This document shows positions 1 to 64,000 of a stretch of DNA of 64,000 bases, piece by piece. The DNA lies in NCBI RefSeq assembly GCF_014705715.1, contig NZ_JACXLC010000001.1, positions 2,541,860 through 2,605,859 on the forward strand, read 5' to 3'. Source of the stretch: Erythrobacter rubeus. GTDB lineage: Bacteria > Pseudomonadota > Alphaproteobacteria > Sphingomonadales > Sphingomonadaceae. The notes beneath the pieces were generated by a model. It worked only from the letters and a program-made list of their open reading frames with translations. It was not told where the DNA came from and ran no database searches. Position 1 is the stretch's first letter; each line of letters starts with the position of its first letter. A program made the position numbers and the translations under genes.

Positions 1-1172
1 TCAACGATCCAGACTATGAATCGCCGGGCCTCGAAGGCACCTTCAACGGCAAAGCCATGACTTTCTATGGCCGCTGGACCTACAAGTACGAGGAGGCCGC
101 TCGCCAAGGCGCGGCAGGCGCGATCATCGTGCACGACACCGAACCGGCAAGCTATGGCTGGAACGTCGTCGAAAGCTCGTGGTCGGGACCGCAAGCCTAC
201 GCTGCGCGCGGGGACAACCCGCCGCCGCTCACCACCATGAATGGCTGGGTGCAGAAAGATGTCGCCCGCGAAATCCTCTCCGCCGCCGGGCAGGATCTGG
301 ACGCGCTGACTGCTGCAGCGAAGCAAGAAGGCTTCGAAGCAGTCGAGCTGGGCATGACCGCCTCGACCAGCTTCGAAAACGATATTCGTACGTTCTCTTC
401 ACAGAACGTCATCGGCATTCTGCCGGGGAGCGAAGCACCGGACGAATATGTGATCCACACCGCGCACTGGGATCACCTCGGGCGCTGCAAGCCTGCGCCC
501 GACGGGGATGACATCTGCAATGGCGCGGTCGACAACGCGACCGGCACCGCGGCACTCGTCGCTCTCGCAGAAGCACACGCAAAGGCAGGTGCACCGCGCC
601 GCAGCCTCGTCTTTCTTGCGGTAACCGCAGAAGAATCCGGTCTGCTCGGCGCGTATTATTACGCCTCGAACCCGGTCTATCCGCTCGATCAGACGGTTGG
701 CGGTATCAACATGGACGCATTCCAGGTTGCAGGCCCGGCAAACGATGTGACGGTCGTCGGTCCGGGCAAGTCGCAGCTCGATGCTTTCATGGAAGCCGCA
801 CTGGTTTCTGATGGCCGCACAGCGACGCCCAATCCAAAGCCTGAGGCAGGGTACTATTACCGCTCGGACCATTTCGCCTTCGCCAAGCAAGGTGTGCCGA
901 TGCTCTATCTCGATGGCGGCGAAGACCTTAAGGAAGGCGGTCGTGCTGCTGGTGCTGCGGTAGCGCAGGACTATACCGAAAACCGCTATCACGGCCCGAA
1001 GGACGAGTTCAACGAGGACTGGGACTGGTCGGGTGTGATGAGCGATCTGCAGCTGTATTACCGCATCGGTCGCAGCATGGCGCAAAGCACAAGCTGGCCG
1101 AACTGGAACGAGGGCGACGAATTCCGCGCCACTCGCGATGAAAGCTGCGTCAGCGCCGAAACCGGCTGCTGA
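1..1172 (+). CDS. M28 family metallopeptidase, 5' end cut by the window edge
   Basis: Zinc-dependent aminopeptidase or carboxypeptidase-like enzyme, probably exported. The reading frame is open from base 3, so the true start lies outside the window; the Met codon at 57 is internal. The visible N-terminal part resembles a PA-type lid domain inserted before the catalytic core. Counting from the Met at 57, the di-zinc ligands of the M28 fold are all visible: His137 (AHWDH), Asp159 (AVDN), the Glu192-Glu193 pair (TAEES), Asp220 (INMDAF) and His272 (SDHFAF). The family assignment is firm; the substrate is unknown. The stop overlaps the upstream part of the agmatine deiminase frame, but that gene probably starts after it. 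Confidence 0.9.
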   Translation, partial: NDPDYESPGLEGTFNGKAMTFYGRWTYKYEEAARQGAAGAIIVHDTEPASYGWNVVESSWSGPQAYAARGDNPPPLTTMNGWVQKDVAREILSAAGQDLDALTAAAKQEGFEAVELGMTASTSFENDIRTFSSQNVIGILPGSEAPDEYVIHTAHWDHLGRCKPAPDGDDICNGAVDNATGTAALVALAEAHAKAGAPRRSLVFLAVTAEESGLLGAYYYASNPVYPLDQTVGGINMDAFQVAGPANDVTVVGPGKSQLDAFMEAALVSDGRTATPNPKPEAGYYYRSDHFAFAKQGVPMLYLDGGEDLKEGGRAAGAAVAQDYTENRYHGPKDEFNEDWDWSGVMSDLQLYYRIGRSMAQSTSWPNWNEGDEFRATRDESCVSAETGC

Positions 1173-1203
1173 TTGCGCGGTCACGACACGAAAGAGCCGA
1201 TCC

Positions 1204-2196
1204 GTGACCAACGTCCTGATGCCCCCCGAATGGGCGCCGCAGGATTGGTTGTGGATCGGCTTTCCGCATCTGGCCGATGAATGGCCGGGCTATCTGGAGC
1301 GCGCGCAGGAGCAAATAGCCGCGTTCGCCAGCGCGGTCGCGGATAGCGGCCAAGAGGTTCGCCTGCTGGTGCGCGATGACGACAATGCGGCGCGCGCGGC
1401 GAAGCTCGCCAGCGCAAAGGTCGCTTTGGGAAAGCGCGTCTATGGCGACATCTGGCTGCGCGACACCGGTCCCCTGATCGTCAGTGACCACGGCAAACCA
1501 GCCGCTCGGCGTTTCGGTTTCAATGGCTGGGGCGGCAAGTATGAAATGTCCGGCGATGAGACGATCGGGGCAGAGCTTGCCCACGATGCAGGATTGCCTC
1601 TGATAACCTCTCCGATGATCCTCGAAGGGGGCGCGGTGGACGGCGATGGCACCGGCCTTGTCGCGACAACCGAACAATGCCTGCTTAATCCCAATCGCAA
1701 CCCTGCAATGAGCCGGGGCAACATTGAAGCTACGCTCGCGGAGACGCTGGGTTTTGAGCGCGTACTTTGGCTGGGTGAGGGCCTGATCAACGATCACACG
1801 GACGGGCATGTAGACAATCTCGCGCGTTTCGTCGGGCCAAACCGTATAGTCGTACCCGCGCCATCGGGCGGGGACGATCCCAATCGCGATATCTACACCG
1901 ACGCGGCAAGGCGGGCGGCAGAATTCGGCGTCGATGTCGTGCGCATCCCCTCACCGGGACTTGTCGCACGCGATGGTGAGATCGAACCGGCAAGCTACGT
2001 CAATTTCGCAATCACATCGAACCTCGTTGTGGTTCCGACTTTCGGATCCGTACATGATGCTGACGGCGTGGCCGCAATCGCCGAGCAATTTGCGGATCGG
2101 GATGTAATCGGCCTGCCCGCAGACGCGGTCTTGGCCGGTGGCGGCGGATTTCACTGCGCCAGCCAGCAAATGCCCGCGCTACCCCTGCAGAATTAA
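1204..2196 (+). CDS. aguA: agmatine deiminase / peptidyl-arginine deiminase family
   Basis: Hydrolyses agmatine to N-carbamoylputrescine and ammonia in the arginine decarboxylase route to putrescine; cytoplasmic. The pentein-fold landmarks are present: an EGG motif (ILEGGAVDGDG), DGHVDNLARF with the His/Asp catalytic pair, and the C-terminal GGGGFHC with the nucleophilic Cys at residue 318 of 330. I chose the GTG at 1204, 31 bases after the M28 stop, because it follows an AAAGAG stretch and puts the family's usual MPPEWAPQDW opening at residue 6. An ATG at 1219 is an alternative, and an ATG at 1138 would overlap the peptidase. The usual partner, N-carbamoylputrescine amidase, is not in the window. 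Confidence 0.87.
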   Translation: MTNVLMPPEWAPQDWLWIGFPHLADEWPGYLERAQEQIAAFASAVADSGQEVRLLVRDDDNAARAAKLASAKVALGKRVYGDIWLRDTGPLIVSDHGKPAARRFGFNGWGGKYEMSGDETIGAELAHDAGLPLITSPMILEGGAVDGDGTGLVATTEQCLLNPNRNPAMSRGNIEATLAETLGFERVLWLGEGLINDHTDGHVDNLARFVGPNRIVVPAPSGGDDPNRDIYTDAARRAAEFGVDVVRIPSPGLVARDGEIEPASYVNFAITSNLVVVPTFGSVHDADGVAAIAEQFADRDVIGLPADAVLAGGGGFHCASQQMPALPLQN

Positions 2197-2231
2197 CGCC
2201 GCATTAGGATTTGGCGGCGAAAATTGCGGCC

Positions 2232-2366
2232 ATGGCCAAGATCACCGCCTTTTCGAAGACAGCGCTCGATGCGGCACGCACGCGCAAGCTCGACATCCTG
2301 CGCTGCATGGTCGTGACAGGCTGCGGTCTCGCGCTGATCCTGGCGGGCAAGCCACTTCCTTTTTAA
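2232..2366 (+). CDS. small hypothetical protein, 44 aa, possible single-pass membrane peptide
   Basis: Short frame from ATG 2232 to TAA 2366 in the gap between the deiminase and the DUF1223 gene. The peptide has a basic N-terminal half (FSKTALDAARTRKLD) and a hydrophobic stretch at about residues 24-39 (MVVTGCGLALILAG), so it could be one membrane helix. There is no strong Shine-Dalgarno sequence. I do not recognise it, and no function is proposed. Confidence 0.35.
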   Translation: MAKITAFSKTALDAARTRKLDILRCMVVTGCGLALILAGKPLPF

Positions 2367-2444
2367 GCCCCTGCGGCGCCCGCCGTAACCGATTGTCCCT
2401 TATCGCCGAACCCAGTTCGTACAATTGGTCGCTTCGGGGTTCAC

Positions 2445-3200
2445 ATGACAAAATTTTCGCTCGCTTTGCTGACTGCTATTGCGGCGCTCTCCGCTTTCTC
2501 TTTCGGGCTTGCGATACCCGGCAATGCGCAAATCGATCGTTCGCCCGCAGGCGGCGAGCCTGTGCTTATTGAACTGTTCACCAGCCAGGGCTGTTCGTCG
2601 TGCCCCCCGGCTGACAGATTGGCGAACCGGCTCGAAAGCGAACCCGGTCTGGTGGTGATTTCCAAGCCCGTCGATTATTGGGACAGGCTCGGCTGGAAGG
2701 ATACTTTCGCCAGCCCTGAAAACACCGCCCTCCAGCGCGCCTATGCGCGCCGAGGTCTGGAGGGGTATGACGGTGTCTACACGCCGCAATCGGTGATCGC
2801 GGGTGGATACGGCGAGGTCGGATCCGATGAGCGCGCCATCCGGAATTCCGTGAGAGCCGCTGCACGGCAGCAGACTTCCGCCATCCGTGTGCGCGGGAAT
2901 GGCGACACGGGATACGCGATCGGCATCGCAGGCCCGGCAGGCACCATGGGGGAGCTTGTGCTGGTGGGTGTCGAGAGCAGTCCGACAGTCGCCATCGAGC
3001 GCGGTGAGAACCGGGGCCGCAACGTCACTTACGCGAATGTTCTGGTCGGTGAGCGCGTGGTGTCGAGATGGTCTGGTGGAAAGGCCAGCCATGTGATCCG
3101 GCGCGGCGATCTCGGAATGCCGCGCGCGGATCGTTATACTCTTTTGCTGCGCGAGCGCGCTGGCGGCGCGGTCCTCGCAGCGCAGTGGCTTGAACGCTAA
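2445..3200 (+). CDS. DUF1223 family exported thioredoxin-fold protein
   Basis: Secreted or periplasmic protein of 251 residues. It starts with a Sec signal peptide (hydrophobic core residues 4-22, cleavage near Ala28), followed by the DUF1223 opening VLIELFTSQGCSSCPPADR. The CSSC pair is at residues 50 and 53, as in thioredoxin-like folds. The second half is a beta-rich domain. The family is common in alphaproteobacteria but its role is not established; a redox role is inferred only from the CxxC. It is convergent with, and overlaps by 4 bp, the TauE-like gene. Confidence 0.85.
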   Translation: MTKFSLALLTAIAALSAFSFGLAIPGNAQIDRSPAGGEPVLIELFTSQGCSSCPPADRLANRLESEPGLVVISKPVDYWDRLGWKDTFASPENTALQRAYARRGLEGYDGVYTPQSVIAGGYGEVGSDERAIRNSVRAAARQQTSAIRVRGNGDTGYAIGIAGPAGTMGELVLVGVESSPTVAIERGENRGRNVTYANVLVGERVVSRWSGGKASHVIRRGDLGMPRADRYTLLLRERAGGAVLAAQWLER

Positions 3201-3940
3201 ACCAGCTTTAAGAGCGCCGCGACGGCCGCCGCGCCGAGAACCGTGCCGACAAAGCTGCGCCAGACCGGATCGCTGACTTTTCCGAAGGCAAGACTGCCGA
3301 TCCAGTTGCCGAAAAGAACCAGCGGGAACAGCGCCAGCCCAAGGGAGACGATCTTCCACTCCAGCACGCCGATCGCGCTGCCCGATGCAATGCCGGCGAC
3401 CGCGGCAACACCGAAAATCCCGATCATGGACGCCTTCGCGGTGGCACGCGGAATGTCGCGTCCGACATAATAGGGCACGACTGGCGGGCCGGGCATGGCA
3501 GCAAATCCGGTAAGAACTCCAGCCGATAGGCCGACAGCCGTCGTGGCCCCTGCACCCGGCTGCGCGGCACTCCTTCGCGGAAGCAGGATCGCACCAAACG
3601 CCGACAGAGCCACCAGCGCTATCAGCAAGCGTGCCAGGTCCTGCGGCGTGGCAGCAAGAAGCATAAGCCCCGGGGCCGTACCGACGACAACAAGCGTGCT
3701 TATCAGCAACGCGCTTCGTTCCGCCTCGCGCAGGATCAGGCGGATTTCGGTCAGCGCCAGCAGGCCCGCCATGATGTTGATCGCAAGCACGGCCTCGACC
3801 GGCGTGAGAGCCAATGCAAGGATGGGGACCAAGAGGATCCCGAAACCGAACCCCGTCAATCCGCGCACGAAGGCGGCTCCCAGTGTCGCAGCAATCGCGA
3901 CGGCGATCTGCGCCGCACTGAACCCCGCAAGAAAGTCCAA
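3197..3940 (-). CDS. TauE/SafE family sulfite/anion exporter
   Basis: Integral membrane protein of 247 residues, about eight hydrophobic segments. The N-terminal signature AAFVRGLTGFGFGILLVPI is typical of TauE/SafE permeases, which move sulfite, sulfoacetate or related organosulfur anions. The start is TTG at 3940, only three bases after the thrS stop, so translation is probably coupled to thrS. The substrate cannot be told from the sequence. Confidence 0.85.
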   Translation of the reverse strand: MDFLAGFSAAQIAVAIAATLGAAFVRGLTGFGFGILLVPILALALTPVEAVLAINIMAGLLALTEIRLILREAERSALLISTLVVVGTAPGLMLLAATPQDLARLLIALVALSAFGAILLPRRSAAQPGAGATTAVGLSAGVLTGFAAMPGPPVVPYYVGRDIPRATAKASMIGIFGVAAVAGIASGSAIGVLEWKIVSLGLALFPLVLFGNWIGSLAFGKVSDPVWRSFVGTVLGAAAVAALLKLV

Positions 3941-3943
3941 ACG

Positions 3944-5956
3944 TCAGTCCCGCAGATCCGGCGGTGTCGCAGCTTCGGTCAGCATCGCCACCGCCTCTTC
4001 AAGCGAGAGCACCTTCTGATCCTTTTCGCCCAGGGTCCGCATCGTCACCTTGCCTTCTTCCGCCTCACGCTTACCGACGACCAGGATGTGCGGGACTTTT
4101 GCCAGCGAATGTTCGCGCACTTTGTAATTGATCTTCTCGTTGCGGAGATCGCTTTTCACGCGGACGCCAGCGGCGGCGAGCCGCGCTTCGACGTCCTGCG
4201 CGTAGCCATCGATGTCGGACACGATCGGCGCAACGACCGCCTGCACCGGTGAGAGCCACACCGGCAGACGTCCGGCATAATGCTCGATCAGGATGCCGAT
4301 AAAGCGCTCATACGAACCGAAGATCGCGCGGTGCAGCATGACCGGGCGATGCTTCTCGCCATCCTCGCCAATGTAAGTTGCATCGAGCCGGTCGGGCAGC
4401 ACACGGTCGCCCTGAATCGTGCCGACCTGCCACGTCCGACCGATCGCATCGGTAAGGTGCCATTCGAGCTTGGGCGCGTAGAACGCGCCTTCGCCCGGCA
4501 GTTCTTCCCAGCCATACTCGTCATTGTCCATGCCCGCTTCGGCGACGGCATCGCGCAATTCCTGTTCGGCCTTGTCCCAATCCTCTTCCGACCCGAAGCG
4601 CTTTTCAGGGCGTAGCGCCAGCTTCACGTGATAGGTGAAGCCGAAGTCGCGATAGACGCTGTCGGCCAGCGCGCAGAATTTGCGCACCTCCTCGACCACT
4701 TGGTCTTCGGTGCAGAAGATATGCGCATCGTCCTGCGTGAACTGACGCACCCGCATAAGGCCGTGCAGCGCGCCATGCGGTTCGTTGCGGTGGCAGCAGC
4801 CCATCTCGCCCAGACGGATCGGGAGGTCGCGATAAGACGTGATGCCCTGCTTGAAGACGAGCACATGCGCAGGACAGTTCATCGGCTTGATCGCCATCCA
4901 GTCGGCATCGGGTGCGACCTTGGGGGAGGCTGCACCGTCCTCTTCATCGACTTCCGGCACCATGTCGGGCACGGCAAACATGTTCTCGGCGTACTTTCCC
5001 CAGTGGCCGGACTGGGTCCATTGGCGCACATCCATCAGCTGCGGGGTCTTGATCTCGCGGTATCCGCCGCCATCCATCTTGCGGCGCATATAGGCTTCGA
5101 GCTCGCGCCAGATGCGGTAGCCTTTTGGGTGCCAGAAAACGCTGCCATGCGCCTCTTCCTGAAGGTGGAACAGGTCCATCTCACGGCCGAGCTTTCGGTG
5201 ATCGCGCTTGGCCGCCTCTTCCAGCCGGTGAAGATGCGCATTCAGCTGTTTCTTGTTGAGCCAGCCAGTGCCGTAAATGCGCGTAAGCTGCGCGTTCTTC
5301 TGGTCGCCGCGCCAATAGGCTCCGGCGACGCGCATTAGCTTGAATGCCTGCGGATCGAGCTTGCCGGTCGAGGGAAGGTGCGGGCCGCGGCACATGTCGA
5401 GCCAGTCGTCACCCGACCAGTATACCGTCAGCTCCTCGTTCTCGGGCAGTTCCTTTGCCCATTCAGCCTTGAACGTCTCGCCTTCAGACTGCCATTTCTC
5501 GATAAGCTGTTCGCGCGTCCACGCCTCGCGGCGCAGCGGCTTATCCGCCTTGATGATCTCGCGCATCTTCTCCTCGATATCGGGAAGATCTTCCATGCTG
5601 AACGGCGCGCGGTCCTCCGGCGCTTTCACATCGTAATAGAAGCCGTCATCCGTCGCGGGGCCGAAGGTAATTTGCGTTCCCGGATAAAGCGCCTGCACTG
5701 CTTCGGCGAGCACATGGGCGTAATCGTGCCGCGCGAGCTCAAGCGCTTCCTCTTCGTCCTTAGACGTGATCAGCGCGAGTTCGCTATCGCCCTCAAACGG
5801 ACGATCCAGGTCGCGCACTTCACCATTCACCCGAGCGGCGAGGGCAGCTTTTGCCAGACCCGGCCCGATCGCAGCAGCAACATCGCCCGGCGTGCTGCCC
5901 GGCTCCATTTCGCGCACGGAGCCATCCGGCAGGCTGATCTTGAGCAATTCGGTCAT
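3944..5956 (-). CDS. thrS: threonyl-tRNA synthetase
   Basis: Charges tRNA-Thr with threonine in the cytoplasm; 670 residues, the normal size. Domains in order: TGS (about 1-63); editing SAD domain with HDYAH (His77, His81) and CRGPH (Cys189, His193); class II catalytic core with zinc ligands Cys361 (MNCPAH) and His398 (HGALHGL); and a C-terminal anticodon-binding domain from about 570. An ATG 51 bp further upstream is in frame, but the start at 5956 begins [12 protein letters not shown], which matches the usual TGS start. It is probably co-transcribed with the TauE-like gene just downstream. Confidence 0.96.
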
Positions 5957-6064
5957 TCGTTTCGTCCGTCTCTTGTTTCGCGCAAAACTCGTCCCGCGCG
6001 CATTCACCGGCGCCCTGCCACAAGCGGGCAGGCACCGGAAGTGCGGTGTGGCATTTTACCGATT

Positions 6065-6193
6065 TCAGGAGGACACCGCGCCGCCCGAAACCGGGAGGCG
6101 GACTGTCTGGCCTAACCCAGCAGCAACCGCCCCCGGAAATCCGAGGTGGTAGTTGTCGTGGTGGTAGTCAGAAGCGTGGCCATGGCGGTGCAT
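6065..6193 (-). CDS. possible His-rich leader peptide upstream of thrS, 42 aa
   Basis: Short minus-strand frame from ATG 6193. Seven of its first 16 residues are His (MHRHGHASDYHHDNYH), then LGFPGAVAAGLGQTVRLPV. This composition recalls attenuator leader peptides of histidine operons, but the next gene is thrS, about 110 bp downstream. There is no clear ribosome-binding site. It may be a leader peptide, a remnant, or chance. Confidence 0.3.
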   Translation of the reverse strand: MHRHGHASDYHHDNYHLGFPGAVAAGLGQTVRLPVSGGAVSS

Positions 6194-6264
6194 ATAAGCG
6201 CAAGCGGTGACGATGTCATCACCGCTTTCACTCGGCGGAGAACGGAAAGGGCTCGCTCCATTTT

Positions 6265-6312
6265 GGAAAGTACGCTTGACAAACGCACGAATCAATGACA
6301 AGTATGCTTTCC
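6265..6312 (+). promoter_or_regulatory. candidate promoter with repeated operator for the XRE-regulated operon
   Basis: AAGTACGCTT at 6268-6277 and AAGTATGCTT at 6300-6309 are 9/10 identical and 32 bp apart, about three helical turns. With flanks (GGAAAG on the left, TTTCC on the right) they also form an imperfect inverted repeat, 11 of 14 positions. A TTGACA -35 box (6276-6281) overlaps the left copy, and the -10 region must fall in or next to the right copy. This fits repression by the operon's own HTH protein; the link is inferred. Confidence 0.55.
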
Positions 6313-6335
6313 ATAAATGAAAGGGAGCTTTCCTT

Positions 6336-6512
6336 ATGAGCAAGATTTTACAATCACTGATTTGGGCAGGCGCCATCATTGCCGCTGCGCTCTTCTGCGT
6401 GTCGAACGGGGTAAGCGACAGCGCCAGCTTCGGCATTGTCATGGGCCTTTCCGGTGCCGCTTGGGGCAGCTTGCAGGGAGAGATGGGCTGCGGTCGCAGG
6501 TGCCTCTCATGA
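6336..6512 (+). CDS. small membrane protein, 58 aa, first gene of XRE operon
   Basis: ATG 6336 preceded by GAAAGGGAG, a good ribosome-binding site. The product is a 58-residue hydrophobic peptide with a segment at about 8-22 (LIWAGAIIAAALFCV) and a Gly/Ala-rich second segment (33-47), ending GCGRRCLS with two Cys. The stop overlaps the next start as ATGA, so the two are probably coupled. I do not recognise the family. The linkage to a membrane protein and a small XRE regulator suggests one regulated module. Confidence 0.6.
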   Translation: MSKILQSLIWAGAIIAAALFCVSNGVSDSASFGIVMGLSGAAWGSLQGEMGCGRRCLS

Positions 6513-7141
6513 CGACGGAAAAGCATCGCCCATCGGGTGTGCTCGGGCGCGGACCGGCATTCTGGGCCGTGATGGTTTTTATCAGTACCGCGCTGATTGT
6601 CACCCTCTCGGTCACGGGCGCGATTGAACAGAAGGCGCCGCTGCTGCTGCTCACGATCGTGCCGGTCAGCCTTGCGATGGTGATGTTCCGGGCCGGATAC
6701 AAGATGGCCGATAGCCCATCGGCAAGCTGCGGCGGCAAGGGCGCGGCTCAAAAAACCTATATCAAGCGAACTGCAATCTTCACCTCGCTCTATCTCGCCA
6801 CATTCGGACTGTTGATGTTCGCCGATCGCGAGATCGGAATAGAGGGAGAATTGAAATTCGCGCTGGCCCTGCTGCCCGGCCTCGCAATCTGCGGAATCTT
6901 CTGGGCGATCGGCAGGCTGATAGTCGAGGAAAAGGACGAATTCATGCGCATGCTGGTCGTTCGGCAGGCACTTGTTGCGACCTCCGTGGCGCTCAGCGCT
7001 GCGACCGTATGGGGCTTCCTTGAATCCGCCGATGTAGTCCCGCACGTGGACGCCTATTGGTGGGCAGTCGCATGGTTCTTCGGCCTGTTTCTCGGCGCGC
7101 TCGCCAACCGCGTGCAATACGGTACGTGGGGCGCTGTTTGA
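6509..7141 (+). CDS. conserved membrane protein of unknown function, XRE operon
   Basis: 210 residues starting at ATG 6509, inside the 4-bp overlap with the preceding gene. About five to six membrane segments: residues 15-37, 43-60, 87-103, 112-132, 147-163 and 177-194. A conserved-looking charged loop VEEKDEFMRMLVVRQ lies before the fifth. The stop overlaps the XRE gene start by one base. Pairs of a membrane protein and a roughly 65-residue HTH regulator are common in bacteria, but the function is unknown; a stress or membrane-signal role would be a guess. Confidence 0.75.
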   Translation: MTTEKHRPSGVLGRGPAFWAVMVFISTALIVTLSVTGAIEQKAPLLLLTIVPVSLAMVMFRAGYKMADSPSASCGGKGAAQKTYIKRTAIFTSLYLATFGLLMFADREIGIEGELKFALALLPGLAICGIFWAIGRLIVEEKDEFMRMLVVRQALVATSVALSAATVWGFLESADVVPHVDAYWWAVAWFFGLFLGALANRVQYGTWGAV

Positions 7142-7332
7142 TGAACAACCGCCTTAAGGTGCTGCGCGCAGAGCGCGACTGGTCGCAGCAGGATCTCGCC
7201 GAGCGGCTCGAGGTAAGCCGGCAGAGCGTCAATGCGATCGAGAAGGGCCGCTACGATCCGTCGCTGCCGCTGGCATTCAAGATCGCCGATGTGTTCGGCC
7301 TTACCATCGAAGATATATTCAGCCGGGATTGA
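7141..7332 (+). CDS. XRE/Cro-type helix-turn-helix regulator, 63 aa
   Basis: Single HTH_3 domain over nearly its whole length: NRLKVLRAERDWSQQDLAER forms helices 1-2, LEVSRQSVNAIEKGRYDPS the recognition helix, and LAFKIADVFGLTIEDIF the C-terminal helices. This short type usually represses its own operon. It is the third gene of a translationally linked operon (1-bp overlap) and is the natural candidate to bind the repeated element at 6265-6312. Confidence 0.87.
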   Translation: MNNRLKVLRAERDWSQQDLAERLEVSRQSVNAIEKGRYDPSLPLAFKIADVFGLTIEDIFSRD

Positions 7333-7340
7333 GACCGGCC

Positions 7341-7373
7341 AAAAAAAGAGCCCGCATCATGGCGCGGGCTCTT
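7341..7373 (-). terminator. rho-independent terminator after the 86-aa membrane protein gene
   Basis: Perfect 10-bp stem AAGAGCCCGC (7346-7355) / GCGGGCTCTT (7364-7373) with an 8-base loop. Read on the minus strand it is followed by a run of T (complement of the A run 7341-7347). It ends transcription of the minus gene at 7396-7656 and may also slow plus-strand reading from the XRE operon. Confidence 0.8.
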
Positions 7374-7395
7374 CCCAATAGTTCTTGAGTTATTC

Positions 7396-7656
7396 TTATG
7401 CCGTCGCGGGCTGCGGCACGCTCGCCACGGGGGCGGTTTCCGGGTTCGTCGGCTGCGGCTGCTCTTCGCTGTCCTTGCCGAAAAATTTTTTCGCGGCATA
7501 GCCGCCCACGCCCAGCGCGATCATCGCGGGGATGCTCAAACGGCTGAGGACGAAAGGCGCAGCTGCGCCGATCATGGCGCCGGTCGTCCCGCCGATGCCC
7601 TTTGTCTGTTTCGCGAGTTTGCCGCCAACGGCAGCTCCGATGATTTTACCAAGCAT
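7396..7656 (-). CDS. small glycine-rich membrane protein, 86 aa
   Basis: Starts at ATG 7656 after AAAGGAGATTGAA, a strong ribosome-binding site; an upstream in-frame extension to 7905 is antisense to phoD and rejected. The N-terminal half is a Gly/Ala-rich region with two hydrophobic stretches (GKIIGAAVGGKLA and AMIALGVGGYAAKKFFGK); the C-terminal third is Pro/Ala/Gln-rich and probably disordered. The function is unknown; glycine-zipper-like proteins are often envelope-associated. Confidence 0.65.
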   Translation of the reverse strand: MLGKIIGAAVGGKLAKQTKGIGGTTGAMIGAAAPFVLSRLSIPAMIALGVGGYAAKKFFGKDSEEQPQPTNPETAPVASVPQPATA

Positions 7657-7742
7657 TTCAATCTCCTTTGGTAAATCAATGCAGGAGATCGCGGTGTGGT
7701 TCCGAATTCGGTCAGTCTTCCGGAGCAGCTCGTCGCAGACGG

Positions 7743-9407
7743 TCAAACGGTGAGCGCGCGCGATCCCGCTTCGCTTGAAATGCGCGTGGTGCCAGCGAGC
7801 TTGGTCGAGCGTGTCTTGATCGTATCGAGAAAGCGGAATTCGTTTGTCGCGCGTTCCGGGGTGATTTCCACCGCCATGTAGCCGCGCTGCGATGTATCGG
7901 CCCATTTGAGCTGATCGTTGGCGGCGACGGCGGCGCGGGCGAAATCCTGCGGCGGTATTGCGCTGAGGTTCGTTTCAAGGCCGGGCGAGCTGACGCCAGG
8001 CACGCCGAATTCGATCCCGGCCTTGGCTCCCTCATCGTCCAGCTCGAATGCCCAGCCATTATGCGTATCGCCCGCGAGCACCAGCAGGTTCGCGTCGGCT
8101 TCGAGCGCTGATGTGAGCGCTCTGGCGCGCGCCGCTGGGTAACCGTCCCACGCGTCCATATTGGCGGGCAGGCCGATCTGACTGGCGAGCGCCGCTGCGA
8201 GCAGGCGCGCGCGAATGAATTCCGGCATCTCTTCGCTGATCGCACTGACGATGCTCGGAGGGGTCTTGAGATTGCCCATCAAGACCTGCTGCGCGAGGAT
8301 TTGCCAAGTTGCGCCGCGCGCCTTCGAAGCGGCCAATTGCATGGCCAGCCATTGCTCCTGCGCTGCGCCGAGCAGCTGTCTGTCCGGATCGGCCCAGTCG
8401 CCATCGCGGAAACTCACCAAAGCCGCTGCAGCAGCATCGGCATCGCTCACCCCGCCAAGTATGGTTTCGAGGCTGAACTGCTCCTCACGCCCTTCAAGCC
8501 GCGTGTCGAGCCGGATGAGCGTGGCAAGATCGCCGACATCGTAAGCGGCATAGGGCTCATCGGAAACGGGCATCCATTCGCGGTAAGCCCGTTTGCCCGC
8601 TGCCTTGCGCGCATCCCAATCGCCCTCGGTTTCCGGCTGGTGATTCTGCGCGCCATCGGTCCAGCTGTCATTGGCGGTCTCGTGGTCGTCCCAGACGGAA
8701 ATCATCGGCAGCACCTGATGCAGGCGTTGCAGATCAGGGTCGGCCCGGTACGTGGCGTAACGAAGCCGGTAATCGGTCAGCGCGACAATTTCAGTATCGG
8801 GCCGGAGCGTGCGCATGGCATGCGCCTGCTGCGCGGAAGGATAGGTGCCCGCGCCGTACTCGTAAATGTAATCGCCCAGATGCACGGCGAGGTCGCAATC
8901 GTTCGCCTCGACCGCATGACCATAGGCGTTGAAGTAACCGAACCCGAAATTCGAGCATGAGAACACTGCAAGCTTGAAAGAGCGTGTCGGCCCTTCCGGT
9001 AGAGTGCGCGTGCGTCCCGTGTCGGACATGGCCCCGTCTGCGGCGATGAAGCGATAGAAATACCAGCTATCGGGATCGAGGCCGTTCGCGATCGCCTTGG
9101 CGCACCAATCGCGATTGGGCGATGCCGTCGCTTTGCCCTCGGACACGACGCGGGTGAAATCACTGTCTTCAGCGACTTGCCATTCGAGCTCTGCCTCCGC
9201 TTCGCCGACATAGCGGGTCCACAGCAGCACATTGTCCGCGTGAGGCTCTCCGCTGGCAACCGAGTGGGTGAAGCCCGTGCCGAAACTGCGCGCTACTGCC
9301 GGCGCAGCGCCCAGCGCGGCGGATGCTCCTGCAAGCCGGAACAGGCTGCGGCGGGAAAGATCGGCGGATTTGCGGGCTGGCTGTTCAGCGGGTTCGTTCT
9401 TGATCAT
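7743..9407 (-). CDS. phoD: alkaline phosphatase D family protein, Tat-exported
   Basis: Periplasmic or secreted phosphodiesterase/phosphomonoesterase of 554 residues. The N-terminus carries a twin-arginine signal (SRRSLFRLAG) and an Ala-rich core. The PhoD N-terminal beta domain follows (FTHSVASGEPHADNVLLWTR). The metallophosphatase core has FSCSNFG, HLGDYIYEYG, WDDHETANDSW and LAGDTHNGWA, which supply the Ca/Fe and phosphate ligands. The enzyme is expected to release phosphate from esters under phosphate limitation; no PHO box was recognised. Confidence 0.93.
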   Translation of the reverse strand: MIKNEPAEQPARKSADLSRRSLFRLAGASAALGAAPAVARSFGTGFTHSVASGEPHADNVLLWTRYVGEAEAELEWQVAEDSDFTRVVSEGKATASPNRDWCAKAIANGLDPDSWYFYRFIAADGAMSDTGRTRTLPEGPTRSFKLAVFSCSNFGFGYFNAYGHAVEANDCDLAVHLGDYIYEYGAGTYPSAQQAHAMRTLRPDTEIVALTDYRLRYATYRADPDLQRLHQVLPMISVWDDHETANDSWTDGAQNHQPETEGDWDARKAAGKRAYREWMPVSDEPYAAYDVGDLATLIRLDTRLEGREEQFSLETILGGVSDADAAAAALVSFRDGDWADPDRQLLGAAQEQWLAMQLAASKARGATWQILAQQVLMGNLKTPPSIVSAISEEMPEFIRARLLAAALASQIGLPANMDAWDGYPAARARALTSALEADANLLVLAGDTHNGWAFELDDEGAKAGIEFGVPGVSSPGLETNLSAIPPQDFARAAVAANDQLKWADTSQRGYMAVEITPERATNEFRFLDTIKTRSTKLAGTTRISSEAGSRALTV

Positions 9408-9487
9408 GGAGCGACATTAGCCCCCATGCGTGTCTTGGCAATGACAAGACTTGCACGAGCGCGCTGCAAGCGGGCAAGAAGGCGCGC

Positions 9488-10219
9488 ATGTTCGATATCA
9501 AGCACCATGACATGCCCGGCGGGACGCGGATCGCCTATCGCTACATCAAAGGCGACGGCCCAGCTCTCGTCTTCCTCCCCGGCTACATGTCCGATATGTC
9601 AGGCGGCAAAGCGACGGCCTTGTTCGATGAAGCGCGGGCTGAGGGGCGCGCATGCCTGTTGCTCGATTACTCGGGCTGCGGCGAAAGCGACGGCGACTTT
9701 GCCGATGGCACCTTGTCGAAATGGCGCGACGAGGTGCTCGCGCTGATCGAAGCGTATACGGGTAAGCCGATCCTGCTCGTCGGGTCGTCGATGGGCGGCT
9801 GGCTGATGCTGCTGGTGGCCGAACAACTTGGCGATCGGCTCGCCGGGATGATTGGCATTGCCGCTGCACCGGATTTTACGCACTGGGGCTATTCCGCAGA
9901 TCAGCGCGCGTCTCTGGCAGCAGGCCAGACCATTTACGAGGACAATCCTTATGGACCGGAGCCAACCCCGACCCATCCCGGCTTTTGCGCCGATGCCGAG
10001 AATCACATGCGCCTCGACAAAGGCATTGATGTGTCATGCCCGGTCAAACTTCTGCACGGACAGCGCGATGCCGATGTGCCCTGGCAGACAAGCCTGAAGC
10101 TGGCCGAGGCGCTGCGTTCGGATGCGGTACAGGTGATGCTGGTTAAGGATGGCGACCACCGGCTCTCGCGAGAAAGCGATATCGCTTTGCTCAAAAGCCT
10201 CGTCGCCAGCTTTTACTGA
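9488..10219 (+). CDS. alpha/beta hydrolase
   Basis: 243-residue serine hydrolase without a signal peptide. The nucleophile elbow is VGSSMGGW (Ser101); LLHGQRDADVPW supplies the acid and KDGDHRLS the catalytic His. The oxyanion strand is VFLPGYMSDM. The size and small lid are typical of carboxylesterase/thioesterase-like enzymes (BD-FAE or palmitoyl-thioesterase type). The physiological substrate is unknown. It begins a run of plus genes (hydrolase, TPR, LLM) that may be co-transcribed. Confidence 0.87.
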   Translation: MFDIKHHDMPGGTRIAYRYIKGDGPALVFLPGYMSDMSGGKATALFDEARAEGRACLLLDYSGCGESDGDFADGTLSKWRDEVLALIEAYTGKPILLVGSSMGGWLMLLVAEQLGDRLAGMIGIAAAPDFTHWGYSADQRASLAAGQTIYEDNPYGPEPTPTHPGFCADAENHMRLDKGIDVSCPVKLLHGQRDADVPWQTSLKLAEALRSDAVQVMLVKDGDHRLSRESDIALLKSLVASFY

Positions 10220-10233
10220 CGGAAATTTCCCAA

Positions 10234-11088
10234 GTGTCCATGATCCTCGCCTTCTTGATCCAGGTCGGCCCCAACCCCGCCGCAAACGACAATCTCGGCG
10301 TGCCCGATGAGCTTTTGAACCGCCCGCCGCGTCAGTCGTCCCTCGAAGCCGCACAGAACCCGACCACGGCGTGGCTGGAAGAATGCCTCGATCTGCTCGC
10401 GCAGGATCCTGCGCGCGCGCATTCGAAGGCGCAGATCAGGCTGACCGAAACGAGCGGAGCTGACCGGATTATCGCCAACCATTGCCTCGGTCTGGCCGCG
10501 ACCGAATTGGGACTGTGGGACGATGCGCGAACCGCCTTTATTGCGGCGCGCGACGAGACGCCGATGGACGAGCAGCGGACCAAGGCGCGCTTCGGCCTGA
10601 TGGCTGGCAATGCGGCGCTCGGCGCAGGCGATCAAGACGACGCTCTGCTGCTGCTGCAAACCGCGCAGGAAAATGCCAAGACTGCGGCATCGGCCACGCT
10701 GGAAGCGCTGGCTGCCATGGATGTTGCGCGCGTGCTCGTCGCGCTAGGACGCCCGCACGATGCCTTCGTGCCGCTGTCGCGCGCGACTCTGCTGGAGCCC
10801 GAGAAAGCCGAACCCTGGCTCCTGACCGCAACCCTGTATCGCCGCCTTGAGCGGCTGGACGATGCACAGGAGGCGATCGAGCAGGCAGCGCGGCTCGCGC
10901 CGCTGGAAGGCGCGATCGGATTGGAGGCGGGCCTGATCGCGGTGCTTTCGGGACGGGACGAGGCCGCGCGGCAAAGCTGGCAATCGGTCATCGACACGCA
11001 GCCAGAGAGCCCCGCAGCAAAGACGGCAGAAGATTATCTCGAACAGCTCGGCCCGGCGCCTGAGACCGGGCAAACCTCCAATCCATGA
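10234..11088 (+). CDS. tetratricopeptide repeat protein
   Basis: 284 residues starting at GTG 10234, with an ATG two codons later as an alternative. From about residue 60 to 265 it consists of helical hairpins of TPR type, for example LGLAATELGLWDDARTAFIA and TLYRRLERLDDAQEAIEQAA. There is no clear signal peptide, although the first residues are hydrophobic. It is presumably a protein-protein interaction scaffold. Its stop overlaps the LLM gene start as ATGA, so the two are coupled. Confidence 0.82.
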   Translation: MSMILAFLIQVGPNPAANDNLGVPDELLNRPPRQSSLEAAQNPTTAWLEECLDLLAQDPARAHSKAQIRLTETSGADRIIANHCLGLAATELGLWDDARTAFIAARDETPMDEQRTKARFGLMAGNAALGAGDQDDALLLLQTAQENAKTAASATLEALAAMDVARVLVALGRPHDAFVPLSRATLLEPEKAEPWLLTATLYRRLERLDDAQEAIEQAARLAPLEGAIGLEAGLIAVLSGRDEAARQSWQSVIDTQPESPAAKTAEDYLEQLGPAPETGQTSNP

Positions 11089-12098
11089 CGGCGTTCTCTG
11101 TTCTCGACCTCGTCCCTGTGCGCGAAGGCGGGACGCTTGGTGAAGCTTTCGCGGCGAGCGTCGAACTCGCGAAAGCCGCCGAGGAACTCGGCTGCAAGCG
11201 CTTCTGGGTCGCCGAACATCATGCGATGGACGGGATTGCAGGCGGGGCGACATCGGTCGTTCTCGCACACATCGGCAATGCCACCAGCACGATCCGGATC
11301 GGGTCGGGCGGGATCATGCTGCCCAACCACACACCGTTCCAGATCGCCGAGCAGTTCGGCACGCTCGATGCCCTGTTTCCAGGCCGGGTCGATCTCGGCC
11401 TGGGACGCGCGCCGGGCGCTGGGCCCGAGCTGCAACGCGCGCTGCGCAAGGATCTGCACCAGGCAGCGGAATATTTCCCGCAGGACGTTGTCGAGCTGCG
11501 CGCGCTGCTGACGGGCGATGTCGATCTTCCGATCGCAGCCACGCCCGGCCTCGGCGCTAAGGTCGAGCTATGGATGCTAGGATCGAGCCTATTCGGAGCG
11601 CAGCTCGCGGCAAAACTCGGTATACCTTACGCGTTCGCCGCGCATTTCGCGCCGGCCCATCTCGATGCTGCGCTGGAACTCTATCGGCGCGATTTTCAGC
11701 CGTCGGACGCCTTGGCGCAGCCCTATGTCAGCGTTGCGATGAACGTCTTCGCTGCTGGCAGCACAGAGGATGCCGAGACGCTCGCCTCTAGCCAGCAGCA
11801 AAGCTTCGTCGCATTGCGCTCGGGCACGCCCGGTAAACTGCCACCGCCGATCGAGCACTACACAGTCACGCTTCCGGCGCCGTACCGGGCAATGCTCGAC
11901 AGTCTCGGGCAGGCTGCGGCGGTGGGGACGCCCGAACAAGTCCGGGAAAGTATAGAAGCTTTCGTAAAGCGGACGGATGCCGACGAGATCATCCTGTGCG
12001 GATCGACCTATGATCCGAAAGCCCGGATCCGCTCACTGCAACTGACCATCGAAGCCGTCGGACATACTGCGAATGGGGGAGCGGCAGCAGTCCAGTAA
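11085..12098 (+). CDS. LLM class flavin-dependent oxidoreductase (luciferase-like)
   Basis: 337 residues of the bacterial luciferase-like TIM-barrel family that uses FMNH2 or F420. The MsnO8-type N-terminus is clear: FSVLDLVPVREGG, RFWVAEHHAMDG, RIGSGGIMLPNHTP and LDLGLGRAPG-like VDLGLGRAPG. The near C-terminal GTPEQVRESIEAF is also family-typical. The reaction is unknown; such proteins are monooxygenases or desulfonases on small substrates. Confidence 0.88.
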   Translation: MTAFSVLDLVPVREGGTLGEAFAASVELAKAAEELGCKRFWVAEHHAMDGIAGGATSVVLAHIGNATSTIRIGSGGIMLPNHTPFQIAEQFGTLDALFPGRVDLGLGRAPGAGPELQRALRKDLHQAAEYFPQDVVELRALLTGDVDLPIAATPGLGAKVELWMLGSSLFGAQLAAKLGIPYAFAAHFAPAHLDAALELYRRDFQPSDALAQPYVSVAMNVFAAGSTEDAETLASSQQQSFVALRSGTPGKLPPPIEHYTVTLPAPYRAMLDSLGQAAAVGTPEQVRESIEAFVKRTDADEIILCGSTYDPKARIRSLQLTIEAVGHTANGGAAAVQ

Positions 12099-12340
12099 TG
12101 CAGCAAGCGGACCCGGGACGTGGGCACCAGACGCGGCGAAATTGCCCGCAGTAGGGGGCCGGAGCACCCGCCGCATTCTTGTTATAGAAAGTATCCGCGC
12201 AATCCGGGCGCTGCTTGCATAAAAAATTCAGCAGGCGCAGAGCGGCGGGCGATGATGGTGCTTGCGCCGAACCGCGCAAAGCGAGTATCGCGAACACGAT
12301 AAGAATAAACCGGCATAATTATATTACCCGGAGCAGGAAT
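12099..12340 (+). promoter_or_regulatory. leader/promoter region of the glutamate dehydrogenase gene
   Basis: 242 bp without a convincing gene. The last 60 bases turn AT-rich (for example CATAATTATATTA, 12314-12326) just before the ribosome-binding site GGAGCAGGA. This is where the promoter or a regulator site of the long dehydrogenase gene should lie. An in-frame ATG at 12215 would add 42 residues of low-quality sequence and is not favoured. Confidence 0.3.
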
Positions 12341-15300
12341 ATGGCGGCAAAGCCCAAGCGGAAGTCCCCGGCAGCGCCTTCTGGCAAAACCGCATTGCAC
12401 AAGACCCTCGAAAAGCACCTCAAGGCGGCAATCCTCCCCGGTGATGATGCGCTCGAAGGCGAGCAGCTCGGCGAGACCACCGATTTTCTCTTGGCAGCGG
12501 CTGCCACGCGCCAACCCGCTCGATCTGCGCTCAAACTGGAATCGGCGACCGGAGAGCGTCGCCGCCTGCGGATCGCGATCGTCAATGACGACATGCCGTT
12601 CCTGGTCGATTCCATCGCTGCAACAATCGCCGCCCAAGGCCTCAGCATTGATCGTCTGGTGCACCCGGTTATCGGCGTCGAACGCGACGAAGCCGGTAAT
12701 CTCGTGAAATTCGCTGAAGCAAAGGCGAACGGCACATCCAGCGAATCGCTGATCTACATAGAGACGCCGCGCGTTGACGCGCGCCAGCGCCGAGAGCTGG
12801 TCAATCAGCTGCGCGTCACGCTCGGCGATGTTCGTGCCGCTGTGGGCGACTGGGCGAAGGTGCGAAAGGCGACAAAGGCAGACGCCGATACGATCCGCTC
12901 ATCGGACGACGAATCTGCGGCTCTGCTCGACTGGCTTAATCTCGGAATGCTCACACAGCTCGGGCATATCACGCTGCACCGCGATGGGCGCGAAACCGAT
13001 ATAATGGGCATCTGCCGCAAGAGCGCTCGCCAGCTGCTTGCCGAGACGTCTTACGAGCGGGCCTTCGCCTGGTTCGACGATCCCAAGCCCGGTCGCGGGC
13101 CGCGCGAGCTCTTGATCATAAAGTCCAACGTGCTGTCGACCGTGCACCGTCGCGTGCCGCTCGATCTGTTCGTGGTCCCGGTCCGCGATGGCAAAGGCGA
13201 GGTGACGGCGCTGTCGATCCATGCGGGCGTGTGGACCAGTGCCGCTCTCGCCTCTCCGCCGAGCGAGGTGCCGATATTGAGAGCGGCTCTTGCTTCGCTG
13301 ACTGACGACCTTGGCTTCGACCCTTCCGGCCATGCCGGCAAGGCGCTGATCCATGCGTTCACCTCGCTGCCTCACGATGTGCTGATCGCCTTCAACGAAG
13401 ACGATATCCGCACGCTCGCGACCGCCATGATGAGCCTGGTCGACCGGCCTCGCCCGCGCCTTGTCATGATCCAGTCACCCCTGGGCCGGCACCTGTTCGC
13501 GTTCGTATGGCTGCCACGCGACATGCTTTCGACCGACGTACGGCTTCAGATCGAAAACATGCTCAGCATGGCGCCGGGCACCGAAGTGCTCGACTGGACG
13601 CTCGAGGTTGAGGGCGGCGCGCTCGCGATGTTCCAGTATCTGCTCGACATACGCAGCGCCGAAGCCTTGCCGGATGCCGGTGCGATCGAAGCTCAGCTCG
13701 AAGACATGCTTCGCGGCTGGAACAATGCGGTCGAGAACCATCTCGCCGATATCGACGACGCCGCTCGCTCAGCTGCGATTGCCGGGCGTTACGCAAGCGC
13801 ATTTCCGCCCATGTTCCGTACACTGTACGGGCCGACTGAAGCCGCTGCGGACATCGTCCGTTTGCGCGGTCTTGCTGGCGGAGAGAACGAAGCGCGCGAT
13901 GCCCGCCTCTACAGGCTCCCAGCCGACCCTGCCGACAGGCTGCGTTTGAAAGTGTACCATATCGGCGGCGAGCTCGCGCTTTCCGATGCTGTTCCAGCGC
14001 TTGAGAATTTCGGGTTCACGGTGATCGGCGAAACGGCCACTCGGCTTGAGGGAGGCACGCTGGGCAATGTGCACGACTTCACCCTTCGCCTGCTCCCCGG
14101 CGACGATGGCGATGCAATCCTGGACCGCGCGCACATTATCGAGGCGGCCATAGCCGAAGTGCTGAATGGCGTGGCCGAGGACGACGCGTTCAACCGGCTC
14201 GTCGTCGGAACAGCATTGGCGGCGCGGGATACCGGCTGGCTGCGCGCGATCTATCGCTATCTGCGCCAGACCGGGATGAGCTTCACAATCTACACAGTAG
14301 TCGATGCGCTCGGCCGCGCGCCAAGTGTCACGCGCGCTTTGATCGACCTGTTTGCGGCACGGCACGATCCGGACTTCGACAGTGATCGGAAAGACGCGAT
14401 CGAAGGAGCGGAAACCGCTTATGCGCGGGGCCTGGCGAAGGTTTCGGCGATCAACGACGATCGATTGCTTCGTCTCTATCGCGCGGTCATCGATGCGATC
14501 CTGCGAACCAACGCCTTCGCACCAGCCGCGGCAGAGGCGCTGGCGTTCAAGATCGATTCCAGCCTCGTTCCCAACCTGCCAAAGCCGGTGCCGTGGCGCG
14601 AGATATTCGTCTATTCACGCCGGGTCGAGGGTATTCACCTGCGCTCTGGCGCGATCGCACGCGGTGGCCTGCGATGGTCCGACCGGCGAGACGATTTCCG
14701 CACCGAAATCCTCGGCCTGATGAAGGCGCAGCGCGTCAAGAACGCGGTCATCGTGCCCACGGGCGCGAAAGGCGGATTCTATCCGAAAGAACTGCCTTCT
14801 CCCGCGATCGACCGTGAAGGCTGGGCCGCCGAAGGGCAGGCGAGCTACGAGGTGTTTATCCGCACCCTGCTGTCGGTCACCGACAACATCGTGGACGGCA
14901 AGGTCGTGCACCCGGAGAAAGTCGCGATCCACGATGGCGAAGATCCTTACTTCGTGGTCGCAGCAGACAAGGGCACGGCGCGATTCTCCGACGTCGCCAA
15001 TGCTATCGCGGAATCGAAAGACTTCTGGCTGGATGATGCCTTCGCCAGCGGTGGATCGAACGGATACGACCACAAGGCGATGGGCATCACAGCCCGCGGC
15101 GCCTGGGTCTCGGTCCAGCGCCACTTCCTCGAAATGGGCGTGGACGTGCAGAAGGACAGCATTCGCGTTGCCGGGTGCGGCGACATGTCGGGCGATGTCT
15201 TCGGCAATGGCATGCTGCTTTCGAAGGCGATCAAGCTGGTGGCAGCGTTCGATCACCGCCATATCTTCATCGACCCAGACCCTGATCCGGCCGCGAGCTG

Positions 15301-17053
15301 GAAAGAGCGCAAACGGCTTTACGACCTGCCGCGATCGAGTTGGGAGGACTACAATCCCGACCTGATTTCGCGCGGCGGCGGCATCTATTCGCGCGACCTG
15401 AAGCGAATCAAGCTGTCCAAGAAAGCGCGAACAATGCTGGGCATCGAGGACAAGGAAATCGAACCCGATGCACTTGTCAGCGCCATTCTGAAGGCCGAGC
15501 TCGACCTGATCTGGTTCGGCGGTATCGGCACCTACATCAAGGCCGAAGCGGAAAGCCACATCGCGGTTGGCGATCCTGCAAACGACGCCCTGCGCGTCGA
15601 CGCGCGCGATGTCCGGGCAAAGGTAATCGGCGAGGGCGCCAATCTTGGCATCACCCAGGCGGGACGCATTGCGTTTTCGCTCGGCGGCGGACGCATCAAC
15701 ACCGATTTTATCGACAATTCGGCGGGCGTGGATTGCTCGGACAACGAAGTGAACATCAAGATCGCGCTGGCGGCAGCAACCCGGGATGGCAGCCTTACCG
15801 AAAAAAAGCGCAACAATCTGCTCGCGAAGATGACGGACGAGGTCGCCGAGATCGTCTTGGAGGACAACCGCCTTCAGGCACTTGCCTTGTCCATTGCAGA
15901 AGCCGGCGGTCCGGACGCGACCGCTTCCTACGTTCGCCTCATTGAACAATTGGAGCATGCGGGCGATCTGGACCGGCGCACGGAAGGTCTCGCCGATGGC
16001 GAAGCGCTGAGCCGCCGCGCAGCTGACGGTCAGGGCCTTACACGCCCTGAACTCGCGGTGCTGCTATCCTCGGCGAAGCTGGTGCTGCAGGACGCGATCG
16101 AAGCGAGCGGCCTGCCCGATGATCCTGTCCTCGAAGATTCGCTCATCGCGCTCTTCCCACAGCCGATGCGCAAAGCCTATGCCGAGCAGATTCGCGAACA
16201 CCGGCTCCGCCGCGAACTCGTCGCAACCGATCTGTCCAATCGCATCGTCAATCGCCTCGGACTTGTCCATGCCTTCGAACTTGCCGAGGAAGAAGGCGCC
16301 GGGCTGTCCGATGTTGCGGCCGCTTTCGTCGTTGTCGAGCACCTCTTCGGCCTCGCCGATCTGTGGGACGATCTCGATAACGCAGCAATGAGTGAAAGCG
16401 CGCGGCTGATCCTGTTCGATCGGCTTGCGGCAGCGGTGGCCAACCTCATGTCCGACGTGCTGCGCACATCTGCTGGCCAGATCGAAGCAGGCGAAATGAT
16501 CGCAAACCTTGCTAGCGGCGTGACCAAACTCACGGCGGCGCGCGAGACGTTGCTCTCGGCAGAAAACCGCGAGCGCTCGGACAATCTGCGCAAATATTTC
16601 ACCGACAACGGCGCGCCAGAAGCGCTCGCCGTCAGGGTCGCTAATCTGTTCGACTATGACGGTTCTGTCGGCCTCGCTCAGCTCGCGCGGAAGACCGAGA
16701 TTGAACCGGAAAAACTCACGCTGGCCTTCACCGATATCGGTGAGCGGATCGGGCTCGATTGGGCGCAAGGCACGGCGGCGCATATGTCGCCATCGGACAT
16801 CTGGGAACGTCTGCTTGTCGACGGGCTGGCACGCGATTTCCAGCACATGCGGCTCGAATTCCTCAAACGGTTGATGCGCCGCAAAACGGGCAAGATCGAC
16901 CCGCAGGGCACCATCGCCGAATGGGCCGAACGTAATGAGACCGCGGTCGAGCAATTCCGCCGTATGGTCAGCCGCGCGCAGGAGCGGCCTCCGGTGGCGC
17001 CTGCGGTTCTCGCGCAGATCGCGAGCCAGGCGCGCAACCTGCTTGAACGCTGA
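12341..17053 (+). CDS. NAD-specific glutamate dehydrogenase, large 180-kDa type
   Basis: 1570 residues; converts glutamate to 2-oxoglutarate and ammonia with NAD+, feeding amino acids into the TCA cycle. It belongs to the large L-GDH180 family. The N-terminal third holds ACT-like regulatory modules (about 80-500). The catalytic core starts near residue 770 with GGLRWSDRRDDFRTE, then VPTGAKGGF with the substrate Lys, and the Rossmann part RVAGCGDMSGDVFGNG. The C-terminal 400 residues are helical and family-specific. The start ATG 12341 follows GGAGCAGGA at ideal spacing. It stands alone as a transcription unit. Confidence 0.95.
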   Translation: MAAKPKRKSPAAPSGKTALHKTLEKHLKAAILPGDDALEGEQLGETTDFLLAAAATRQPARSALKLESATGERRRLRIAIVNDDMPFLVDSIAATIAAQGLSIDRLVHPVIGVERDEAGNLVKFAEAKANGTSSESLIYIETPRVDARQRRELVNQLRVTLGDVRAAVGDWAKVRKATKADADTIRSSDDESAALLDWLNLGMLTQLGHITLHRDGRETDIMGICRKSARQLLAETSYERAFAWFDDPKPGRGPRELLIIKSNVLSTVHRRVPLDLFVVPVRDGKGEVTALSIHAGVWTSAALASPPSEVPILRAALASLTDDLGFDPSGHAGKALIHAFTSLPHDVLIAFNEDDIRTLATAMMSLVDRPRPRLVMIQSPLGRHLFAFVWLPRDMLSTDVRLQIENMLSMAPGTEVLDWTLEVEGGALAMFQYLLDIRSAEALPDAGAIEAQLEDMLRGWNNAVENHLADIDDAARSAAIAGRYASAFPPMFRTLYGPTEAAADIVRLRGLAGGENEARDARLYRLPADPADRLRLKVYHIGGELALSDAVPALENFGFTVIGETATRLEGGTLGNVHDFTLRLLPGDDGDAILDRAHIIEAAIAEVLNGVAEDDAFNRLVVGTALAARDTGWLRAIYRYLRQTGMSFTIYTVVDALGRAPSVTRALIDLFAARHDPDFDSDRKDAIEGAETAYARGLAKVSAINDDRLLRLYRAVIDAILRTNAFAPAAAEALAFKIDSSLVPNLPKPVPWREIFVYSRRVEGIHLRSGAIARGGLRWSDRRDDFRTEILGLMKAQRVKNAVIVPTGAKGGFYPKELPSPAIDREGWAAEGQASYEVFIRTLLSVTDNIVDGKVVHPEKVAIHDGEDPYFVVAADKGTARFSDVANAIAESKDFWLDDAFASGGSNGYDHKAMGITARGAWVSVQRHFLEMGVDVQKDSIRVAGCGDMSGDVFGNGMLLSKAIKLVAAFDHRHIFIDPDPDPAASWKERKRLYDLPRSSWEDYNPDLISRGGGIYSRDLKRIKLSKKARTMLGIEDKEIEPDALVSAILKAELDLIWFGGIGTYIKAEAESHIAVGDPANDALRVDARDVRAKVIGEGANLGITQAGRIAFSLGGGRINTDFIDNSAGVDCSDNEVNIKIALAAATRDGSLTEKKRNNLLAKMTDEVAEIVLEDNRLQALALSIAEAGGPDATASYVRLIEQLEHAGDLDRRTEGLADGEALSRRAADGQGLTRPELAVLLSSAKLVLQDAIEASGLPDDPVLEDSLIALFPQPMRKAYAEQIREHRLRRELVATDLSNRIVNRLGLVHAFELAEEEGAGLSDVAAAFVVVEHLFGLADLWDDLDNAAMSESARLILFDRLAAAVANLMSDVLRTSAGQIEAGEMIANLASGVTKLTAARETLLSAENRERSDNLRKYFTDNGAPEALAVRVANLFDYDGSVGLAQLARKTEIEPEKLTLAFTDIGERIGLDWAQGTAAHMSPSDIWERLLVDGLARDFQHMRLEFLKRLMRRKTGKIDPQGTIAEWAERNETAVEQFRRMVSRAQERPPVAPAVLAQIASQARNLLER

Positions 17054-17107
17054 CTCCCGTGTTTTCACCGCTTGACGCGAAGCCATTTTGACGCGACCCA
17101 CCGGTTC

Positions 17108-18358
17108 ATGGAGCGAGAGGACATCACGCGAAACAGCGCCGACATAGTCATCGTCGGCACCGGCCACGGCGGCGCCCAGGCAGCGATAGCGCTGCGCCAG
17201 CAAGGTCATGAAGGCTCGATCCTGATGATCGGACGCGACACCTCCCCGCCGTACGAACGCCCTCCTCTCTCCAAGGAATACCTGGCGGGCGACAAAGGGT
17301 TCGAAAGGATTATGATCCGCCCTGAAAAGTTCTGGGCCGACAAGAAAATCGACCTGCGCCTGGGCAGCGGCGTCGTGGAAATCGATCCGGTAGCCCACAC
17401 GCTCACCCTCTCCGATGGCAGCGTCATCGGCTACCGCAAACTGATCTGGTCGGGCGGCGGGGATCCGCGCCGTCTCGGATGCGCCGGGGCAAACCTTAAA
17501 GGGGTGTTCTACATCCGGGACAAGCGCGATGCCGATGCGATGATGGCCGCGCTCGACGCGGGATCGAAGCGCGCGGTCGTGATCGGTGGCGGCTATATCG
17601 GGCTTGAGGCGGCGGCGGTCCTGCGCAAGCTCGGCAGCGAAGTGACGCTGGTCGAAACGCAGGACAGGGTTCTTGCACGGGTCGCCGGAGAGGACTTGTC
17701 GCGCTTTTACGAAAACGAGCACCGCCGGCAGGGTGTCGACGTTCGTCTGAATACAGGCGTAAGCGAAATCCTTGGCGAAGAGGGCAGGGTCTCTGGCGTT
17801 CTGCTTGACAGCGGCGACACCGTTCCCTGCGACATGGTGGTCGTCGGCATCGGGATCGTGCCCGCGGTGGCACCGCTCATCGCAGCGGGTGCCGCAGGGT
17901 CAAACGGGGTCGATGTCGATTTCTGCTGCCGCACCACGCTCGATGACATTTATGCCATTGGCGACTGCGCGGCGCATGCGAACCCCTATGCCGATAACGC
18001 TGTGATCCGGCTTGAGTCCGTTCAGAACGCCCATGACATGGCGAACACCGTCGCCAAGGCGATCATGGGCGACAAGCACGATTACGAGGCGCTTCCGTGG
18101 TTCTGGTCGAACCAATACGATCTCAAGCTCCAAACCGCGGGCCTCAGTCTGGATTACGACGAGACGGTGTTGCGCGGCGATCCGGCGGACCGGAAATTCA
18201 CGGTGGGATATCTGAAAGAGGGGAAGCCAATCGCCTTCGATTGCGTCGGTACGATGAAGGATTATGTGCAGGGCCGGAAGATGCTCGAAGCAGGTACGGA
18301 AAAGATCGACCGCGAATTGCTGGCCAATCCCGACATTCCGATCAAGGAATTGATCTGA
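17108..18358 (+). CDS. FAD-dependent oxidoreductase, ferredoxin/rubredoxin reductase type
   Basis: About 416 residues. It has a two-dinucleotide-domain layout: FAD site [14 protein letters not shown] near the N-terminus, the [11 protein letters not shown] motif typical of putidaredoxin-reductase relatives, NAD(P)H site [13 protein letters not shown], and the second FAD motif [12 protein letters not shown] reductase-type C-terminal domain follows. ATG 17108 is chosen over an upstream TTG at 17072. It may deliver electrons to a 2Fe-2S ferredoxin and then to a P450; one P450 is encoded 3.5 kb downstream but no ferredoxin gene is nearby. Its tail overlaps queG by 17 bp, convergent. Confidence 0.88.
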
Positions 18359-19403
18359 GGCGTTCGGTTGCCCATCGGGCTGCATCGGCGACCACCGGAT
18401 CGGGATCGCCTTGCAAATTCTCGCACTGCCCCATCAACGCTGCATCACCGCTGTTTCCCGCAGCATAGAGGCAATTGCGCACGAACCGGTCGCGCCCGAT
18501 CCGCTTGATCGGAGAACCGGAGAAGAACGAGCGAAAGCCCGCATCGTCGAGCGCCAACAGCTCGCCCAGCCGCGGTGCCGCGAGTTCGGCGCGCGGCAGG
18601 AATTCACGCATCGCGTGCGCTTCCTCGGCGAACTTGTTCCACGGGCAAACCGCCAGGCAATCATCGCAGCCGTAAATCCTGTTGCCGAGCTTTTCGCGAA
18701 GGTCCTCGGCGACCGGCCCCTTGTGCTCGATGGTGAGGTAGGAAATGCAGCGCCGCGCATCGATTTGGTATGCGCTGGGAAAGGCGTCGGTGGGGCAGCT
18801 GTCGAGGCAGGCGCGGCATGATCCGCACTGGTCACGCTGCGGATCGCTGAGATCAAGGTCGAGCGTCGTGTAGATCGCGCCAAGAAACAGCCAGCTTCCA
18901 TGTTCGGGGCTGACGAGATTGGTGTGCTTGCCTTGCCACCCAATCCCTGCCGCTTCGCCCAGCGGCTTCTCCATCACCGGGGCGGTGTCGACAAAGACTT
19001 TGACTTCGGCGTCGGGCTGGTTCGCGACCAGCCACCGCGCCAGTGCTTTGAGCTTCTTCTTCACAACATCGTGGTAGTCCTTGCCTTGCGCGTAGACCGA
19101 GATCCGCGCGTGGCTGCCGGCTTGTTCCAGCGCCATGGGATCGTTCGCGGGCGCGTAGCTCATGCCCAGCGCGATAACGCTGCGCGCCTCGGGCCAAAGC
19201 CCTTGCGGAGAGCGGCGATGCTCGAGCCGTGTCTCCATCCACTCCATCGATCCGTGATGTCCTTCGCCCAACCATTGTTCAAGACGTTGGGCGCGCAGCG
19301 GATCTTCGCGCGCACTGGCGATGCCGACCGAGACGAAACCCAGTTCCCGAGCGCGGTTTTCGAGCCGCTCCTCTAGGTTAAGCGTTGCCGAGCTGTTAAC
19401 CAC
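18342..19403 (-). CDS. queG: epoxyqueuosine reductase
   Basis: Last step of queuosine synthesis: cobalamin-dependent reduction of epoxyqueuosine in tRNA. 353 residues, normal size. The N-terminal cobalamin-binding domain includes [11 protein letters not shown] and [11 protein letters not shown]. Two 4Fe-4S clusters are shown by [12 protein letters not shown] and CDDCLAVCP, and HEAT-like helices lie at the C-terminus. The start codon appears to be GTG at 19403, divergent from the ABC transporter operon. Confidence 0.94.
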
Positions 19404-19473
19404 GCTTGGGGTTGCTCCCGTTCAGTTTCGCGCGTTAAGCCCCGCGCACATGCATATGCAGGTAGGCGAACAC

Positions 19474-20448
19474 ATGTCGGCGAGCAATGTCTCGGCCCCC
19501 ATAAACGAAGACCGGCCGCTCGCCATCGAAGCGCGCGGCCTCGTGAAAAGCTTCGATGGCACCATGGCAGTGCAGGGCATCGACATCAGCGTGCCGGAAG
19601 GCGCGATTTACGGCGTCCTCGGCCCAAATGGCGCGGGCAAAACGACGACCTTGCGCATGCTGCTCGGCATTATCGATCCGGACCAAGGGGTGCGCCGCGT
19701 ATTCGGTCATGACCGTCCGCACGATATCGGGCGGCTGATCGGTTATCTGCCTGAGGAGCGCGGGCTTTATCCAGCGATGAAGGCGATCGAGGCGATTGCT
19801 TTCATGGGCGCTCTGCGCGGACTCCCGCTTGCCGAAGGGCGCAAGCGCGGGCTCGAATTGCTTGAAAAGCACGATCTTGCGCACGCCGCGGACCGCACCA
19901 TCCGGCAGCTTTCGAAAGGTATGGCGCAAACCGTGCAATTGCTCGGCACGCTGGTTCACCGGCCGCGACTGGTTGTACTGGACGAGCCATTCTCCGGCCT
20001 CGATGCGATCAACCAGGGCAAGCTCGAAACAATGATCCGCGCTCTCGCCGATGAGGGCGTGACCGTGATCTTCTCCACGCACGTCATCCACCATGCCGAG
20101 CGGCTGTGCGAAGGCGTGGCCATCATCGCGGGCGGAAAGGTTCCGTATGCTGGCAGCGTCGAGACAGCGCGGGATCGCATTCCGGCGCAGGTCAGGCTGG
20201 AGACGCGCGCACGCGACGGAGCCTGGACTGCTGCCCTTCCTGAAGACGCGCGGCGCGAAGGCGATTTCTTCTATTTCTCGCTCCCGGAAACCGGGGTCGA
20301 ACCCCTGCTGAAGCAATTGATCGAGGGCGATGCAGGCATTCTCTCGCTTTCGATCGAGCGTGCAGGATTGCACGATGCATTTGTTGCGATTGCTGGCGAA
20401 GCAGCAGCGCGCCAGCTCGAAGCGGACCAAGCGGGAGCATCATCATGA
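19474..20448 (+). CDS. ABC transporter ATP-binding protein, Nat/ABC-2 type
   Basis: 324 residues. Walker A GPNGAGKTT, signature LSKGM, Walker B LVVLDEPFSG and switch His in FSTHVIH are all in order. The C-terminal region has the small extra domain seen in NatA-like exporters. Of several in-frame ATGs (19450, 19456, 19474), the one at 19474 has a preceding AGGTAGG at good spacing. It overlaps the permease by 4 bp and makes a two-gene export system with it. Confidence 0.93.
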   Translation: MSASNVSAPINEDRPLAIEARGLVKSFDGTMAVQGIDISVPEGAIYGVLGPNGAGKTTTLRMLLGIIDPDQGVRRVFGHDRPHDIGRLIGYLPEERGLYPAMKAIEAIAFMGALRGLPLAEGRKRGLELLEKHDLAHAADRTIRQLSKGMAQTVQLLGTLVHRPRLVVLDEPFSGLDAINQGKLETMIRALADEGVTVIFSTHVIHHAERLCEGVAIIAGGKVPYAGSVETARDRIPAQVRLETRARDGAWTAALPEDARREGDFFYFSLPETGVEPLLKQLIEGDAGILSLSIERAGLHDAFVAIAGEAAARQLEADQAGASS

Positions 20449-21749
20449 GCGATCACGATCAGGCGGCGATCGATGCACGCCCGCGCCTGTCGCGGCTTGA
20501 GGCGGCATGGGTCATCGCGCGGCGGGATTTCGTCGCGGTGCTGTTCAGCCGTGCCTTCTTGTTCTTCCTTGTCGGCCCGCTCTTCCCAGTACTCGTGGGC
20601 GGTCTCGCCGGTAGCGTCGGCGGGCAAGTCTCGCGCTCTGCCGTTACGACCGAAATCGGTCTCGCCATGCAGGCGGACGATAGCGCCGCGATGATCGCTG
20701 CCGCCGAGACGCTTCGCCCGCAGCTGGGGCGATCGATTCCCAGCATGAGCGTGATACCGGAGGCGAGGGGCGAGGCGAATTTCGACGCGCGCGCTTTCGT
20801 CAATGAACGGCGAGGCAATTATGCAGCGGTCGTCACGGGGACATTGGCGGCGCCGGAAGTTGTCGGCACGCAGGGTCAGATCGACCGCTGGAGCGGGCCC
20901 ATTGAACTGGTGGCCGCGACGGCGCTCCAGACCTCGCCGGGCACATTTCCGAGCAGCTCCAGCAGCGTCGTTGCGCGCAGCGCCGCTTCGGAACGAACCA
21001 ACCGCATCCGCACCGCACAGGCATCGCAAATGGTGCTGTTTCTCCTGACCATGCTGCTCGCCGGGATGGTGCTGTCGAACCTGGCGGAGGAGAAAGGCAA
21101 CAAGATCATCGAGATTCTCGCCGCAGCGCTGCCGATGGATGCGGTGTTCATGGGCAAGTTGTTTGCGATGCTGGGTGTGTCCTTCGTCGGCATCGCGGTG
21201 TGGGGGGCGCTCGGCTGGAGCTTCTGGGCGCTCGCAGAAGACGCGATCGTCGTCGTCACCCAGACCGATTTCAGAAGCTTGCCTGGCCCTGCCGTCGGCT
21301 GGCCGATGTTTCTGCTGTTCGGGATTATCTATTTTTCCATGGCCTATTTGCTCCTCGGCGCTCTGTTCCTCGCTATCGGCGCGATGGCTGAGACGGTTCG
21401 CGAAGTGCAGACCATGTCGATGCCGGTCACGATGATGCAGCTGATGGTGTTCTTTCTGGCAGCCTACACCATCACCTTGCCTGGATCGGCGCTTGAGACC
21501 TTCGCGATCCTCTTCCCGCTGTCATCACCGTTCGCGATGCTCGCTCGCGCGGCGCTCGATGAGACATTGTGGGTGCATATTGCAGCAGTCGCTTGGCAGG
21601 CGGTCGCAGCCTTTCTGCTGATCAAGGCTGGATCTCTGCTATTCCGCAAGCGCGTGATGAAATCGGGCGGCGCGGGGCGCGACACGAAAAAGCGCAGGCT
21701 CTTCAACCGTTCACCCGCGCAACAATCTTCCATCGAGCCCGCAGAATAA
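20445..21749 (+). CDS. ABC transporter permease, NatB/ABC-2 type
   Basis: 434 residues; one N-terminal membrane segment (residues 29-50), a large periplasmic domain (about 51-190), then five to six membrane segments. The sequence NLAEEKGNKIIEILAAALP is the coupling signature of the NatB/YhaP family, as is FVAVLFSRAFLFF at the start. It exports an unknown substrate; relatives move sodium or peptides. The stop lies about 90 bp before the P450 gene. Confidence 0.9.
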   Translation: MSDHDQAAIDARPRLSRLEAAWVIARRDFVAVLFSRAFLFFLVGPLFPVLVGGLAGSVGGQVSRSAVTTEIGLAMQADDSAAMIAAAETLRPQLGRSIPSMSVIPEARGEANFDARAFVNERRGNYAAVVTGTLAAPEVVGTQGQIDRWSGPIELVAATALQTSPGTFPSSSSSVVARSAASERTNRIRTAQASQMVLFLLTMLLAGMVLSNLAEEKGNKIIEILAAALPMDAVFMGKLFAMLGVSFVGIAVWGALGWSFWALAEDAIVVVTQTDFRSLPGPAVGWPMFLLFGIIYFSMAYLLLGALFLAIGAMAETVREVQTMSMPVTMMQLMVFFLAAYTITLPGSALETFAILFPLSSPFAMLARAALDETLWVHIAAVAWQAVAAFLLIKAGSLLFRKRVMKSGGAGRDTKKRRLFNRSPAQQSSIEPAE

Positions 21750-21770
21750 GTCGCAAATCGCAACTGACTA

Positions 21771-21798
21771 TTGACACCCGTGTCAGTTACGGCAGGAT
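21771..21798 (+). promoter_or_regulatory. candidate promoter and palindromic operator upstream of the P450 gene
   Basis: A TTGACA -35 box (21771-21776) overlaps a palindrome TGACACCCGTGTCA (21772-21785) with perfect 6-bp arms. A weak -10 (CAGGAT, 21793-21798) sits 16 bases after the -35. A TetR-type repressor would be expected at such a site; no such regulator gene is in the window. Confidence 0.5.
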
Positions 21799-21841
21799 GC
21801 GACTCAACGATGGGGCACAAGCCCCTCGATGGGAGAGTGAA

Positions 21842-23179
21842 ATGGCCACGACGGCACCCGAGCGTCCGAAAGTTCGCAATTCGCCAACCGCCTATGAGGC
21901 GCTGACGAAGCATTACGAAAAGCATCCAGAAGAGCGTCCGCAGCATCCGCACAAATGGGACCTCAGCCGCAGCGATATCTATTTTGAGGATCGCTGGCAG
22001 CCGATCGTTAAGGAGATGCAGAACGCAGGCCCACTGCACTGGATACCTGAAAGCCCCTACGGCCCTTATTGGTCGGTGGTTGGACACAAGGCAATTCAAC
22101 ATATCGAGGCGCTGCCCGACATCTTCTCATCGAGCTGGGAATATGGCGGTATCACCATTCTTGAGCGCCTGACCGAGGAAGAGCTGGCGGAAAGCAACGC
22201 GGACCGCCGCGAATTACCGATGTTCATCGCGATGGACCGCCCGCAGCACACCGGCCAGCGGCGCACAGTCGCGCCCAAATTCACGCCGAGTGCGATGACG
22301 GAAATGGAAGCCGAGATTCGCCAGCGCACCGGCGAATTGCTGGATACCTTGCCGCGCGGCGAAGTGTTCGACTGGGTCGACGAGGTATCGATCGAACTGA
22401 CCACCGGAATGCTTGCGATCCTGTTCGGCTTCCCGTGGGAAGATCGCCGGATGCTGACTTTCTGGTCCGACTGGTCGGGCGACACCGAGCTTGCCGGCGT
22501 GCGCGAGCTCGACGAGATGCGGTGGGAGTTCCTCCACGAAATGGCGGCCTATTTCCAGTCGCTCTGGATCGAGCGCACTAAGGACAAGGAGCCGGGCAAC
22601 GACCTCATTTCGATGATGGTGCATTCCGAAGCGATGAACCAGATGCGGCCCGAGGAGTTCATTGGCAATCTGGTTCTGCTTATCGTCGGTGGCAACGACA
22701 CCACCCGCAACACGATGAGCGGGATCATCCATTCGCTCGACAAGTTTCCCGACCAGCGGAAACTGTTCGAAGAGCAGCCGGAACTGATCCCGAACGCGGT
22801 GCAGGAATGCCTGCGAATGCAGACGCCGCTAGCCCATATGCGCCGCACCTGCACCGAGGACACCGAAGTCTTTGGCAAGACCATCAAGAAAGGCGACAAG
22901 GTCGTCCTGTGGTATCTCGCGGCCAATCACGAGGAGGATATCTTCCCGGACCCGCACAAGCTCGACATCACACGCGAGAATGCGCGGCGGCACATCGCCT
23001 TCGGCTACGGCATCCACCGCTGCGTCGGTGCGCGGCTCGCCGAATTGCAGCTGCGCGTGCTGCTCGAAGAGATGCACAAGCGCCGGATGCGCGTGCATGT
23101 CGCCGGCGACGTCGAGCGCGTGCGCGCAAATTTCGTCCATGGTTTCCGTAAGTTAGAGGTGGAGATCACGGAGTTCTGA
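21842..23179 (+). CDS. cytochrome P450
   Basis: 445-residue soluble bacterial P450. The oxygen-activating I-helix motif is LLIVGGNDTTRN, the ExxR region is in the stretch VQECLRMQTP, and the heme-binding loop is FGYGIHRCVGARLAE with the Cys ligand. The I-helix resembles that of the CYP153/CYP108 group, which hydroxylate alkanes or terpenes, but the exact family cannot be fixed by eye. Start ATG 21842 follows GGGAGAGTGAA. It needs a ferredoxin and reductase; a possible reductase is at 17108-18358. Confidence 0.93.
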   Translation: MATTAPERPKVRNSPTAYEALTKHYEKHPEERPQHPHKWDLSRSDIYFEDRWQPIVKEMQNAGPLHWIPESPYGPYWSVVGHKAIQHIEALPDIFSSSWEYGGITILERLTEEELAESNADRRELPMFIAMDRPQHTGQRRTVAPKFTPSAMTEMEAEIRQRTGELLDTLPRGEVFDWVDEVSIELTTGMLAILFGFPWEDRRMLTFWSDWSGDTELAGVRELDEMRWEFLHEMAAYFQSLWIERTKDKEPGNDLISMMVHSEAMNQMRPEEFIGNLVLLIVGGNDTTRNTMSGIIHSLDKFPDQRKLFEEQPELIPNAVQECLRMQTPLAHMRRTCTEDTEVFGKTIKKGDKVVLWYLAANHEEDIFPDPHKLDITRENARRHIAFGYGIHRCVGARLAELQLRVLLEEMHKRRMRVHVAGDVERVRANFVHGFRKLEVEITEF

Positions 23180-23275
23180 TTGCCGGGCAAAAAATTTGTC
23201 GCTGCGTGTAACCTTTCCCGTGTTTCTTACGTAGGTGAAAGTGAAGCACGTTCAAATTTTACCGGAAATACGAAA

Positions 23276-23776
23276 ATGAAGATCAAAAAACCGAACCGCC
23301 GCAACTTTATGGCTGTTGCCGCTGCTGCCGCTAGCCTGCCCGTTTTGGCAAGCTGCGGTGCGGCGTCGGCGCAAGCAAGAAAAGACTTTCGCGTCCGCAA
23401 GACCGATGCACAGTGGCGGCGCGAATTGACCCGCGGACAATACCGCATCCTGCGCGAGGCCGGGACCGAGCGCGCATACACCTCGCCGCTCAACCATGAA
23501 AAGCGCGAGGGCGTCTATAAATGCGCCGGCTGCAACAACAGCGTGTATTCATCCGCGCACAAATACGACAGCCGCAGCGGCTGGCCGTCCTTTTACAAGC
23601 CGATCGATAACGGCGCTGTCGGAACCTCGGTCGACTACAAGATCGGATATCCGCGGACTGAAGTGCATTGCGCCGATTGCGGCGGGCATCTTGGCCACAT
23701 TTTCGGAGATGGCCCTCGCCCGACGGGCAAGCGGCACTGCATCAATGGCCTCGCGATGGAATTCGTCCCGGCGTAA
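23276..23776 (+). CDS. msrB: exported peptide-methionine (R)-S-oxide reductase
   Basis: 166 residues. A signal region with a Tat-like NRRNFMAVAAAAASLP start and a Cys in LASCGAASA suggests export, possibly as a lipoprotein. The MsrB domain follows: zinc Cys pairs CAGC and CADC, SGWPSFYKP, GGHLGHIFGDGP and the catalytic Cys in RHCING. It repairs Met-R-sulfoxide in envelope proteins. The start at 23276 fits the signal peptide; an earlier frame start at 23180 does not. Confidence 0.92.
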   Translation: MKIKKPNRRNFMAVAAAAASLPVLASCGAASAQARKDFRVRKTDAQWRRELTRGQYRILREAGTERAYTSPLNHEKREGVYKCAGCNNSVYSSAHKYDSRSGWPSFYKPIDNGAVGTSVDYKIGYPRTEVHCADCGGHLGHIFGDGPRPTGKRHCINGLAMEFVPA

Positions 23777-23797
23777 CGCAGGGGCGCAGTGCCGCTG

Positions 23798-25591
23798 CTA
23801 TTGGACGGCCCACACCTTGAGGCCGGTTTCGCCATCAAGCTTGATCGGCTGAAGCCATTCAGGCGCAGTGCCCTCTCGTAGCTCCGAAGCGAAACCATCA
23901 GGGGCGAGCTTGGAATAGATTTCCAGCTCGTCCAACGATGGGCAGATCATCACGTATTTGGTGCCGCGCTCACTTAGGACATCGCGCGCCTCGTCGGATG
24001 ACCCAAGGGCCGTTTCGATCAGGACTTTCATCGATTCGTCGCCGCGATGGTGGCCAGTCGCGACAACGCTGTGCTCGGTGGTCAGAAGCAGGTGCGGTGC
24101 GATGTCCATCAGCGCGTAGAACTCACCTTGCTCCAGTGTTCGGAGCTGCGGGGCGACGTCTTTCACCTCGCATGTCGCAGGCTTTGGCGGTTCTGGTACG
24201 ATTGCCGCGATGCGGCCGTTGCCGAGGGAAGCCTGAGCCGGCATCGCATTCGTCAGCAGGACAAGCGGGAATGTGGGAAGCAGCGCGCAGGCGACCGCGA
24301 CCATGGCGGCCACGCGCGGGGCAGGTTTTTTCATGGCGCGGATCGACCTGAGCCATGAGCGCACCTGCCATGCCAGTGGTGGCGCTGCGAGGACGCAGGC
24401 GACAGCACCGGCACGGGCTACCAGAAGCGATACGAGCAATGCTGCGCCGAGGATCAGCGCATAATCGAACCAGAACCGCCGCAGCCAATCGTGCGATTGG
24501 CGGGCGAGATTGAGTGCGGCGACCAGCCCGATCAGCGGAGTTACGACATATTGTAATGCCACCGGAAGCGTCTGCCGCCACATCGGCATGCCTTCGCTGA
24601 CATATTGGTGCCAATTCTCAGCGACGACCGGATCGAGGTCAGCAAATCCGCCGGTCGCACATTGCGGGGCGACAGCAAACATCGTGGCCAGCGCGCCGCC
24701 ACCTGCAACGACGAAACCAGCAAAAACCATACCTCGCGGCAGCGGCTCCATCTTGGCAAGGACGGTGAGCACCACGGCGCCCCAAGCAAACATGGCAAGG
24801 TGCCAGGGACTGATCGCGTCGCAATAACTGACAAGGTCGCCGATACCGCGGGTCGCGAGAAACAACGCCCCGCCGATCACCGTGAACGACTGGATGGCGC
24901 TGACGAGCCATTGGCGCTCCCCACGATCCTTGAGCCAGCGCCATGCCAGAACCGCAAAGATAGCCGCGGCGAGCGGAAGCCCCTCCATCGAGATCGAAAG
25001 CCACATGGCGAGCGAGGCGCCCACGGTCCAGCCGCCTGCGCATTTCGACCGCGCCATCAGCCCGTTTACAGCCGCGAGCGCGCACACGATCTGCCAGCCG
25101 TGATGGTCGATCCGCATCGGGCTCAGCTGGAATAGGACCGGGATAGAGATGACGAGGATGAGCGACGTAAGCGTCGCTTCCTCATCGCCCAGCAATTTCC
25201 ACGCGATACGCGCGGCGAGCAGCATGGCCGTGAGCAGCGTGAGCAGCGGTACGATAACCAGCGCCGCAGTTTCTGCGGCTGCGGTCCCGACAATGGGTGT
25301 CAGGACAAAGATGACGAGCGCCAGCGGGATATCGACCAGCCGCGACCAATGCATGGCGACGCCGCCGCCTGCGGCATCGATGCGGTATTGGTGAAGATCG
25401 AACCAGTTTTGGCCGGCTAGCAGATCACGCACCTGGACCAATCTCAGCATGTCGTCCGGGTCGGGAAAACGTCCGCTGGCGATAAGGCTCCAGTGAACCA
25501 CCATCAACAGGCAGCACACGACCGCCCAGGCAATCCCTACGCGAGCGAGAAATTCAATCGGCAGTGCATTGCCGCGACGTTCGACCAGCAT
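23798..25591 (-). CDS. large multi-spanning membrane protein, probable GT-C type glycosyltransferase
   Basis: 597 residues with about 11-13 membrane segments and a soluble C-terminal domain (from about 465). After the first helix comes an acidic loop FPDPDDMLRLVQVRDLLAG, in the place where GT-C enzymes have their DxD-like catalytic motif. Further on is SPMRIDHHGWQ, similar to conserved parts of oligosaccharyltransferase-like proteins. It is the last gene of an operon with GtrA and a UDP-galactopyranose-mutase-like flavoprotein, which supports transfer of a lipid-linked sugar in the periplasm. The acceptor is unknown. Confidence 0.65.
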   Translation of the reverse strand: MLVERRGNALPIEFLARVGIAWAVVCCLLMVVHWSLIASGRFPDPDDMLRLVQVRDLLAGQNWFDLHQYRIDAAGGGVAMHWSRLVDIPLALVIFVLTPIVGTAAAETAALVIVPLLTLLTAMLLAARIAWKLLGDEEATLTSLILVISIPVLFQLSPMRIDHHGWQIVCALAAVNGLMARSKCAGGWTVGASLAMWLSISMEGLPLAAAIFAVLAWRWLKDRGERQWLVSAIQSFTVIGGALFLATRGIGDLVSYCDAISPWHLAMFAWGAVVLTVLAKMEPLPRGMVFAGFVVAGGGALATMFAVAPQCATGGFADLDPVVAENWHQYVSEGMPMWRQTLPVALQYVVTPLIGLVAALNLARQSHDWLRRFWFDYALILGAALLVSLLVARAGAVACVLAAPPLAWQVRSWLRSIRAMKKPAPRVAAMVAVACALLPTFPLVLLTNAMPAQASLGNGRIAAIVPEPPKPATCEVKDVAPQLRTLEQGEFYALMDIAPHLLLTTEHSVVATGHHRGDESMKVLIETALGSSDEARDVLSERGTKYVMICPSLDELEIYSKLAPDGFASELREGTAPEWLQPIKLDGETGLKVWAVQ

Positions 25592-25595
25592 CGTC

Positions 25596-26036
25596 TCACC
25601 CTCCCTGCGCCGCGCCCGGCGAGGGGCGGAACACGATGCGGGCGCGGATCAGCCAGGTCGCCGTGAAGCTGACTGCGATCGCGGCAAGTTTCGCGATACG
25701 CGGATCGCTGCCGGTGTAATCGGCCAGTCCGACGATGGCCGTGGTGAGAGCCAGACCTACTAGCGCGGAAATGACGAACAGGGCTTTCTGCCGAGTGCGC
25801 GCCAGCCCTCCTGCGGCGACATTGTCCTGGAAAACCGCACGGCTCGACATGAGCCAATGCGCAAGAATGCCCAGCGAATAGCCGATCGCCGAGGCAGCAG
25901 CGGCCGCCATGCCGATCGAAAGCAATGCAAGAAAAGCGCCGACATCGACAGCGAGCGCCCCGACGCTCGCCAGCACATAGCGCACAAAGCGGACGTCGCG
26001 CAGTTTGCCGATCAAGGTGCCGATCATTTGCGACAT
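25596..26036 (-). CDS. GtrA family membrane protein
   Basis: 146 residues with four hydrophobic segments. The GtrA hallmarks are FVRYVLASVGALAVDVGAFL at the N-terminus, IGYSLGILAHWLMSSRAVF in the middle, and a C-terminal helix ending TWLIRARIVF. GtrA proteins are thought to flip polyprenyl-phosphate-linked sugars across the inner membrane. It sits between the flavoprotein (27-bp gap) and the GT-C-like gene (4-bp gap); no GtrB-type transferase is present. Confidence 0.88.
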   Translation of the reverse strand: MSQMIGTLIGKLRDVRFVRYVLASVGALAVDVGAFLALLSIGMAAAAASAIGYSLGILAHWLMSSRAVFQDNVAAGGLARTRQKALFVISALVGLALTTAIVGLADYTGSDPRIAKLAAIAVSFTATWLIRARIVFRPSPGAAQGG

Positions 26037-26063
26037 GCCTGGTTGGTTCCCCCAGCCCCTGAC

Positions 26064-27680
26064 CTAAGCCGACTTGCGCCGTGGCTCTTCGGCGTCCGGC
26101 GCGATGCGCTCGGGCACCCCGCGCAAAGACGTGAGAGCAGCAACCTGATCATCGCTCAGCGGCTTCGTGTCCGTCGCCGCATCGCGGGCTGGGATGGACG
26201 CTTCCGCACCCTCATCGCCTGCCTCGTGGTATTCGGCGTCCTCGTTCACGCACCAAGTGTCGTAGATACGCTTTCCGGCGAGAATATTCTCGACCGTCAG
26301 CATCGCGGTCATCATCGCGTGATCCTGATTGTTATAGCGGTGCATACCGTTGCGACCGACCAGGTGCAGCGAAGGATATTTTTCTTCGAGTTCGACGCGC
26401 ATAGCCTCGACATTGGCCTCGTACTCGTCGTCATAGACCGGGTAGGCTTTTTCCTGGCGCACGACCGTGCCGCCCACGACTTTCGCCGGGTCGCAAAGGC
26501 CGAGAATTTCCATTTCGCGCGTCGCCTGAGCGACCAGATCCTCGTCCGACGACGACCAGAGCCCGTCGCCTTCGAAACAGAAATATTCGAGCCCGACACA
26601 AGCCATGTCCTCATCCGGCACCATTTCGGGCGACCAGCTGCGGAAATTCTGCACGCGTCCGACCTGCACACGGTCATCGTGGATGTAGATCCAGTTGTCC
26701 GGGAAGAGGTCTTCGGATTTGACCATCAGCGCGACTGTCAGGAAATCGCGATATTTGAGGTTGGAACCTTGCAAACTGCTCTGCGGAAGCGGGTGCACGC
26801 GCATGGATAGCTCGCGCATCGGCGCGGAGCTGATTGCGTCTTTCGCACGTATCTGGACTTTTCCATTCGGGCCGTCAGCCGTCATCGACCAGCCGCCATT
26901 GCCATCGCTGGCAAGCCTGTCGAGCGCGTGGCCCATCAAGACCTGGCCTTTGCCGGTTGCGACGATGTGATCGCGCGCGGCATCCCACATCATGCCCGGC
27001 CCAAGCCGCGGATAGCGGAAGGTTTCGAGCAGCGTCTTCACTTCCTGCCCGTCATTGGGTTTCTTGTTGAGGCCGAGCGAGCGTTTCAGCCCGTCGGTCA
27101 CTGCGTTCCACAACGACAGCCCCTTGATGCGCTGGGCGGCCCAGTCGGCGCTCATCTCGTCGCACGGCATGCCCCACACCTTCTCGGTGTAGGTCTTGAA
27201 AAAGATCGAATAGAGTTTCTTGCCGAACTGGTTGGTGGTCCAGTCCTCGAAGCTTTTGACATCCTTGATCGGGAACAGCTTGTAGCGAAGATAGCTGACC
27301 ATGCACGCAGTCGAACGCAGCAGGCCCAGATTGCCAAGCGCTTCGAAGGCGCGCAGCGGATAGCTGTAGAATTTGCCCTCGTAATAAATGCGGCTCATGC
27401 GAGGGCGCTGGATGAAATCGTCGGGCAGGATCTCGTTCCAGAGATCGACGACTTGCTGCGACTTCGAGAAAAAGCGGTGCCCCCCAATATCGAAACGATA
27501 ACCGTCATGCTCGACCGTGCGGCTGATGCCGCCGACATAGGTCTCGTCTTTTTCGATGATCGCGACCGATTTGCCTTGCTTGGTCAGCAGGTAACCCGCA
27601 GTCAGACCTGCAGGTCCGGCGCCGATAATGGCAACATCGACATCAAGAATTCCAGGCTGCTTTTCGCCAACCACAGTCAT
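26064..27680 (-). CDS. NAD(P)/FAD-dependent oxidoreductase, UDP-galactopyranose mutase-like
   Basis: 538 residues. The FAD site is VAIIGAGPAGLTAGYLL, followed by GGISRTVEHDGYRFDIGGHRF, the arrangement of UDP-galactopyranose mutase and amine-oxidase relatives. The C-terminal part has LHLVGRNGMHRYNNQDHAM, as in flavoproteins of surface-polysaccharide loci. The last 55 residues are acidic and probably disordered. It is the first gene of the operon with GtrA and the GT-C-like protein, so a role in making or altering a nucleotide or lipid-linked sugar is inferred. Confidence 0.8.
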   Translation of the reverse strand: MTVVGEKQPGILDVDVAIIGAGPAGLTAGYLLTKQGKSVAIIEKDETYVGGISRTVEHDGYRFDIGGHRFFSKSQQVVDLWNEILPDDFIQRPRMSRIYYEGKFYSYPLRAFEALGNLGLLRSTACMVSYLRYKLFPIKDVKSFEDWTTNQFGKKLYSIFFKTYTEKVWGMPCDEMSADWAAQRIKGLSLWNAVTDGLKRSLGLNKKPNDGQEVKTLLETFRYPRLGPGMMWDAARDHIVATGKGQVLMGHALDRLASDGNGGWSMTADGPNGKVQIRAKDAISSAPMRELSMRVHPLPQSSLQGSNLKYRDFLTVALMVKSEDLFPDNWIYIHDDRVQVGRVQNFRSWSPEMVPDEDMACVGLEYFCFEGDGLWSSSDEDLVAQATREMEILGLCDPAKVVGGTVVRQEKAYPVYDDEYEANVEAMRVELEEKYPSLHLVGRNGMHRYNNQDHAMMTAMLTVENILAGKRIYDTWCVNEDAEYHEAGDEGAEASIPARDAATDTKPLSDDQVAALTSLRGVPERIAPDAEEPRRKSA

Positions 27681-27795
27681 TAACGGCCCCCGTTTTGCAC
27701 GCCGCAGCTAAGGCCGCGGCTTCCATGCAAAGACCGGAGTGAAGGAAAATGGTTAGCGAGCCGTAAACGGAGCTGTTTAATTCAGCGAAACAGCA

Positions 27796-28422
27796 TCAAG
27801 CCATCAACAGCGCAGGAGCCTGAAGCTTCGCGGCGAGCCGTGCAAAATCACCCAGAGTCAGAGTGTCATCGAATACAAGTCCGTAGTGCGAATTGCGGCG
27901 CCAGCGGACTTTCGCTCTCACCTCGGCAAAATCGTCGCTCTGTATGAGCAAGGCCTGGTCGATCGCGAACAGCTGTTCGCACTCGATCTTCGCGCCCTGC
28001 TGCGAGAGGTTCTCGACGATTGCCTCGCAACTTCGATCGAGCGCCGTTATGACGATCGGAAAGCAGACCCCAAGGCGCAGACCGCGCTTCGGGTATTCGT
28101 CGGCCTCGTGAATCAGGCGCGCGATATCCACCCGCTCGACGAATTCGAAACCCGCCTGATTGTCACGCTCCCATACGGAACGGATCTGGTAGGTGCCGCC
28201 ACCGGGCATATGCAATTCAATCAAATCGTCCGAAGGAAGACGGTGGAACAGTCTTACGCTCACTCCGGTTTCGGATACGTCTCTGATCACGCAAACGAAT
28301 TCCCCTTGGGAACTCACCAGCTTCGCAGCGCGAACGAGCAGCGTGAAACGCGGCGCTTCACGCAAATCGCTCGCGTCGATCGGACTTGCTTGAGTGCGCG
28401 GTGAAATCGCCGAATGCTCCAT
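27796..28422 (-). CDS. tandem PilZ domain protein, probable c-di-GMP effector
   Basis: 208 residues, soluble. The first PilZ domain has REAPR (RxxxR, about residue 21) and DVSETG (DxSxxG), the complete c-di-GMP binding signature. The second half has a similar fold with NLSQQG, but its N-terminal arginine motif is degenerate. It probably reads cyclic-di-GMP to adjust motility or envelope functions. A 7-bp stem (arms 27772-27778 and 27788-27794) follows the stop and may mark the transcript end. Confidence 0.85.
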   Translation of the reverse strand: MEHSAISPRTQASPIDASDLREAPRFTLLVRAAKLVSSQGEFVCVIRDVSETGVSVRLFHRLPSDDLIELHMPGGGTYQIRSVWERDNQAGFEFVERVDIARLIHEADEYPKRGLRLGVCFPIVITALDRSCEAIVENLSQQGAKIECEQLFAIDQALLIQSDDFAEVRAKVRWRRNSHYGLVFDDTLTLGDFARLAAKLQAPALLMA

Positions 28423-28588
28423 AATGCTCTATCCTGCCCGTTACCTGGCCGCACATATGCCGCCACAGGCCTAGATTGGTATTAAGCGCAGACCGGGTGC
28501 TCTACCGCGGCATCCGTTAACAATTGGATCATTCGTGCGATTTCTGCGGACCAACTGTTCGCATATGCGCGAATGGCATTGATGCAGC

Positions 28589-28675
28589 TGGTGCGGGTGG
28601 TGGGACTCGAACCCACACGATCTATAGGATCAGGGGATTTTAAGTCCCCGGCGTCTACCATTCCGCCACACCCGC
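28589..28675 (-). tRNA. tRNA-Leu(TAA)
   Basis: Minus-strand tRNA of 87 bases including an encoded CCA (28589-28591). The acceptor stem is GCGGGTG/CACCCGC. The anticodon stem-loop is GGGGA-CTTAAAA-TCCCC with anticodon TAA. A long variable arm and GGTTCGAGTCC T-arm are as expected for a class II tRNA. Confidence 0.95.
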
Positions 28676-28819
28676 CTCGCCAAAATGCGAGCAGACCGCG
28701 CGATAGCCAGCCATGCGGCTGTGGGCAACAGCGCAAAGGGCAAGACCAAGCTGCTGCTTGCATGGTGTGACGCCATGGCCCATTTGCGTGTCGGAAACGA
28801 AACAGCTGTCCGGGGTATC

Positions 28820-30502
28820 ATGGCAGGCGAGATTCACGACGCGCATTCGGTGGTGGCGACGATTCAACCGGCGATCACCTTGCTGGGCCTCGGCATCGGC
28901 GCTGCACTTGTCTCGCGGGCATGCCGGCTTAATCCCATCGTCGGGTACCTTGGGCTCGGCCTCGGTATCGCCACACTGGGCTATGCTGATGACTTCAGCG
29001 GGCCCGTGGTTGCAGCGATGGCGGAGGCAGGCGTCATGTTCCTGCTCTTCAATCTCGGGCTGCACTTCTCGCTAGGTCGGATCCGCGCCGAAGCCGCCAA
29101 CATTTTCGGCTTCGGTAGCCTACAGATGCTTGTCGCGGGAGGTACGTTCGCGCTCCTTTTCTGGGCGATCGGATTGCCGCTGGAATTCGCGATTATCGGC
29201 GGGTTCGCGATGGGCCTTTCCTCGACTGCGGTGGTGATCGGCCTCGTTCGAGAACGCGATCAGGAGGACTGTCCGGTCGGCAGAGCGGCGCAATCGATCC
29301 TCATTTTTCAGGATATTGCGGCCATCCTGCTGCTGGTGGCCGCCGGCGCGCTCAGCACCGGCGGAACCATGGCCCCTGCGCTTGGACTGGCCGGATTGAA
29401 AGCGCTTGCGGCGTTCGGCGTGGCGGTGATCTTCGCCCGGTATCTTACCGGTCCGCTCTTCCGGCTGATCGCCCGCGCGGGCAGCAGCGAGGTCTATACC
29501 GCAACCGCGCTGTTCATTGCGCTCGCCGCAGGCTGGGCCACGGGCGTAGTGGGTCTGTCGCTTACGCTCGGCGCATTCCTGGGCGGCATGGCCGTGGCGG
29601 ATTCGCGCTATCGCATATTGGTACAGGCGGAGATTGACGCCTTCAGAGGACTGTTCCTGAGTTTCTTTTTCATCTCCGTCGGGCTTGGCATCGATCCCGC
29701 CATCGTGGCTGATAACTGGCTGACGATTATCGGCGCCGCACTTGGCCTGATCGTCCTGAAATGCCTGCTCAATGTAATCGCGGGTCTTGCCAATCGCTGG
29801 TCGGTCCCGGGATCGATCCAGCTCGGCTTTCTCCTTGGCCAAGGCAGCGAGTTTGCGCTGGTCCTCTTCGCGATCCCGACGGTTGCCGGTCTCGTCGAAA
29901 GCGAACCGCTCGCCATTCTCGTGACAGCAATTGCGATCAGCATGGCGGTGACCCCGTTCGTTTCGAATGTTGGCCGCAAGCTCGCCGGAAAGCTGCGCTC
30001 CGGCCCTCCGGATGAGAAGATGGAGGGCGATAATGGCCCGGTTGTGATCATCGGCCTTGGCCCCGCCGGCCGCGCGGTTGCGGATGCTCTCAGCTACAAC
30101 GAAATCGATTTTCTCGCGGTCGAGCCTGATCATGCGCGCTTCGAACAGGCGATTGCGGACGGCTATCACGCGCACCACGCCCATCCTGCCGATCCGCGCA
30201 GCTGGGATGCGCTGGGGATGGAGCGACGGCAAGTGCTGGTCGTGGCCACCGGCAACGTAGCACTCACGCGGGATCTGACCCCGCTGGTCGAGGAGCGTCT
30301 GCCTGCGATCCACCGTATCGTGGCCCTGCCGACCTCAGAGGCCGAAAACGAATTCGAAGAGATGGGCCTGGTGCCGGTCGTCAGCGGCGGAGAGGGCGGC
30401 CCGGAAAGAGTGGTCGAGAAGGTGTTTTCAGCGCTGAATGTCGAGCGCAAGCGACCTGCGCCCAGCCGGGCTCAGGATGAAGCTGCCATGGAAGCCGCCT
30501 GA
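28820..30502 (+). CDS. cation:proton antiporter of the CPA2 family with TrkA-N domain
   Basis: 560 residues. The N-terminal part has about 12 membrane segments, including AEAGVMFLLFNLGLHFSL and GFAMGLSSTAVVIGLV of KefB/KefC-type Na+(K+)/H+ exchangers. From about residue 400 a cytoplasmic TrkA-N domain begins (VVIIGLGPAGRAVADAL), a nucleotide-binding gate. ATG 28820 follows CCGGGG and starts just before the first helix; an upstream in-frame ATG next to the tRNA adds a non-homologous leader. It probably handles potassium efflux or pH stress. Confidence 0.9.
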   Translation: MAGEIHDAHSVVATIQPAITLLGLGIGAALVSRACRLNPIVGYLGLGLGIATLGYADDFSGPVVAAMAEAGVMFLLFNLGLHFSLGRIRAEAANIFGFGSLQMLVAGGTFALLFWAIGLPLEFAIIGGFAMGLSSTAVVIGLVRERDQEDCPVGRAAQSILIFQDIAAILLLVAAGALSTGGTMAPALGLAGLKALAAFGVAVIFARYLTGPLFRLIARAGSSEVYTATALFIALAAGWATGVVGLSLTLGAFLGGMAVADSRYRILVQAEIDAFRGLFLSFFFISVGLGIDPAIVADNWLTIIGAALGLIVLKCLLNVIAGLANRWSVPGSIQLGFLLGQGSEFALVLFAIPTVAGLVESEPLAILVTAIAISMAVTPFVSNVGRKLAGKLRSGPPDEKMEGDNGPVVIIGLGPAGRAVADALSYNEIDFLAVEPDHARFEQAIADGYHAHHAHPADPRSWDALGMERRQVLVVATGNVALTRDLTPLVEERLPAIHRIVALPTSEAENEFEEMGLVPVVSGGEGGPERVVEKVFSALNVERKRPAPSRAQDEAAMEAA

Positions 30503-30533
30503 CCGGCGCTGGCATTCGCCCTCTTCTCAGCGC

Positions 30534-30815
30534 CTAATCGGCGTTGAGGCGCTGACGGATTTCCTTGCCTGACTTGAAATACGGCACCCGTTTCGCTGGC
30601 ACATCGACAGCTTCGCCTGTCCGTGGGTTGCGCCCGGTGCGCGCTTCGCGTTCGCGTGTCGAGAACGCGCCGAAACCGCGCAGTTCCACGCGCCCGCCCT
30701 CGGCAAGTCGCTGCGCAATCTCATCGAAGAAGATGTCGAGAACCTGCTCCACCTCTTCGGCTCGCAGTTCCGGGTTATCCTTATGCAGCTCTTGCAGCAG
30801 TTCGGATCTGATCAT
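30534..30815 (-). CDS. ihfB: integration host factor subunit beta
   Basis: 93 residues, full length. It starts MIRSELLQELHKDNP and has the DNA-bending arm GFGAFSTREREARTGRNPRTGE with the intercalating Pro, then VPYFKSGKEIRQRL. It forms a heterodimer with IHF-alpha and bends DNA at specific sites. In many proteobacteria the gene follows rpsA; here it stands alone, convergent with the CPA2 antiporter. Confidence 0.95.
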   Translation of the reverse strand: MIRSELLQELHKDNPELRAEEVEQVLDIFFDEIAQRLAEGGRVELRGFGAFSTREREARTGRNPRTGEAVDVPAKRVPYFKSGKEIRQRLNAD

Positions 30816-31031
30816 TTCGATCTCCTGGCAATCCCGGCATCGCAGGGCCGGTCTGCCAAAGGCGAGTTCCCTCGCAATTTTTCCCCAAGTTGCCCGGACC
30901 CGACGGACAACACTCCAATACGAAGTGTGCCAGAGCGAAGTACTTCTCGCAAGCGAACGACCGGAAATAACTTCAGCGCCGCGTATTTCAGGAGATAAGT
31001 AGATTTTTCAGAGCTTTACTGAGAGCATGCC

Positions 31032-31370
31032 CTAGTTGCACTCCGCTAGCTCGGTCAGATCGAGGCCTAGCCGTTCCATTCGTGCACGGATTTCGGGCCA
31101 TTCTTCGCGCAGGAAGTGCTCCCTTTCACGCCTAAGGAGCTGTTCTGCCGCGCCTTTGACAACATACATGCCGACCCCACGCTGCACTTCGACCAAGCCA
31201 TCGTTCTGAAATTGTTGATAGGCCTTCGCGACAGTAAGCGGGTTTGCGCCCTGTTCGGCAGCGAGCGCGCGGACCGATGGAAGCATTTTGCCCTCGGGAT
31301 ACTGCCCCTCGATAATGGCGGCCGCGATCTGATCGCGCAATTTCAGGTAGACGGGTCGGCTTTGGCTCAT
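31032..31370 (-). CDS. GntR family regulator, YtrA subfamily
   Basis: 112 residues: an N-terminal winged helix (PVYLKLRDQIAAAIIEGQYP, LPSVRALAAEQGANPLTVAKAYQ, VEVQRGVGMYV) and only a short helical C-terminus, as in YtrA-type regulators that usually control ABC transporter or stress operons. It is divergent from the POT transporter, 179 bp away, and could regulate it or itself. Confidence 0.88.
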   Translation of the reverse strand: MSQSRPVYLKLRDQIAAAIIEGQYPEGKMLPSVRALAAEQGANPLTVAKAYQQFQNDGLVEVQRGVGMYVVKGAAEQLLRREREHFLREEWPEIRARMERLGLDLTELAECN

Positions 31371-31549
31371 GATTCCCTCGCTGAGTGCATCAGTGACATA
31401 ATACAGCGAGGCGCGTCAAGGTTCCCGGCTTTCCACCCCGCATTCAGGTTTCACATGCAACTAAGGCTTCACAGAGGCGAAACAGGCGCTAGGGTGCCGG
31501 ACTTTCGGGGACGCGCGCGACCGCGCAAATGACGGGATAAAATACGACA

Positions 31550-33307
31550 ATGGCAACGCAAGAGCTTCCGCACGGGGACAGCGCAGGAACACTGCTGGGA
31601 CATCCAAAAGGACTGTTTGTCCTCTTCTTCGCCGAAATGTGGGAGCGGTTTTCCTATTACGGCATGCGCGCGCTGCTCATTTTCTACCTGACCAAACACT
31701 GGCTCTTTTCGGACAGCGATGCTGGCGTCATCTACGGAGCCTACACCGCTCTCGTTTACATCACTCCGGTGATCGGCGGTTATCTTGCCGACAAATATCT
31801 GGGTCAGCGCAAGGCAGTTCTGTTCGGGGCTGTCCTGCTGACACTGGGCCATTTCTTCATGGCGTTCGAGGGGGAACCGGCGGCGGGCAATGAAGGTAAT
31901 CCCATCATCTACGTGTTCTGGCTGGCGCTGGCGCTGATCATCGTCGGCTCAGGGTTCCTCAAGGCCAATATCTCGGTGATCGTCGGACAGCTTTACCCGC
32001 GCACCGATGTGCGCCGCGACGGCGCCTATACGATCTTCTACATGGGCATTAACCTCGGCGCTGCGATTGGCTCGCTGCTGTGCGGATATATCGGAGAAAC
32101 CTATGGCTGGGCATACGGCTTCGGCTTGGCGGGCATCGGCATGCTGCTCGGCCTCATCGTGTTCGTATGGGGCAAGCCGCTGCTGCTGGGTCGGGGCGAG
32201 CCGCCTGCGATCCTCGCCAAGGGCAGGGAATTCGGCGTGTACGGCGTCGGCGTCCTGCTCGTCGCGTTCTGCTGGGTCGCCATCCAGTTCCAGGATGCGG
32301 TTGGCGTCTTCCTTGGCACGTTCGGCGCGGCTCTGGTCTGCTACGTCCTCGCGATCGCGACTTTCCAGCTGCCATATGGAAGCTATGACCGGGCCCCAAA
32401 GCCTGCGCTGATGTCCTATATCGGCCTTAGCGCGTTGCTCGTCATCTCGATGTTCTTCGTGTCCAATGGCGATGCGTTCTGGCGCCTTCCTGCCGTCATC
32501 GGTTTGGGCGGCGTTATCTCGGTCATGGTATTGCAGATGATCGCGAAGACCGATCACGACCGCGACCGGATCGTCGCCGCGATGTTCCTCATCATAGTGT
32601 CGATCATCTTTTGGGCGCTGTTTGAACAGGCCGGCTCTTCGCTGAACCTGTTCACCGACCGCCATGTCGACCGCGGCGGCGTGCCGGCATCGACCTTCCA
32701 GTCGATCAACGCAATCTACATCATCCTGCTCGCGCCGGTATTCGCAACCGTGTGGACCGTGCTTGGGCGCAAGGGCATGGAGCCATCGACACCGATGAAG
32801 TTCGGCCTTGGCGTGGTCCAGGTCGGCCTTGGCTTCCTCGTCCTCGTCTGGGGTGCGAACAGCGTCGGGATCGATGTTCCGACGCCGGTTATCTTCATCT
32901 TCCTCATCTACCTGCTGCACACGACCGGTGAACTTTGCCTCTCGCCTGTCGGCCTGTCGGCGATGAACCGCCTCGCACCGCCGCAGATCGCCAGCCTCAT
33001 CATGGGCACATGGTTCTTTGCATCGGCCACCGGTAACTTCGCCGCTGGCCTGATCGCTGCGGCGACCGGAGCCGAGGGCGTCGGAGAAGAAGCGGGCAAA
33101 CAGGTTGTGCTCGATGTCTATTCGGATGTCGGTATGTTCGCTGTCGCGATCGGTGTCGGTGTGATGGTGCTGAGCCCATTCGTGAAGAAACTGATGCACC
33201 TCAACACGCTTTCGGACGATACGGTCGATGACGACCTTCTGGGTCAGGACGAGGTCGGCGAACCGCAGGCTGCCGGTATGCGTCCAGCGACCCGCCCCGC
33301 TGAATAA
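31550..33307 (+). CDS. POT family proton-coupled oligopeptide transporter
   Basis: 585 residues, 12-14 membrane helices. The first helix holds the diagnostic EMWERFSYYGMRALL motif; ADKYLGQRKAVLFG and FYMGINLGAAIG (PTR2 signature region) follow. It imports di- and tripeptides with protons. The next two genes, both amidohydrolases, start 20 bp after its stop, so peptide or amide uptake coupled with exported hydrolysis is inferred. Confidence 0.93.
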   Translation: MATQELPHGDSAGTLLGHPKGLFVLFFAEMWERFSYYGMRALLIFYLTKHWLFSDSDAGVIYGAYTALVYITPVIGGYLADKYLGQRKAVLFGAVLLTLGHFFMAFEGEPAAGNEGNPIIYVFWLALALIIVGSGFLKANISVIVGQLYPRTDVRRDGAYTIFYMGINLGAAIGSLLCGYIGETYGWAYGFGLAGIGMLLGLIVFVWGKPLLLGRGEPPAILAKGREFGVYGVGVLLVAFCWVAIQFQDAVGVFLGTFGAALVCYVLAIATFQLPYGSYDRAPKPALMSYIGLSALLVISMFFVSNGDAFWRLPAVIGLGGVISVMVLQMIAKTDHDRDRIVAAMFLIIVSIIFWALFEQAGSSLNLFTDRHVDRGGVPASTFQSINAIYIILLAPVFATVWTVLGRKGMEPSTPMKFGLGVVQVGLGFLVLVWGANSVGIDVPTPVIFIFLIYLLHTTGELCLSPVGLSAMNRLAPPQIASLIMGTWFFASATGNFAAGLIAAATGAEGVGEEAGKQVVLDVYSDVGMFAVAIGVGVMVLSPFVKKLMHLNTLSDDTVDDDLLGQDEVGEPQAAGMRPATRPAE

Positions 33308-33327
33308 GCGGGCCAATCGGGAGGGGA

Positions 33328-34725
33328 ATGACAATGATGAAAGCTCTCATCGCTGCGACGAGCGCGCTTGCGCTTGCCGGATGCGCTACCACCGGTTCGG
33401 CGAATACGGCCAGCAGCGCGGATAAGGACGACGCCCCGCGCTTCGCCGCCAAGACCGAGGCCGAGGGTCCCTTCCCCTCGACCTACTCACCCTATCCGGG
33501 CGAGGCGACGGCGCTGGTCGGAGCGACCGTGTTCGACGGAGCGGGTAAACGGATAGATAATGGCACGGTCCTGTTCCGGGACGGGAAAGTCGTCGCGGTC
33601 GGGGCGAGCGATCTTTCAACGGAGGGTTTCCGGGTCATCGACGCCGCCGGCAAGTTCGTGACGCCGGGCATCATCGACATTCACTCCCACCTCGGCGACT
33701 ATCCATCGCCGTCGGTCCCGGCGCATAGCGACGGCAATGAGGCAACCGCCCCGACAACGCCCGATGTCTGGGCGGAGCATTCAGTCTGGCCGCAAGACCC
33801 CGGCTTCAGCCGCGCACTCGCCAATGGCGGCATCACCGCGCTACAGATCTTGCCGGGCTCAGCCAACCTGATGGGTGGCCGCTCGGTCACTCTAAAGAAC
33901 GTGCCAAGCCGCACTGTGCAAGGCATGAAATTCCCCGGCGCGCCCTACGGTTTCAAGATGGCGTGCGGCGAGAACCCGAAACGGGTTTACGGAGGGCGCG
34001 GGCGCAAACCTTCGACGCGCATGGGCAATTTCGCTGTAAATCGCCAGACCTGGTACGACGCGATCAACTACGCGAACGAAGAAAACCCCAAGCGCGATCT
34101 CGGCAAGGAGACGCTGAAAGGCGTGCTCGAAGGCGAAATCCTGGTCCACAACCACTGCTACCGCGCCGATGAGATGGCGCTGGTGATGGATATGGCGAAA
34201 GAGGTCGGGTACAGGGTGTCCGCCTTCCACCACGCTGTCGAAAGCTACAAGATCGGCGATCTACTGCGCGAAGACGACGTGTGCAGCGCAATCTGGGCCG
34301 ACTGGTACGGTTTCAAGATGGAAGCCTATGACGGCATCCTCGAAAACGCAGCGCTGCTGCAACAGGCGGGCGCGTGCGTCGTGATCCACTCCGACAGTGA
34401 AAACGACATCCAGCGCCTCAATCAGGAAGCGGCAAAGGCGCAGGCCGCAGGCGCGCGTATGGGGATCGAAATCTCGGACGCGGCAACCATTGGCTGGATC
34501 ACGCTGAACGCGGCAAAGGCGATGGGCATCGACGAGATGACCGGCAGCCTGGAAGAAGGCAAGATGGCCGATATCGTGCTGTGGAACGGCGATCCGCTCT
34601 CGGTGTATTCACGGCCCGATAAGGTCTGGATCGACGGCGCGCTGATGTACGATGCACAGGATCCCAAACGCCGACCGGTGAGCGATTTCGAACTTGGCCA
34701 GCAGGGTGAGGGAGACGTGAAATGA
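33328..34725 (+). CDS. amidohydrolase, predicted lipoprotein
   Basis: 465 residues. A signal peptide with lipobox ALAGC places it in the envelope. The metal-dependent hydrolase fold is complete: GIIDIHSHLGDY gives the HxH pair, HNHCYRADEM and FHHAVESYK further His ligands, and CVVIHSDSEND the final Asp. The C-terminal GSLEEGKMADIVLWNGDPL is the usual composite-domain ending. The start could be 33328 or 33334. It overlaps the next amidohydrolase by 4 bp. Confidence 0.9.
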   Translation: MTMMKALIAATSALALAGCATTGSANTASSADKDDAPRFAAKTEAEGPFPSTYSPYPGEATALVGATVFDGAGKRIDNGTVLFRDGKVVAVGASDLSTEGFRVIDAAGKFVTPGIIDIHSHLGDYPSPSVPAHSDGNEATAPTTPDVWAEHSVWPQDPGFSRALANGGITALQILPGSANLMGGRSVTLKNVPSRTVQGMKFPGAPYGFKMACGENPKRVYGGRGRKPSTRMGNFAVNRQTWYDAINYANEENPKRDLGKETLKGVLEGEILVHNHCYRADEMALVMDMAKEVGYRVSAFHHAVESYKIGDLLREDDVCSAIWADWYGFKMEAYDGILENAALLQQAGACVVIHSDSENDIQRLNQEAAKAQAAGARMGIEISDAATIGWITLNAAKAMGIDEMTGSLEEGKMADIVLWNGDPLSVYSRPDKVWIDGALMYDAQDPKRRPVSDFELGQQGEGDVK

Positions 34726-36104
34726 AGCGGCTCATCACACTCGCCGCCAGCGCGCTCGCGCTCGCCGCCGTCACCGCCGCGCCAGCCGCTGCGCAGGATG
34801 TGGTCATTACCAACGCCACGGTCGTGACCGGCGATGGCGGCGAACCTGTCGAGGGCGGCACTGTCGTCGTGCGCAGTGGCCGTGTGGTTGCTGCGGGAGC
34901 TGGGGTAACACCGCCCGCAGGCCTCCCCTCCGTCGATGCGGGCGGGGCTTGGGTTACACCGGGGCTCTTCGCGACGATTACCACGCTGGGACTGGTTGAC
35001 GTTGGCGCGGTGCGCGCATCGAACGACACCCGAGCCGGTGACGCACCCTTCAGCGCCGCGCTCGATGTGGCCCCGGTCGTCAACGCGAACTCGCAGAACA
35101 TCCTGATCCACCGCGCCGCCGGTATCACTCGGGCGGCGACGACGACCTTCCCTTCGGCCTCGATCTTCGGCGGGCAGGGCGCAATCATCGATCTCGATGC
35201 GGACGGCAATCCCATCGTGCGCCCGCGCGCGTTTCAGATGGTCGATCTGGGTGAAGGCGGCGGACGGATCGCCGGTGGCAGCCGTGCGTCCGCGCATGCG
35301 CTGTTCCGCAATGCACTGCGCGAGGCGGGCAGCTTCGGCGATGCCGCCCGCATACCTGGCATGAGCTCGCGCGCCCGCAACGTGCGCACCGGCGACGATG
35401 TGCCGCTCGATCCCCGTATGACCGGAGGGGAGGCGGATCGAGCATCCGACACCCTGCTGACCCGCTTCGATGCTGCCGCGCTCGTTCCGGTCGTCCGCGG
35501 CGAGCAGATGCTCTACGTCATGGTCGAGCGCGCAGCCGATATCCGCAGCGTGCTGGCGCTAAAGGACGAGTTTCCCAATCTCGACATGGTGCTCGTCGGC
35601 GCGAGCGAAGGCTGGCTGGTCGCACGCGAGATCGCGGCTGCAGGCGTGCCTGTGCTCGCCGATGCCCTCGATGCGCTGCCAACCGGTTTTGACCAGCTTG
35701 CCGCGACTCAGAGCAATGTCGGTCGCATGAAGCAAGCAGGCGTTACGGTGGCGTTGAACGCTGGCTCCATGGAGAACCCACGCCGGATCGCGCAGCAGGC
35801 CGGCAATCTTGTCGGTCTCGCCAGGGTGCCGGGCGCAACCGGGCTAACTTGGGGTGAGGCGTTCGCCGCCATCAGCTCCGTTCCCGCCAAAATCAGCGGC
35901 ATGGGCGGCCAGGCCGGTGTGCTTGCCGAAGGTGCCCTTGGCGATGTCGTCATCTGGGACGGCGATCCGCTGGAGGTGACTTCGGTCCCGACCCGTGTCT
36001 TCATCGGCGGGGTCGAACAGCCCCTTGGCAACCACCAGAGCCGTCTGCGCGACCGCTACCGTGATCTGGACGAGAGCGACCTTCCCAAGGCTTACGACTG
36101 GTAA
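34722..36104 (+). CDS. amidohydrolase-like exported protein lacking the HxH metal motif
   Basis: 460 residues with a Sec signal peptide (MKRLITLAASALALAAVTAA, cleavage after AAAQ). It has the same overall layout as the upstream amidohydrolase, including ALGDVVIWDGDPLEVTSVP at the C-terminus. However, where the HxH should be the sequence reads TPGLFATITTLGLVD, and the late Asp motif is ALNAGSMENPR. It may be an inactive partner of the first enzyme or use a different mechanism. Translation is coupled through ATGA. Confidence 0.85.
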   Translation: MKRLITLAASALALAAVTAAPAAAQDVVITNATVVTGDGGEPVEGGTVVVRSGRVVAAGAGVTPPAGLPSVDAGGAWVTPGLFATITTLGLVDVGAVRASNDTRAGDAPFSAALDVAPVVNANSQNILIHRAAGITRAATTTFPSASIFGGQGAIIDLDADGNPIVRPRAFQMVDLGEGGGRIAGGSRASAHALFRNALREAGSFGDAARIPGMSSRARNVRTGDDVPLDPRMTGGEADRASDTLLTRFDAAALVPVVRGEQMLYVMVERAADIRSVLALKDEFPNLDMVLVGASEGWLVAREIAAAGVPVLADALDALPTGFDQLAATQSNVGRMKQAGVTVALNAGSMENPRRIAQQAGNLVGLARVPGATGLTWGEAFAAISSVPAKISGMGGQAGVLAEGALGDVVIWDGDPLEVTSVPTRVFIGGVEQPLGNHQSRLRDRYRDLDESDLPKAYDW

Positions 36105-36152
36105 TCGCGGCCCGCTTCCTTGTAGCCTGCCCTGCGATGTAGGGAGGGTACA

Positions 36153-36827
36153 TTGAACGAGGCACTGCTTAACCTGATCGCCGCCAATGCGGCATTCGTC
36201 GGCACGCATTTTGTGATGTCGCATCCGCTGCGAGCGCCGATGGTGAAAGCGTTTGGCGAAATGGGTTTCCAGATCGTCTACTCGTTGGTCGTCATTGCGG
36301 CGCTTGCGTGGATCTACTTCGCTTTCAAGGCCGCCCCGCCTGCCGACCTGCCGGGAAGCGGCAATGTCGGCTGGATCATCGCAACCGTGCTTGCCCTCGT
36401 AGCGATGGTGCTGTTCGCCGGATCGCTGCTCGGCAATCCGGCCATGGTAACTCCGCAGGCCGAAGAGCAGGCCCGCGCCGAGCCCAAGGGCGCGTTTAGA
36501 GTCACACGCCATCCGATGATGTGGGGCTTCGCATTGTGGGCGCTGTCACACATCGTGATCCACTACAGCCTGCGCACCACTATCACGGCTTTCGCCATGG
36601 GGCTGCTGGCGCTGGTCGGCGCGCGGCTTCAGGATCACAAGAAGGAACGGCTGATGGGCGATCCCTGGATCGAGTGGAAGAGCAAGACCACGTTCTGGCC
36701 GCGCTGGGGTTTACTCTTCACTGCAGGCGCGTTTCCATGGGCCGTTGGCCTGATCCTGTTCGTTTTCCTGAGCTGGCTGCACGGGCCGCTCGGAGATGTG
36801 AATGCCGGCATCTGGCGCTGGTTCTAA
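36153..36827 (+). CDS. nnrU: NnrU family membrane protein
   Basis: 224 residues with six membrane segments. NnrU landmarks are AANAAFVGTHFVMSHPLR at the start and FRVTRHPMMWGFALWALSHI in the middle. The family is named from denitrification loci, but it also occurs without them and may be related to isoprenylcysteine methyltransferase-like proteins. The start is TTG 36153, with AGGGAGGG just upstream. It overlaps the convergent hydrolase by 4 bp. Confidence 0.87.
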   Translation: MNEALLNLIAANAAFVGTHFVMSHPLRAPMVKAFGEMGFQIVYSLVVIAALAWIYFAFKAAPPADLPGSGNVGWIIATVLALVAMVLFAGSLLGNPAMVTPQAEEQARAEPKGAFRVTRHPMMWGFALWALSHIVIHYSLRTTITAFAMGLLALVGARLQDHKKERLMGDPWIEWKSKTTFWPRWGLLFTAGAFPWAVGLILFVFLSWLHGPLGDVNAGIWRWF

Positions 36828-37627
36828 GGCGCACGATCCTGCGTCAGGCCGATGATCCAGTCACGGCGCGCGACCTGCGAATCGTATTCGAACGAGAGAT
36901 CGTGCCCGCGTTCGTCAAAGGACTGAAACTGAGCCCGCTGCGTTGCCTGCGATAACGTCCTTCCATGCGATGGCGGGATAAGCTGATCAGCGCTGCCATG
37001 CTGGATCAGGATCGGCACATCGACGTGTGGTATCTTGGCCAGATTATCGAACCGGTCGCGCATGAGTTGCTCGACCGGCAACCACCACAGATTCTCCGCG
37101 GCCGCGCCCGGAAGCGAGGTGAACGGCGCTATGAGAATGAGCGCGCGTGGAGGATAGCGCGATGCCATTTCTGTCGCGACGCCGGACCCGATCGAGTTGC
37201 CGATGAAGATCAGCTCGTCCGGACGGATATTACGCTCAGTAAGCCACGCAACGGCAGCCTCGGCATCGCTGTAAAAAGCCTCCTCGGAAGGGGCGCCGTC
37301 GTTCCCGCCATAACCGCGATACTCGACCAGCAGGGCGCCCATCCCGTGCGCCACGAGCGCATTGTTCGACACCACCGCCCCGCCCAGGTTGCCCGCATTC
37401 CCGTGAAAATAAACCACAGTGGGCATCCCCGCCTCCGCCGGCTTGAAAAAGCTGCGTAAAGCAAGACCGTCTAGCGTCTGGAGCGTGACTTCCTGGTAGC
37501 CAGGCACCAGCACGGCCGGGCTTTGCGGGGCGGGATAGATGAAGCGCGACTGAAAAAACCAAAGCGCCGCGACCACCACGGCGTACGCGAATGCAAGACC
37601 GAAGAGGGCGCGCAGCGCGAATGTCAT
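36824..37627 (-). CDS. alpha/beta hydrolase, membrane-anchored
   Basis: 267 residues. An N-terminal hydrophobic helix (residues 5-24) anchors it, followed by QSRFIYPAP. The fold is shown by VYFHGNAGNLGG, nucleophile elbow IGNSIGSG, acid in QHGSADQLIPP and His in FDERGHDLSF. It resembles the BEM46/YfhR-like serine hydrolases of unknown substrate. It is 12 bp downstream of the crotonase gene and probably in its operon. Confidence 0.88.
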   Translation of the reverse strand: MTFALRALFGLAFAYAVVVAALWFFQSRFIYPAPQSPAVLVPGYQEVTLQTLDGLALRSFFKPAEAGMPTVVYFHGNAGNLGGAVVSNNALVAHGMGALLVEYRGYGGNDGAPSEEAFYSDAEAAVAWLTERNIRPDELIFIGNSIGSGVATEMASRYPPRALILIAPFTSLPGAAAENLWWLPVEQLMRDRFDNLAKIPHVDVPILIQHGSADQLIPPSHGRTLSQATQRAQFQSFDERGHDLSFEYDSQVARRDWIIGLTQDRAP

Positions 37628-37639
37628 TTGGCGGCTCCC

Positions 37640-38437
37640 TTACAGCCCCCTGAAAACCGCCTCGCGCTTCTCGATGAGGGCGGCGATACCTTCGGCATGG
37701 TCATAGGTAGTGTGCATCATCGCCTGCGTATTGGCCGCCAATTCGAGTGCGGTGTCATAGCCGACCTGCTGACCCTGCCGCAGGAGCATCTTCGATTGCC
37801 GAAGCGAATGCGGCGGCATCATTGCAATCCGGCCTGCAAGCGCTCGGGCCTCCTCGACAAGCGCGTCGTGCGCGACCACCCGGCTAACCAAGCCCCATTC
37901 GCGCGCTGTTTCCGCATCGATCACGTCGCCGGTGTAGAACAGCTCCGCAGCACGGCTCATCCCGATGACACGCGGCAGTATCCAGGTGCCGCCATCGCCC
38001 GGGATGATCCCGAGCTTCAGAAAAGTGACACCGAATTTCGCCTTTTCGCTGGCGATCCGAATATCGGCGAGGCAAGCCACGTCGCAGCCAAGACCGATGG
38101 CCGGTCCATTAACCGCAGCGATGACCGGCACACGCAGGCCGTGAAGCGCCCGCAACATGATGTGGATATTGTCGCGGTATCCATCGGAGATCGCCGGGGT
38201 GGAGCCGCCAAACGTGCCAGTCCGGTCGCGCATGGCCTTGATGTCGCCGCCGGCGCTGAAAGCCCTTCCCGCCCCCGTCAGGATGACGCAGCGCACATCC
38301 ATGTCGCGATCGATCGCATCGCAGGCCGCGCGGAATTCTGCTCCATCGCCAGGCGCACCGAGCGGGTTCATCGTCTCCCCGCGATCGATGGTGAGCGTGG
38401 TGACGGGGCCGTCCTGCGCGATCTTGAGTAGGCTCAT
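37640..38437 (-). CDS. enoyl-CoA hydratase/isomerase (crotonase) family protein
   Basis: 265 residues. The oxyanion-hole loops are GRAFSAGGDIKAM and VNGPAIGLGCDVACLADIRIA. FLKLGIIPGDGGTW has a Gly-Asp where typical crotonases have the second catalytic Glu. It acts on a CoA thioester, probably in fatty-acid or aromatic degradation. The pathway cannot be fixed from the neighbours. Confidence 0.9.
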   Translation of the reverse strand: MSLLKIAQDGPVTTLTIDRGETMNPLGAPGDGAEFRAACDAIDRDMDVRCVILTGAGRAFSAGGDIKAMRDRTGTFGGSTPAISDGYRDNIHIMLRALHGLRVPVIAAVNGPAIGLGCDVACLADIRIASEKAKFGVTFLKLGIIPGDGGTWILPRVIGMSRAAELFYTGDVIDAETAREWGLVSRVVAHDALVEEARALAGRIAMMPPHSLRQSKMLLRQGQQVGYDTALELAANTQAMMHTTYDHAEGIAALIEKREAVFRGL

Positions 38438-38606
38438 CGGGAAATCCTTTCACCGCGCGTCATGCCATCACCACCGCGTGACGTCACCCCGGCAGCGCGC
38501 GAGTGTCGCATGCGCACTTATCGTCATCCAATGATCGCAGCCGGGTGGAAAGCGACCGCCACCGCTCCTAGAACTCACGGCGTTCAACAAAGAAAGGCCA
38601 GTTCTG

Positions 38607-39734
38607 ATGCGTCTTCCCGCCATTCTGCTGTTCGTCGCTGCACTCCTGCCATGGGAAACCGTCAGCGCGGAGCAGCAAGGAGAGCAGCCGCTCGGCGAGA
38701 AACTTGCCGAATTCGACACGTTCGTGCGCGAATTTCGCGTGAAGAACACTGTCCTCAGCCTGTCCTATGCTGTGGTGAAGGATGGAGAAATCGTAGCCGC
38801 AGAGGGGATCGGTTGGCAGGACCACGATGCCGAAGAGCGAACCACTGCTGACACGAGCTATCTTGTCGCATCGATAACGAAGACATTCACCGCGGCGACA
38901 CTTCTCGGCATGGACGCGGACGGGATTATAGATCTCGATGCTCCCTTCACCGCATTGAGCGATTGGGATGGACGCTGCCAATGGCTGTCGACGAGCGGTT
39001 TTCCAATGGGCGGCGGTGTAGAACTGGAAGATGGGTACACCCCACCGCCGCTCGATTGCTCCGCGACGCTCAGTCTGCGCAACGTGCTGCAAATGCGTAT
39101 CCTCGGGGAGCCGGGAAGCAACTTCCTCTATAACCCGATTGTGTTCGGTCGCCTTTCGAACTGGGTCGAGGAACAGACCGGCGAGCCATTCGATGTGTGG
39201 GTTCGGCGCTACGTTCTTGATAAAGCGGAGCTTGCCAATATCGCTGCGGGATGGCGCGACCCCAAAGGCGGCGATGCGCTGCGGCTTCTGGCCCCACCGT
39301 TTCGCCACGCACCCGAACAGGACGACAATCTCGATCCCTCGGCACTGCCGAACCCGGAAATGAATGGCTCAAGTGGTATCATCGCGAGCGCACGCGCCCT
39401 CGCCGAATATTCGATCGCGCTCGATGAGGGCCGTATCCTCGATCCTGCGGTGCGCAACGAGATGTGGACGCCCCCTACCGAAACTGATGGAAGCATGGCG
39501 GGCTATGCCTATGGTTGGTGGACCCAGGAATGGAATGGTAAGCAGCTGGTCTGGCATGGGGGCTGGTGGCCGGATGCCTATGCCGGAATGCTCCTGAAAG
39601 TGCCCGGAGAGGGGCTAACCCTCGTCGCTCTTGGCAATACCGATGGGCTGAACTGGGAAAACCGCTTGCATGTCGCCGAGATCGAAAACTCTCCGCTTGC
39701 CCTGAAGTTTCTGGAGCTGTTTGCGGCTGACTGA
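38607..39734 (+). CDS. exported serine hydrolase, beta-lactamase/class C fold
   Basis: 375 residues with a signal peptide (MRLPAILLFVAALLP, cleavage near VSA). The penicillin-binding fold motifs are SITK (SxxK, in LVASITKTFTA) and HGG (LVWHGGWWPDAYA) near the C-terminus; a tyrosine in FLYNPIVFG is the candidate for the YxN motif. Such enzymes are esterases, D-amino peptidases or beta-lactamase-like. It converges on another serine hydrolase of the same superfamily. Confidence 0.87.
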   Translation: MRLPAILLFVAALLPWETVSAEQQGEQPLGEKLAEFDTFVREFRVKNTVLSLSYAVVKDGEIVAAEGIGWQDHDAEERTTADTSYLVASITKTFTAATLLGMDADGIIDLDAPFTALSDWDGRCQWLSTSGFPMGGGVELEDGYTPPPLDCSATLSLRNVLQMRILGEPGSNFLYNPIVFGRLSNWVEEQTGEPFDVWVRRYVLDKAELANIAAGWRDPKGGDALRLLAPPFRHAPEQDDNLDPSALPNPEMNGSSGIIASARALAEYSIALDEGRILDPAVRNEMWTPPTETDGSMAGYAYGWWTQEWNGKQLVWHGGWWPDAYAGMLLKVPGEGLTLVALGNTDGLNWENRLHVAEIENSPLALKFLELFAAD

Positions 39735-39770
39735 GGAATAAAAACGGGAGCGTGCTGCCCCGTCTATTCC
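39735..39770. terminator. bidirectional hairpin between two convergent serine hydrolase genes
   Basis: GGAATA (39735-39740) and ACGGG (39744-39748) pair with CCCGT (39759-39763) and TATTCC (39765-39770) around a 10-base loop. It covers the plus gene's stop region and the last bases of the minus gene. The A-rich and T-rich flanks inside the stem fit a two-way terminator. Confidence 0.55.
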
Positions 39771-40798
39771 GCTGCCTGCCTTTCCAGCAGATACGTCATG
39801 GCGCCGCGCTCGATAATGTCGCGCGAAATCTGGTGCATTCCCGGCTTGTTGTAATTGGTGGCAACCACGGTGATGACCGCATCGAGCTCTTCGAGCAACA
39901 CGACCATATTGCCGCCATTGCCGGACATGTACCAACCCGAAGTGGCGAATTCGCCGCTTCGAAACGCGCTCAGCCACCATAGATAGCCGTAATCCGCGTT
40001 GCCGGTCGCGCGAACATGCGGCGTGAGCATCTCGCCGATCCAGGCGGCGGGCACGAGCTGCTGCCCGCCATGTGCTCCGCCATTGAGCACAAGTCTGCCG
40101 ATCTTCACCAGGTCACGAGGGCGCATTTCAATCTGGCCGCCGGCCTGAATTTCGCCCGAGCGTGAGCGCTTCCACTGGAAATCGGTAATGCCCAGCGGAT
40201 CGAACAGCGTGCGCTGCACATAGGTGTCGAAGCGCTCGCCCGACTGCTTCTCGATATACTGGCCGGTCATGAACACTCCGGCCGTGCAATAGGAAAAACG
40301 GCCGAAACCCTTGCGGTCGCGCACGTAGTCCTGCTGCACCGGGATGCTCAGTGCGTGCGGGACCCACTCCCGCTTGGGATACATCTTGTCTTCCTGCCCG
40401 GGTGAAGACTGGTCCCAGTCGTTGCAATCGAGCGCCGAGGACATCGAAACAAGATCGCGGAGGGTTATGCTGCTGTGTTTCGCCGATCCGCCCAAGGCCG
40501 CGAGCGGATTTTCATCCAGTGACGGGACAACGCCATCCGCCATCGCCCGGCCCAGTGCCAGCGCCGTGATCGACTTGCCTGCGGAGCGGATATCGAAGCG
40601 GTCGCCCGCCTCCGCGCCGTCGAAATATCGCTCGTACAGAACTTCTCCGCCCTGTTCGATGATCACCGCTTTGACTTCGCCGAGCTGGCCCTCTTCTATC
40701 ACCCTCTCAACTCGCTCCATTACGTCGTTCGCCAACGCACCCGCGGGCAAAAGGGAAATCGTGGCAAGGAGAGCGATCGCGCGGAGAAATAACTTCAT
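39764..40798 (-). CDS. exported serine hydrolase, beta-lactamase family
   Basis: 344 residues from ATG 40798 with signal peptide MKLFLRAIALLATISLLPAG. An upstream in-frame start at 40888 lacks a signal and is not favoured. SxxK is SAGK in FDIRSAGKSITALAL; FSYCTAGVFM has Tyr-x-Thr in the second motif position; the C-terminal HxG equivalent reads SGNGGN. It is probably an envelope esterase or peptidase of unknown substrate. Confidence 0.87.
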   Translation of the reverse strand: MKLFLRAIALLATISLLPAGALANDVMERVERVIEEGQLGEVKAVIIEQGGEVLYERYFDGAEAGDRFDIRSAGKSITALALGRAMADGVVPSLDENPLAALGGSAKHSSITLRDLVSMSSALDCNDWDQSSPGQEDKMYPKREWVPHALSIPVQQDYVRDRKGFGRFSYCTAGVFMTGQYIEKQSGERFDTYVQRTLFDPLGITDFQWKRSRSGEIQAGGQIEMRPRDLVKIGRLVLNGGAHGGQQLVPAAWIGEMLTPHVRATGNADYGYLWWLSAFRSGEFATSGWYMSGNGGNMVVLLEELDAVITVVATNYNKPGMHQISRDIIERGAMTYLLERQAAE

Positions 40799-40970
40799 GC
40801 CTAAAGGATTAAGCGAGCCAATCTTGCCGCACAACGACTGCAGAGTCAGAATTTTTCTGCGAAGCGCGGCGTTTTGGTGATCCTGCAAAGCAGCGTTTGA
40901 TTTCTGCGCGGTTGCGTCTAATCGACTGGAACCTCAATTCCTTCGTAAGATTATGTGTATTATAGGAATT

Positions 40971-41003
40971 TGCCGAATCCTCTCCCCCTCACGGCATTCG
41001 GCA
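40971..41003 (+). promoter_or_regulatory. leader hairpin just upstream of the mlaA-like gene
   Basis: TGCCGAAT (40971-40978) and ATTCGGCA (40996-41003) are perfect 8-bp arms around a 17-base pyrimidine-rich loop, 15 bases before the ATG. A TATTAT box at 40958-40963 is a possible -10, so the hairpin would be at the very 5' end of the transcript. It could stabilise the mRNA or bind a regulator. Confidence 0.35.
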
Positions 41004-41018
41004 TCTTGGAGAATTTGA

Positions 41019-42134
41019 ATGCCCCACGCCTCGTTCGCCGTTTTGACTTCGCCGATGCTGATCAGCGCTGTCCCTCCGGCAGAAGCTGTTGAAACGGCTG
41101 CGCTCGCACCCCGACCGGCCGTTACCGCCGCGTACAGGGAGCCTGATACCACGGTGATGCCGCTGTCTTGGTCGCTGGCGCTGGTGCAGGACAGTGCGGA
41201 AACGCAATCGGGCGAGCAGCAAGGGCCGCAAGATCCGGATGCTCAGGATGACGAGACCGAAATCGTTGTCGAGGGCGAGACCGGGGAGCGCGAACGCGAC
41301 CCAATGGGCGCGGTGAATGAGACAAGTTACCGGATAACGCAGCAGCTTGACGATGTCTTCGTCGAACCGCTCGCGTACGGATATCGCGACGGGCTCCCCG
41401 GTCCGATCCGCGACGGGCTCGGCAATGTGGTCCGCAACCTCAGAGAGCCTGCCAACTTCCTCAATTTCCTGTTGCAGCTGAAGATCGGCAAGGCTTTCGA
41501 GACGCTCGGCCGCTTTGCGCTCAACAGCACGTTCGGACTAGCCGGGTTGATCGACGTTGCGGGCATGCCGGGTATCGGCCTTCCCTACAGGCGCAATGGC
41601 TTTGCCAACACGCTGGGCTTTTACGGTGTCGATACAGGCGCATATCTGTATCTGCCGATCACTGGAGCCACGACGGTGCGCGACCTGATCGGAAGCACGC
41701 TCGATCAGGCCGTCCTTCCGGTGGCGGTCGGCGCACCATTCAACACGTTCGAATATGCAGCGCCCTACTTCGTGATCAGCAACCTCGAAGCCCGGCTTGA
41801 GGTCGATGAAGAGCTGGAGCGGATCGAAGACACGGTCGATCCGTATGCTGCACGGCGTGATACCTATCTCGCCCGCCGCGAGCGCGAGATTGCCGCTCTG
41901 CGGGGCGAGGAAGTACCTGAAAAGCCCCGAATCCTTCAGGAAATCGATGGCGATATCGAACCGGGTGACCCGATGCTTGGCGAAGAGGACCTGGAAGAAG
42001 GCGATGAAGGATCGGATCAGGCCGACGAAGCCGTTGAGGACGCTACCGATGCTCCGCAGATCTCCGCGATCAGCCCGCGCGAGCTGCCGCCTATTGTTCC
42101 CATGATTGCGATCACGAAGCCGCGCACCCGCTGA
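41019..42134 (+). CDS. mlaA: MlaA/VacJ family protein without lipobox
   Basis: 371 residues. The core (about 95-290) has the MlaA signature: NVVRNLREPANFLNFLLQ, FALNSTFGLAGLIDVA and GFYGVDTGAYLYLPI. MlaA sits in the outer membrane and removes misplaced phospholipids. Two oddities: the protein has no Cys at all, so it cannot be a lipoprotein, and the N-terminus lacks the positive charges of a normal signal peptide although a stop codon lies directly upstream of the ATG. The C-terminal 70 residues are very acidic. No other mla genes are in the window. Confidence 0.85.
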   Translation: MPHASFAVLTSPMLISAVPPAEAVETAALAPRPAVTAAYREPDTTVMPLSWSLALVQDSAETQSGEQQGPQDPDAQDDETEIVVEGETGERERDPMGAVNETSYRITQQLDDVFVEPLAYGYRDGLPGPIRDGLGNVVRNLREPANFLNFLLQLKIGKAFETLGRFALNSTFGLAGLIDVAGMPGIGLPYRRNGFANTLGFYGVDTGAYLYLPITGATTVRDLIGSTLDQAVLPVAVGAPFNTFEYAAPYFVISNLEARLEVDEELERIEDTVDPYAARRDTYLARREREIAALRGEEVPEKPRILQEIDGDIEPGDPMLGEEDLEEGDEGSDQADEAVEDATDAPQISAISPRELPPIVPMIAITKPRTR

Positions 42135-42177
42135 CCCAAGGCGTTAGCGGCCCGTTAGCCGGCAGCGATGCCTGCAA

Positions 42178-44103
42178 TCAAGCGCGCGCTTCCTCGTCCA
42201 CACTGGCCGAGTTGTGCTTGAGTGCCTTGAGCACTGTATCGACGATCTGCGGGGCGTTCAGCCCGGCTTCCTCGTACTGCTTGTCCGGCGCATCCTGATC
42301 CTGGAACATGTCCGGCAGGCGCATCGTGCGGACCTTCAATCCGGTATCGGTCAGGCCTTCGTCCGAAGCATAAGTGAGCACGTGCGCGCCGAGCCCGCCG
42401 ATGGCGCCCTCCTCGACCGTCACCACAACCTCATGCGTGCGCATCAGGCGCGCGATCAGGTCTTCGTCGAGCGGCTTGGCAAAACGCATGTCGGCAACGG
42501 TCGTCGAGAGGCCCTTAGCCTCGAGCGTGTCGGCTGCTTTCTTGGCCTCTTCCAGACGCGCGCCGAGCGACAGGATCGCGACCTTGCTGCCTTCGCGCAC
42601 GAGGCGGCCTTTGCCGATTTCCAGCTTTTCGAGTGTTTCGGGGATCGGTACGCCCGTGCCGCTGCCGCGCGGATAACGGAAGGCGATCGGCCCCTCATCA
42701 TATTCGGCTGCGGTGTAGGTCATGTGCGCGAGTTCGGCTTCGTCAGCAGCTGCCATCACCACCATGTTGGGCAAGGTTGCGAGATAGGTGATATCGAATG
42801 AGCCCGCGTGGGTGCAGCCATCCGCTCCCACAAGGCCTGCCCGATCGATGGCGAAACGAACCGGCAGGTTCTGGATCGCCACATCGTGCACCACCTGGTC
42901 ATAGGCGCGCTGCAGGAAGGTCGAATAGATCGCCGCGAACGGCCGCATACCCTGCGCGGCAAGCCCGGCGGCGAAGGTCACACCGTGCTGCTCGGCAATG
43001 CCCACATCGAAACTGCGATCCGGATGCGCTTTCGCAAAACGATCGACGCCAGTGCCCGATGGCATCGCCGCGGTGATGGCGCAGATGCGGCTGTCGTCAT
43101 CGGCCAGCTTGGCGAGCGTATCGCCGAACACGTTCTGGTAAGCCGGAGGACCCGCCGCGCCCTTGGTCTTTTCGCCGGTGACGACGTTGAATTTGGGCAC
43201 GCCGTGATATTTGTCGGCGCTTTCCTCGGCGTATTTGTAGCCCTTGCCTTTGGTTGTGACGACATGGATCAGGACCGGCCCTTCGGATGTGTCGCGAACA
43301 TTTTCCAGCACCGGGATGAGGTGATCGAGATTGTGTCCGTCGATCGGTCCGACATAGTAAAACCCGAGCTCTTCGAACAAAGTCCCGCCGGTCACCATGC
43401 CGCGGGTGTATTCTTCCGCCCTGCCGACCATCTCATGCATCCGGCGGCTCATTTTCTTGACCGCTTTCGAGGCGAGGCTGCGCAGGCCGAGATACTCGCT
43501 GGAGGAAACCATGCGCGCGAGGTATGCCGACAGCCCGCCCACTGGCGGCGCGATCGACATGTCGTTGTCATTGAGGATAACAACGAGGCGATTGCCCGCC
43601 TGCGCCGCATTGTTCATCGCCTCATAGGCCATGCCCGCGCTCATGGCGCCGTCGCCGATCACCGCGATACCGCGCCCCGGCCGGTCGTTTAGCTTGTTCG
43701 CCATCGCAAAACCGAGCGCCGCCGAAATCGACGTCGAGGAGTGCGCGGCGCCAAACGGATCGTACTCGCTCTCCGCACGCTTGGTAAAACCCGAAAGCCC
43801 GCCGCCCTGGCGCAAGGTCCGGATGCGGTCACGCCGCCCGGTCAGGATCTTGTGTGGGTAGCATTGATGTCCGACATCCCAGACAAGCTTGTCGTCCGGC
43901 GTATTGAATACGTAATGGATCGCGACAGTCAGTTCGACCACACCGAGACCTGAGCCCAGATGCCCGCCCGATGTGCTGACTGCATCGATCATCTCGGTCC
44001 GCAGTTCATCGGCGAGCTGGCGCAGCTGACCCGGTTCGAGTTGGCGGAGCTCGTCCGGTGTCGGGACCGTATCGAGCAAGGGAGTGTGGGGCTTCGAAGT
44101 CAT
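42178..44103 (-). CDS. dxs: 1-deoxy-D-xylulose-5-phosphate synthase
   Basis: First enzyme of the MEP isoprenoid pathway: pyruvate plus glyceraldehyde-3-phosphate to DXP, with thiamine diphosphate. 641 residues. The ThDP/Mg motif is [15 protein letters not shown] with [19 protein letters not shown]-like [11 protein letters not shown] and the central pyrimidine domain ([20 protein letters not shown]) are clear. Isoprenoids here would feed ubiquinone and probably carotenoids. It converges with mlaA and follows the Zur-like gene in the same direction. Confidence 0.96.
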
Positions 44104-44127
44104 GAAATTCGCTCTACACCTTCAAAA

Positions 44128-44191
44128 CCAAACTGTCGATGAACGGTTTGTCGCTCGCAGAGCACGCTTCATCGATAGTTTGTCAGTTTGG
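44128..44191. promoter_or_regulatory. long inverted repeat between the Fur/Zur gene and dxs
   Basis: AAACTGTCGATGAA (44130-44143) and TTCATCGATAGTTT (44168-44181) pair over 13 of 14 positions; the loop itself contains a short GCTC/GAGC stem. A second pair, CCAAACTG (44128-44135) and CAGTTTGG (44184-44191), is perfect. On the minus strand a T-rich stretch follows, so it may be a terminator for the regulator gene, an operator for dxs, or both. Confidence 0.5.
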
Positions 44192-44244
44192 CCCGACGAC
44201 CCTTGCGTCAATCGCACCTGACAGAGCGGGCAAAGCGCAATTGT

Positions 44245-44712
44245 TCAGGCGCACGCACGGCACAGGCCGCGAATCTCGAGCACCGGGCGCTCCGGTTTGA
44301 ACCCACGCGCGCTTGCGAGACCGCGAACAGTGCGGCTAACCTCCTCATCGTCGATATGAGTGGCCTCGCCGCATTCATCGCAGACGAGGAAAATGCAGTC
44401 GTGCTCGCAGCCCGGATGGGTGTTGGCGAGATAGGCGTTCGAGCTTTCGACGCGGAGCGCCAGATTGTTCGCCACGAACAGGTCGAGGATGCGGTAGACG
44501 CTGTTCGGCGCGACACGCTTGCCCCGGGCCTTCGAAAGGTTGTCGGCAATGTCATAGGCCGATGCAGGCCGTTCATGCCGGGCTAGCTCGGTAAAGACCG
44601 ATTGCCGCATGCCGGTCCATTGCTCGCCCGAATTGGTCAGTGCATCGCGCGCCGCTTCGATCAGCGTTTCGCCGCTATGCTCCTTGTGCGCGTGTGCGTG
44701 TGATTGTGCCAT
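44245..44712 (-). CDS. zur: Fur family metalloregulator, probably zinc-responsive Zur
   Basis: 155 residues from ATG 44712. Winged helix at about 15-85 (MRQSVFTELARHERPASAYD, RVAPNSVYRILDLFVANNL), then the metal/dimer domain with CDEC and CRAC, the structural zinc pairs of Zur-type members. The N-terminus is His-rich (SHAHAHKEH). Zur rather than Fur is suggested by the C-terminal CxxC and lack of the HHDH motif, but this is by eye. A longer frame running upstream over msrA is spurious. Confidence 0.82.
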   Translation of the reverse strand: MAQSHAHAHKEHSGETLIEAARDALTNSGEQWTGMRQSVFTELARHERPASAYDIADNLSKARGKRVAPNSVYRILDLFVANNLALRVESSNAYLANTHPGCEHDCIFLVCDECGEATHIDDEEVSRTVRGLASARGFKPERPVLEIRGLCRACA

Positions 44713-44771
44713 GCCCGCAGATATAGGCACCGAATGGGTCCGAGCCAAGCCAGCCGAGGGATGTTTACCCG

Positions 44772-45470
44772 TCAGGCGCCATCGCGAAGGAAGGCGGATT
44801 GGTAATCGGCCGGAAACATGGCTTTCAGTGCGCGAACCTTCGGCGCATCCCACCGGATGATGTATCCGTGACGCGGGTTCTTGGCCATGAAGTCCTGATG
44901 ATAGCTTCCCGCCGCATAGAATTTGCGGTGCTTCTCGATATTGGTGACGACAGGGCGGTTCCAGACACCCGATGCGTCCATTTGTGCAAGATAGGCCTCT
45001 GCCACCGCGCGCTGTTCTGCATTCACCGGAACGAGCGCGCTGCGATAGTGCGAACCCACGTCGGGGCCCTGGCGGTTCTTGAGGGTGGGATCGGCGACGA
45101 CCGAGAAGAAGATCTGCAAAAGCTCGTCGTAGCGCACGACATAGGGATCGTACGTGATCATCACCGCTTCGGCATGGTTTGTCCCACCGGAAATGATGCG
45201 GTTGTAGCTGGCAGTTCCAGCCGAACCTCCGTGAAAGCCGGATACCGCCGATTTCACGCCTTTGACGTGGCTGAACACGCCCTCGACGCCCCAGAAACAG
45301 CCACCGGCGAAGATCGCGGTCTTCAGACCGGCGCCCTCCTTGGCGATGCGCTTGGGCGCGGGAGCGTTGACGGGTTCTTCGAGCGCTTGCGCCGGCGAGG
45401 CGCAGCCATTGAGTGTGAGCGTACCGGCGGCAAGAGCGAGCGCAAACACTCGCCTGGCGCCAGGAATCAT
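44772..45470 (-). CDS. msrA: peptide-methionine (S)-S-oxide reductase, predicted lipoprotein
   Basis: 232 residues. A signal peptide ends in the lipobox TLNGCASPAQA, so the enzyme is probably membrane-anchored outside the cytoplasm. The catalytic motif is AGGCFWGVEGVF, followed by GFHGGSAGTASYN and DPYVVRYDELLQIFF. It repairs Met-S-sulfoxide and complements the exported MsrB at 23 kb. It overlaps the upstream small membrane protein gene by 4 bp. Confidence 0.93.
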   Translation of the reverse strand: MIPGARRVFALALAAGTLTLNGCASPAQALEEPVNAPAPKRIAKEGAGLKTAIFAGGCFWGVEGVFSHVKGVKSAVSGFHGGSAGTASYNRIISGGTNHAEAVMITYDPYVVRYDELLQIFFSVVADPTLKNRQGPDVGSHYRSALVPVNAEQRAVAEAYLAQMDASGVWNRPVVTNIEKHRKFYAAGSYHQDFMAKNPRHGYIIRWDAPKVRALKAMFPADYQSAFLRDGA

Positions 45471-45646
45471 TCCTCGATAACCCAGAAATCGTCCGATGGC
45501 TGGGGCGCTTCGAAGGTCTGTGCGGCCTGTGCAGGCGGCGAAATGAGATCGCTGATATGATCGAATGACGCCGCGCCAACCATCAACGTGCCGGCGACGA
45601 AGCCGATGGCGAAGTTGCGATAAAGATCGGGGCTGAATAGGGTCAT
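45467..45646 (-). CDS. small membrane protein, 59 aa, coupled to msrA
   Basis: From ATG 45646 to the 4-bp overlap with msrA. One membrane segment at about residues 10-26 (NFAIGFVAGTLMVGAASF) and a short acidic tail ending DDFWVIEE. The family is not recognised. Its coupling to msrA suggests joint expression, perhaps as a helper at the membrane. Confidence 0.6.
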   Translation of the reverse strand: MTLFSPDLYRNFAIGFVAGTLMVGAASFDHISDLISPPAQAAQTFEAPQPSDDFWVIEE

Positions 45647-45775
45647 AAGCGGTCTCTGAGGGTCTAATTCGTATATCTTGGGGCCCGTGTAGAATCGGCT
45701 CGCTTGCGCGGGACTGAATGGGTCCTTCAGACTGTTGTTCGTTACGGAACCTGATTTAGTTACGCCCCCACGCAC

Positions 45776-45813
45776 AAAAAAGATGAGCGGCGGGTAGAAC
45801 CTCTTTCCGCTCA
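45776..45813 (-). terminator. rho-independent terminator after purH
   Basis: TGAGCGG (45784-45790) and CCGCTCA (45807-45813) form a 7-bp stem. Read on the minus strand it is followed by ATCTTTTTT (complement of the A run 45776-45781). It lies 61 bp after the purH stop and would end the rpe-heparinase-purH transcript. Confidence 0.8.
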
Positions 45814-45873
45814 CGAAGAAGGAATTGTGCAGGGTAAGTGGCCTTTGCCCTCGCTCAGCCAGCGAGGTGCGGA

Positions 45874-47496
45874 TCAGTGCCGGAAATGCCGCATCCCGGT
45901 GAAGACCATCGCGAGACCTGCATCATCGGCGGCGGCAATGACTTCCTCGTCGCGGATCGATCCGCCCGGCTGAATCACCGCCGTCGCGCCCGCTTCCGCG
46001 GCCGATATCAGTCCATCGGCGAAGGGGAAGAACGCATCGGAGGCGACCGCGCTTCCCACGGTGCGGGGCTGCGCCCATTCGTAGGTTTCGGCGGCTTCCT
46101 TTGCCTTGATCGCGGCGATGCGCGCCGAATCGCGGCGGTTCATCTGCCCCGCGCCGATCCCGGCGGTCGCGCCGTCCTTGGCATAGACGATCGCGTTCGA
46201 TTTGACGTGCCGCGCAACGGTCCAGGCGAACAGGCAGTCTTTGAGCTCCTGCTCGCTCGGTTCGCGCTTGGTTACGACCTTGAGGTCCCCGCGCGTCACC
46301 GCGCCATTGTCTCGCCCCTGGATGAGCATGCCGCCGGCGATGGTCTTCATCGCAAAGCCGCCCCGGCGCGGATCGGGAAGACCGCCGGTTTCGAGCAGCC
46401 GCAGGTTCTTCTTCTTGGCGAAGATCTCGCGCGCCTCCGCGCTGACCTTGGGCGCGATCACGACTTCGGCGAAGATGCTGGCAATGGCTTCTGCTGTAGC
46501 ACCGTCGAGTTCGGTGTTGACCGCGACGATCCCGCCAAATGCCGAAACGCTGTCGCATTGCAATGCATGGTTCCACGCATCCAGCAGCGACCCGCCCTGA
46601 GCCACACCGCAAGGATTGGCGTGCTTGACGATGACGACGGCGGGGTCCTCGCCTGCGAATTCGGCGGCTAGCTCCAGAGCGGCATCGGCATCGTTCAGAT
46701 TATTGTAGCTGAGCGCTTTGCCCTGCAATTGCTCGGCTTGCGGAACGCCGTTCGTCCCGGCCACCTGCGGAACATAGATCGCCGCCGATTGATGCGGATT
46801 CTCGCCGTAGCGCAAGGTATCCTCACGCTTGAATGCCAGCGGCATGGTCTCGGTGAACGGGGTCGCGCGCAGCGCTTCGGTGCCGAGCGGATGGGTGAAG
46901 GCATCGCCGAATGCGAACCAGTTGGCGATCGCCGCGTCATAGGCCGCCGTGCGCGCATAGGCTTTCCCCGCCATGCGAATGCGAAACGCGTCCGACGTCG
47001 CGCCGTCATTGGCGTCGAGCTCTTCCAGCAGCTCGGGATAATCCGCCGCATCGGTCATGATCGTCACGAAACCGTGGTTCTTCGCAGCGGAGCGCACCAT
47101 GCTGGGGCCGCCGATATCGATATTCTCGATGATCTCGTCGCGGCTAGCACCTTTCGCCACGGTCGCCTCGAACGGGTAGAGATTGACCACGACGAGGTCG
47201 ATCGCGCCAATATCGCGAGCCTCCATCGCCGCGACGTGCTCGTCATTGTCGCGCAGCGCGAGCAGGCCCCCATGCACTTTCGGATGGAGTGTCTTCACCC
47301 GTCCATCCATCATTTCGGGAAAGCCGGTCAGGTCCGACACATCGCGCACCTCGAGCCCCGCCTCGCGCAGTGTGCGCGCGGTGCCGCCGGTGCTGACAAG
47401 CTCCACCCCGCGCGCTGCGAGAGCGCAGCCCAATTCTGCAAGACCGCTTTTGTCGGACACTGAAAGCAGCGCCCGTTTGATCGTCGTCGAAGCCAA
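45874..47496 (-). CDS. purH: bifunctional AICAR formyltransferase / IMP cyclohydrolase
   Basis: Last two steps of purine synthesis. 540 residues, normal size. The N-terminal MGS-like cyclohydrolase domain ([40 protein letters not shown]) is followed by the AICAR transformylase domain ([32 protein letters not shown]). The start codon appears to be TTG at 47496, after AGAGGAATAGG. It is the last gene of the rpe-heparinase-purH operon, 21 bp behind its neighbour. Confidence 0.96.
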
Positions 47497-47517
47497 GTGC
47501 CTATTCCTCTTCGGGCG

Positions 47518-49422
47518 CTAGCCCATTTTCTTGAGCAGCCAGGAGAATTGTCCCCCGCCGCGCGATGTCAGACCTTCAATCACCAATTGTTCGGTGCCGT
47601 GCGGGCGCCCGTCGCCATCGACCCACAGGCTGTCCTCGCACCGCAATGCCATCTCCGACGCGCCAGCACCATCGCCGCGCAGGCGGAATTGCCAAAGCTT
47701 GCCATCGGGCAGCAACAGGCTCGCCCCGCGTCCGTCCTCGGTCAGGTGCGCCTCGACCCCGCGGCCAAGGTGAAACCGGATGGCGAGGCCGATCTTCCCG
47801 CGCTTGCCCTTGCGCGATACCGGCAAAAGGATGTCTTCGCCCGCCAGTTCGCTGCCATCGCCGCGAAGGCTGAGGACGCGCCGATGCGTCAGTCCGAAGC
47901 GTGCGGCGTAACCGTCATGGCTGGCCTCGACGCGGGTCGCTTCGCCGCCATTCTTGCGCAGCACCTGCCGTTCGACTTCGACATTCTCCGCGCCCTTTCC
48001 GAGCTTGCCGTGAAGCAGCACGGCGGTCGAATTGGCGTTGTCGAGCACCAGCGTGGAATGTGCGGCGGTCGCGCGCAGCCCTTTGCCGATGCGCGCAGGC
48101 ACTTGCCCACCCGACAGCGCCGATCCACCGCAATTCACGATCAGGCGCGAAGGCCCGTCGGACAGTTCGAATGCCAGCGTCGATGCGCAGCCGGTTCGTG
48201 CATGGCGTGCGCGCGGAGGTGGTGCTGCATCGAACTGCACCACCGTCTTGCCGCCGCGCAGCCGCTGGAATCCCCAATGCTGGACATCCTTGAGCGGGCG
48301 CGTTCGCACACCCGTTGCCTCGATCAGAGCAGCGACGCGGTCCGCGCGCACGGCACCTTGGCCCTGCCAGTTGCCAAGCGCACCATCGCCATGGCGCAGC
48401 GACAGCAGCGGCGGAACGAGCAGTTCGCGCATCACGAACAACGCCTCGGGCGGCTCGTGCCCGGCCGCATCATAGCAGGCGAGCAGATCGGTAAGCACCG
48501 CGATGGCCTGCATCTGCGCTTCGGGACAGCGCGACAACACGCCGCCATCTTCGCCGACAAGATCGCCCAGCGCGCGGATAAGCGACGCTTCCCCGAACAA
48601 CCTGCGCGGCTTGCCTTCGGGCAGCAACAGGCCCGCAGCTGTGACCGCAGCAAGCCCTGCAACCTGGCCCAAACCCGCCCCGTCCCGCGGAGCCTTACGG
48701 TCCAGCCAGGCAGCGGTTTCGCCGATGGCGGCGAGCAGTTTCGGTTTGAGCTTCGTGTCCTGACCCGACAGCACAAGCGGCGCATGGACCAGCCACGCCA
48801 TCAGGCGTAGTCCGGCATTCTCGACTTCCCAAGCGGGTCCCTTACCTGGTTCGGGATTGGCGGCGAGCCAATTCGATGTGATCCGCTCGGCAACGGTAAC
48901 GCAATCAGCACGCGGCGCACTGGCGGCAAGGTCATACACCCACGAGAAGCTGTGCACCGCCCGCTCGAGCCCCGGGCTCAGCCGCCCCGAGCTGTCGCAA
49001 TCGACTTGACCGATCGGCAGCTTGACGCCGTGGACGAGGAAGTGCCCGGCTCTGAGTGCGGTGCCCGCCATCCGATCACCCGTCACGGGGCTTTCGACCG
49101 TCGCCAGCACCCGCAAAGGCGCCGGACGGCGGAATGGCGCGGCGAGCGCGTGGCCGGGAACGCCCATCCTGTACGCCAACCGGATCAGCGCTTCGCCAGG
49201 CTTGGTGCGCGGCGCAATGACGTCAGTCAGAGCGAGCGCGCGGGAGGTTTCGACCTGGGCGGCAACCGGCTGCTCCATGTCGCTTTGCGCGGGAGCGCGT
49301 CTGCGCTTGGGCTCGGCCCCAGCTGGCAATGGCAAAGCGCTCTGATCCTGCGCATCCTCGGCGATACCAAAATCCGCCGTGTCCTGTTTCTCATCGGTTT
49401 CGCGAAACAGGCTTTCCATCAT
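47518..49422 (-). CDS. heparinase II/III family protein
   Basis: 634 residues. The N-terminal part is an (alpha/alpha) toroid-like helical domain (about 70-330), followed by a beta-sandwich with the heparinase II/III signature [20 protein letters not shown]. Residues 1-65 look disordered. There is no signal peptide visible, which is unusual for a polysaccharide lyase, though alphaproteobacterial homologues next to purH share this. The start (ATG 49422 or 49419) overlaps the rpe stop. Confidence 0.88.
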
Positions 49423-50081
49423 GCTTCCCCTTTGAGCGCGGAAATGTTGGCTGCATAGCGATCGGGCCCGCCCTTGAAGGTCGCCGAGCCTGCGACCAGC
49501 ACGTCGGCTCCTGCAGCGATGCACTGCTTGGCTGTCTCGGGATTGACCCCGCCATCGACCTCCAGGTGAATGTCACGCCCCTCTTTCTCGATCATCGCGC
49601 GAATCCGGCGCACCTTTTCAAGCTGCGAGGGAATGAAGCTCTGTCCGCCAAATCCGGGATTGACGCTCATCACGAGGACGAGATCGACGAGGTCCATCAG
49701 GTTGTCGAGCACCTCCACCGGCGTACCGGGATTAAGGACGACACCAGCCTTCTTGCCGAGCGAGCGGATGGCCTGCAGCGTCCGGTGGATATGTGGCCCG
49801 GTCTCTGGATGAACGGTGATGATATCTGCGCCGGCCTCCGCGAAAGCCTCGAGATAAGGATCGACCGGTGCGATCATCAGGTGGACGTCGAACGGCTTGT
49901 CCGTGTGCGGCCGCAGCGCCTTCACCACGGCAGGACCAATCGTGATGTTCGGCACGTAATGCCCGTCCATCACGTCGACATGGATCCAGTCGGCCCCGGC
50001 GGCATCGATGGCGCGCACTTCTTCGCCGAGCTTGGCAAAATCGGCTGACAGAATCGATGGGGAAATCAGTGGTGCTGGCAT
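49419..50081 (-). CDS. rpe: ribulose-phosphate 3-epimerase
   Basis: Interconverts ribulose-5-phosphate and xylulose-5-phosphate. 220 residues, a full TIM barrel: [36 protein letters not shown] with the metal ligands, [27 protein letters not shown] and DGGVNPETA. First gene of an operon with the heparinase-like gene and purH. Confidence 0.96.
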
Positions 50082-50314
50082 GGCTGGTCGCGGGCCCTCC
50101 TTGGGCCTTCCCGCAATAAAGCAGCCGCGAATCGCTGAACAAGCGTGCGGTTAACTCTTTTCCACGGCGCACCGGCGGATTTACGGTCAATTCAGGTGGA
50201 ATTCAGCGCGAATTTGACAAACGAGTGCTAATTCTGAGGAAGCGAGCCCGATCGAATATGATACGGAGAGGCGGTCCGCACCGATCAACGAACCAATTGG
50301 ATTAACTGACTGAC
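50082..50314. promoter_or_regulatory. divergent promoter region between rpe and DUF2141 gene
   Basis: 233 bp without a gene. A TTGACA box is at 50214-50219 and an AT-rich TATGAT at 50257-50262 on the plus strand, but they are too far apart to form one promoter. Nothing else is recognised. Confidence 0.25.
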
Positions 50315-50833
50315 ATGAAACTCTTTGCGACAGGCCTTGCCGCGATCACCATGCTCCCCGCAAGCGTTTCGATGAGCGGCGCGCCCGCCGCGGCGCAGGC
50401 TGCGACGACAAGCGATTTTCGCAACATCATCGCCAACAACATGCGCTCGTGCGCGCCCGGAGGCGGGCCCGCGGTGCGAGTCACCGTCAATGGCGTGAAG
50501 AGCTCTTCCGGCAATGTCCGCGTTCAGCTTTACCGCGGAACGAAGGCCGATTGGCTGGAAAAGGGCCGTTGGCTCAACCGGATCGAGCTGCCCGCGCGTC
50601 GGGGCCGCATGACATTCTGCGTGCCTGTGCCCGCCAGCGGAACCTACGCGATCGCGGTGCGGCATGACGTCAACGGCAACGGTTCGACCGACATCCGCGA
50701 GGATGGCGGCGCGATGTCGAACGATCCCTCGATCAGCATTTTCAATCTCGGCAAGCCGAGCATCGACAAGACCCGCTTCGATGTGGGCTCGGGCGTCCGC
50801 TCGATGGCGATCACGATGAAGTATTTCGGCTAG
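50315..50833 (+). CDS. DUF2141 family exported protein
   Basis: 172 residues with a Sec signal peptide (MKLFATGLAAITMLPASVS, cleavage after AAAQA). The DUF2141 beta-sandwich follows: VRVTVNGVKSSSGNVRVQLY, FCVPVPASGTYAIAVRHDVNGNG and AMSNDP. The DVNGNGSTD loop looks like a calcium-binding loop. The function is unknown. A second DUF2141 gene is at the right edge. Confidence 0.87.
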   Translation: MKLFATGLAAITMLPASVSMSGAPAAAQAATTSDFRNIIANNMRSCAPGGGPAVRVTVNGVKSSSGNVRVQLYRGTKADWLEKGRWLNRIELPARRGRMTFCVPVPASGTYAIAVRHDVNGNGSTDIREDGGAMSNDPSISIFNLGKPSIDKTRFDVGSGVRSMAITMKYFG

Positions 50834-50841
50834 CGCGCGGT

Positions 50842-51774
50842 TTACTTCTTGGCGTGTTGCGAGCGCTTGTGACGCCACAGGGATAACAGCACGCCGGGCG
50901 CGGCGAGGATCGGGTATTTCTCGCGAAACGGCGTCACTTCGACCGGCATTCCGGTGTGTCTCTCGACCTTCCAGGCAGCATAGCGGGTCGCGCCTTCGAA
51001 TGTCGTGCTGGCCTTGAGCAGCCTGATGAAATTGAGCGGCTTGCCCAGCCGCTGTCGCACTTTCCACCAGCCGAGGATTTCGCTCCTGCGCTTGTCGGAC
51101 AGGGCAGGCGTGATGCGCTCGCCCTCCCACGTGAATGCGATCCCGCTTGCCTCGAGCGCGAGCGGGAGCAATCCGGCGAAATGCGCCGCGTTGACGCTGA
51201 GGATATCGTTTTCCCGGCCCGCTTTCTCGACCCTGAATTCGGCCTTGTATGTCGCCCGGAAGAGCGCGCGCCAATAATCCTCTGCCGTTCCGCTCTCGGG
51301 CCCGAGGGCGACGGCCAGACGCGCGGCAGTCTGGGCGGCCGATGAGAGCGCTTGGATCACCTCTTCGCGTGCTCTTTCGTCAGCCGACCAGACCAGCGCC
51401 GATGGCTGGACAAAGCGCGCCCAGATCGTCGTGTCCTTGAGCTCTCCAGCCGCAGCTCTCGCAAAAGTGGCAAGCGTCATCGTCGCCACCTTCGCGCGGA
51501 GCACCGTGCCTTCATGTTCGCGCTCATGATAGCTCACGACCGGCCAGATCGCGGGGTCATCCTCGCCTGCGCGCAGGATGTAGAAATCAAGCACGCCTTC
51601 AAGCGATCCGGTGCGCAAATTCGATCCGTAGAACAGCACCGCACGCGCTCCCGCCTGTTCGGCGAGAGCGCGCGCAAATTCCGCGACCGCAGGATTGATG
51701 GCGGCATCGATCTGGCGCGCAAGCCGGTCGGTCAAGTTGTCGGAAATCGGATCGGTCACTCGGACGGCCCCCAC
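50842..51774 (-). CDS. nucleotidyltransferase-like protein coupled to a lipid kinase
   Basis: 310 residues, soluble. RAVLFYGSNLRTGSLEGVLD followed by FYIL gives a GS...D pattern like the minimal nucleotidyltransferase fold; the rest is helical, with WRALFRATYKAEFRVE in the middle. It starts 10 bp after the lipid kinase stop, with GTG as start codon. The arrangement recalls mitochondrial Tam41, a phosphatidate cytidylyltransferase, because the kinase next door makes phosphatidate. That is a hypothesis; the protein could also be an unrelated nucleotidyltransferase. Confidence 0.6.
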   Translation of the reverse strand: MGAVRVTDPISDNLTDRLARQIDAAINPAVAEFARALAEQAGARAVLFYGSNLRTGSLEGVLDFYILRAGEDDPAIWPVVSYHEREHEGTVLRAKVATMTLATFARAAAGELKDTTIWARFVQPSALVWSADERAREEVIQALSSAAQTAARLAVALGPESGTAEDYWRALFRATYKAEFRVEKAGRENDILSVNAAHFAGLLPLALEASGIAFTWEGERITPALSDKRRSEILGWWKVRQRLGKPLNFIRLLKASTTFEGATRYAAWKVERHTGMPVEVTPFREKYPILAAPGVLLSLWRHKRSQHAKK

Positions 51775-51784
51775 GCTTCAGCGA

Positions 51785-52822
51785 TCAGGGGACGACGAAT
51801 TGCAATTCAGGCCCTTGGCCGATGTGATACTTGCCCGCCGGGAACGCCTCTCCGTCGAGGATGAATTGATCGTCGATCTCGAGCGTGAATTCAGGAGCGC
51901 TGAGCTGATGGATGCCGCGTTCACGCGGATTGGCAATCTCCCGCCCCATGATCGCAATCGGCAGCAAAGCCGCCGTGCGCCGCGAAATCTGGTCGAGCGC
52001 GACGATCTTGAGGCCCGTCTTGAGTTTGCCGAACGGATGCGTGCCCGCCGGCAGCCGCTCAAGCGTCGATGCGAACAGCAGCTGGCGGTAATTCACGTCC
52101 CCGCGCCCGCTATGTGCCATGGGCGTGCGGTTGGCGCCAAGCTCGACCCTCATCCGCGAACCCTTGCGCCACGGATTTTCGGACCCGGCGAACAGCGCCT
52201 GGGCAATGGTCCAGGCCGTCGTAACGCCGACCGCGAGGCTGTTGAACGCGCCAAGGCGGTGGGCGCTCTGCCCGGCCTGCGTCGCTTTCGTAAAGGATCC
52301 GGCGCCGAGAATGAAGCCGAGCACCTTGGATGCCGAAAGGTCGTTGGCCGCATCGATCTCGATCGGGCGGCGGTAAACGCGCGAGCCGTTGTCGAGCGCG
52401 TCGATCGCGTCCTGAAGGTTCCATTCTGCCGGAACGCCGAGATCGACGGTCAGCGCGTTGGTTTTCCCTTTGGGCAGAACCGCGATGGCAGGCCAACTGT
52501 CTCCGAAAATCGCCGCCCCGCTGGTTAGGACGTCGCGGACAGTGCCGTCGCCGCCATTGATAACCAGCAGCTCGATGCCGCGGCTCGCGAATTCCGTGAG
52601 CGCGGTGGGCAATTGCGAACGATCGCCCGGCTTCGCGATGTGAACGTGGGGGCTGACGCCGCAATCGAAATCGGCACCCTGGTTACCGTGGCTGCGCGGA
52701 TTGTAGATCACCCCCACGCTCGGAGCCTCTCCGGGAAGTCGCACAGGGCGCCGCGAAGCACCGGCCAAACGGCCGGATGCCGGGCGCGGCATCTGCGCAA
52801 ATTCGTAAATCGGAGTTGCCAT
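51785..52822 (-). CDS. diacylglycerol/sphingosine kinase-family lipid kinase
   Basis: 345 residues from ATG 52822, preceded by AAGGATAATA. The nucleotide-binding motif is VINGGDGTVRDVL, with IYNPRSHGN at the start of the domain and LPKGKTNALTVDLG after it. It phosphorylates a lipid such as diacylglycerol, giving phosphatidate. In Sphingomonadales a sphingoid base is also a possible substrate. An in-frame start 60 bp upstream exists but is less likely. It is followed by the nucleotidyltransferase-like gene. Confidence 0.87.
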   Translation of the reverse strand: MATPIYEFAQMPRPASGRLAGASRRPVRLPGEAPSVGVIYNPRSHGNQGADFDCGVSPHVHIAKPGDRSQLPTALTEFASRGIELLVINGGDGTVRDVLTSGAAIFGDSWPAIAVLPKGKTNALTVDLGVPAEWNLQDAIDALDNGSRVYRRPIEIDAANDLSASKVLGFILGAGSFTKATQAGQSAHRLGAFNSLAVGVTTAWTIAQALFAGSENPWRKGSRMRVELGANRTPMAHSGRGDVNYRQLLFASTLERLPAGTHPFGKLKTGLKIVALDQISRRTAALLPIAIMGREIANPRERGIHQLSAPEFTLEIDDQFILDGEAFPAGKYHIGQGPELQFVVP

Positions 52823-52901
52823 TATTATCCTTAACGCTCTGCCTGCGAACGCTTCTCTGCCATCAAATGCCGCTTTTGTCACATTCGTGTGCAGAGGCGT
52901 T

Positions 52902-53054
52902 ATGGTTACATCGGTTACTACCGCGAATTTGGCAAGCCTGGCGCCGGATTTTCTTTACGCCACCGTTCAAATTATCGATCAAGCGGTAATCATGCGCGAT
53001 CAGCCCGATCGTGCCGGCAAATTTCCTGCTGGTGTAGCAGCGCCCGAACGCTAG
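52902..53054 (+). CDS. possible small ORF upstream of the M20 gene, 50 aa
   Basis: ATG 52902 to TAG 53054, preceded by AGAGG and ending 9 bp before the M20 start. The peptide MVTSVTTANLASLAPDFLYA and onward has no recognised domain. It could be a leader or chance; reported because of its position. Confidence 0.2.
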   Translation: MVTSVTTANLASLAPDFLYATVQIIDQAVIMRDQPDRAGKFPAGVAAPER

Positions 53055-53063
53055 GTTGGAGCC

Positions 53064-54269
53064 ATGCTGACAACGTCCCTCCTCGATTCCGCCCGTTCGC
53101 TAGCTCCCGATATCGTCGCCTTGCGACGAGCGATCCATGCCGAGCCGGAGCTTGGCCTGCACTGCCCGATGACAATGGCGAAAGTTCGCGAGGCGCTGGC
53201 GGACGTGCCGCTCGAATGGCGGGAGGGATCGTCCACCACCGGCGCAGTAGCGACGCTGACAGGAGGCATGGCGGACGCCGGTTCTCGCCGCGTTTTGCTT
53301 CGCGGCGATATGGACGCGCTGCCGATGGACGAGAAGACCGGCCTGGATTTCGCCTCCACCATCCCGGGGCGTATGCATGCCTGCGGACACGACACCCACA
53401 CCGCCATGCTGGTTGGTGCTGTGCGCCTGCTAGCGGAGCAGCGCTCCGAGCTTACCGGCACGATCGACTTCATGTTCCAGCCGGGTGAGGAGGGGCATCA
53501 TGGCGCACGCTTCATGCTCGATGACGGCCTGATCGATCCGCTTCCCGATGCTGCATTTGCTTTGCACATCATGCCGAACGCGCCGCACCGCGTGCTGGCG
53601 GGACGCGCGGGTCCGCTGATGGCAGCGGCAGACCAATTCACGATCAAGGTGAAGGGGCGGGGCGGGCACGCATCCATGCCGCATGACTGCGCCGACCCGG
53701 TGCCCGCGGCAGCGGCCATTATCGTTGCGATCCAGGCGATGGTAACCCGGCGTTTCAAGGCGACCAATGCAGTCGTCGTGACCGTCACGCAGATCAACGC
53801 TGGTACGGCGCATAACGTCATCCCGGACGAAGTCACACTCGGCGGAACGATCCGTACTCTAAGCGCCGATCACCGCGACAAGCTCCATAAGCTTATCGCC
53901 GAAACCGCCAGTCAGACAGCATCGGCTTACGGGGTCCAGGCGATTTGCGAACTGGAATTCGGCTTCCCCGTGACCAATTGCGATGCGCGCGCCGTGGCGC
54001 TTGGCCAGGAGGTTGCACGGCAGATCGGCGGGGTAGAGGGATGGCGCGATCTGCCAGACCCGATCATGGGCGCGGAGGATTTCTCCTACATCTTAGAGAA
54101 AGTGCCGGGCGCCATGTTCTTCCTTGGCGTCGCACCCGAGGGTGAGGACTGGACCCAATGCTGCGCGATCCATTCGCCGCGCATGCATGTCGATGAAACG
54201 GCACTGCCACACGGCGCGGCCATGCTCGCAGGCTGCGCGCTCGAATTCCTTTCCGACGGTTTTCGCTAA
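53064..54269 (+). CDS. M20 family amidohydrolase (hippurate/IAA-amino acid hydrolase type)
   Basis: 401 residues, cytoplasmic. Zinc ligands and catalytic acid: MHACGHDTHTAML (Cys/His pair of the M20D group), QPGEEGHHGARFM and the C-terminal GAEDFSYILEKVPGAMFFLG. A dimerisation domain is inserted at about 180-290 (VKGRGGHASMPHDCADPV). It cleaves an N-acyl amino acid; the exact substrate is unknown. GAGCC just before the ATG is a plausible ribosome-binding site. Confidence 0.92.
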   Translation: MLTTSLLDSARSLAPDIVALRRAIHAEPELGLHCPMTMAKVREALADVPLEWREGSSTTGAVATLTGGMADAGSRRVLLRGDMDALPMDEKTGLDFASTIPGRMHACGHDTHTAMLVGAVRLLAEQRSELTGTIDFMFQPGEEGHHGARFMLDDGLIDPLPDAAFALHIMPNAPHRVLAGRAGPLMAAADQFTIKVKGRGGHASMPHDCADPVPAAAAIIVAIQAMVTRRFKATNAVVVTVTQINAGTAHNVIPDEVTLGGTIRTLSADHRDKLHKLIAETASQTASAYGVQAICELEFGFPVTNCDARAVALGQEVARQIGGVEGWRDLPDPIMGAEDFSYILEKVPGAMFFLGVAPEGEDWTQCCAIHSPRMHVDETALPHGAAMLAGCALEFLSDGFR

Positions 54270-54373
54270 AGCAGTAGAGTCTGATCAAGAAAGGCACTCC
54301 ATTTCCCCAGCGAAAAGACAGTTAATTGCTTCTTTGAAGGCGGAAATGGAATTCATTCCAGCAGGCGGGACCA

Positions 54374-54412
54374 AAAGGCCCTTTCGGCCTTTACCACCGA
54401 CGGCATAGTCGG
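54374..54412. terminator. paired hairpins between M20 gene and the pilus operon end
   Basis: AAAGGCC (54374-54380)/GGCCTTT (54386-54392) and CCGAC (54397-54401)/GTCGG (54408-54412) form two adjacent stems, the second followed by ATTTT on the plus strand. They lie in the 243-bp gap where the M20 and pilus transcripts converge. The rest of the gap shows no gene. Confidence 0.5.
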
Positions 54413-54512
54413 ATTTTCTACTTGGTTTGACGTGCCCGATATGAAAACCAATGCAGCCCGCCCCATCTGATTAGAGCTCCGATCCAGGCGATTTAGTTGC
54501 AACTGAAGCCAG

Positions 54513-57500
54513 TTAAGGGACTGTTTTTGTTGATGGTCCAGATCGGACAGCTATTTCAAGGGCACAGTTTTGAACTTCCAGATCAAGGTTGTAGATATCC
54601 CCGCTGGGTTCAACGACCATCTCCACCTCATTCGTAAGGCAAATCCCGAGCCTTTCTGCTTGTTCCGGCTCGATTATGAGTTGGAATCTTCCAGGCATGA
54701 CTTGTTCAAAAAAGTAGTATCCACCCCGCTCCGTACGCGCAGTTGCCACAACCTCGCCTCCGCGGTCGATGAGTTGAAGCCTCAAACCGGATACACCGCG
54801 CGACGTATCTTTATCGCTGAAAGATACGGTCCCCTCAACTTCGCTGAGCGCAACGATTGGGAAGTCCATCACGTGAAACCTGCCTGGACGAGGTACGATC
54901 TCAATACCGCGTGAGACAGGGGCAAGTAGAATGTCGGGCAAAGAGGACGGATCGACCTGCACACTTACTGGTACGCCATTTCCCAAGCGGGTAAGCCTCG
55001 CGGTTCCCCTCTCATCTGTTTCGGAAGTGTTGTTGAAGACTGAAAAATTGACATCTTGCAAAGGCACGTCGCCCGGACCGAACACGCTATCGCCGTCCAG
55101 GTCCTGAAATGCGCGCAGACTCACCGAGCCAGAAGATGCTTGCCCCGGAGGCGCCAGAAAGAAGTTTCGGCGTATCGGATCGCGGCCGAAACTGAAACCA
55201 AGTCGAAGAGCCATCGAATAGCTCCGCTGTTCGAAAACGTAACTCCCATCAAAAGCCAATGAGAACTTGTCGAATTCCTTGATAGCGGATGCTCCTAACC
55301 TTAATCCGGCGGAGCTGAAGGAGTACGAAGCTTGACCGCTCACAACAGTCCGGCCGTCAATCTGGTAGTCGATCTCGCCAGAGACATTGGTAATTTCAGG
55401 ACCCTGAAGTAAGCTGTACCCGACAGACCCGCGGAGCTGCGTGCGTGAACGCGCAAATGTCGCAAGATCAAAATTGCCAATGAGCTGAGAGAAGCCGCTG
55501 CCGTTTGCAGCTGTGTTTCTCGTATATTCGAAGGTGTTCGAAACGATCATACCCGGCAAGCGGGCAGAACTGCGAAAAATAGCGTCCGTACTGGATCTAC
55601 CATCGAGAAATTCGACATGTCGCAGCCGCGCAGCCACCGGGATGGAGCTATCTCCGAAGATCCCCCCCAATGCGAGATTAGCGTTAAAGTCCAATTCGGT
55701 GGCCCGCCGAAGTGGGTCTCGAGTGTTGCTCCTGATTTCGTCGGAGAAGCCGCTTCCATATTCGAAATGCGAAAGCGAGAAGGCGCCTCCAAATGCGCGG
55801 CCGCCGAGCCCGGCACCCAATGCATTGCTGCCATCGCTAGCGACGGCGGCGTCAGCGCGCACCGCAAGACCGCCCAGACCTGTTCGCAATCCGGTCGTTC
55901 CAAGAAAGACATCTTCGCCTACATCTTCGAAATATGAAAAGCCTGCGATGGCCGTAACATCAGCGTTTAGGCCATAGGAAGCGCTGCCTCCCGCTTGCCA
56001 GCTGCCGAATCCTTCGAGCGGATTGAAATCGGGGCCCTCCACACCGAGAAGATTGACCCCTCTCTGAATTGCGCCGAAATCGTATTGCAAGTCACCCGCG
56101 GCGACGCGCCCGTCGCCAACACTGACCCGTCTTACCTCTTCGCGGCGCTGGCCCTGAGGTCCGAAGAACACGAGCCGAAATATGTTAAGACCATAATCGA
56201 CTGGAACATCTAGAAACTCATATTGCCGATTAACGGCCGATGCGACCGATCCAATGAGGATGTCGTTCCGGTACAATTCGACCTCGTACCCATCCGGCAG
56301 AACACCTCGCAGGTCGATTTGCTCAAACACGGAGGCCGCTTGAAACGGTCGATTGCTCACAAACCCGCCGCGACCAGCTCTGCCGCGCAAACCGACCGGC
56401 ATGGAAACTGTTGCGACGTCACCGACCTGAAATTCGCTTGCTTTGAGAGGGCCAAGCAAATCCCCATCGCCGTCGCGCCTCCCCAATTGTACCAAGGATG
56501 CGACGAGGCCATCGCGCGTGGTCGCGGATAGAAATGCCTGCGCAGTCATGAAGGCAAGGTCGCCACCAAAACGGAAATCGCCCTCGAGTCTCTCATCCAT
56601 CGTTGAATCGGAAACCGCACGCAATTCAACGTCGGCGAGAGGAAGAGATGCCGCAAGCCACGGAGTTTCCTGTCGCGGCCATTGCATTTCCTCGCCTTGT
56701 CCTTGTCGCGCTTTCAATCGTGCTCGTTCAGATTCGCGACGTAAGCGCTCTTCGAACGGAAATGGTTCGAGGGTTGTAAGAAGCACGGACTGCGTTCGCA
56801 GGTTTGGCTCAAGCTTAACGGGCAAAATCTCGGCAAAAAGATCGCTACGCAGGTACATCTCCCCTTCGAAGGCTTGAACTTCGTCGGGCAAAAGCGGCCT
56901 GCTACCGCCGTTGGTGGTCAATCTATTGTTGCGCAGATCCAACGTGACGGTTCTGTTTTCTGTTAAAAACCAACCATTGGCGTAGTGTCCATCATCACTG
57001 ACGCGAACGGCGAGGTCGAGAATGCGCGTGAGCTCGCCGACTGGCAGATACAGACCTTCTCTGGTCCCATAGACAATAATCGTGTCCGTCGCATCGATCC
57101 CCCTGACCTTGAATTGAAGGATCAATTCGTCGTTAAGGGTGAAAACAGGTTCGCTTTCGTCGACTGGAAAAGTGGTAGTACCGGGTCGTAAGTCGAAGGA
57201 TTGCTGTTGCTGGGTTGAGAACTCCGCGGTCTCGGGTATATTTGGTTGGGCACTCGGCCTTTTAGGACCAATTTGGTTCTTTTTCGATTTAGGTTTCTCA
57301 TCGGTCACCGCTCGCGCTTGCCGATCGGCAGGTGGAACTGTTTCGCGGCCAGGTGCTGCACCTTCGAATGGAAGTGCACTTTCCTCCAACCTGTCGGCCG
57401 GATTCGTCGCATCGCCTTCAATCAATCCGTTTTCAGGACGGGAGCCCTGTAGTCCCTTATGCTTCATCCGAAAATCAGAAGCGATAACGCCAACTGGTAG

Positions 57501-57899
57501 AGTTATGATTGAAGATGCGCCCGCCTTCGTTGGGCCAAGGTGGGCCGCGTTTGGCGCGCTCGACACTCCCGAATGCTCTTCCTGAGAGACAAAAGCCCCC
57601 TCGGGCTGGGTCGCAGTCTTCAAAGTTGTTGCCGCCGCGGGCGAGGCAAAACCCTCCAGAGGCATTCTCGTATCGCTTGCATAGGGCTTCGGCTGAGTGA
57701 AGATCGGTCGCTCCAGACTCTTGCCGGAATCGCGCGATGTAGCGGTAGCACTTTCGATCAACACCGGCGCAGCTGCAGCGTACTCGCCCGTCACACCCTC
57801 GACAGCGGTGTTAGCGCTCCCAGTAGGGAGAGAGCCGCTCGCGACCGCTGGAAAAGCAGCGATTGCGGCCAAGATGCCGATCGCGCGAATGGTATTCAC
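54513..57899 (-). CDS. usher-like outer-membrane protein of a DUF4402 chaperone-usher system
   Basis: 1128 residues, GTG start overlapping the chaperone stop by 4 bp. Layout: signal peptide 1-21; a long Pro/Ala/Ser-rich, probably disordered stretch 22-240; a soluble module 243-380 (DELILQFKVRG, YLPVGELTRIL); a region at 490-610 like the usher plug (DLRGVLPDGYEVELYRNDIL, FLDVPVDYGLNIFRLVFFGP); a beta-barrel-like region to about 920 with alternating aromatic strands; then two carboxypeptidase-regulatory/SdrB-like domains (923-1000 with FQDLDGDSVFGPGDVPL, and 1015-1080). It presumably forms the pore that assembles the DUF4402 subunits. Classical ushers are about 800-850 residues; the N-terminal extension is unusual. 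Confidence 0.75.
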   Translation of the reverse strand: MNTIRAIGILAAIAAFPAVASGSLPTGSANTAVEGVTGEYAAAAPVLIESATATSRDSGKSLERPIFTQPKPYASDTRMPLEGFASPAAATTLKTATQPEGAFVSQEEHSGVSSAPNAAHLGPTKAGASSIITLPVGVIASDFRMKHKGLQGSRPENGLIEGDATNPADRLEESALPFEGAAPGRETVPPADRQARAVTDEKPKSKKNQIGPKRPSAQPNIPETAEFSTQQQQSFDLRPGTTTFPVDESEPVFTLNDELILQFKVRGIDATDTIIVYGTREGLYLPVGELTRILDLAVRVSDDGHYANGWFLTENRTVTLDLRNNRLTTNGGSRPLLPDEVQAFEGEMYLRSDLFAEILPVKLEPNLRTQSVLLTTLEPFPFEERLRRESERARLKARQGQGEEMQWPRQETPWLAASLPLADVELRAVSDSTMDERLEGDFRFGGDLAFMTAQAFLSATTRDGLVASLVQLGRRDGDGDLLGPLKASEFQVGDVATVSMPVGLRGRAGRGGFVSNRPFQAASVFEQIDLRGVLPDGYEVELYRNDILIGSVASAVNRQYEFLDVPVDYGLNIFRLVFFGPQGQRREEVRRVSVGDGRVAAGDLQYDFGAIQRGVNLLGVEGPDFNPLEGFGSWQAGGSASYGLNADVTAIAGFSYFEDVGEDVFLGTTGLRTGLGGLAVRADAAVASDGSNALGAGLGGRAFGGAFSLSHFEYGSGFSDEIRSNTRDPLRRATELDFNANLALGGIFGDSSIPVAARLRHVEFLDGRSSTDAIFRSSARLPGMIVSNTFEYTRNTAANGSGFSQLIGNFDLATFARSRTQLRGSVGYSLLQGPEITNVSGEIDYQIDGRTVVSGQASYSFSSAGLRLGASAIKEFDKFSLAFDGSYVFEQRSYSMALRLGFSFGRDPIRRNFFLAPPGQASSGSVSLRAFQDLDGDSVFGPGDVPLQDVNFSVFNNTSETDERGTARLTRLGNGVPVSVQVDPSSLPDILLAPVSRGIEIVPRPGRFHVMDFPIVALSEVEGTVSFSDKDTSRGVSGLRLQLIDRGGEVVATARTERGGYYFFEQVMPGRFQLIIEPEQAERLGICLTNEVEMVVEPSGDIYNLDLEVQNCALEIAVRSGPSTKTVP

Positions 57900-58888
57900 C
57901 GTACGACAAATTCTTGCCTGGCTAGTGTTTCCCCTGGCGCGACATCATCGTCGACAAAGGTCGCTGTAAGGACCATCCCGGGTCGCAGCGTCGTCACGTC
58001 GAATTCTGGATTTAGCGCGAGTTGGACAAAGCGCGAGTTGATCTCTGGATAAACCCCGATGCCCCTCGCAATAACAACTGGCTCGTCCTGCCCCGGCGCA
58101 GTAATGATCAAATCGCCATAAGCAGAGCGCGTTCCAGAGCGAGTAATCGTGAGTGTAAGGGAGGAGCCCTGATCGTCTTGGACCAGCGATATGTTTTCCA
58201 GTCCTACTTCGAGCGTTGTGGGTCCGACGCGCATGATGACGGGAATCGAAATTCCAAACCGCGGACGGATGGTTACACCGACATTTCCCGTCTCTGCCTG
58301 TGCGTCGCTGACGGCGTCCTCGATTGAGAAACCTTCGTCTACGTTACTTGGAACCGAAACGACCATAAAGTGCGCGCGGTATTCACCATCGGGCAAGCCT
58401 GCCGGGGGCCTTGCCATGATCCGAATGGTTTGTGCTTCGCTTCCAAGCAACAGGACCCGGCGCGGCGACCACCGCAACATCTCGCTCGCGGTCTTGACGT
58501 TGCTGGCATCGATACCCTCTGGCAGATTGTCGAGAGGTATCACCCTGCCGTTATTGGTCATAACCATATCGGTAACAGAAATCTCGTATTCGCCTTCAAA
58601 GGCAGTTTTGTTATAAACCCCGACTGAAGCGATCCGTTGACGTTGATCCATTACGATGCGGCGAGGGTAGAGATTGATGTCGCCCATTCCGCCGACAGAT
58701 CCATCAGGGACTTCACCTGCCTCAACAATGGGTAGCGGCGGCGCGGCTTCTTGGGCCTCGTCGGATTCCGGTTTCGCGGCCTCTAGTGCGAGGGTTTGAG
58801 CCGCAAGGGCAGTCGTCGACCAAAGCGCGAGCGCGCCTAGCAGCGCTGTAATGGCGCGCAGCCAAATGTTGGAAATTTTTGTTTTCAT
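57896..58888 (-). CDS. PapD-like periplasmic pilus chaperone
   Basis: 330 residues from ATG 58888 with signal peptide ending TALAAQ. After an acidic linker the N-terminal Ig-like domain begins (GDINLYPRRIVMDQRQRIAS), with the cleft Arg of PapD-type chaperones. SPRRVLLLGSEAQTIRIMAR and LPDGEYRAHFMVVSVP match the conserved F-G region, and a second domain follows (from about 225). It should hold subunits in the periplasm by donor-strand complementation and deliver them to the usher. It is longer than classical chaperones (about 230). GTGA overlap couples it to the usher. Confidence 0.8.
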   Translation of the reverse strand: MKTKISNIWLRAITALLGALALWSTTALAAQTLALEAAKPESDEAQEAAPPLPIVEAGEVPDGSVGGMGDINLYPRRIVMDQRQRIASVGVYNKTAFEGEYEISVTDMVMTNNGRVIPLDNLPEGIDASNVKTASEMLRWSPRRVLLLGSEAQTIRIMARPPAGLPDGEYRAHFMVVSVPSNVDEGFSIEDAVSDAQAETGNVGVTIRPRFGISIPVIMRVGPTTLEVGLENISLVQDDQGSSLTLTITRSGTRSAYGDLIITAPGQDEPVVIARGIGVYPEINSRFVQLALNPEFDVTTLRPGMVLTATFVDDDVAPGETLARQEFVVR

Positions 58889-58966
58889 GAGTGCCCGCCC
58901 CGAGACCATAATTTCTAAGGTCTTCTACGGATGGGATGGTTAATTTTCGGTAAGTATAATATGCGG

Positions 58967-59497
58967 TCAGTTGTAAATAACCGTGACGTCGAAATCGCCG
59001 ATATACGAACCTGGCGCCTGATTGCCTTCGATCTGCAGCGTTCCACCCATGTCGAGGCGGTAGACTCGTTGTCGCCCAAATCCAGAAATGACCACTAGGC
59101 GACCCGTTATATTGGTTACACCGATGGTGGCGCTGCCGTTAGACAAAGTTATATCGCCAGGAATGAACACAGTCCCACCCCGGTTGCCCGCTTGCTCCAC
59201 TCGAAATTGAGCGGGGCCTCGGCCAGAGGCCGGCTGTGCCATATTGGTGGAAGAGGCGACGTCACCGACCGCGTCAAACGAACCATCGACATTGATGCGA
59301 ATAGAACTTGCGGTGCCCGGTGACGCGAACCGACCGAAACGTAGGTCGGAAATCCGCTGAATAGTCGCCGGATCTGCCACCTCGGCGGCGGCCGCGCCCG
59401 ATTCCTGAACGGTGTTACCTGGCTCTGCAAACGCCGATTGCGGCGCCAAAAGAGCAGCAATTGCTGCTGCAATTGCGTAAGAAGGGTGTTTGCGCAT
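58967..59497 (-). CDS. DUF4402-type secreted subunit (pilin-like)
   Basis: 176 residues, signal peptide cleaved after AFAE region (about residue 24). One beta-rich domain: ISDLRFGRFASPGTASSIRI, then the end GDFDVTVIYN, an alternating hydrophobic strand with Tyr at the penultimate position. It lies 78 bp upstream of the chaperone start and belongs to the same minus-strand run. The role is inferred as a minor or anchoring pilin. Confidence 0.75.
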   Translation of the reverse strand: MRKHPSYAIAAAIAALLAPQSAFAEPGNTVQESGAAAAEVADPATIQRISDLRFGRFASPGTASSIRINVDGSFDAVGDVASSTNMAQPASGRGPAQFRVEQAGNRGGTVFIPGDITLSNGSATIGVTNITGRLVVISGFGRQRVYRLDMGGTLQIEGNQAPGSYIGDFDVTVIYN

Positions 59498-59512
59498 TGC
59501 TACGGCCTGACT

Positions 59513-59561
59513 GTGCAGTTTGGGTGCGAGACCGAAGCTGAGCCCAGTCCCGCACCTGCAC
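59513..59561 (-). promoter_or_regulatory. intercistronic stem-loop after the abundant-type pilin gene
   Basis: Directly after the stop of the 165-residue pilin, GTGCAG (59513-59518)/CTGCAC (59556-59561) and GGTGCG plus GAC (59523-59532)/GTC plus CGCACC (59547-59556) can form competing or nested stems. There is no U run behind it, so it is more likely an mRNA-stability or partial-attenuation element than a full terminator. Classical pilus operons have a similar hairpin after the major pilin. Confidence 0.45.
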
Positions 59562-59569
59562 TGCTAGCT

Positions 59570-60067
59570 TCAGTTGTAAGCGACCGTTACGTCGTAAGTC
59601 CCGGTGTAGACACCGGCCGACTCGCCGCCCGCTACGGTCAGGGTACCGCCAACGGAAAACGCAGCGGCGCCAGAACCGTTCAGGGTGCCGTCGGTCGGTG
59701 CGTTAGTGGTGAAGTTCATGGTGTCGGTTCCATTACCGACACTGCCCGCGCTCGTAGTGATGGAAAAACTACGGCTCGCATCACCAGCGACGGTGAAAGC
59801 ATCAGCAGCTTCGGCCGAGCCACCAATGAGCGTCACATCGCCGGAATCGGTGCCGTCGCCAGCGAGGTCTACAACAACAGTGCCGCCATTGTCGCCGGTC
59901 GTGAAAGTGCCGAAATCAAGTGCGGCGTTGGTGACATGCGTAAGCGTGATCGGCGCAACGACCTCTGCAGTAGCAGAGCCCTGAGCGGTCGAAGTATCGC
60001 CGGGCGCAGCCATGGCTGGCGCGGAGACGACTGCCGAAGCGGCAGCAAGCAAAATAAGTTTTTTCAA
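59570..60067 (-). CDS. DUF4402 protein, candidate major pilin
   Basis: 165 residues with a clean signal peptide (MKKLILLAAASAVVSAPAMA). The mature domain has LTHVTNAALDFGTFTTGDNG, a Gly/Thr/Ser-rich body without Lys or Arg-rich patches, and ends GTYDVTVAYN with penultimate Tyr. The small size, simple composition, own upstream gap of 191 bp and the hairpin behind it make this the best candidate for the main shaft subunit. It is predicted to be exported and assembled through the usher-like protein. Confidence 0.8.
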   Translation of the reverse strand: MKKLILLAAASAVVSAPAMAAPGDTSTAQGSATAEVVAPITLTHVTNAALDFGTFTTGDNGGTVVVDLAGDGTDSGDVTLIGGSAEAADAFTVAGDASRSFSITTSAGSVGNGTDTMNFTTNAPTDGTLNGSGAAAFSVGGTLTVAGGESAGVYTGTYDVTVAYN

Positions 60068-60258
60068 GGTTGGTCCCCTTAAGGAATGTGGTCCAAGCGC
60101 ATACCGGAGGCGTGCGCCAACAGGACGTATGCCGAATCATTCGTTCCCGTCGGGGTCGGTACTAGTCCGTATGGTCTTAAAAACTTCCTTCCGTTAGCTA
60201 AGTACGGAATTAACCATAACGGCGCGCCTCGCGCGTCCTCAGGCGTGATCTCTCCCTA
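60068..60258 (-). promoter_or_regulatory. 191-bp gap upstream of the candidate major pilin, probable extra promoter
   Basis: AT-rich compared with its surroundings. It contains an inverted repeat TTCCGT (60188-60193)/ACGGAA (60203-60208) and AT-rich hexamers on the minus strand. A separate promoter here would allow stronger expression of the major pilin. No gene is seen. Confidence 0.35.
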
Positions 60259-60828
60259 TCAGTTATATGAGATAACAACCGGCAGCGAGGAGCGGAATAC
60301 ATCGGATTTCGTTCCGGAAGGGACATGCAGAGTTCCACCGACAAAAAATCGGTCTTGCCCCTCCTGATCGAGCCGACCGCCGCTCGCAAGCGCGGGCTGA
60401 TTGAAGCTACGGACCGCTAGCTGATTGACAACCAGCTCAGCACCGGTCTTTACCCCTCTCGCCGCGACGCTGCCGGGAAGACTCACGCGATAAGTCCGGT
60501 CGCCTTCGCCGGTAACAGAAAAACTGGCTCGGTGAGGTTTGCATGCCTCCTGAGAACCACAATTTGGGCGGGCAGACCTCGAATAGGTCGCCGGGCCGCC
60601 ATCCGGTGCAACTTCGACGGTCCCGCCGCTATGCCGATCGACCGCAATGGACCCGAAAGAGAGATCGGAAAGCGCAACAGCGCGAATTGGCTCGACGACC
60701 GTCGCCTCAGCCCGCCCAGTAGATGAAACCTGCTCGCGCGCGGAAACTGACGTTCCGCCGATGCTCATCAGTCCTAGGACGGCCAAGATGCTTGCAAATA
60801 TATAATTCTTCGGTCGTTTTTGGCTCAT
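60259..60828 (-). CDS. DUF4402-type secreted subunit with disulfide pair
   Basis: 189 residues from ATG 60828; signal peptide at 8-32 (cleavage after SVSA). The domain has AVALSDLSFGSIAVDRHSGG, two Cys (PNCGSQEACKP) likely bridged, FSVTGEGDRTYRVSLPG, and ends SLPVVISYN, again with penultimate Tyr. The start overlaps the upstream subunit stop as ATGA, so the two are coupled. Confidence 0.75.
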   Translation of the reverse strand: MSQKRPKNYIFASILAVLGLMSIGGTSVSAREQVSSTGRAEATVVEPIRAVALSDLSFGSIAVDRHSGGTVEVAPDGGPATYSRSARPNCGSQEACKPHRASFSVTGEGDRTYRVSLPGSVAARGVKTGAELVVNQLAVRSFNQPALASGGRLDQEGQDRFFVGGTLHVPSGTKSDVFRSSLPVVISYN

Positions 60829-61388
60829 GGCCGCTCTTTCGAAATAATCCTTGCGTCTAAATTGATCGGAACGGTGAGATTGGCGCCACCGTAATTTCGT
60901 GTCACGTCGAGCCGCGCACCAAGAGAAAAACTTCTCGAACATACGCGCACTCGACAGTTTTCGATCTTGATCACCATAGCCTCACCAGGCGAAACGCGGG
61001 CATAACCGGGAAGGTCGGTCGCAAATCGAGACAATCTGGCATCGACACCGTCTTGGCGAACTTGCGTCGGAGCCGAGATGAACAACTCAATTTCGACATC
61101 CAGTGCTCGCCGACTTTCGTTACCGCGGTCGAACTGAACATTAAAACGTGCTGGACGTGGAATTGTTCCTTCAAGGGCCACGATGGACTGGTCCGACACG
61201 GTTCCAGATGGGCTGACAATGCGCGCTCCGCTGCCGAAAAGCATAAATGTCCCGAAAACCAGTTCGCTTTGGCTTATCACGCGAACGCTCGACGGCCTCG
61301 CATGAAGCAAGGAGGTTGTACAAATACTGGAAAGGATCAGAACGAAACCACACACCGAGGTCCAGATATAACTCCGAGACCCACCCAT
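60825..61388 (-). CDS. first subunit gene of the pilus cluster, DUF4402-like, divergent C-terminus
   Basis: 187 residues from ATG 61388, with GGAAG 9 bases upstream. Signal region 10-30 (TSVCGFVLILSSICTTSLLHA). The domain has SQSELVFGTFMLFGSGARI, FDRGNESRRALDVEIEL, two Cys (ENCRVRVC) and LDVTRNYGGANLTVPINLD. Unlike the other three it ends RIISKERP, without the Tyr-Asn tail, so it may be a tip protein or terminator subunit. The longer frame that runs upstream through tRNA-Arg is rejected. Confidence 0.65.
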   Translation of the reverse strand: MGGSRSYIWTSVCGFVLILSSICTTSLLHARPSSVRVISQSELVFGTFMLFGSGARIVSPSGTVSDQSIVALEGTIPRPARFNVQFDRGNESRRALDVEIELFISAPTQVRQDGVDARLSRFATDLPGYARVSPGEAMVIKIENCRVRVCSRSFSLGARLDVTRNYGGANLTVPINLDARIISKERP

Positions 61389-61407
61389 CGCCAAGCTTCC
61401 AACTCTC

Positions 61408-61423
61408 GTTTCAACGCTGAAAC
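61408..61423 (-). promoter_or_regulatory. candidate operator in the pilus operon promoter region
   Basis: GTTTCA (61408-61413) and TGAAAC (61418-61423) are perfect 6-bp arms around ACGC, 20 bases upstream of the first pilus gene start. The 157-bp gap to tRNA-Arg holds AT-rich sequence that could provide the promoter; no clear -35/-10 pair is seen. Confidence 0.3.
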
Positions 61424-61545
61424 TACAACATAATCGCGCTGCAATCCCATGCATTTGCGACTTACGAGGCGAGCTGGAGCGCTTCTGTCTTATCATGCTC
61501 TGGTTTTTAAGGCATGATCGATGGATCGCAAGGTACTGCAAAAAA

Positions 61546-61622
<77 letters not shown>

Positions 61623-61762
61623 AGATCGGCATGCGATCGCGCGCAACGAATTGCACTGGGCGCGGCGCTTAGCAAGAGCTGCGCGGCTGTGCCACACAAT
61701 AATCGCCGCCATTTACGCAGTTAACTCTTCGGCAAGAGACTCGGACTAACCCTTGCCCCATC

Positions 61763-62161
61763 ATGGCTGCGCTTCCTCCAGAACAAACCCGCGTCATGCG
61801 CGAAACGGTTGAGCAAGCCGCGCGGCCTGTCACCTCGCTGGCGGAGCGCTGGCAGTCGTTGCACGATCAGGCGGAAGAACTGGCGCGTTTCGCCGGGCTA
61901 GCGCCCGAAGCGATTGCGGCGGATGGCGGTGAATTCGTCGACTCGCTCGAAAATGCGCATGGCTGGCAGAGGGACCTCGCCTGGCAAGGCGTCGAGGATA
62001 TCGATGCGATGATGCAGCCCGGCCTCTCCGCGCTCAAGGTGATTGCGGCCCGCGACCAAGATGTCGCTGCGCCCGCCCTCGCACTTTGGAGGGAATTCCA
62101 TCTCGCCCGAGAAGCGGTGCTGGACGTTATCGGTATGCGCCGCACCCGCGACGCGGCTTGA
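61763..62161 (+). CDS. conserved hypothetical protein, 132 aa
   Basis: Soluble, mostly helical protein without Cys. Features: LAERWQSLHDQAEELARFAG, WQRDLAWQGVEDIDAMMQPG and a C-terminal LWREFHLAREAVLDVIG. It looks like helix-rich alphaproteobacterial proteins of unknown role. No domain is recognised, and nothing in the neighbours (tRNA, mmcB) fixes a function. Confidence 0.65.
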   Translation: MAALPPEQTRVMRETVEQAARPVTSLAERWQSLHDQAEELARFAGLAPEAIAADGGEFVDSLENAHGWQRDLAWQGVEDIDAMMQPGLSALKVIAARDQDVAAPALALWREFHLAREAVLDVIGMRRTRDAA

Positions 62162-62194
62162 TCGCTCCCAACCACGCTTGACTGCGTTCGCGGT

Positions 62195-62710
62195 ATGTTC
62201 CAATCATGCCGCATGACATCCGCCCCCTCCACAATGCTTGATTCGACCTCCACCGTCAGCGCGCAGGACGTTGCGCGCGGGATCATGCGGCTGTTTGCCC
62301 GCAACAATATCTGGTGCGTCACTGAAATGCCGCTGAAGAATGGGCGGCGCGCCGATTTGATGGGAGTGGATGCGAAAGGACTGGTCACCATCGTCGAGAT
62401 CAAGGTGGCGCGCGGGGATCTTCTGGGTGATGCCAAATGGCCCGATTATCTCGATTTTTGCGACCGCTTCTACTGGGGCGTTCCGCCGGGTCTCGACCGC
62501 AGCCCGCTTGACGGGGAAGCGTACCAGCCGGAGGCCTGCGGAGTTATCGTCGCCGATGGATATGATGCGGAAATCGTGCGCCACGCTTCACTCGATCCGC
62601 TCGCGGCTGCACGGCGCAAGGTTCAGGTGGAGGCGCTCGCACGAACGGCGATGCGGCGGCACACCTGCCTGATCGATCCGCAATGCTGCGATGTCGATAG
62701 CGCCGGTTAG
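62195..62710 (+). CDS. mmcB: MmcB family DNA repair protein
   Basis: Up to 171 residues. The restriction-endonuclease-like fold is clear: VTEMPLKNGRRADLMGVD, VTIVEIKVARGDLLGDAKWP and YLDFCDRFYWGVPP, with the D...ExK catalytic pattern (Asp in ADLMG, Glu-Ile-Lys). MmcB was tied to mitomycin C resistance and error-prone repair in Caulobacter. The start could be ATG 62195, 62213 or 62234; none has a strong ribosome-binding site. Confidence 0.88.
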   Translation: MFQSCRMTSAPSTMLDSTSTVSAQDVARGIMRLFARNNIWCVTEMPLKNGRRADLMGVDAKGLVTIVEIKVARGDLLGDAKWPDYLDFCDRFYWGVPPGLDRSPLDGEAYQPEACGVIVADGYDAEIVRHASLDPLAAARRKVQVEALARTAMRRHTCLIDPQCCDVDSAG

Positions 62711-62739
62711 GCAGTTTCGCAGGCGCACAGTTTGCGCCT

Positions 62740-63528
62740 ATGATCGGCCCGATGCTTCCCGCTGATACGCCAGTCCTGCTCGCTTTGCTGATCGTCAGCG
62801 CCGTCACGTCAGGTTTCGTGGCGCTGCGATACTTCGCCTCCTCAGGCCTTTTCGCCTGGATAACGCAGCGTGTCAGACCCGGCCTCTACGATGGCAAAGA
62901 GAGGCAGATCGGGCGAGAAATTCGCTGGTCGCTGATCGCGGCGTTCATCTACGGCACACCGGCGGGGATGGTGTTCTGGGCCTGGAACCACCTCGGCTGG
63001 ACGCAGCTCTATACCGATTTCAGCGCTTATCCGCTGTGGTATCTTCCCGCCTCGGTTCTCATCTGCCTCTTCGCGCAGGATACGTGGTTCTATTGGAGCC
63101 ACCGCGCCATGCACCACCCGAAGCTGTTCCGCGTCATGCATGCCGTCCATCACGACAGCCGGCCGCCCACATCGTGGACGGCGATGAGCTTTCATCCGAT
63201 CGAATCGCTCACCGGCGCGCTTCTGATCCCGGTTCTGGTCTTCGTCGTCCCGATCCACATCGCCATGCTGGGCGTCGTCCTGACAGTCGCGACAGTCATG
63301 GGCGTGACCAATCACATGGGCTGGGAGATGTTTCCACGCGCGCTCGTTCATTCTCCGTTGGGAAATTGGATGATAACAGCGAGCCATCACGAAAAGCATC
63401 ATGAACGGTATGGATGCAATTTCGGACTGTATTTTCGCTTTTGGGACCGGTTGTGCGGGACAGATCGGGGCCTTTCCAAGCGTATGGTCGAGCAGTCCGG
63501 CTATGGAGAGAAGGGGGTTCGGATATGA
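62740..63528 (+). CDS. sterol desaturase / fatty acid hydroxylase family protein
   Basis: 262-residue membrane protein with four hydrophobic segments. The di-iron His clusters are HRAMHH, HAVHHDS and HHEKHHE, in the usual order and spacing. The enzyme hydroxylates or desaturates a lipid (fatty acid, sphingolipid or carotenoid); the substrate is not determined. It overlaps the DUF2141 gene by 4 bp, so the two are coupled. Confidence 0.9.
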   Translation: MIGPMLPADTPVLLALLIVSAVTSGFVALRYFASSGLFAWITQRVRPGLYDGKERQIGREIRWSLIAAFIYGTPAGMVFWAWNHLGWTQLYTDFSAYPLWYLPASVLICLFAQDTWFYWSHRAMHHPKLFRVMHAVHHDSRPPTSWTAMSFHPIESLTGALLIPVLVFVVPIHIAMLGVVLTVATVMGVTNHMGWEMFPRALVHSPLGNWMITASHHEKHHERYGCNFGLYFRFWDRLCGTDRGLSKRMVEQSGYGEKGVRI

Positions 63529-63962
63529 AACAATCGGGAATTTTCGCAGTAGGGGCCGTATTCGCGGCCATGGCAGCGCCTGCGACCGCCGGAGAGGTGA
63601 CGATCACCGTCACGGACCTGCGCTCTACCGAAGGCGTTGTGCGCGCTTGTATGACAGCCAAGGAGGACGTTTTTCCCAAATGCATCAAGGATCCGGCATC
63701 GCACCGCACGGTCGTTCCCGCTGGAGAGGCAGTGACGATCCGGTTTACCGGGGTTGAACCCGGCAGCTACGCGATCGCGCTGCTCCACGACGAAAACGAC
63801 AACGGCAAGGCCGACCGCGCGCTCGGGATGATGCCCAAGGAAGGCTACGGTTTCTCACGCGATGCAAAGGTTCGCATGGGTCCGCCCAAATTCAAGGACG
63901 CCGTCTTCGATCATGGCGCTGTGGCTCAGGACCTTACCATTACCATGCGATACTTCCTGTAG
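63525..63962 (+). CDS. DUF2141 family exported protein
   Basis: 145 residues from ATG 63525, in ATGA overlap with the hydroxylase. Signal peptide cleaved after APATA. The DUF2141 body has EVTITVTDLRSTEGVVRACM, GSYAIALLHDENDNGKADR with a Ca-loop-like DENDNGKAD, and ends AQDLTITMRYFL. The coupling to a lipid hydroxylase suggests an envelope-lipid connection, which is inference. Confidence 0.88.
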   Translation: MKQSGIFAVGAVFAAMAAPATAGEVTITVTDLRSTEGVVRACMTAKEDVFPKCIKDPASHRTVVPAGEAVTIRFTGVEPGSYAIALLHDENDNGKADRALGMMPKEGYGFSRDAKVRMGPPKFKDAVFDHGAVAQDLTITMRYFL

Positions 63963-64000
63963 GGGTTCGATCGCACGAAGTACGGCTTCGTGACGCCATG

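Follow-up and report, generated by a model that had tools for sequence, protein, structure and literature searches.

A DUF4402-type chaperone-usher locus in Erythrobacter rubeus and its probable position as a separate branch of the pathway

A cluster of six minus-strand genes (positions 54513-61388) in the window, the whole 64,000-nucleotide stretch of Erythrobacter rubeus DNA analysed in this work, very probably (at about 0.9) constitutes a complete chaperone-usher pathway belonging to a separate deep branch with DUF4402 proteins as its pilins. The basis of this reading is computed and comprises the fold and homology of the usher and the chaperone, the conservation of the cluster, the co-occurrence of its genes, the hallmarks present in the subunits and a separate clade of the ushers. 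If this is true, DUF4402 and its partners would gain a function, as parts of a branch that has a pilin family to itself.

The six-gene locus and its conservation

All six genes of an earlier sequence-only reading of this DNA, i.e., four DUF4402 subunits (s1 to s4), a chaperone and an usher, are present (Table 1). Where that reading had counted three of the five junctions as lying within 4 bp, there are only two: s4 and s3 overlap at ATGA and the chaperone and usher genes at GTGA, and the remaining three intergenic gaps measure 57, 72 and 191 bp. RNA folding in the s3-s2 gap is not unusual (z -0.49), and the chaperone would be 330 aa long if it started at the internal ATG at 58888.

Table 1. 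Features of the DUF4402-type locus, in coordinates of the window.
Feature	Position	Strand	Remarks
Usher gene	54513..57899	-	1128 aa, GTG start; DUF4402-type branch
Usher C-terminal beta domains	54570..55127	-	residues about 925-1110; include SdrD_B/CarboxypepD_reg-like domain
Usher barrel	55188..56645	-	residues about 419-904; model strand pattern, alignment to FimD/PapC pores
Usher plug, inserted in barrel	56163..56435	-	residues about 489-579
Divergent usher N-terminal domain	56763..57137	-	residues about 255-379; two beta-alpha-beta units in model
Usher N-terminal hydrophobic segment and Pro/Ala/Ser/Thr-rich extension	57183..57899	-	residues 1-239
Chaperone gene, PapD-like periplasmic	57896..58909	-	337 aa
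s1, DUF4402 subunit	58967..59497	-	176 aa; N-terminal extension, penultimate Tyr
s2, DUF4402 subunit, tentatively major	59570..60067	-	165 aa, TTG start
s3/s2 gap	60068..60258	-	191 bp; median across 56 pairs 164
s3, DUF4402 subunit	60259..60828	-	189 aa; N-terminal extension, penultimate Tyr
s4, DUF4402-like subunit, predicted tip	60825..61388	-	187 aa, without N-terminal extension
tRNA-Arg(ccg)	61546..61622	-	borders operon; empty-site boundary

The survey of gene neighbourhoods covered 101 sequences, namely the window and 100 loci, among which at least two records are duplicated (L036/L061 and L037/L064). An usher ORF was obtained from 93 of them and none from the other eight, ORFs with unreadable residues being skipped. 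The clustering that the first reading had implied was found in 83 of these 93, where genes for a chaperone and for DUF4402 proteins accompany the usher; the remaining ten have an usher or chaperone ORF that starts less than 1 kb from the start of the contig. The expected co-occurrence of homologues held as well: among 196 genomes of the order, with counts resting on the complete list of matching genomes, the usher was present in 53 and DUF4402 in 53, both being together in 52 of the 54 positive genomes and each alone in one (Fisher p 2.5e-45, related genomes being counted as independent). Some DUF4402 genes are located away from the usher gene.

One genome of the same genus has an empty site in which the M20 peptidase gene directly adjoins tRNA-Arg(ccg) and the operon is absent. 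This was one of eight regions around tRNA-Arg(ccg), fetched from 21 matching same-genus genomes, of which one other carried the operon (same record as L056) and six were neither. Direct repeats of nine or more bases were looked for at the operon borders and none was found, so that they give no sign of integration at the tRNA. The tRNA neighbourhood is not general, with tRNA-Arg(ccg) lying beside the operon in one (L056) of 18 scanned relatives.

Structure and homology of the usher and the chaperone

The usher-like character ascribed to the 1128-residue protein was borne out by an AF2 model of residues 240-1128 (pLDDT 89.4, pTM 0.72), which has a predicted FimD/PapC-type barrel, plug and C-terminal domains. 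The best 16 PDB rows found by Foldseek were all FimD or PapC (E 7e-28 to 4e-12), and with VIA-align, whose rows for both the usher and the chaperone were limited to entries ranked high by Foldseek, the model aligned to FimD with Z 20.1 over 471 residues at 4.6 A. The usher profile aligned nearly full-length to PF00577 ushers in hhalign (E 1.5e-24, 678 columns), and it is by predicted structure and profile homology together that the barrel, plug and C-terminal domains place the protein in the chaperone-usher superfamily. The boundaries of barrel and plug are our own reading of the model strands and the FimD/PapC alignment, and the C-terminal part aligned to FimD up to model residue 871 in rows with an rmsd of 8-12 A. 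In a search of PDB sequences the usher profile matched SdrD (8e-9) through the C-terminal domain.

Profile searches, which the sequence-only reading had proposed as a check, succeeded for DUF4402 in all four subunits and failed for the usher, as the curated usher profile PF00577 did not match the protein of the window and matched only two of 30 relatives (best E 0.02). It should be noted that failing the PF00577 cut-off is a matter of profile threshold and no biological feature. Neither Pfam nor NCBIfam names the usher or the chaperone of the window, and no usher or pilin was found when PDB sequences were searched with the usher, the chaperone, the subunits and the N-terminal domain. Comparisons of single sequences with EcpC, FimD, EcpB and FimC by hhalign were weak, and profile-profile comparison was used instead. 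The PF00577 miss, and the fact that non-usher barrels match the model too, would suit a barrel of another kind in the outer membrane (an LptD-like or TonB-dependent protein, or an exporter) with unrelated secreted proteins as its neighbours. We hold this to be most improbable, since the scores of the non-usher barrels are lower (best Foldseek row 1e-10 vs 7e-28, the top 16 rows being ushers; Z at most 14.4 vs 16.6-20.1 for ushers) and the hhalign alignment to PF00577 ushers also argues against it.

The predicted N-terminal domain of the usher, which would be the one to take up chaperone-subunit complexes, is divergent, aligning poorly to known ones and only weakly to that of FimD. At E up to 1, PF07833 was found in 19 of 42 relatives (best 1.1e-7), the match in the window (0.0026) falling below the cut-off. 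When the earliest possible start is taken, 38 of 71 ushers have an N-terminal extension of 182-491 aa, and an [AV]xA cleavage-like site is present in 12 of these 38 long forms compared with 27 of the 33 short forms. An apparent giant usher of 3603 residues in one relative turned out to be an ORF running across unreadable bases and was discarded.

The PapD-like identity proposed for the chaperone also stood, its AF2 model (pLDDT 87) having a tandem Ig PapD-like fold and 46 of the 50 Foldseek matches listed being chaperones of chaperone-usher systems. The top rows were PapD-like with E values from 2e-10, and the other four listed matches were WxL-interacting proteins and one protease; the best VIA-align row was CsuC (Z 14.6), with others tied within 1. 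PF00345 was detected at E up to 1 in nine of 21 relatives (best 1.6e-7), and the chaperone profile matched an alanine-rich chain (0.007) and CfaA (0.36) among PDB sequences. The conserved residues are Arg84 (77/77), Pro149 (77/77), which corresponds to the invariant proline of strand D1 in two-domain Ig-like chaperones, Arg178 (76/77) and likewise Tyr287. Arg84 aligns to FimC Arg8, in a numbering counted from what we take to be the mature start of FimC, and Arg178 aligns to the arginine of the EcpB YYR motif, which is Arg89 assuming that 20 residues are cleaved. A counterpart of Lys112 of classical chaperones was looked for in the alignments and none was found. Judged from aligned residues, DUF4402-type chaperones combine a putative equivalent of the classical anchor Arg8 with one of the non-classical anchor Arg89; the roles of these arginines and of the strand-D1 proline are treated in the cited part of PMC4654587.

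DUF4402 subunits and the predicted fibre

All four subunits are of DUF4402 type, as first read from the sequence, with matches to PF14352 at 7.8e-22 (s1), 4.5e-22 (s2), 3.4e-18 (s3) and 4.9e-8 (s4); shorter starts gave 2.2e-18 for s3 and 1.6e-8 for s4. Neither spore-coat-U (PF05229) nor a classical pilin family was among the Pfam hits of s1 to s4 at E up to 1, and as a control PF05229 matched a genuine sigma pilin of the same order (6.5e-28). Compared with the PDB, the subunit profile found no pilin and had as its best match a phage minor capsid protein (6.4e-4), aligned across the middle part of the domain, and single-sequence comparisons with EcpA and FimA were weak.

Hallmarks of donor-strand assembly were analysed in 262 subunits with profile E <1e-9 and a length of 120-300 aa, a selection by which s4 was left out. 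A penultimate Tyr or Phe was present in 247 of the 262, compared with 359 of 3142 background ORFs (the background includes the 262), and Gly at -14 from the C-terminus in 197. The median distance from the mature N-terminus to the FG motif was 29, 31 and 27 residues for s1, s2 and s3 and 14 for s4, where assignment was by best BLAST hit, cleavage sites followed a simple ad hoc rule and proteins without an FG motif (2/48, 12/143, 4/63 and 1/48) were omitted. None of 48 s4 proteins has the penultimate aromatic. A donor extension and a beta-zipper C-terminus are sequence hallmarks of s1 to s3 that are absent from s4.

These features suggest a mechanism in which Sec would carry the subunits into the periplasm, where the chaperone, as its fold and conserved residues indicate, would grip the C-terminal carboxylate of each subunit and use its own G1 strand to complete what is presumably a partial Ig fold. 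The complexes would then reach the usher, the plug would open, and in donor-strand exchange the N-terminal extension of each incoming subunit would fill the groove of the preceding one. Since s4 is without an N-terminal extension it could only be the first subunit, and s4 is probably the tip, to be followed by s3, s2 and s1. Chaperone-bound tips usually retain the penultimate aromatic, which s4 lacks. We tentatively take s2 as the major subunit, perhaps forming the shaft; some loci have several genes that are s2-like when assigned by best BLAST hit, a procedure by which distant subunits mostly land in s2. In four loci the usher is followed by a protein of 315-330 aa whose front half is a second and weaker DUF4402-like one (E 0.11 in one of the four, L046), and in its sequence this layout resembles that of two-domain tip adhesins.

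Most likely the machine would build a thin, adhesive fibre that serves on surfaces or in biofilms. The same machine could instead make a surface coat or a short polyadhesin layer and no discrete pilus, as single-domain subunits of similar size with one usher would also fit thin coat-like fibres and a FimA-type pilin is absent among the Pfam hits; we regard this as rather unlikely, because the gene order and the extension-less subunit fit a fibre with a defined tip and relatives have the two-domain tip-like proteins, although these features do not decisively separate a coat from a short fibre.

Placement among the chaperone-usher groups

Chaperone-usher pili are described in the cited part of PMC9452303 as three groups and six clades, with the classical and alternative groups confined to Beta- and Gammaproteobacteria. 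In a tree of 57 ushers (23 DUF4402-type, 11 alpha, five gamma-type and 18 PF00577-type of Sphingomonadales) the DUF4402 ushers form one clade (support 99-100) outside alpha (support 100) and outside a clade of the 23 sigma-like and gamma-type ushers (support 98), which excludes alpha and DUF4402 ushers. The window usher falls in neither the sigma nor the classical clade of this sample, in which sigma is represented by the 18 PF00577-type sphingomonad ushers, with SCPU above the cut-off in one of the neighbourhoods tested and below it in two, and the classical group by the five gamma-type ushers, gamma being the one clade sampled among gamma, beta, kappa and pi.

Archaic (sigma) systems such as Csu have in common with this locus the Arg89 counterpart (Arg178) and the best chaperone row, CsuC, and differ by spore-coat-U in place of DUF4402 subunits and by the position of the usher. 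The alternative (alpha) systems ECP and CFA/I resemble the locus in that Arg178 aligns to the EcpB YYR arginine and CfaA is among the top Foldseek rows; however, PF16967 (TcfC) has no match in this genome, the usher lies outside the alpha clade and the subunits have no clear sequence relation to EcpA. With the classical Fim and Pap systems the locus shares the FimD/PapC-like usher architecture, the Arg8 counterpart and a subunit C-terminus (penultimate Tyr, Gly at -14) in register with FimA, weakly aligned, but here there is no Lys112 counterpart and no classical pilin family, and the predicted N-terminal domain of the usher is divergent and follows a tail of 239 residues.

An unlikely reading, which nevertheless draws on several observations, would make the system a rapidly evolving descendant of the archaic (sigma) group and no separate branch. 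The DUF4402-usher profile scores 155 and 147 with two PF00577-type sphingomonad sets, its nearest ones, which include an SCPU-linked system, but 89 with alpha and 88 with gamma. By profile score the DUF4402 ushers are lowest only on average; the score of 147 to sigma is similar to that of alpha to the weak sigma-like set (144). The chaperone profile matches classical, alternative and sigma-like sets, the last of them best (1.6e-10 vs 7.7e-6 and 9.3e-6), and long-branch attraction can displace a fast clade outward. Against an archaic origin stand the well-supported exclusion of the DUF4402 clade from the sigma-plus-gamma clade, the subunits without a spore-coat-U match and the chaperones, which have the Arg89-type Arg178 and yet carry at Arg84 an Arg8 counterpart that the cited part of PMC4654587 says archaic chaperones do not have.

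We favour the separate deep branch, and by a modest balance of probability it would be a fourth major group beside the classical, alternative and archaic ones, with DUF4402 pilins, chaperones carrying both anchor counterparts, a divergent usher N-terminal domain and a distribution beyond Pseudomonadota, in which, in Erythrobacteraceae and Novosphingobium, an N-terminal anchor that is not cleaved may, through a Pro/Ala-rich linker, keep many ushers attached to the inner membrane. Such a branch would help to explain the origin of two carboxylate-anchoring mechanisms, and raises the question of whether DUF4402-type chaperones hold their subunits folded, like classical ones, or loosely, like archaic ones, a distinction drawn in the cited part of PMC4654587. 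The first reading had placed a less described branch in Sphingomonadales. The first part of this description is supported by the open-access literature searched (subscription journals and preprints being outside its scope), from which DUF4402/PF14352 was absent, and by the open-access titles and abstract openings listed, where the system is nowhere described. The restriction to Sphingomonadales did not hold: 533 loci encode usher relatives in one scan, and relatives are carried by Beta- and Gammaproteobacterial plasmids and by metagenome-assembled genomes of Desulfobacterales, Nitrospinaceae and Acidobacteriota. The six annotated plasmid records label their relative of the usher as hypothetical, carboxypeptidase-like or SdrD B-like, and never as an usher.

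The operon and its assembly proteins

All four small proteins of the operon match DUF4402 in Pfam, in agreement with the sequence-only reading. The six genes overlap by 4 bp at two junctions, s4/s3 and chaperone/usher, and the remaining gaps are 57, 72 and 191 bp, so that two junctions and not three, as had been stated, lie within 4 bp. We consider it very probable (roughly 0.9) that the operon encodes a chaperone-usher (CU) assembly system, and likely that it makes a discrete fibre. The complete DUF4402-type pathway would build a thin fibre, with subunits joined by donor-strand exchange and s4 at the tip.

Genes of the DUF4402-type operon
Gene	Position	Strand	Place in operon
s4	60825-61388	minus	first
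s3	60259-60828	minus	second
s2	59570-60067	minus	third
s1	58967-59497	minus	fourth
chaperone	57896-58909	minus	fifth
usher	54513-57899	minus	sixth

Pfam gave for the usher a sub-threshold SdrD_B/CarboxypepD_reg-like match close to the C-terminus, plus weaker matches, and nothing for the chaperone; NCBIfam names neither protein. A PF00577 search of the source genome did not match the window usher and matched a different usher at C1:368529. An AlphaFold2 model of usher residues 240-1128, built on 71 sequences (pLDDT 89.4, pTM 0.72), was compared with the PDB by Foldseek, where FimD or PapC occupied each of the best 16 rows (E 7e-28 to 4e-12) and the row after them had an E of 1e-10. VIA-align placed the model on FimD with Z 20.1 over 471 residues at 4.6 A (model residues 170-777); Z was 16.6-20.1 against known ushers and at most 14.4 against other barrels, and rows extending to the last C-terminal domain (model residue 871) had an rmsd of 8-12 A, in one case 20 A. 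When profiles were compared, a set of 20 PF00577-type ushers (FimD plus 19 from Sphingomonadales) matched with a probability of 99.6% and an E of 1.5e-24 over 678 columns. The FimD/PapC matches and this homology support the earlier description of an usher-like outer-membrane protein and, judged by its model, the 1128-residue protein is an usher.

The N-terminal domain of the usher is similar to PF07833, which 19 of 42 relatives match at E up to 1 (best 1.1e-7); alignment of this domain to that of FimD is weak and confined to its second half. Extra N-terminal residues (182-491, counted from the first possible starts; rich in Pro, Ala, Ser and Thr) are present in 38 of 71 ushers, including that of the window (57183-57899). 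An [AV]xA motif follows a hydrophobic segment in 12 of these 38, the window usher among them, as against 27 of the 33 short ushers; some of the long forms may be tethered to the inner membrane.

For the chaperone model (77 sequences; pLDDT 87, pTM 0.74), chaperones of CU pathways made up 46 of the 50 Foldseek rows listed, from E 2e-10 and including YadV, CfaA, Caf1M and CsuC; the other four were three WxL-interacting protein chains and a protease. VIA-align against CsuC gave Z 14.6 over 185 residues at 3.8 A, with many ties, and 9 of 21 relatives matched PF00345 when E values up to 1 were admitted (best 1.6e-7). The modelled protein is PapD-like, and the initial assignment is borne out by the 46 CU rows. 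In the profile alignment Arg84 falls on FimC Arg8. Arg178 pairs with the arginine of the EcpB YYR motif, numbered Arg89 on the assumption that 20 residues are removed; the classical anchor Lys112 found no counterpart there (mature starts and the numbers Arg8 and Lys112 are assumed). Conservation among the 77 chaperones is 77/77 for Arg84, 76/77 for Arg178, 77/77 for Pro149 and 75/77 for Tyr287. Arg84 and Arg178 would be counterparts of the classical and non-classical anchors within one chaperone, their roles here being putative; such a combination did not appear in the literature consulted.

Subunits and the putative tip

Of the DUF4402 proteins at the loci, s4 types excluded, 247 of 262 have a penultimate Tyr or Phe, compared with 359 of 3142 ORFs of similar length, the 262 included; 197 of the 262 have Gly at -14. 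This C-terminal pattern is that of CU pilins. The comparison with FimA is weak, yet the C-termini align in pilin register. By these sequence features the subunits look like pilins. A point against this is that a search of the PDB with the subunit profile found no pilin, the best match being a phage capsid protein (6.4e-4).

The s4 type stands apart in its penultimate aromatics (0/48, versus 45/48 in s1, 136/143 in s2 and 60/63 in s3). The median distance from the predicted mature N-terminus to the FG motif is 29 residues in s1, 31 in s2, 27 in s3 and 14 in s4, and in s1-s3 this stretch has a consensus close to G-x-A-x-A-x-V-x-x-P. Because a subunit that lacks an N-terminal extension has no strand to insert into the groove of another, s4 is best placed at the tip, an assignment that we moderately favour. 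In four relatives the usher is followed by a 315-330 aa protein whose C-terminal half is a full DUF4402 match, while the half preceding it matches more weakly (E 5e-16, 2e-10, 0.008 and 0.11). This predicted arrangement is the layout of a two-domain tip adhesin.

Conservation, distribution and genomic site

The survey of gene neighbourhoods suggested by the sequence-only reading came out in its favour. In 20 of the 20 regions first examined, the usher and chaperone genes lie together with one or more DUF4402 genes; in a wider set an usher ORF was found in 93 of 101 sequences, 83 with both partners, and at the other 10 loci the contig begins less than 1 kb before the first gene detected. The bare order s4-s3-s2-s1-chaperone-usher, with nothing added, occurs at 28 loci, and in 59 of 79 pairs the chaperone and usher genes either adjoin directly or share up to 4 bp. 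Across the order, the usher is present in 53 of 196 genomes, DUF4402 in 53 and both in 52 (Fisher p 2.5e-45, only a guide since the genomes are related); the exceptions are G133, with the usher only, and G083, with a DUF4402 match below the cut-off only.

Two peptide patterns, run against 84,980 species genomes, gave 533 encoding loci. Of the best 80 of these, 58 were titled Sphingomonadales; the other 22, which include Rhodospirillales, Kiloniellales, Desulfobacterales, Nitrospinaceae, Geothrix and Holophagaceae, are all metagenome-assembled, with binning errors possible. In 299 genomes drawn from the phylum, nine match the usher profile at E <1e-10, three of them only in the C-terminal part. 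Such clusters also lie on plasmids of Polaromonas, Pseudoalteromonas and Novosphingobium, where the subunits are annotated DUF4402, the chaperones "molecular chaperone" or "hypothetical", and the ushers "carboxypeptidase regulatory-like" or "hypothetical". The Pseudoalteromonas cluster has a SPOR-domain protein gene on each side, and that which follows the usher shares 4 bp with the usher gene.

The operon has a G+C content of 53-59% (1-kb steps) against 59-67% around it and is bounded by an M20 peptidase gene and tRNA-Arg(ccg) (site 54270-61622); no direct repeats of at least 9 bases were found at its borders. Within the genus, genome G485 carries the operon at the same place, and in G490 the peptidase protein match ends 14 bp from the tRNA, its stop codon, by our reading, 8 bp from the tRNA; the operon is present or absent at one site. 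Six further same-genus regions have neither arrangement.

Place among CU groups and other loci

CU pathways are divided into three groups and six clades in PMC9452303. By hhalign the DUF4402 ushers scored 155 and 147 to two PF00577-type sphingomonad sets, 89 to alpha (alternative) and 88 to gamma (classical-type) ushers; the remaining pairs scored 125 (alpha-gamma), 144 (alpha-weak sphingomonad set), 192, 258, 386 and 666. On average the DUF4402 set lies farthest from the others, with alpha close behind and set sizes that differ. In an IQ-TREE tree of 57 ushers, a sample lacking beta, kappa and pi, the DUF4402 ushers form one block (23/23; support 99 and 100 in two readings; branch 0.88), alpha ushers a separate block (support 100), and gamma-type and sphingomonad ushers a block of 23 (support 98); the gamma stem is longer still (0.99), and the tree is uncertain because identity in the profile alignment is about 13%. 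One sphingomonad PF00577-type system has a spore-coat-U (SCPU) pilin (6.5e-28), two others have sub-threshold SCPU matches and a further locus, L138, adjoins a FimA-type pilin; the SCPU pilin and the L138 neighbour support the labels sigma (archaic) and classical. On these comparisons we lean slightly towards the DUF4402-type systems being an additional branch of their own rank. Neither DUF4402 nor PF14352 was mentioned in the open-access literature searched.

The window usher and chaperone are the only ones of DUF4402 type found in the source genome. A second CU locus outside the window (G000:C1:368529-369815, L170) has an usher (PF00577, 3.5e-12), a chaperone (PF00345, 2.1e-7) and an adjoining pilin-like protein without a Pfam match. 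An orphan DUF4402 gene (G000:C1:11153-11434; L169:7833-8441) lies near a protein with a weak TPR match and a serine recombinase. Six Sphingomonadales regions (L177-L182) have DUF4402 genes away from an usher, perhaps extra pilins served by a distant one, among similar neighbours that we take to be L-aspartate oxidase, an ABC ATPase and a TldD-like protein. Two similar small proteins on the plus strand of the window (50315-50833 and 63414-63962), presumably DUF2141-like, have a hydrophobic stretch at the N-terminus, motifs resembling DxNxNG and, at the C-terminus, ITM(K/R)YF.
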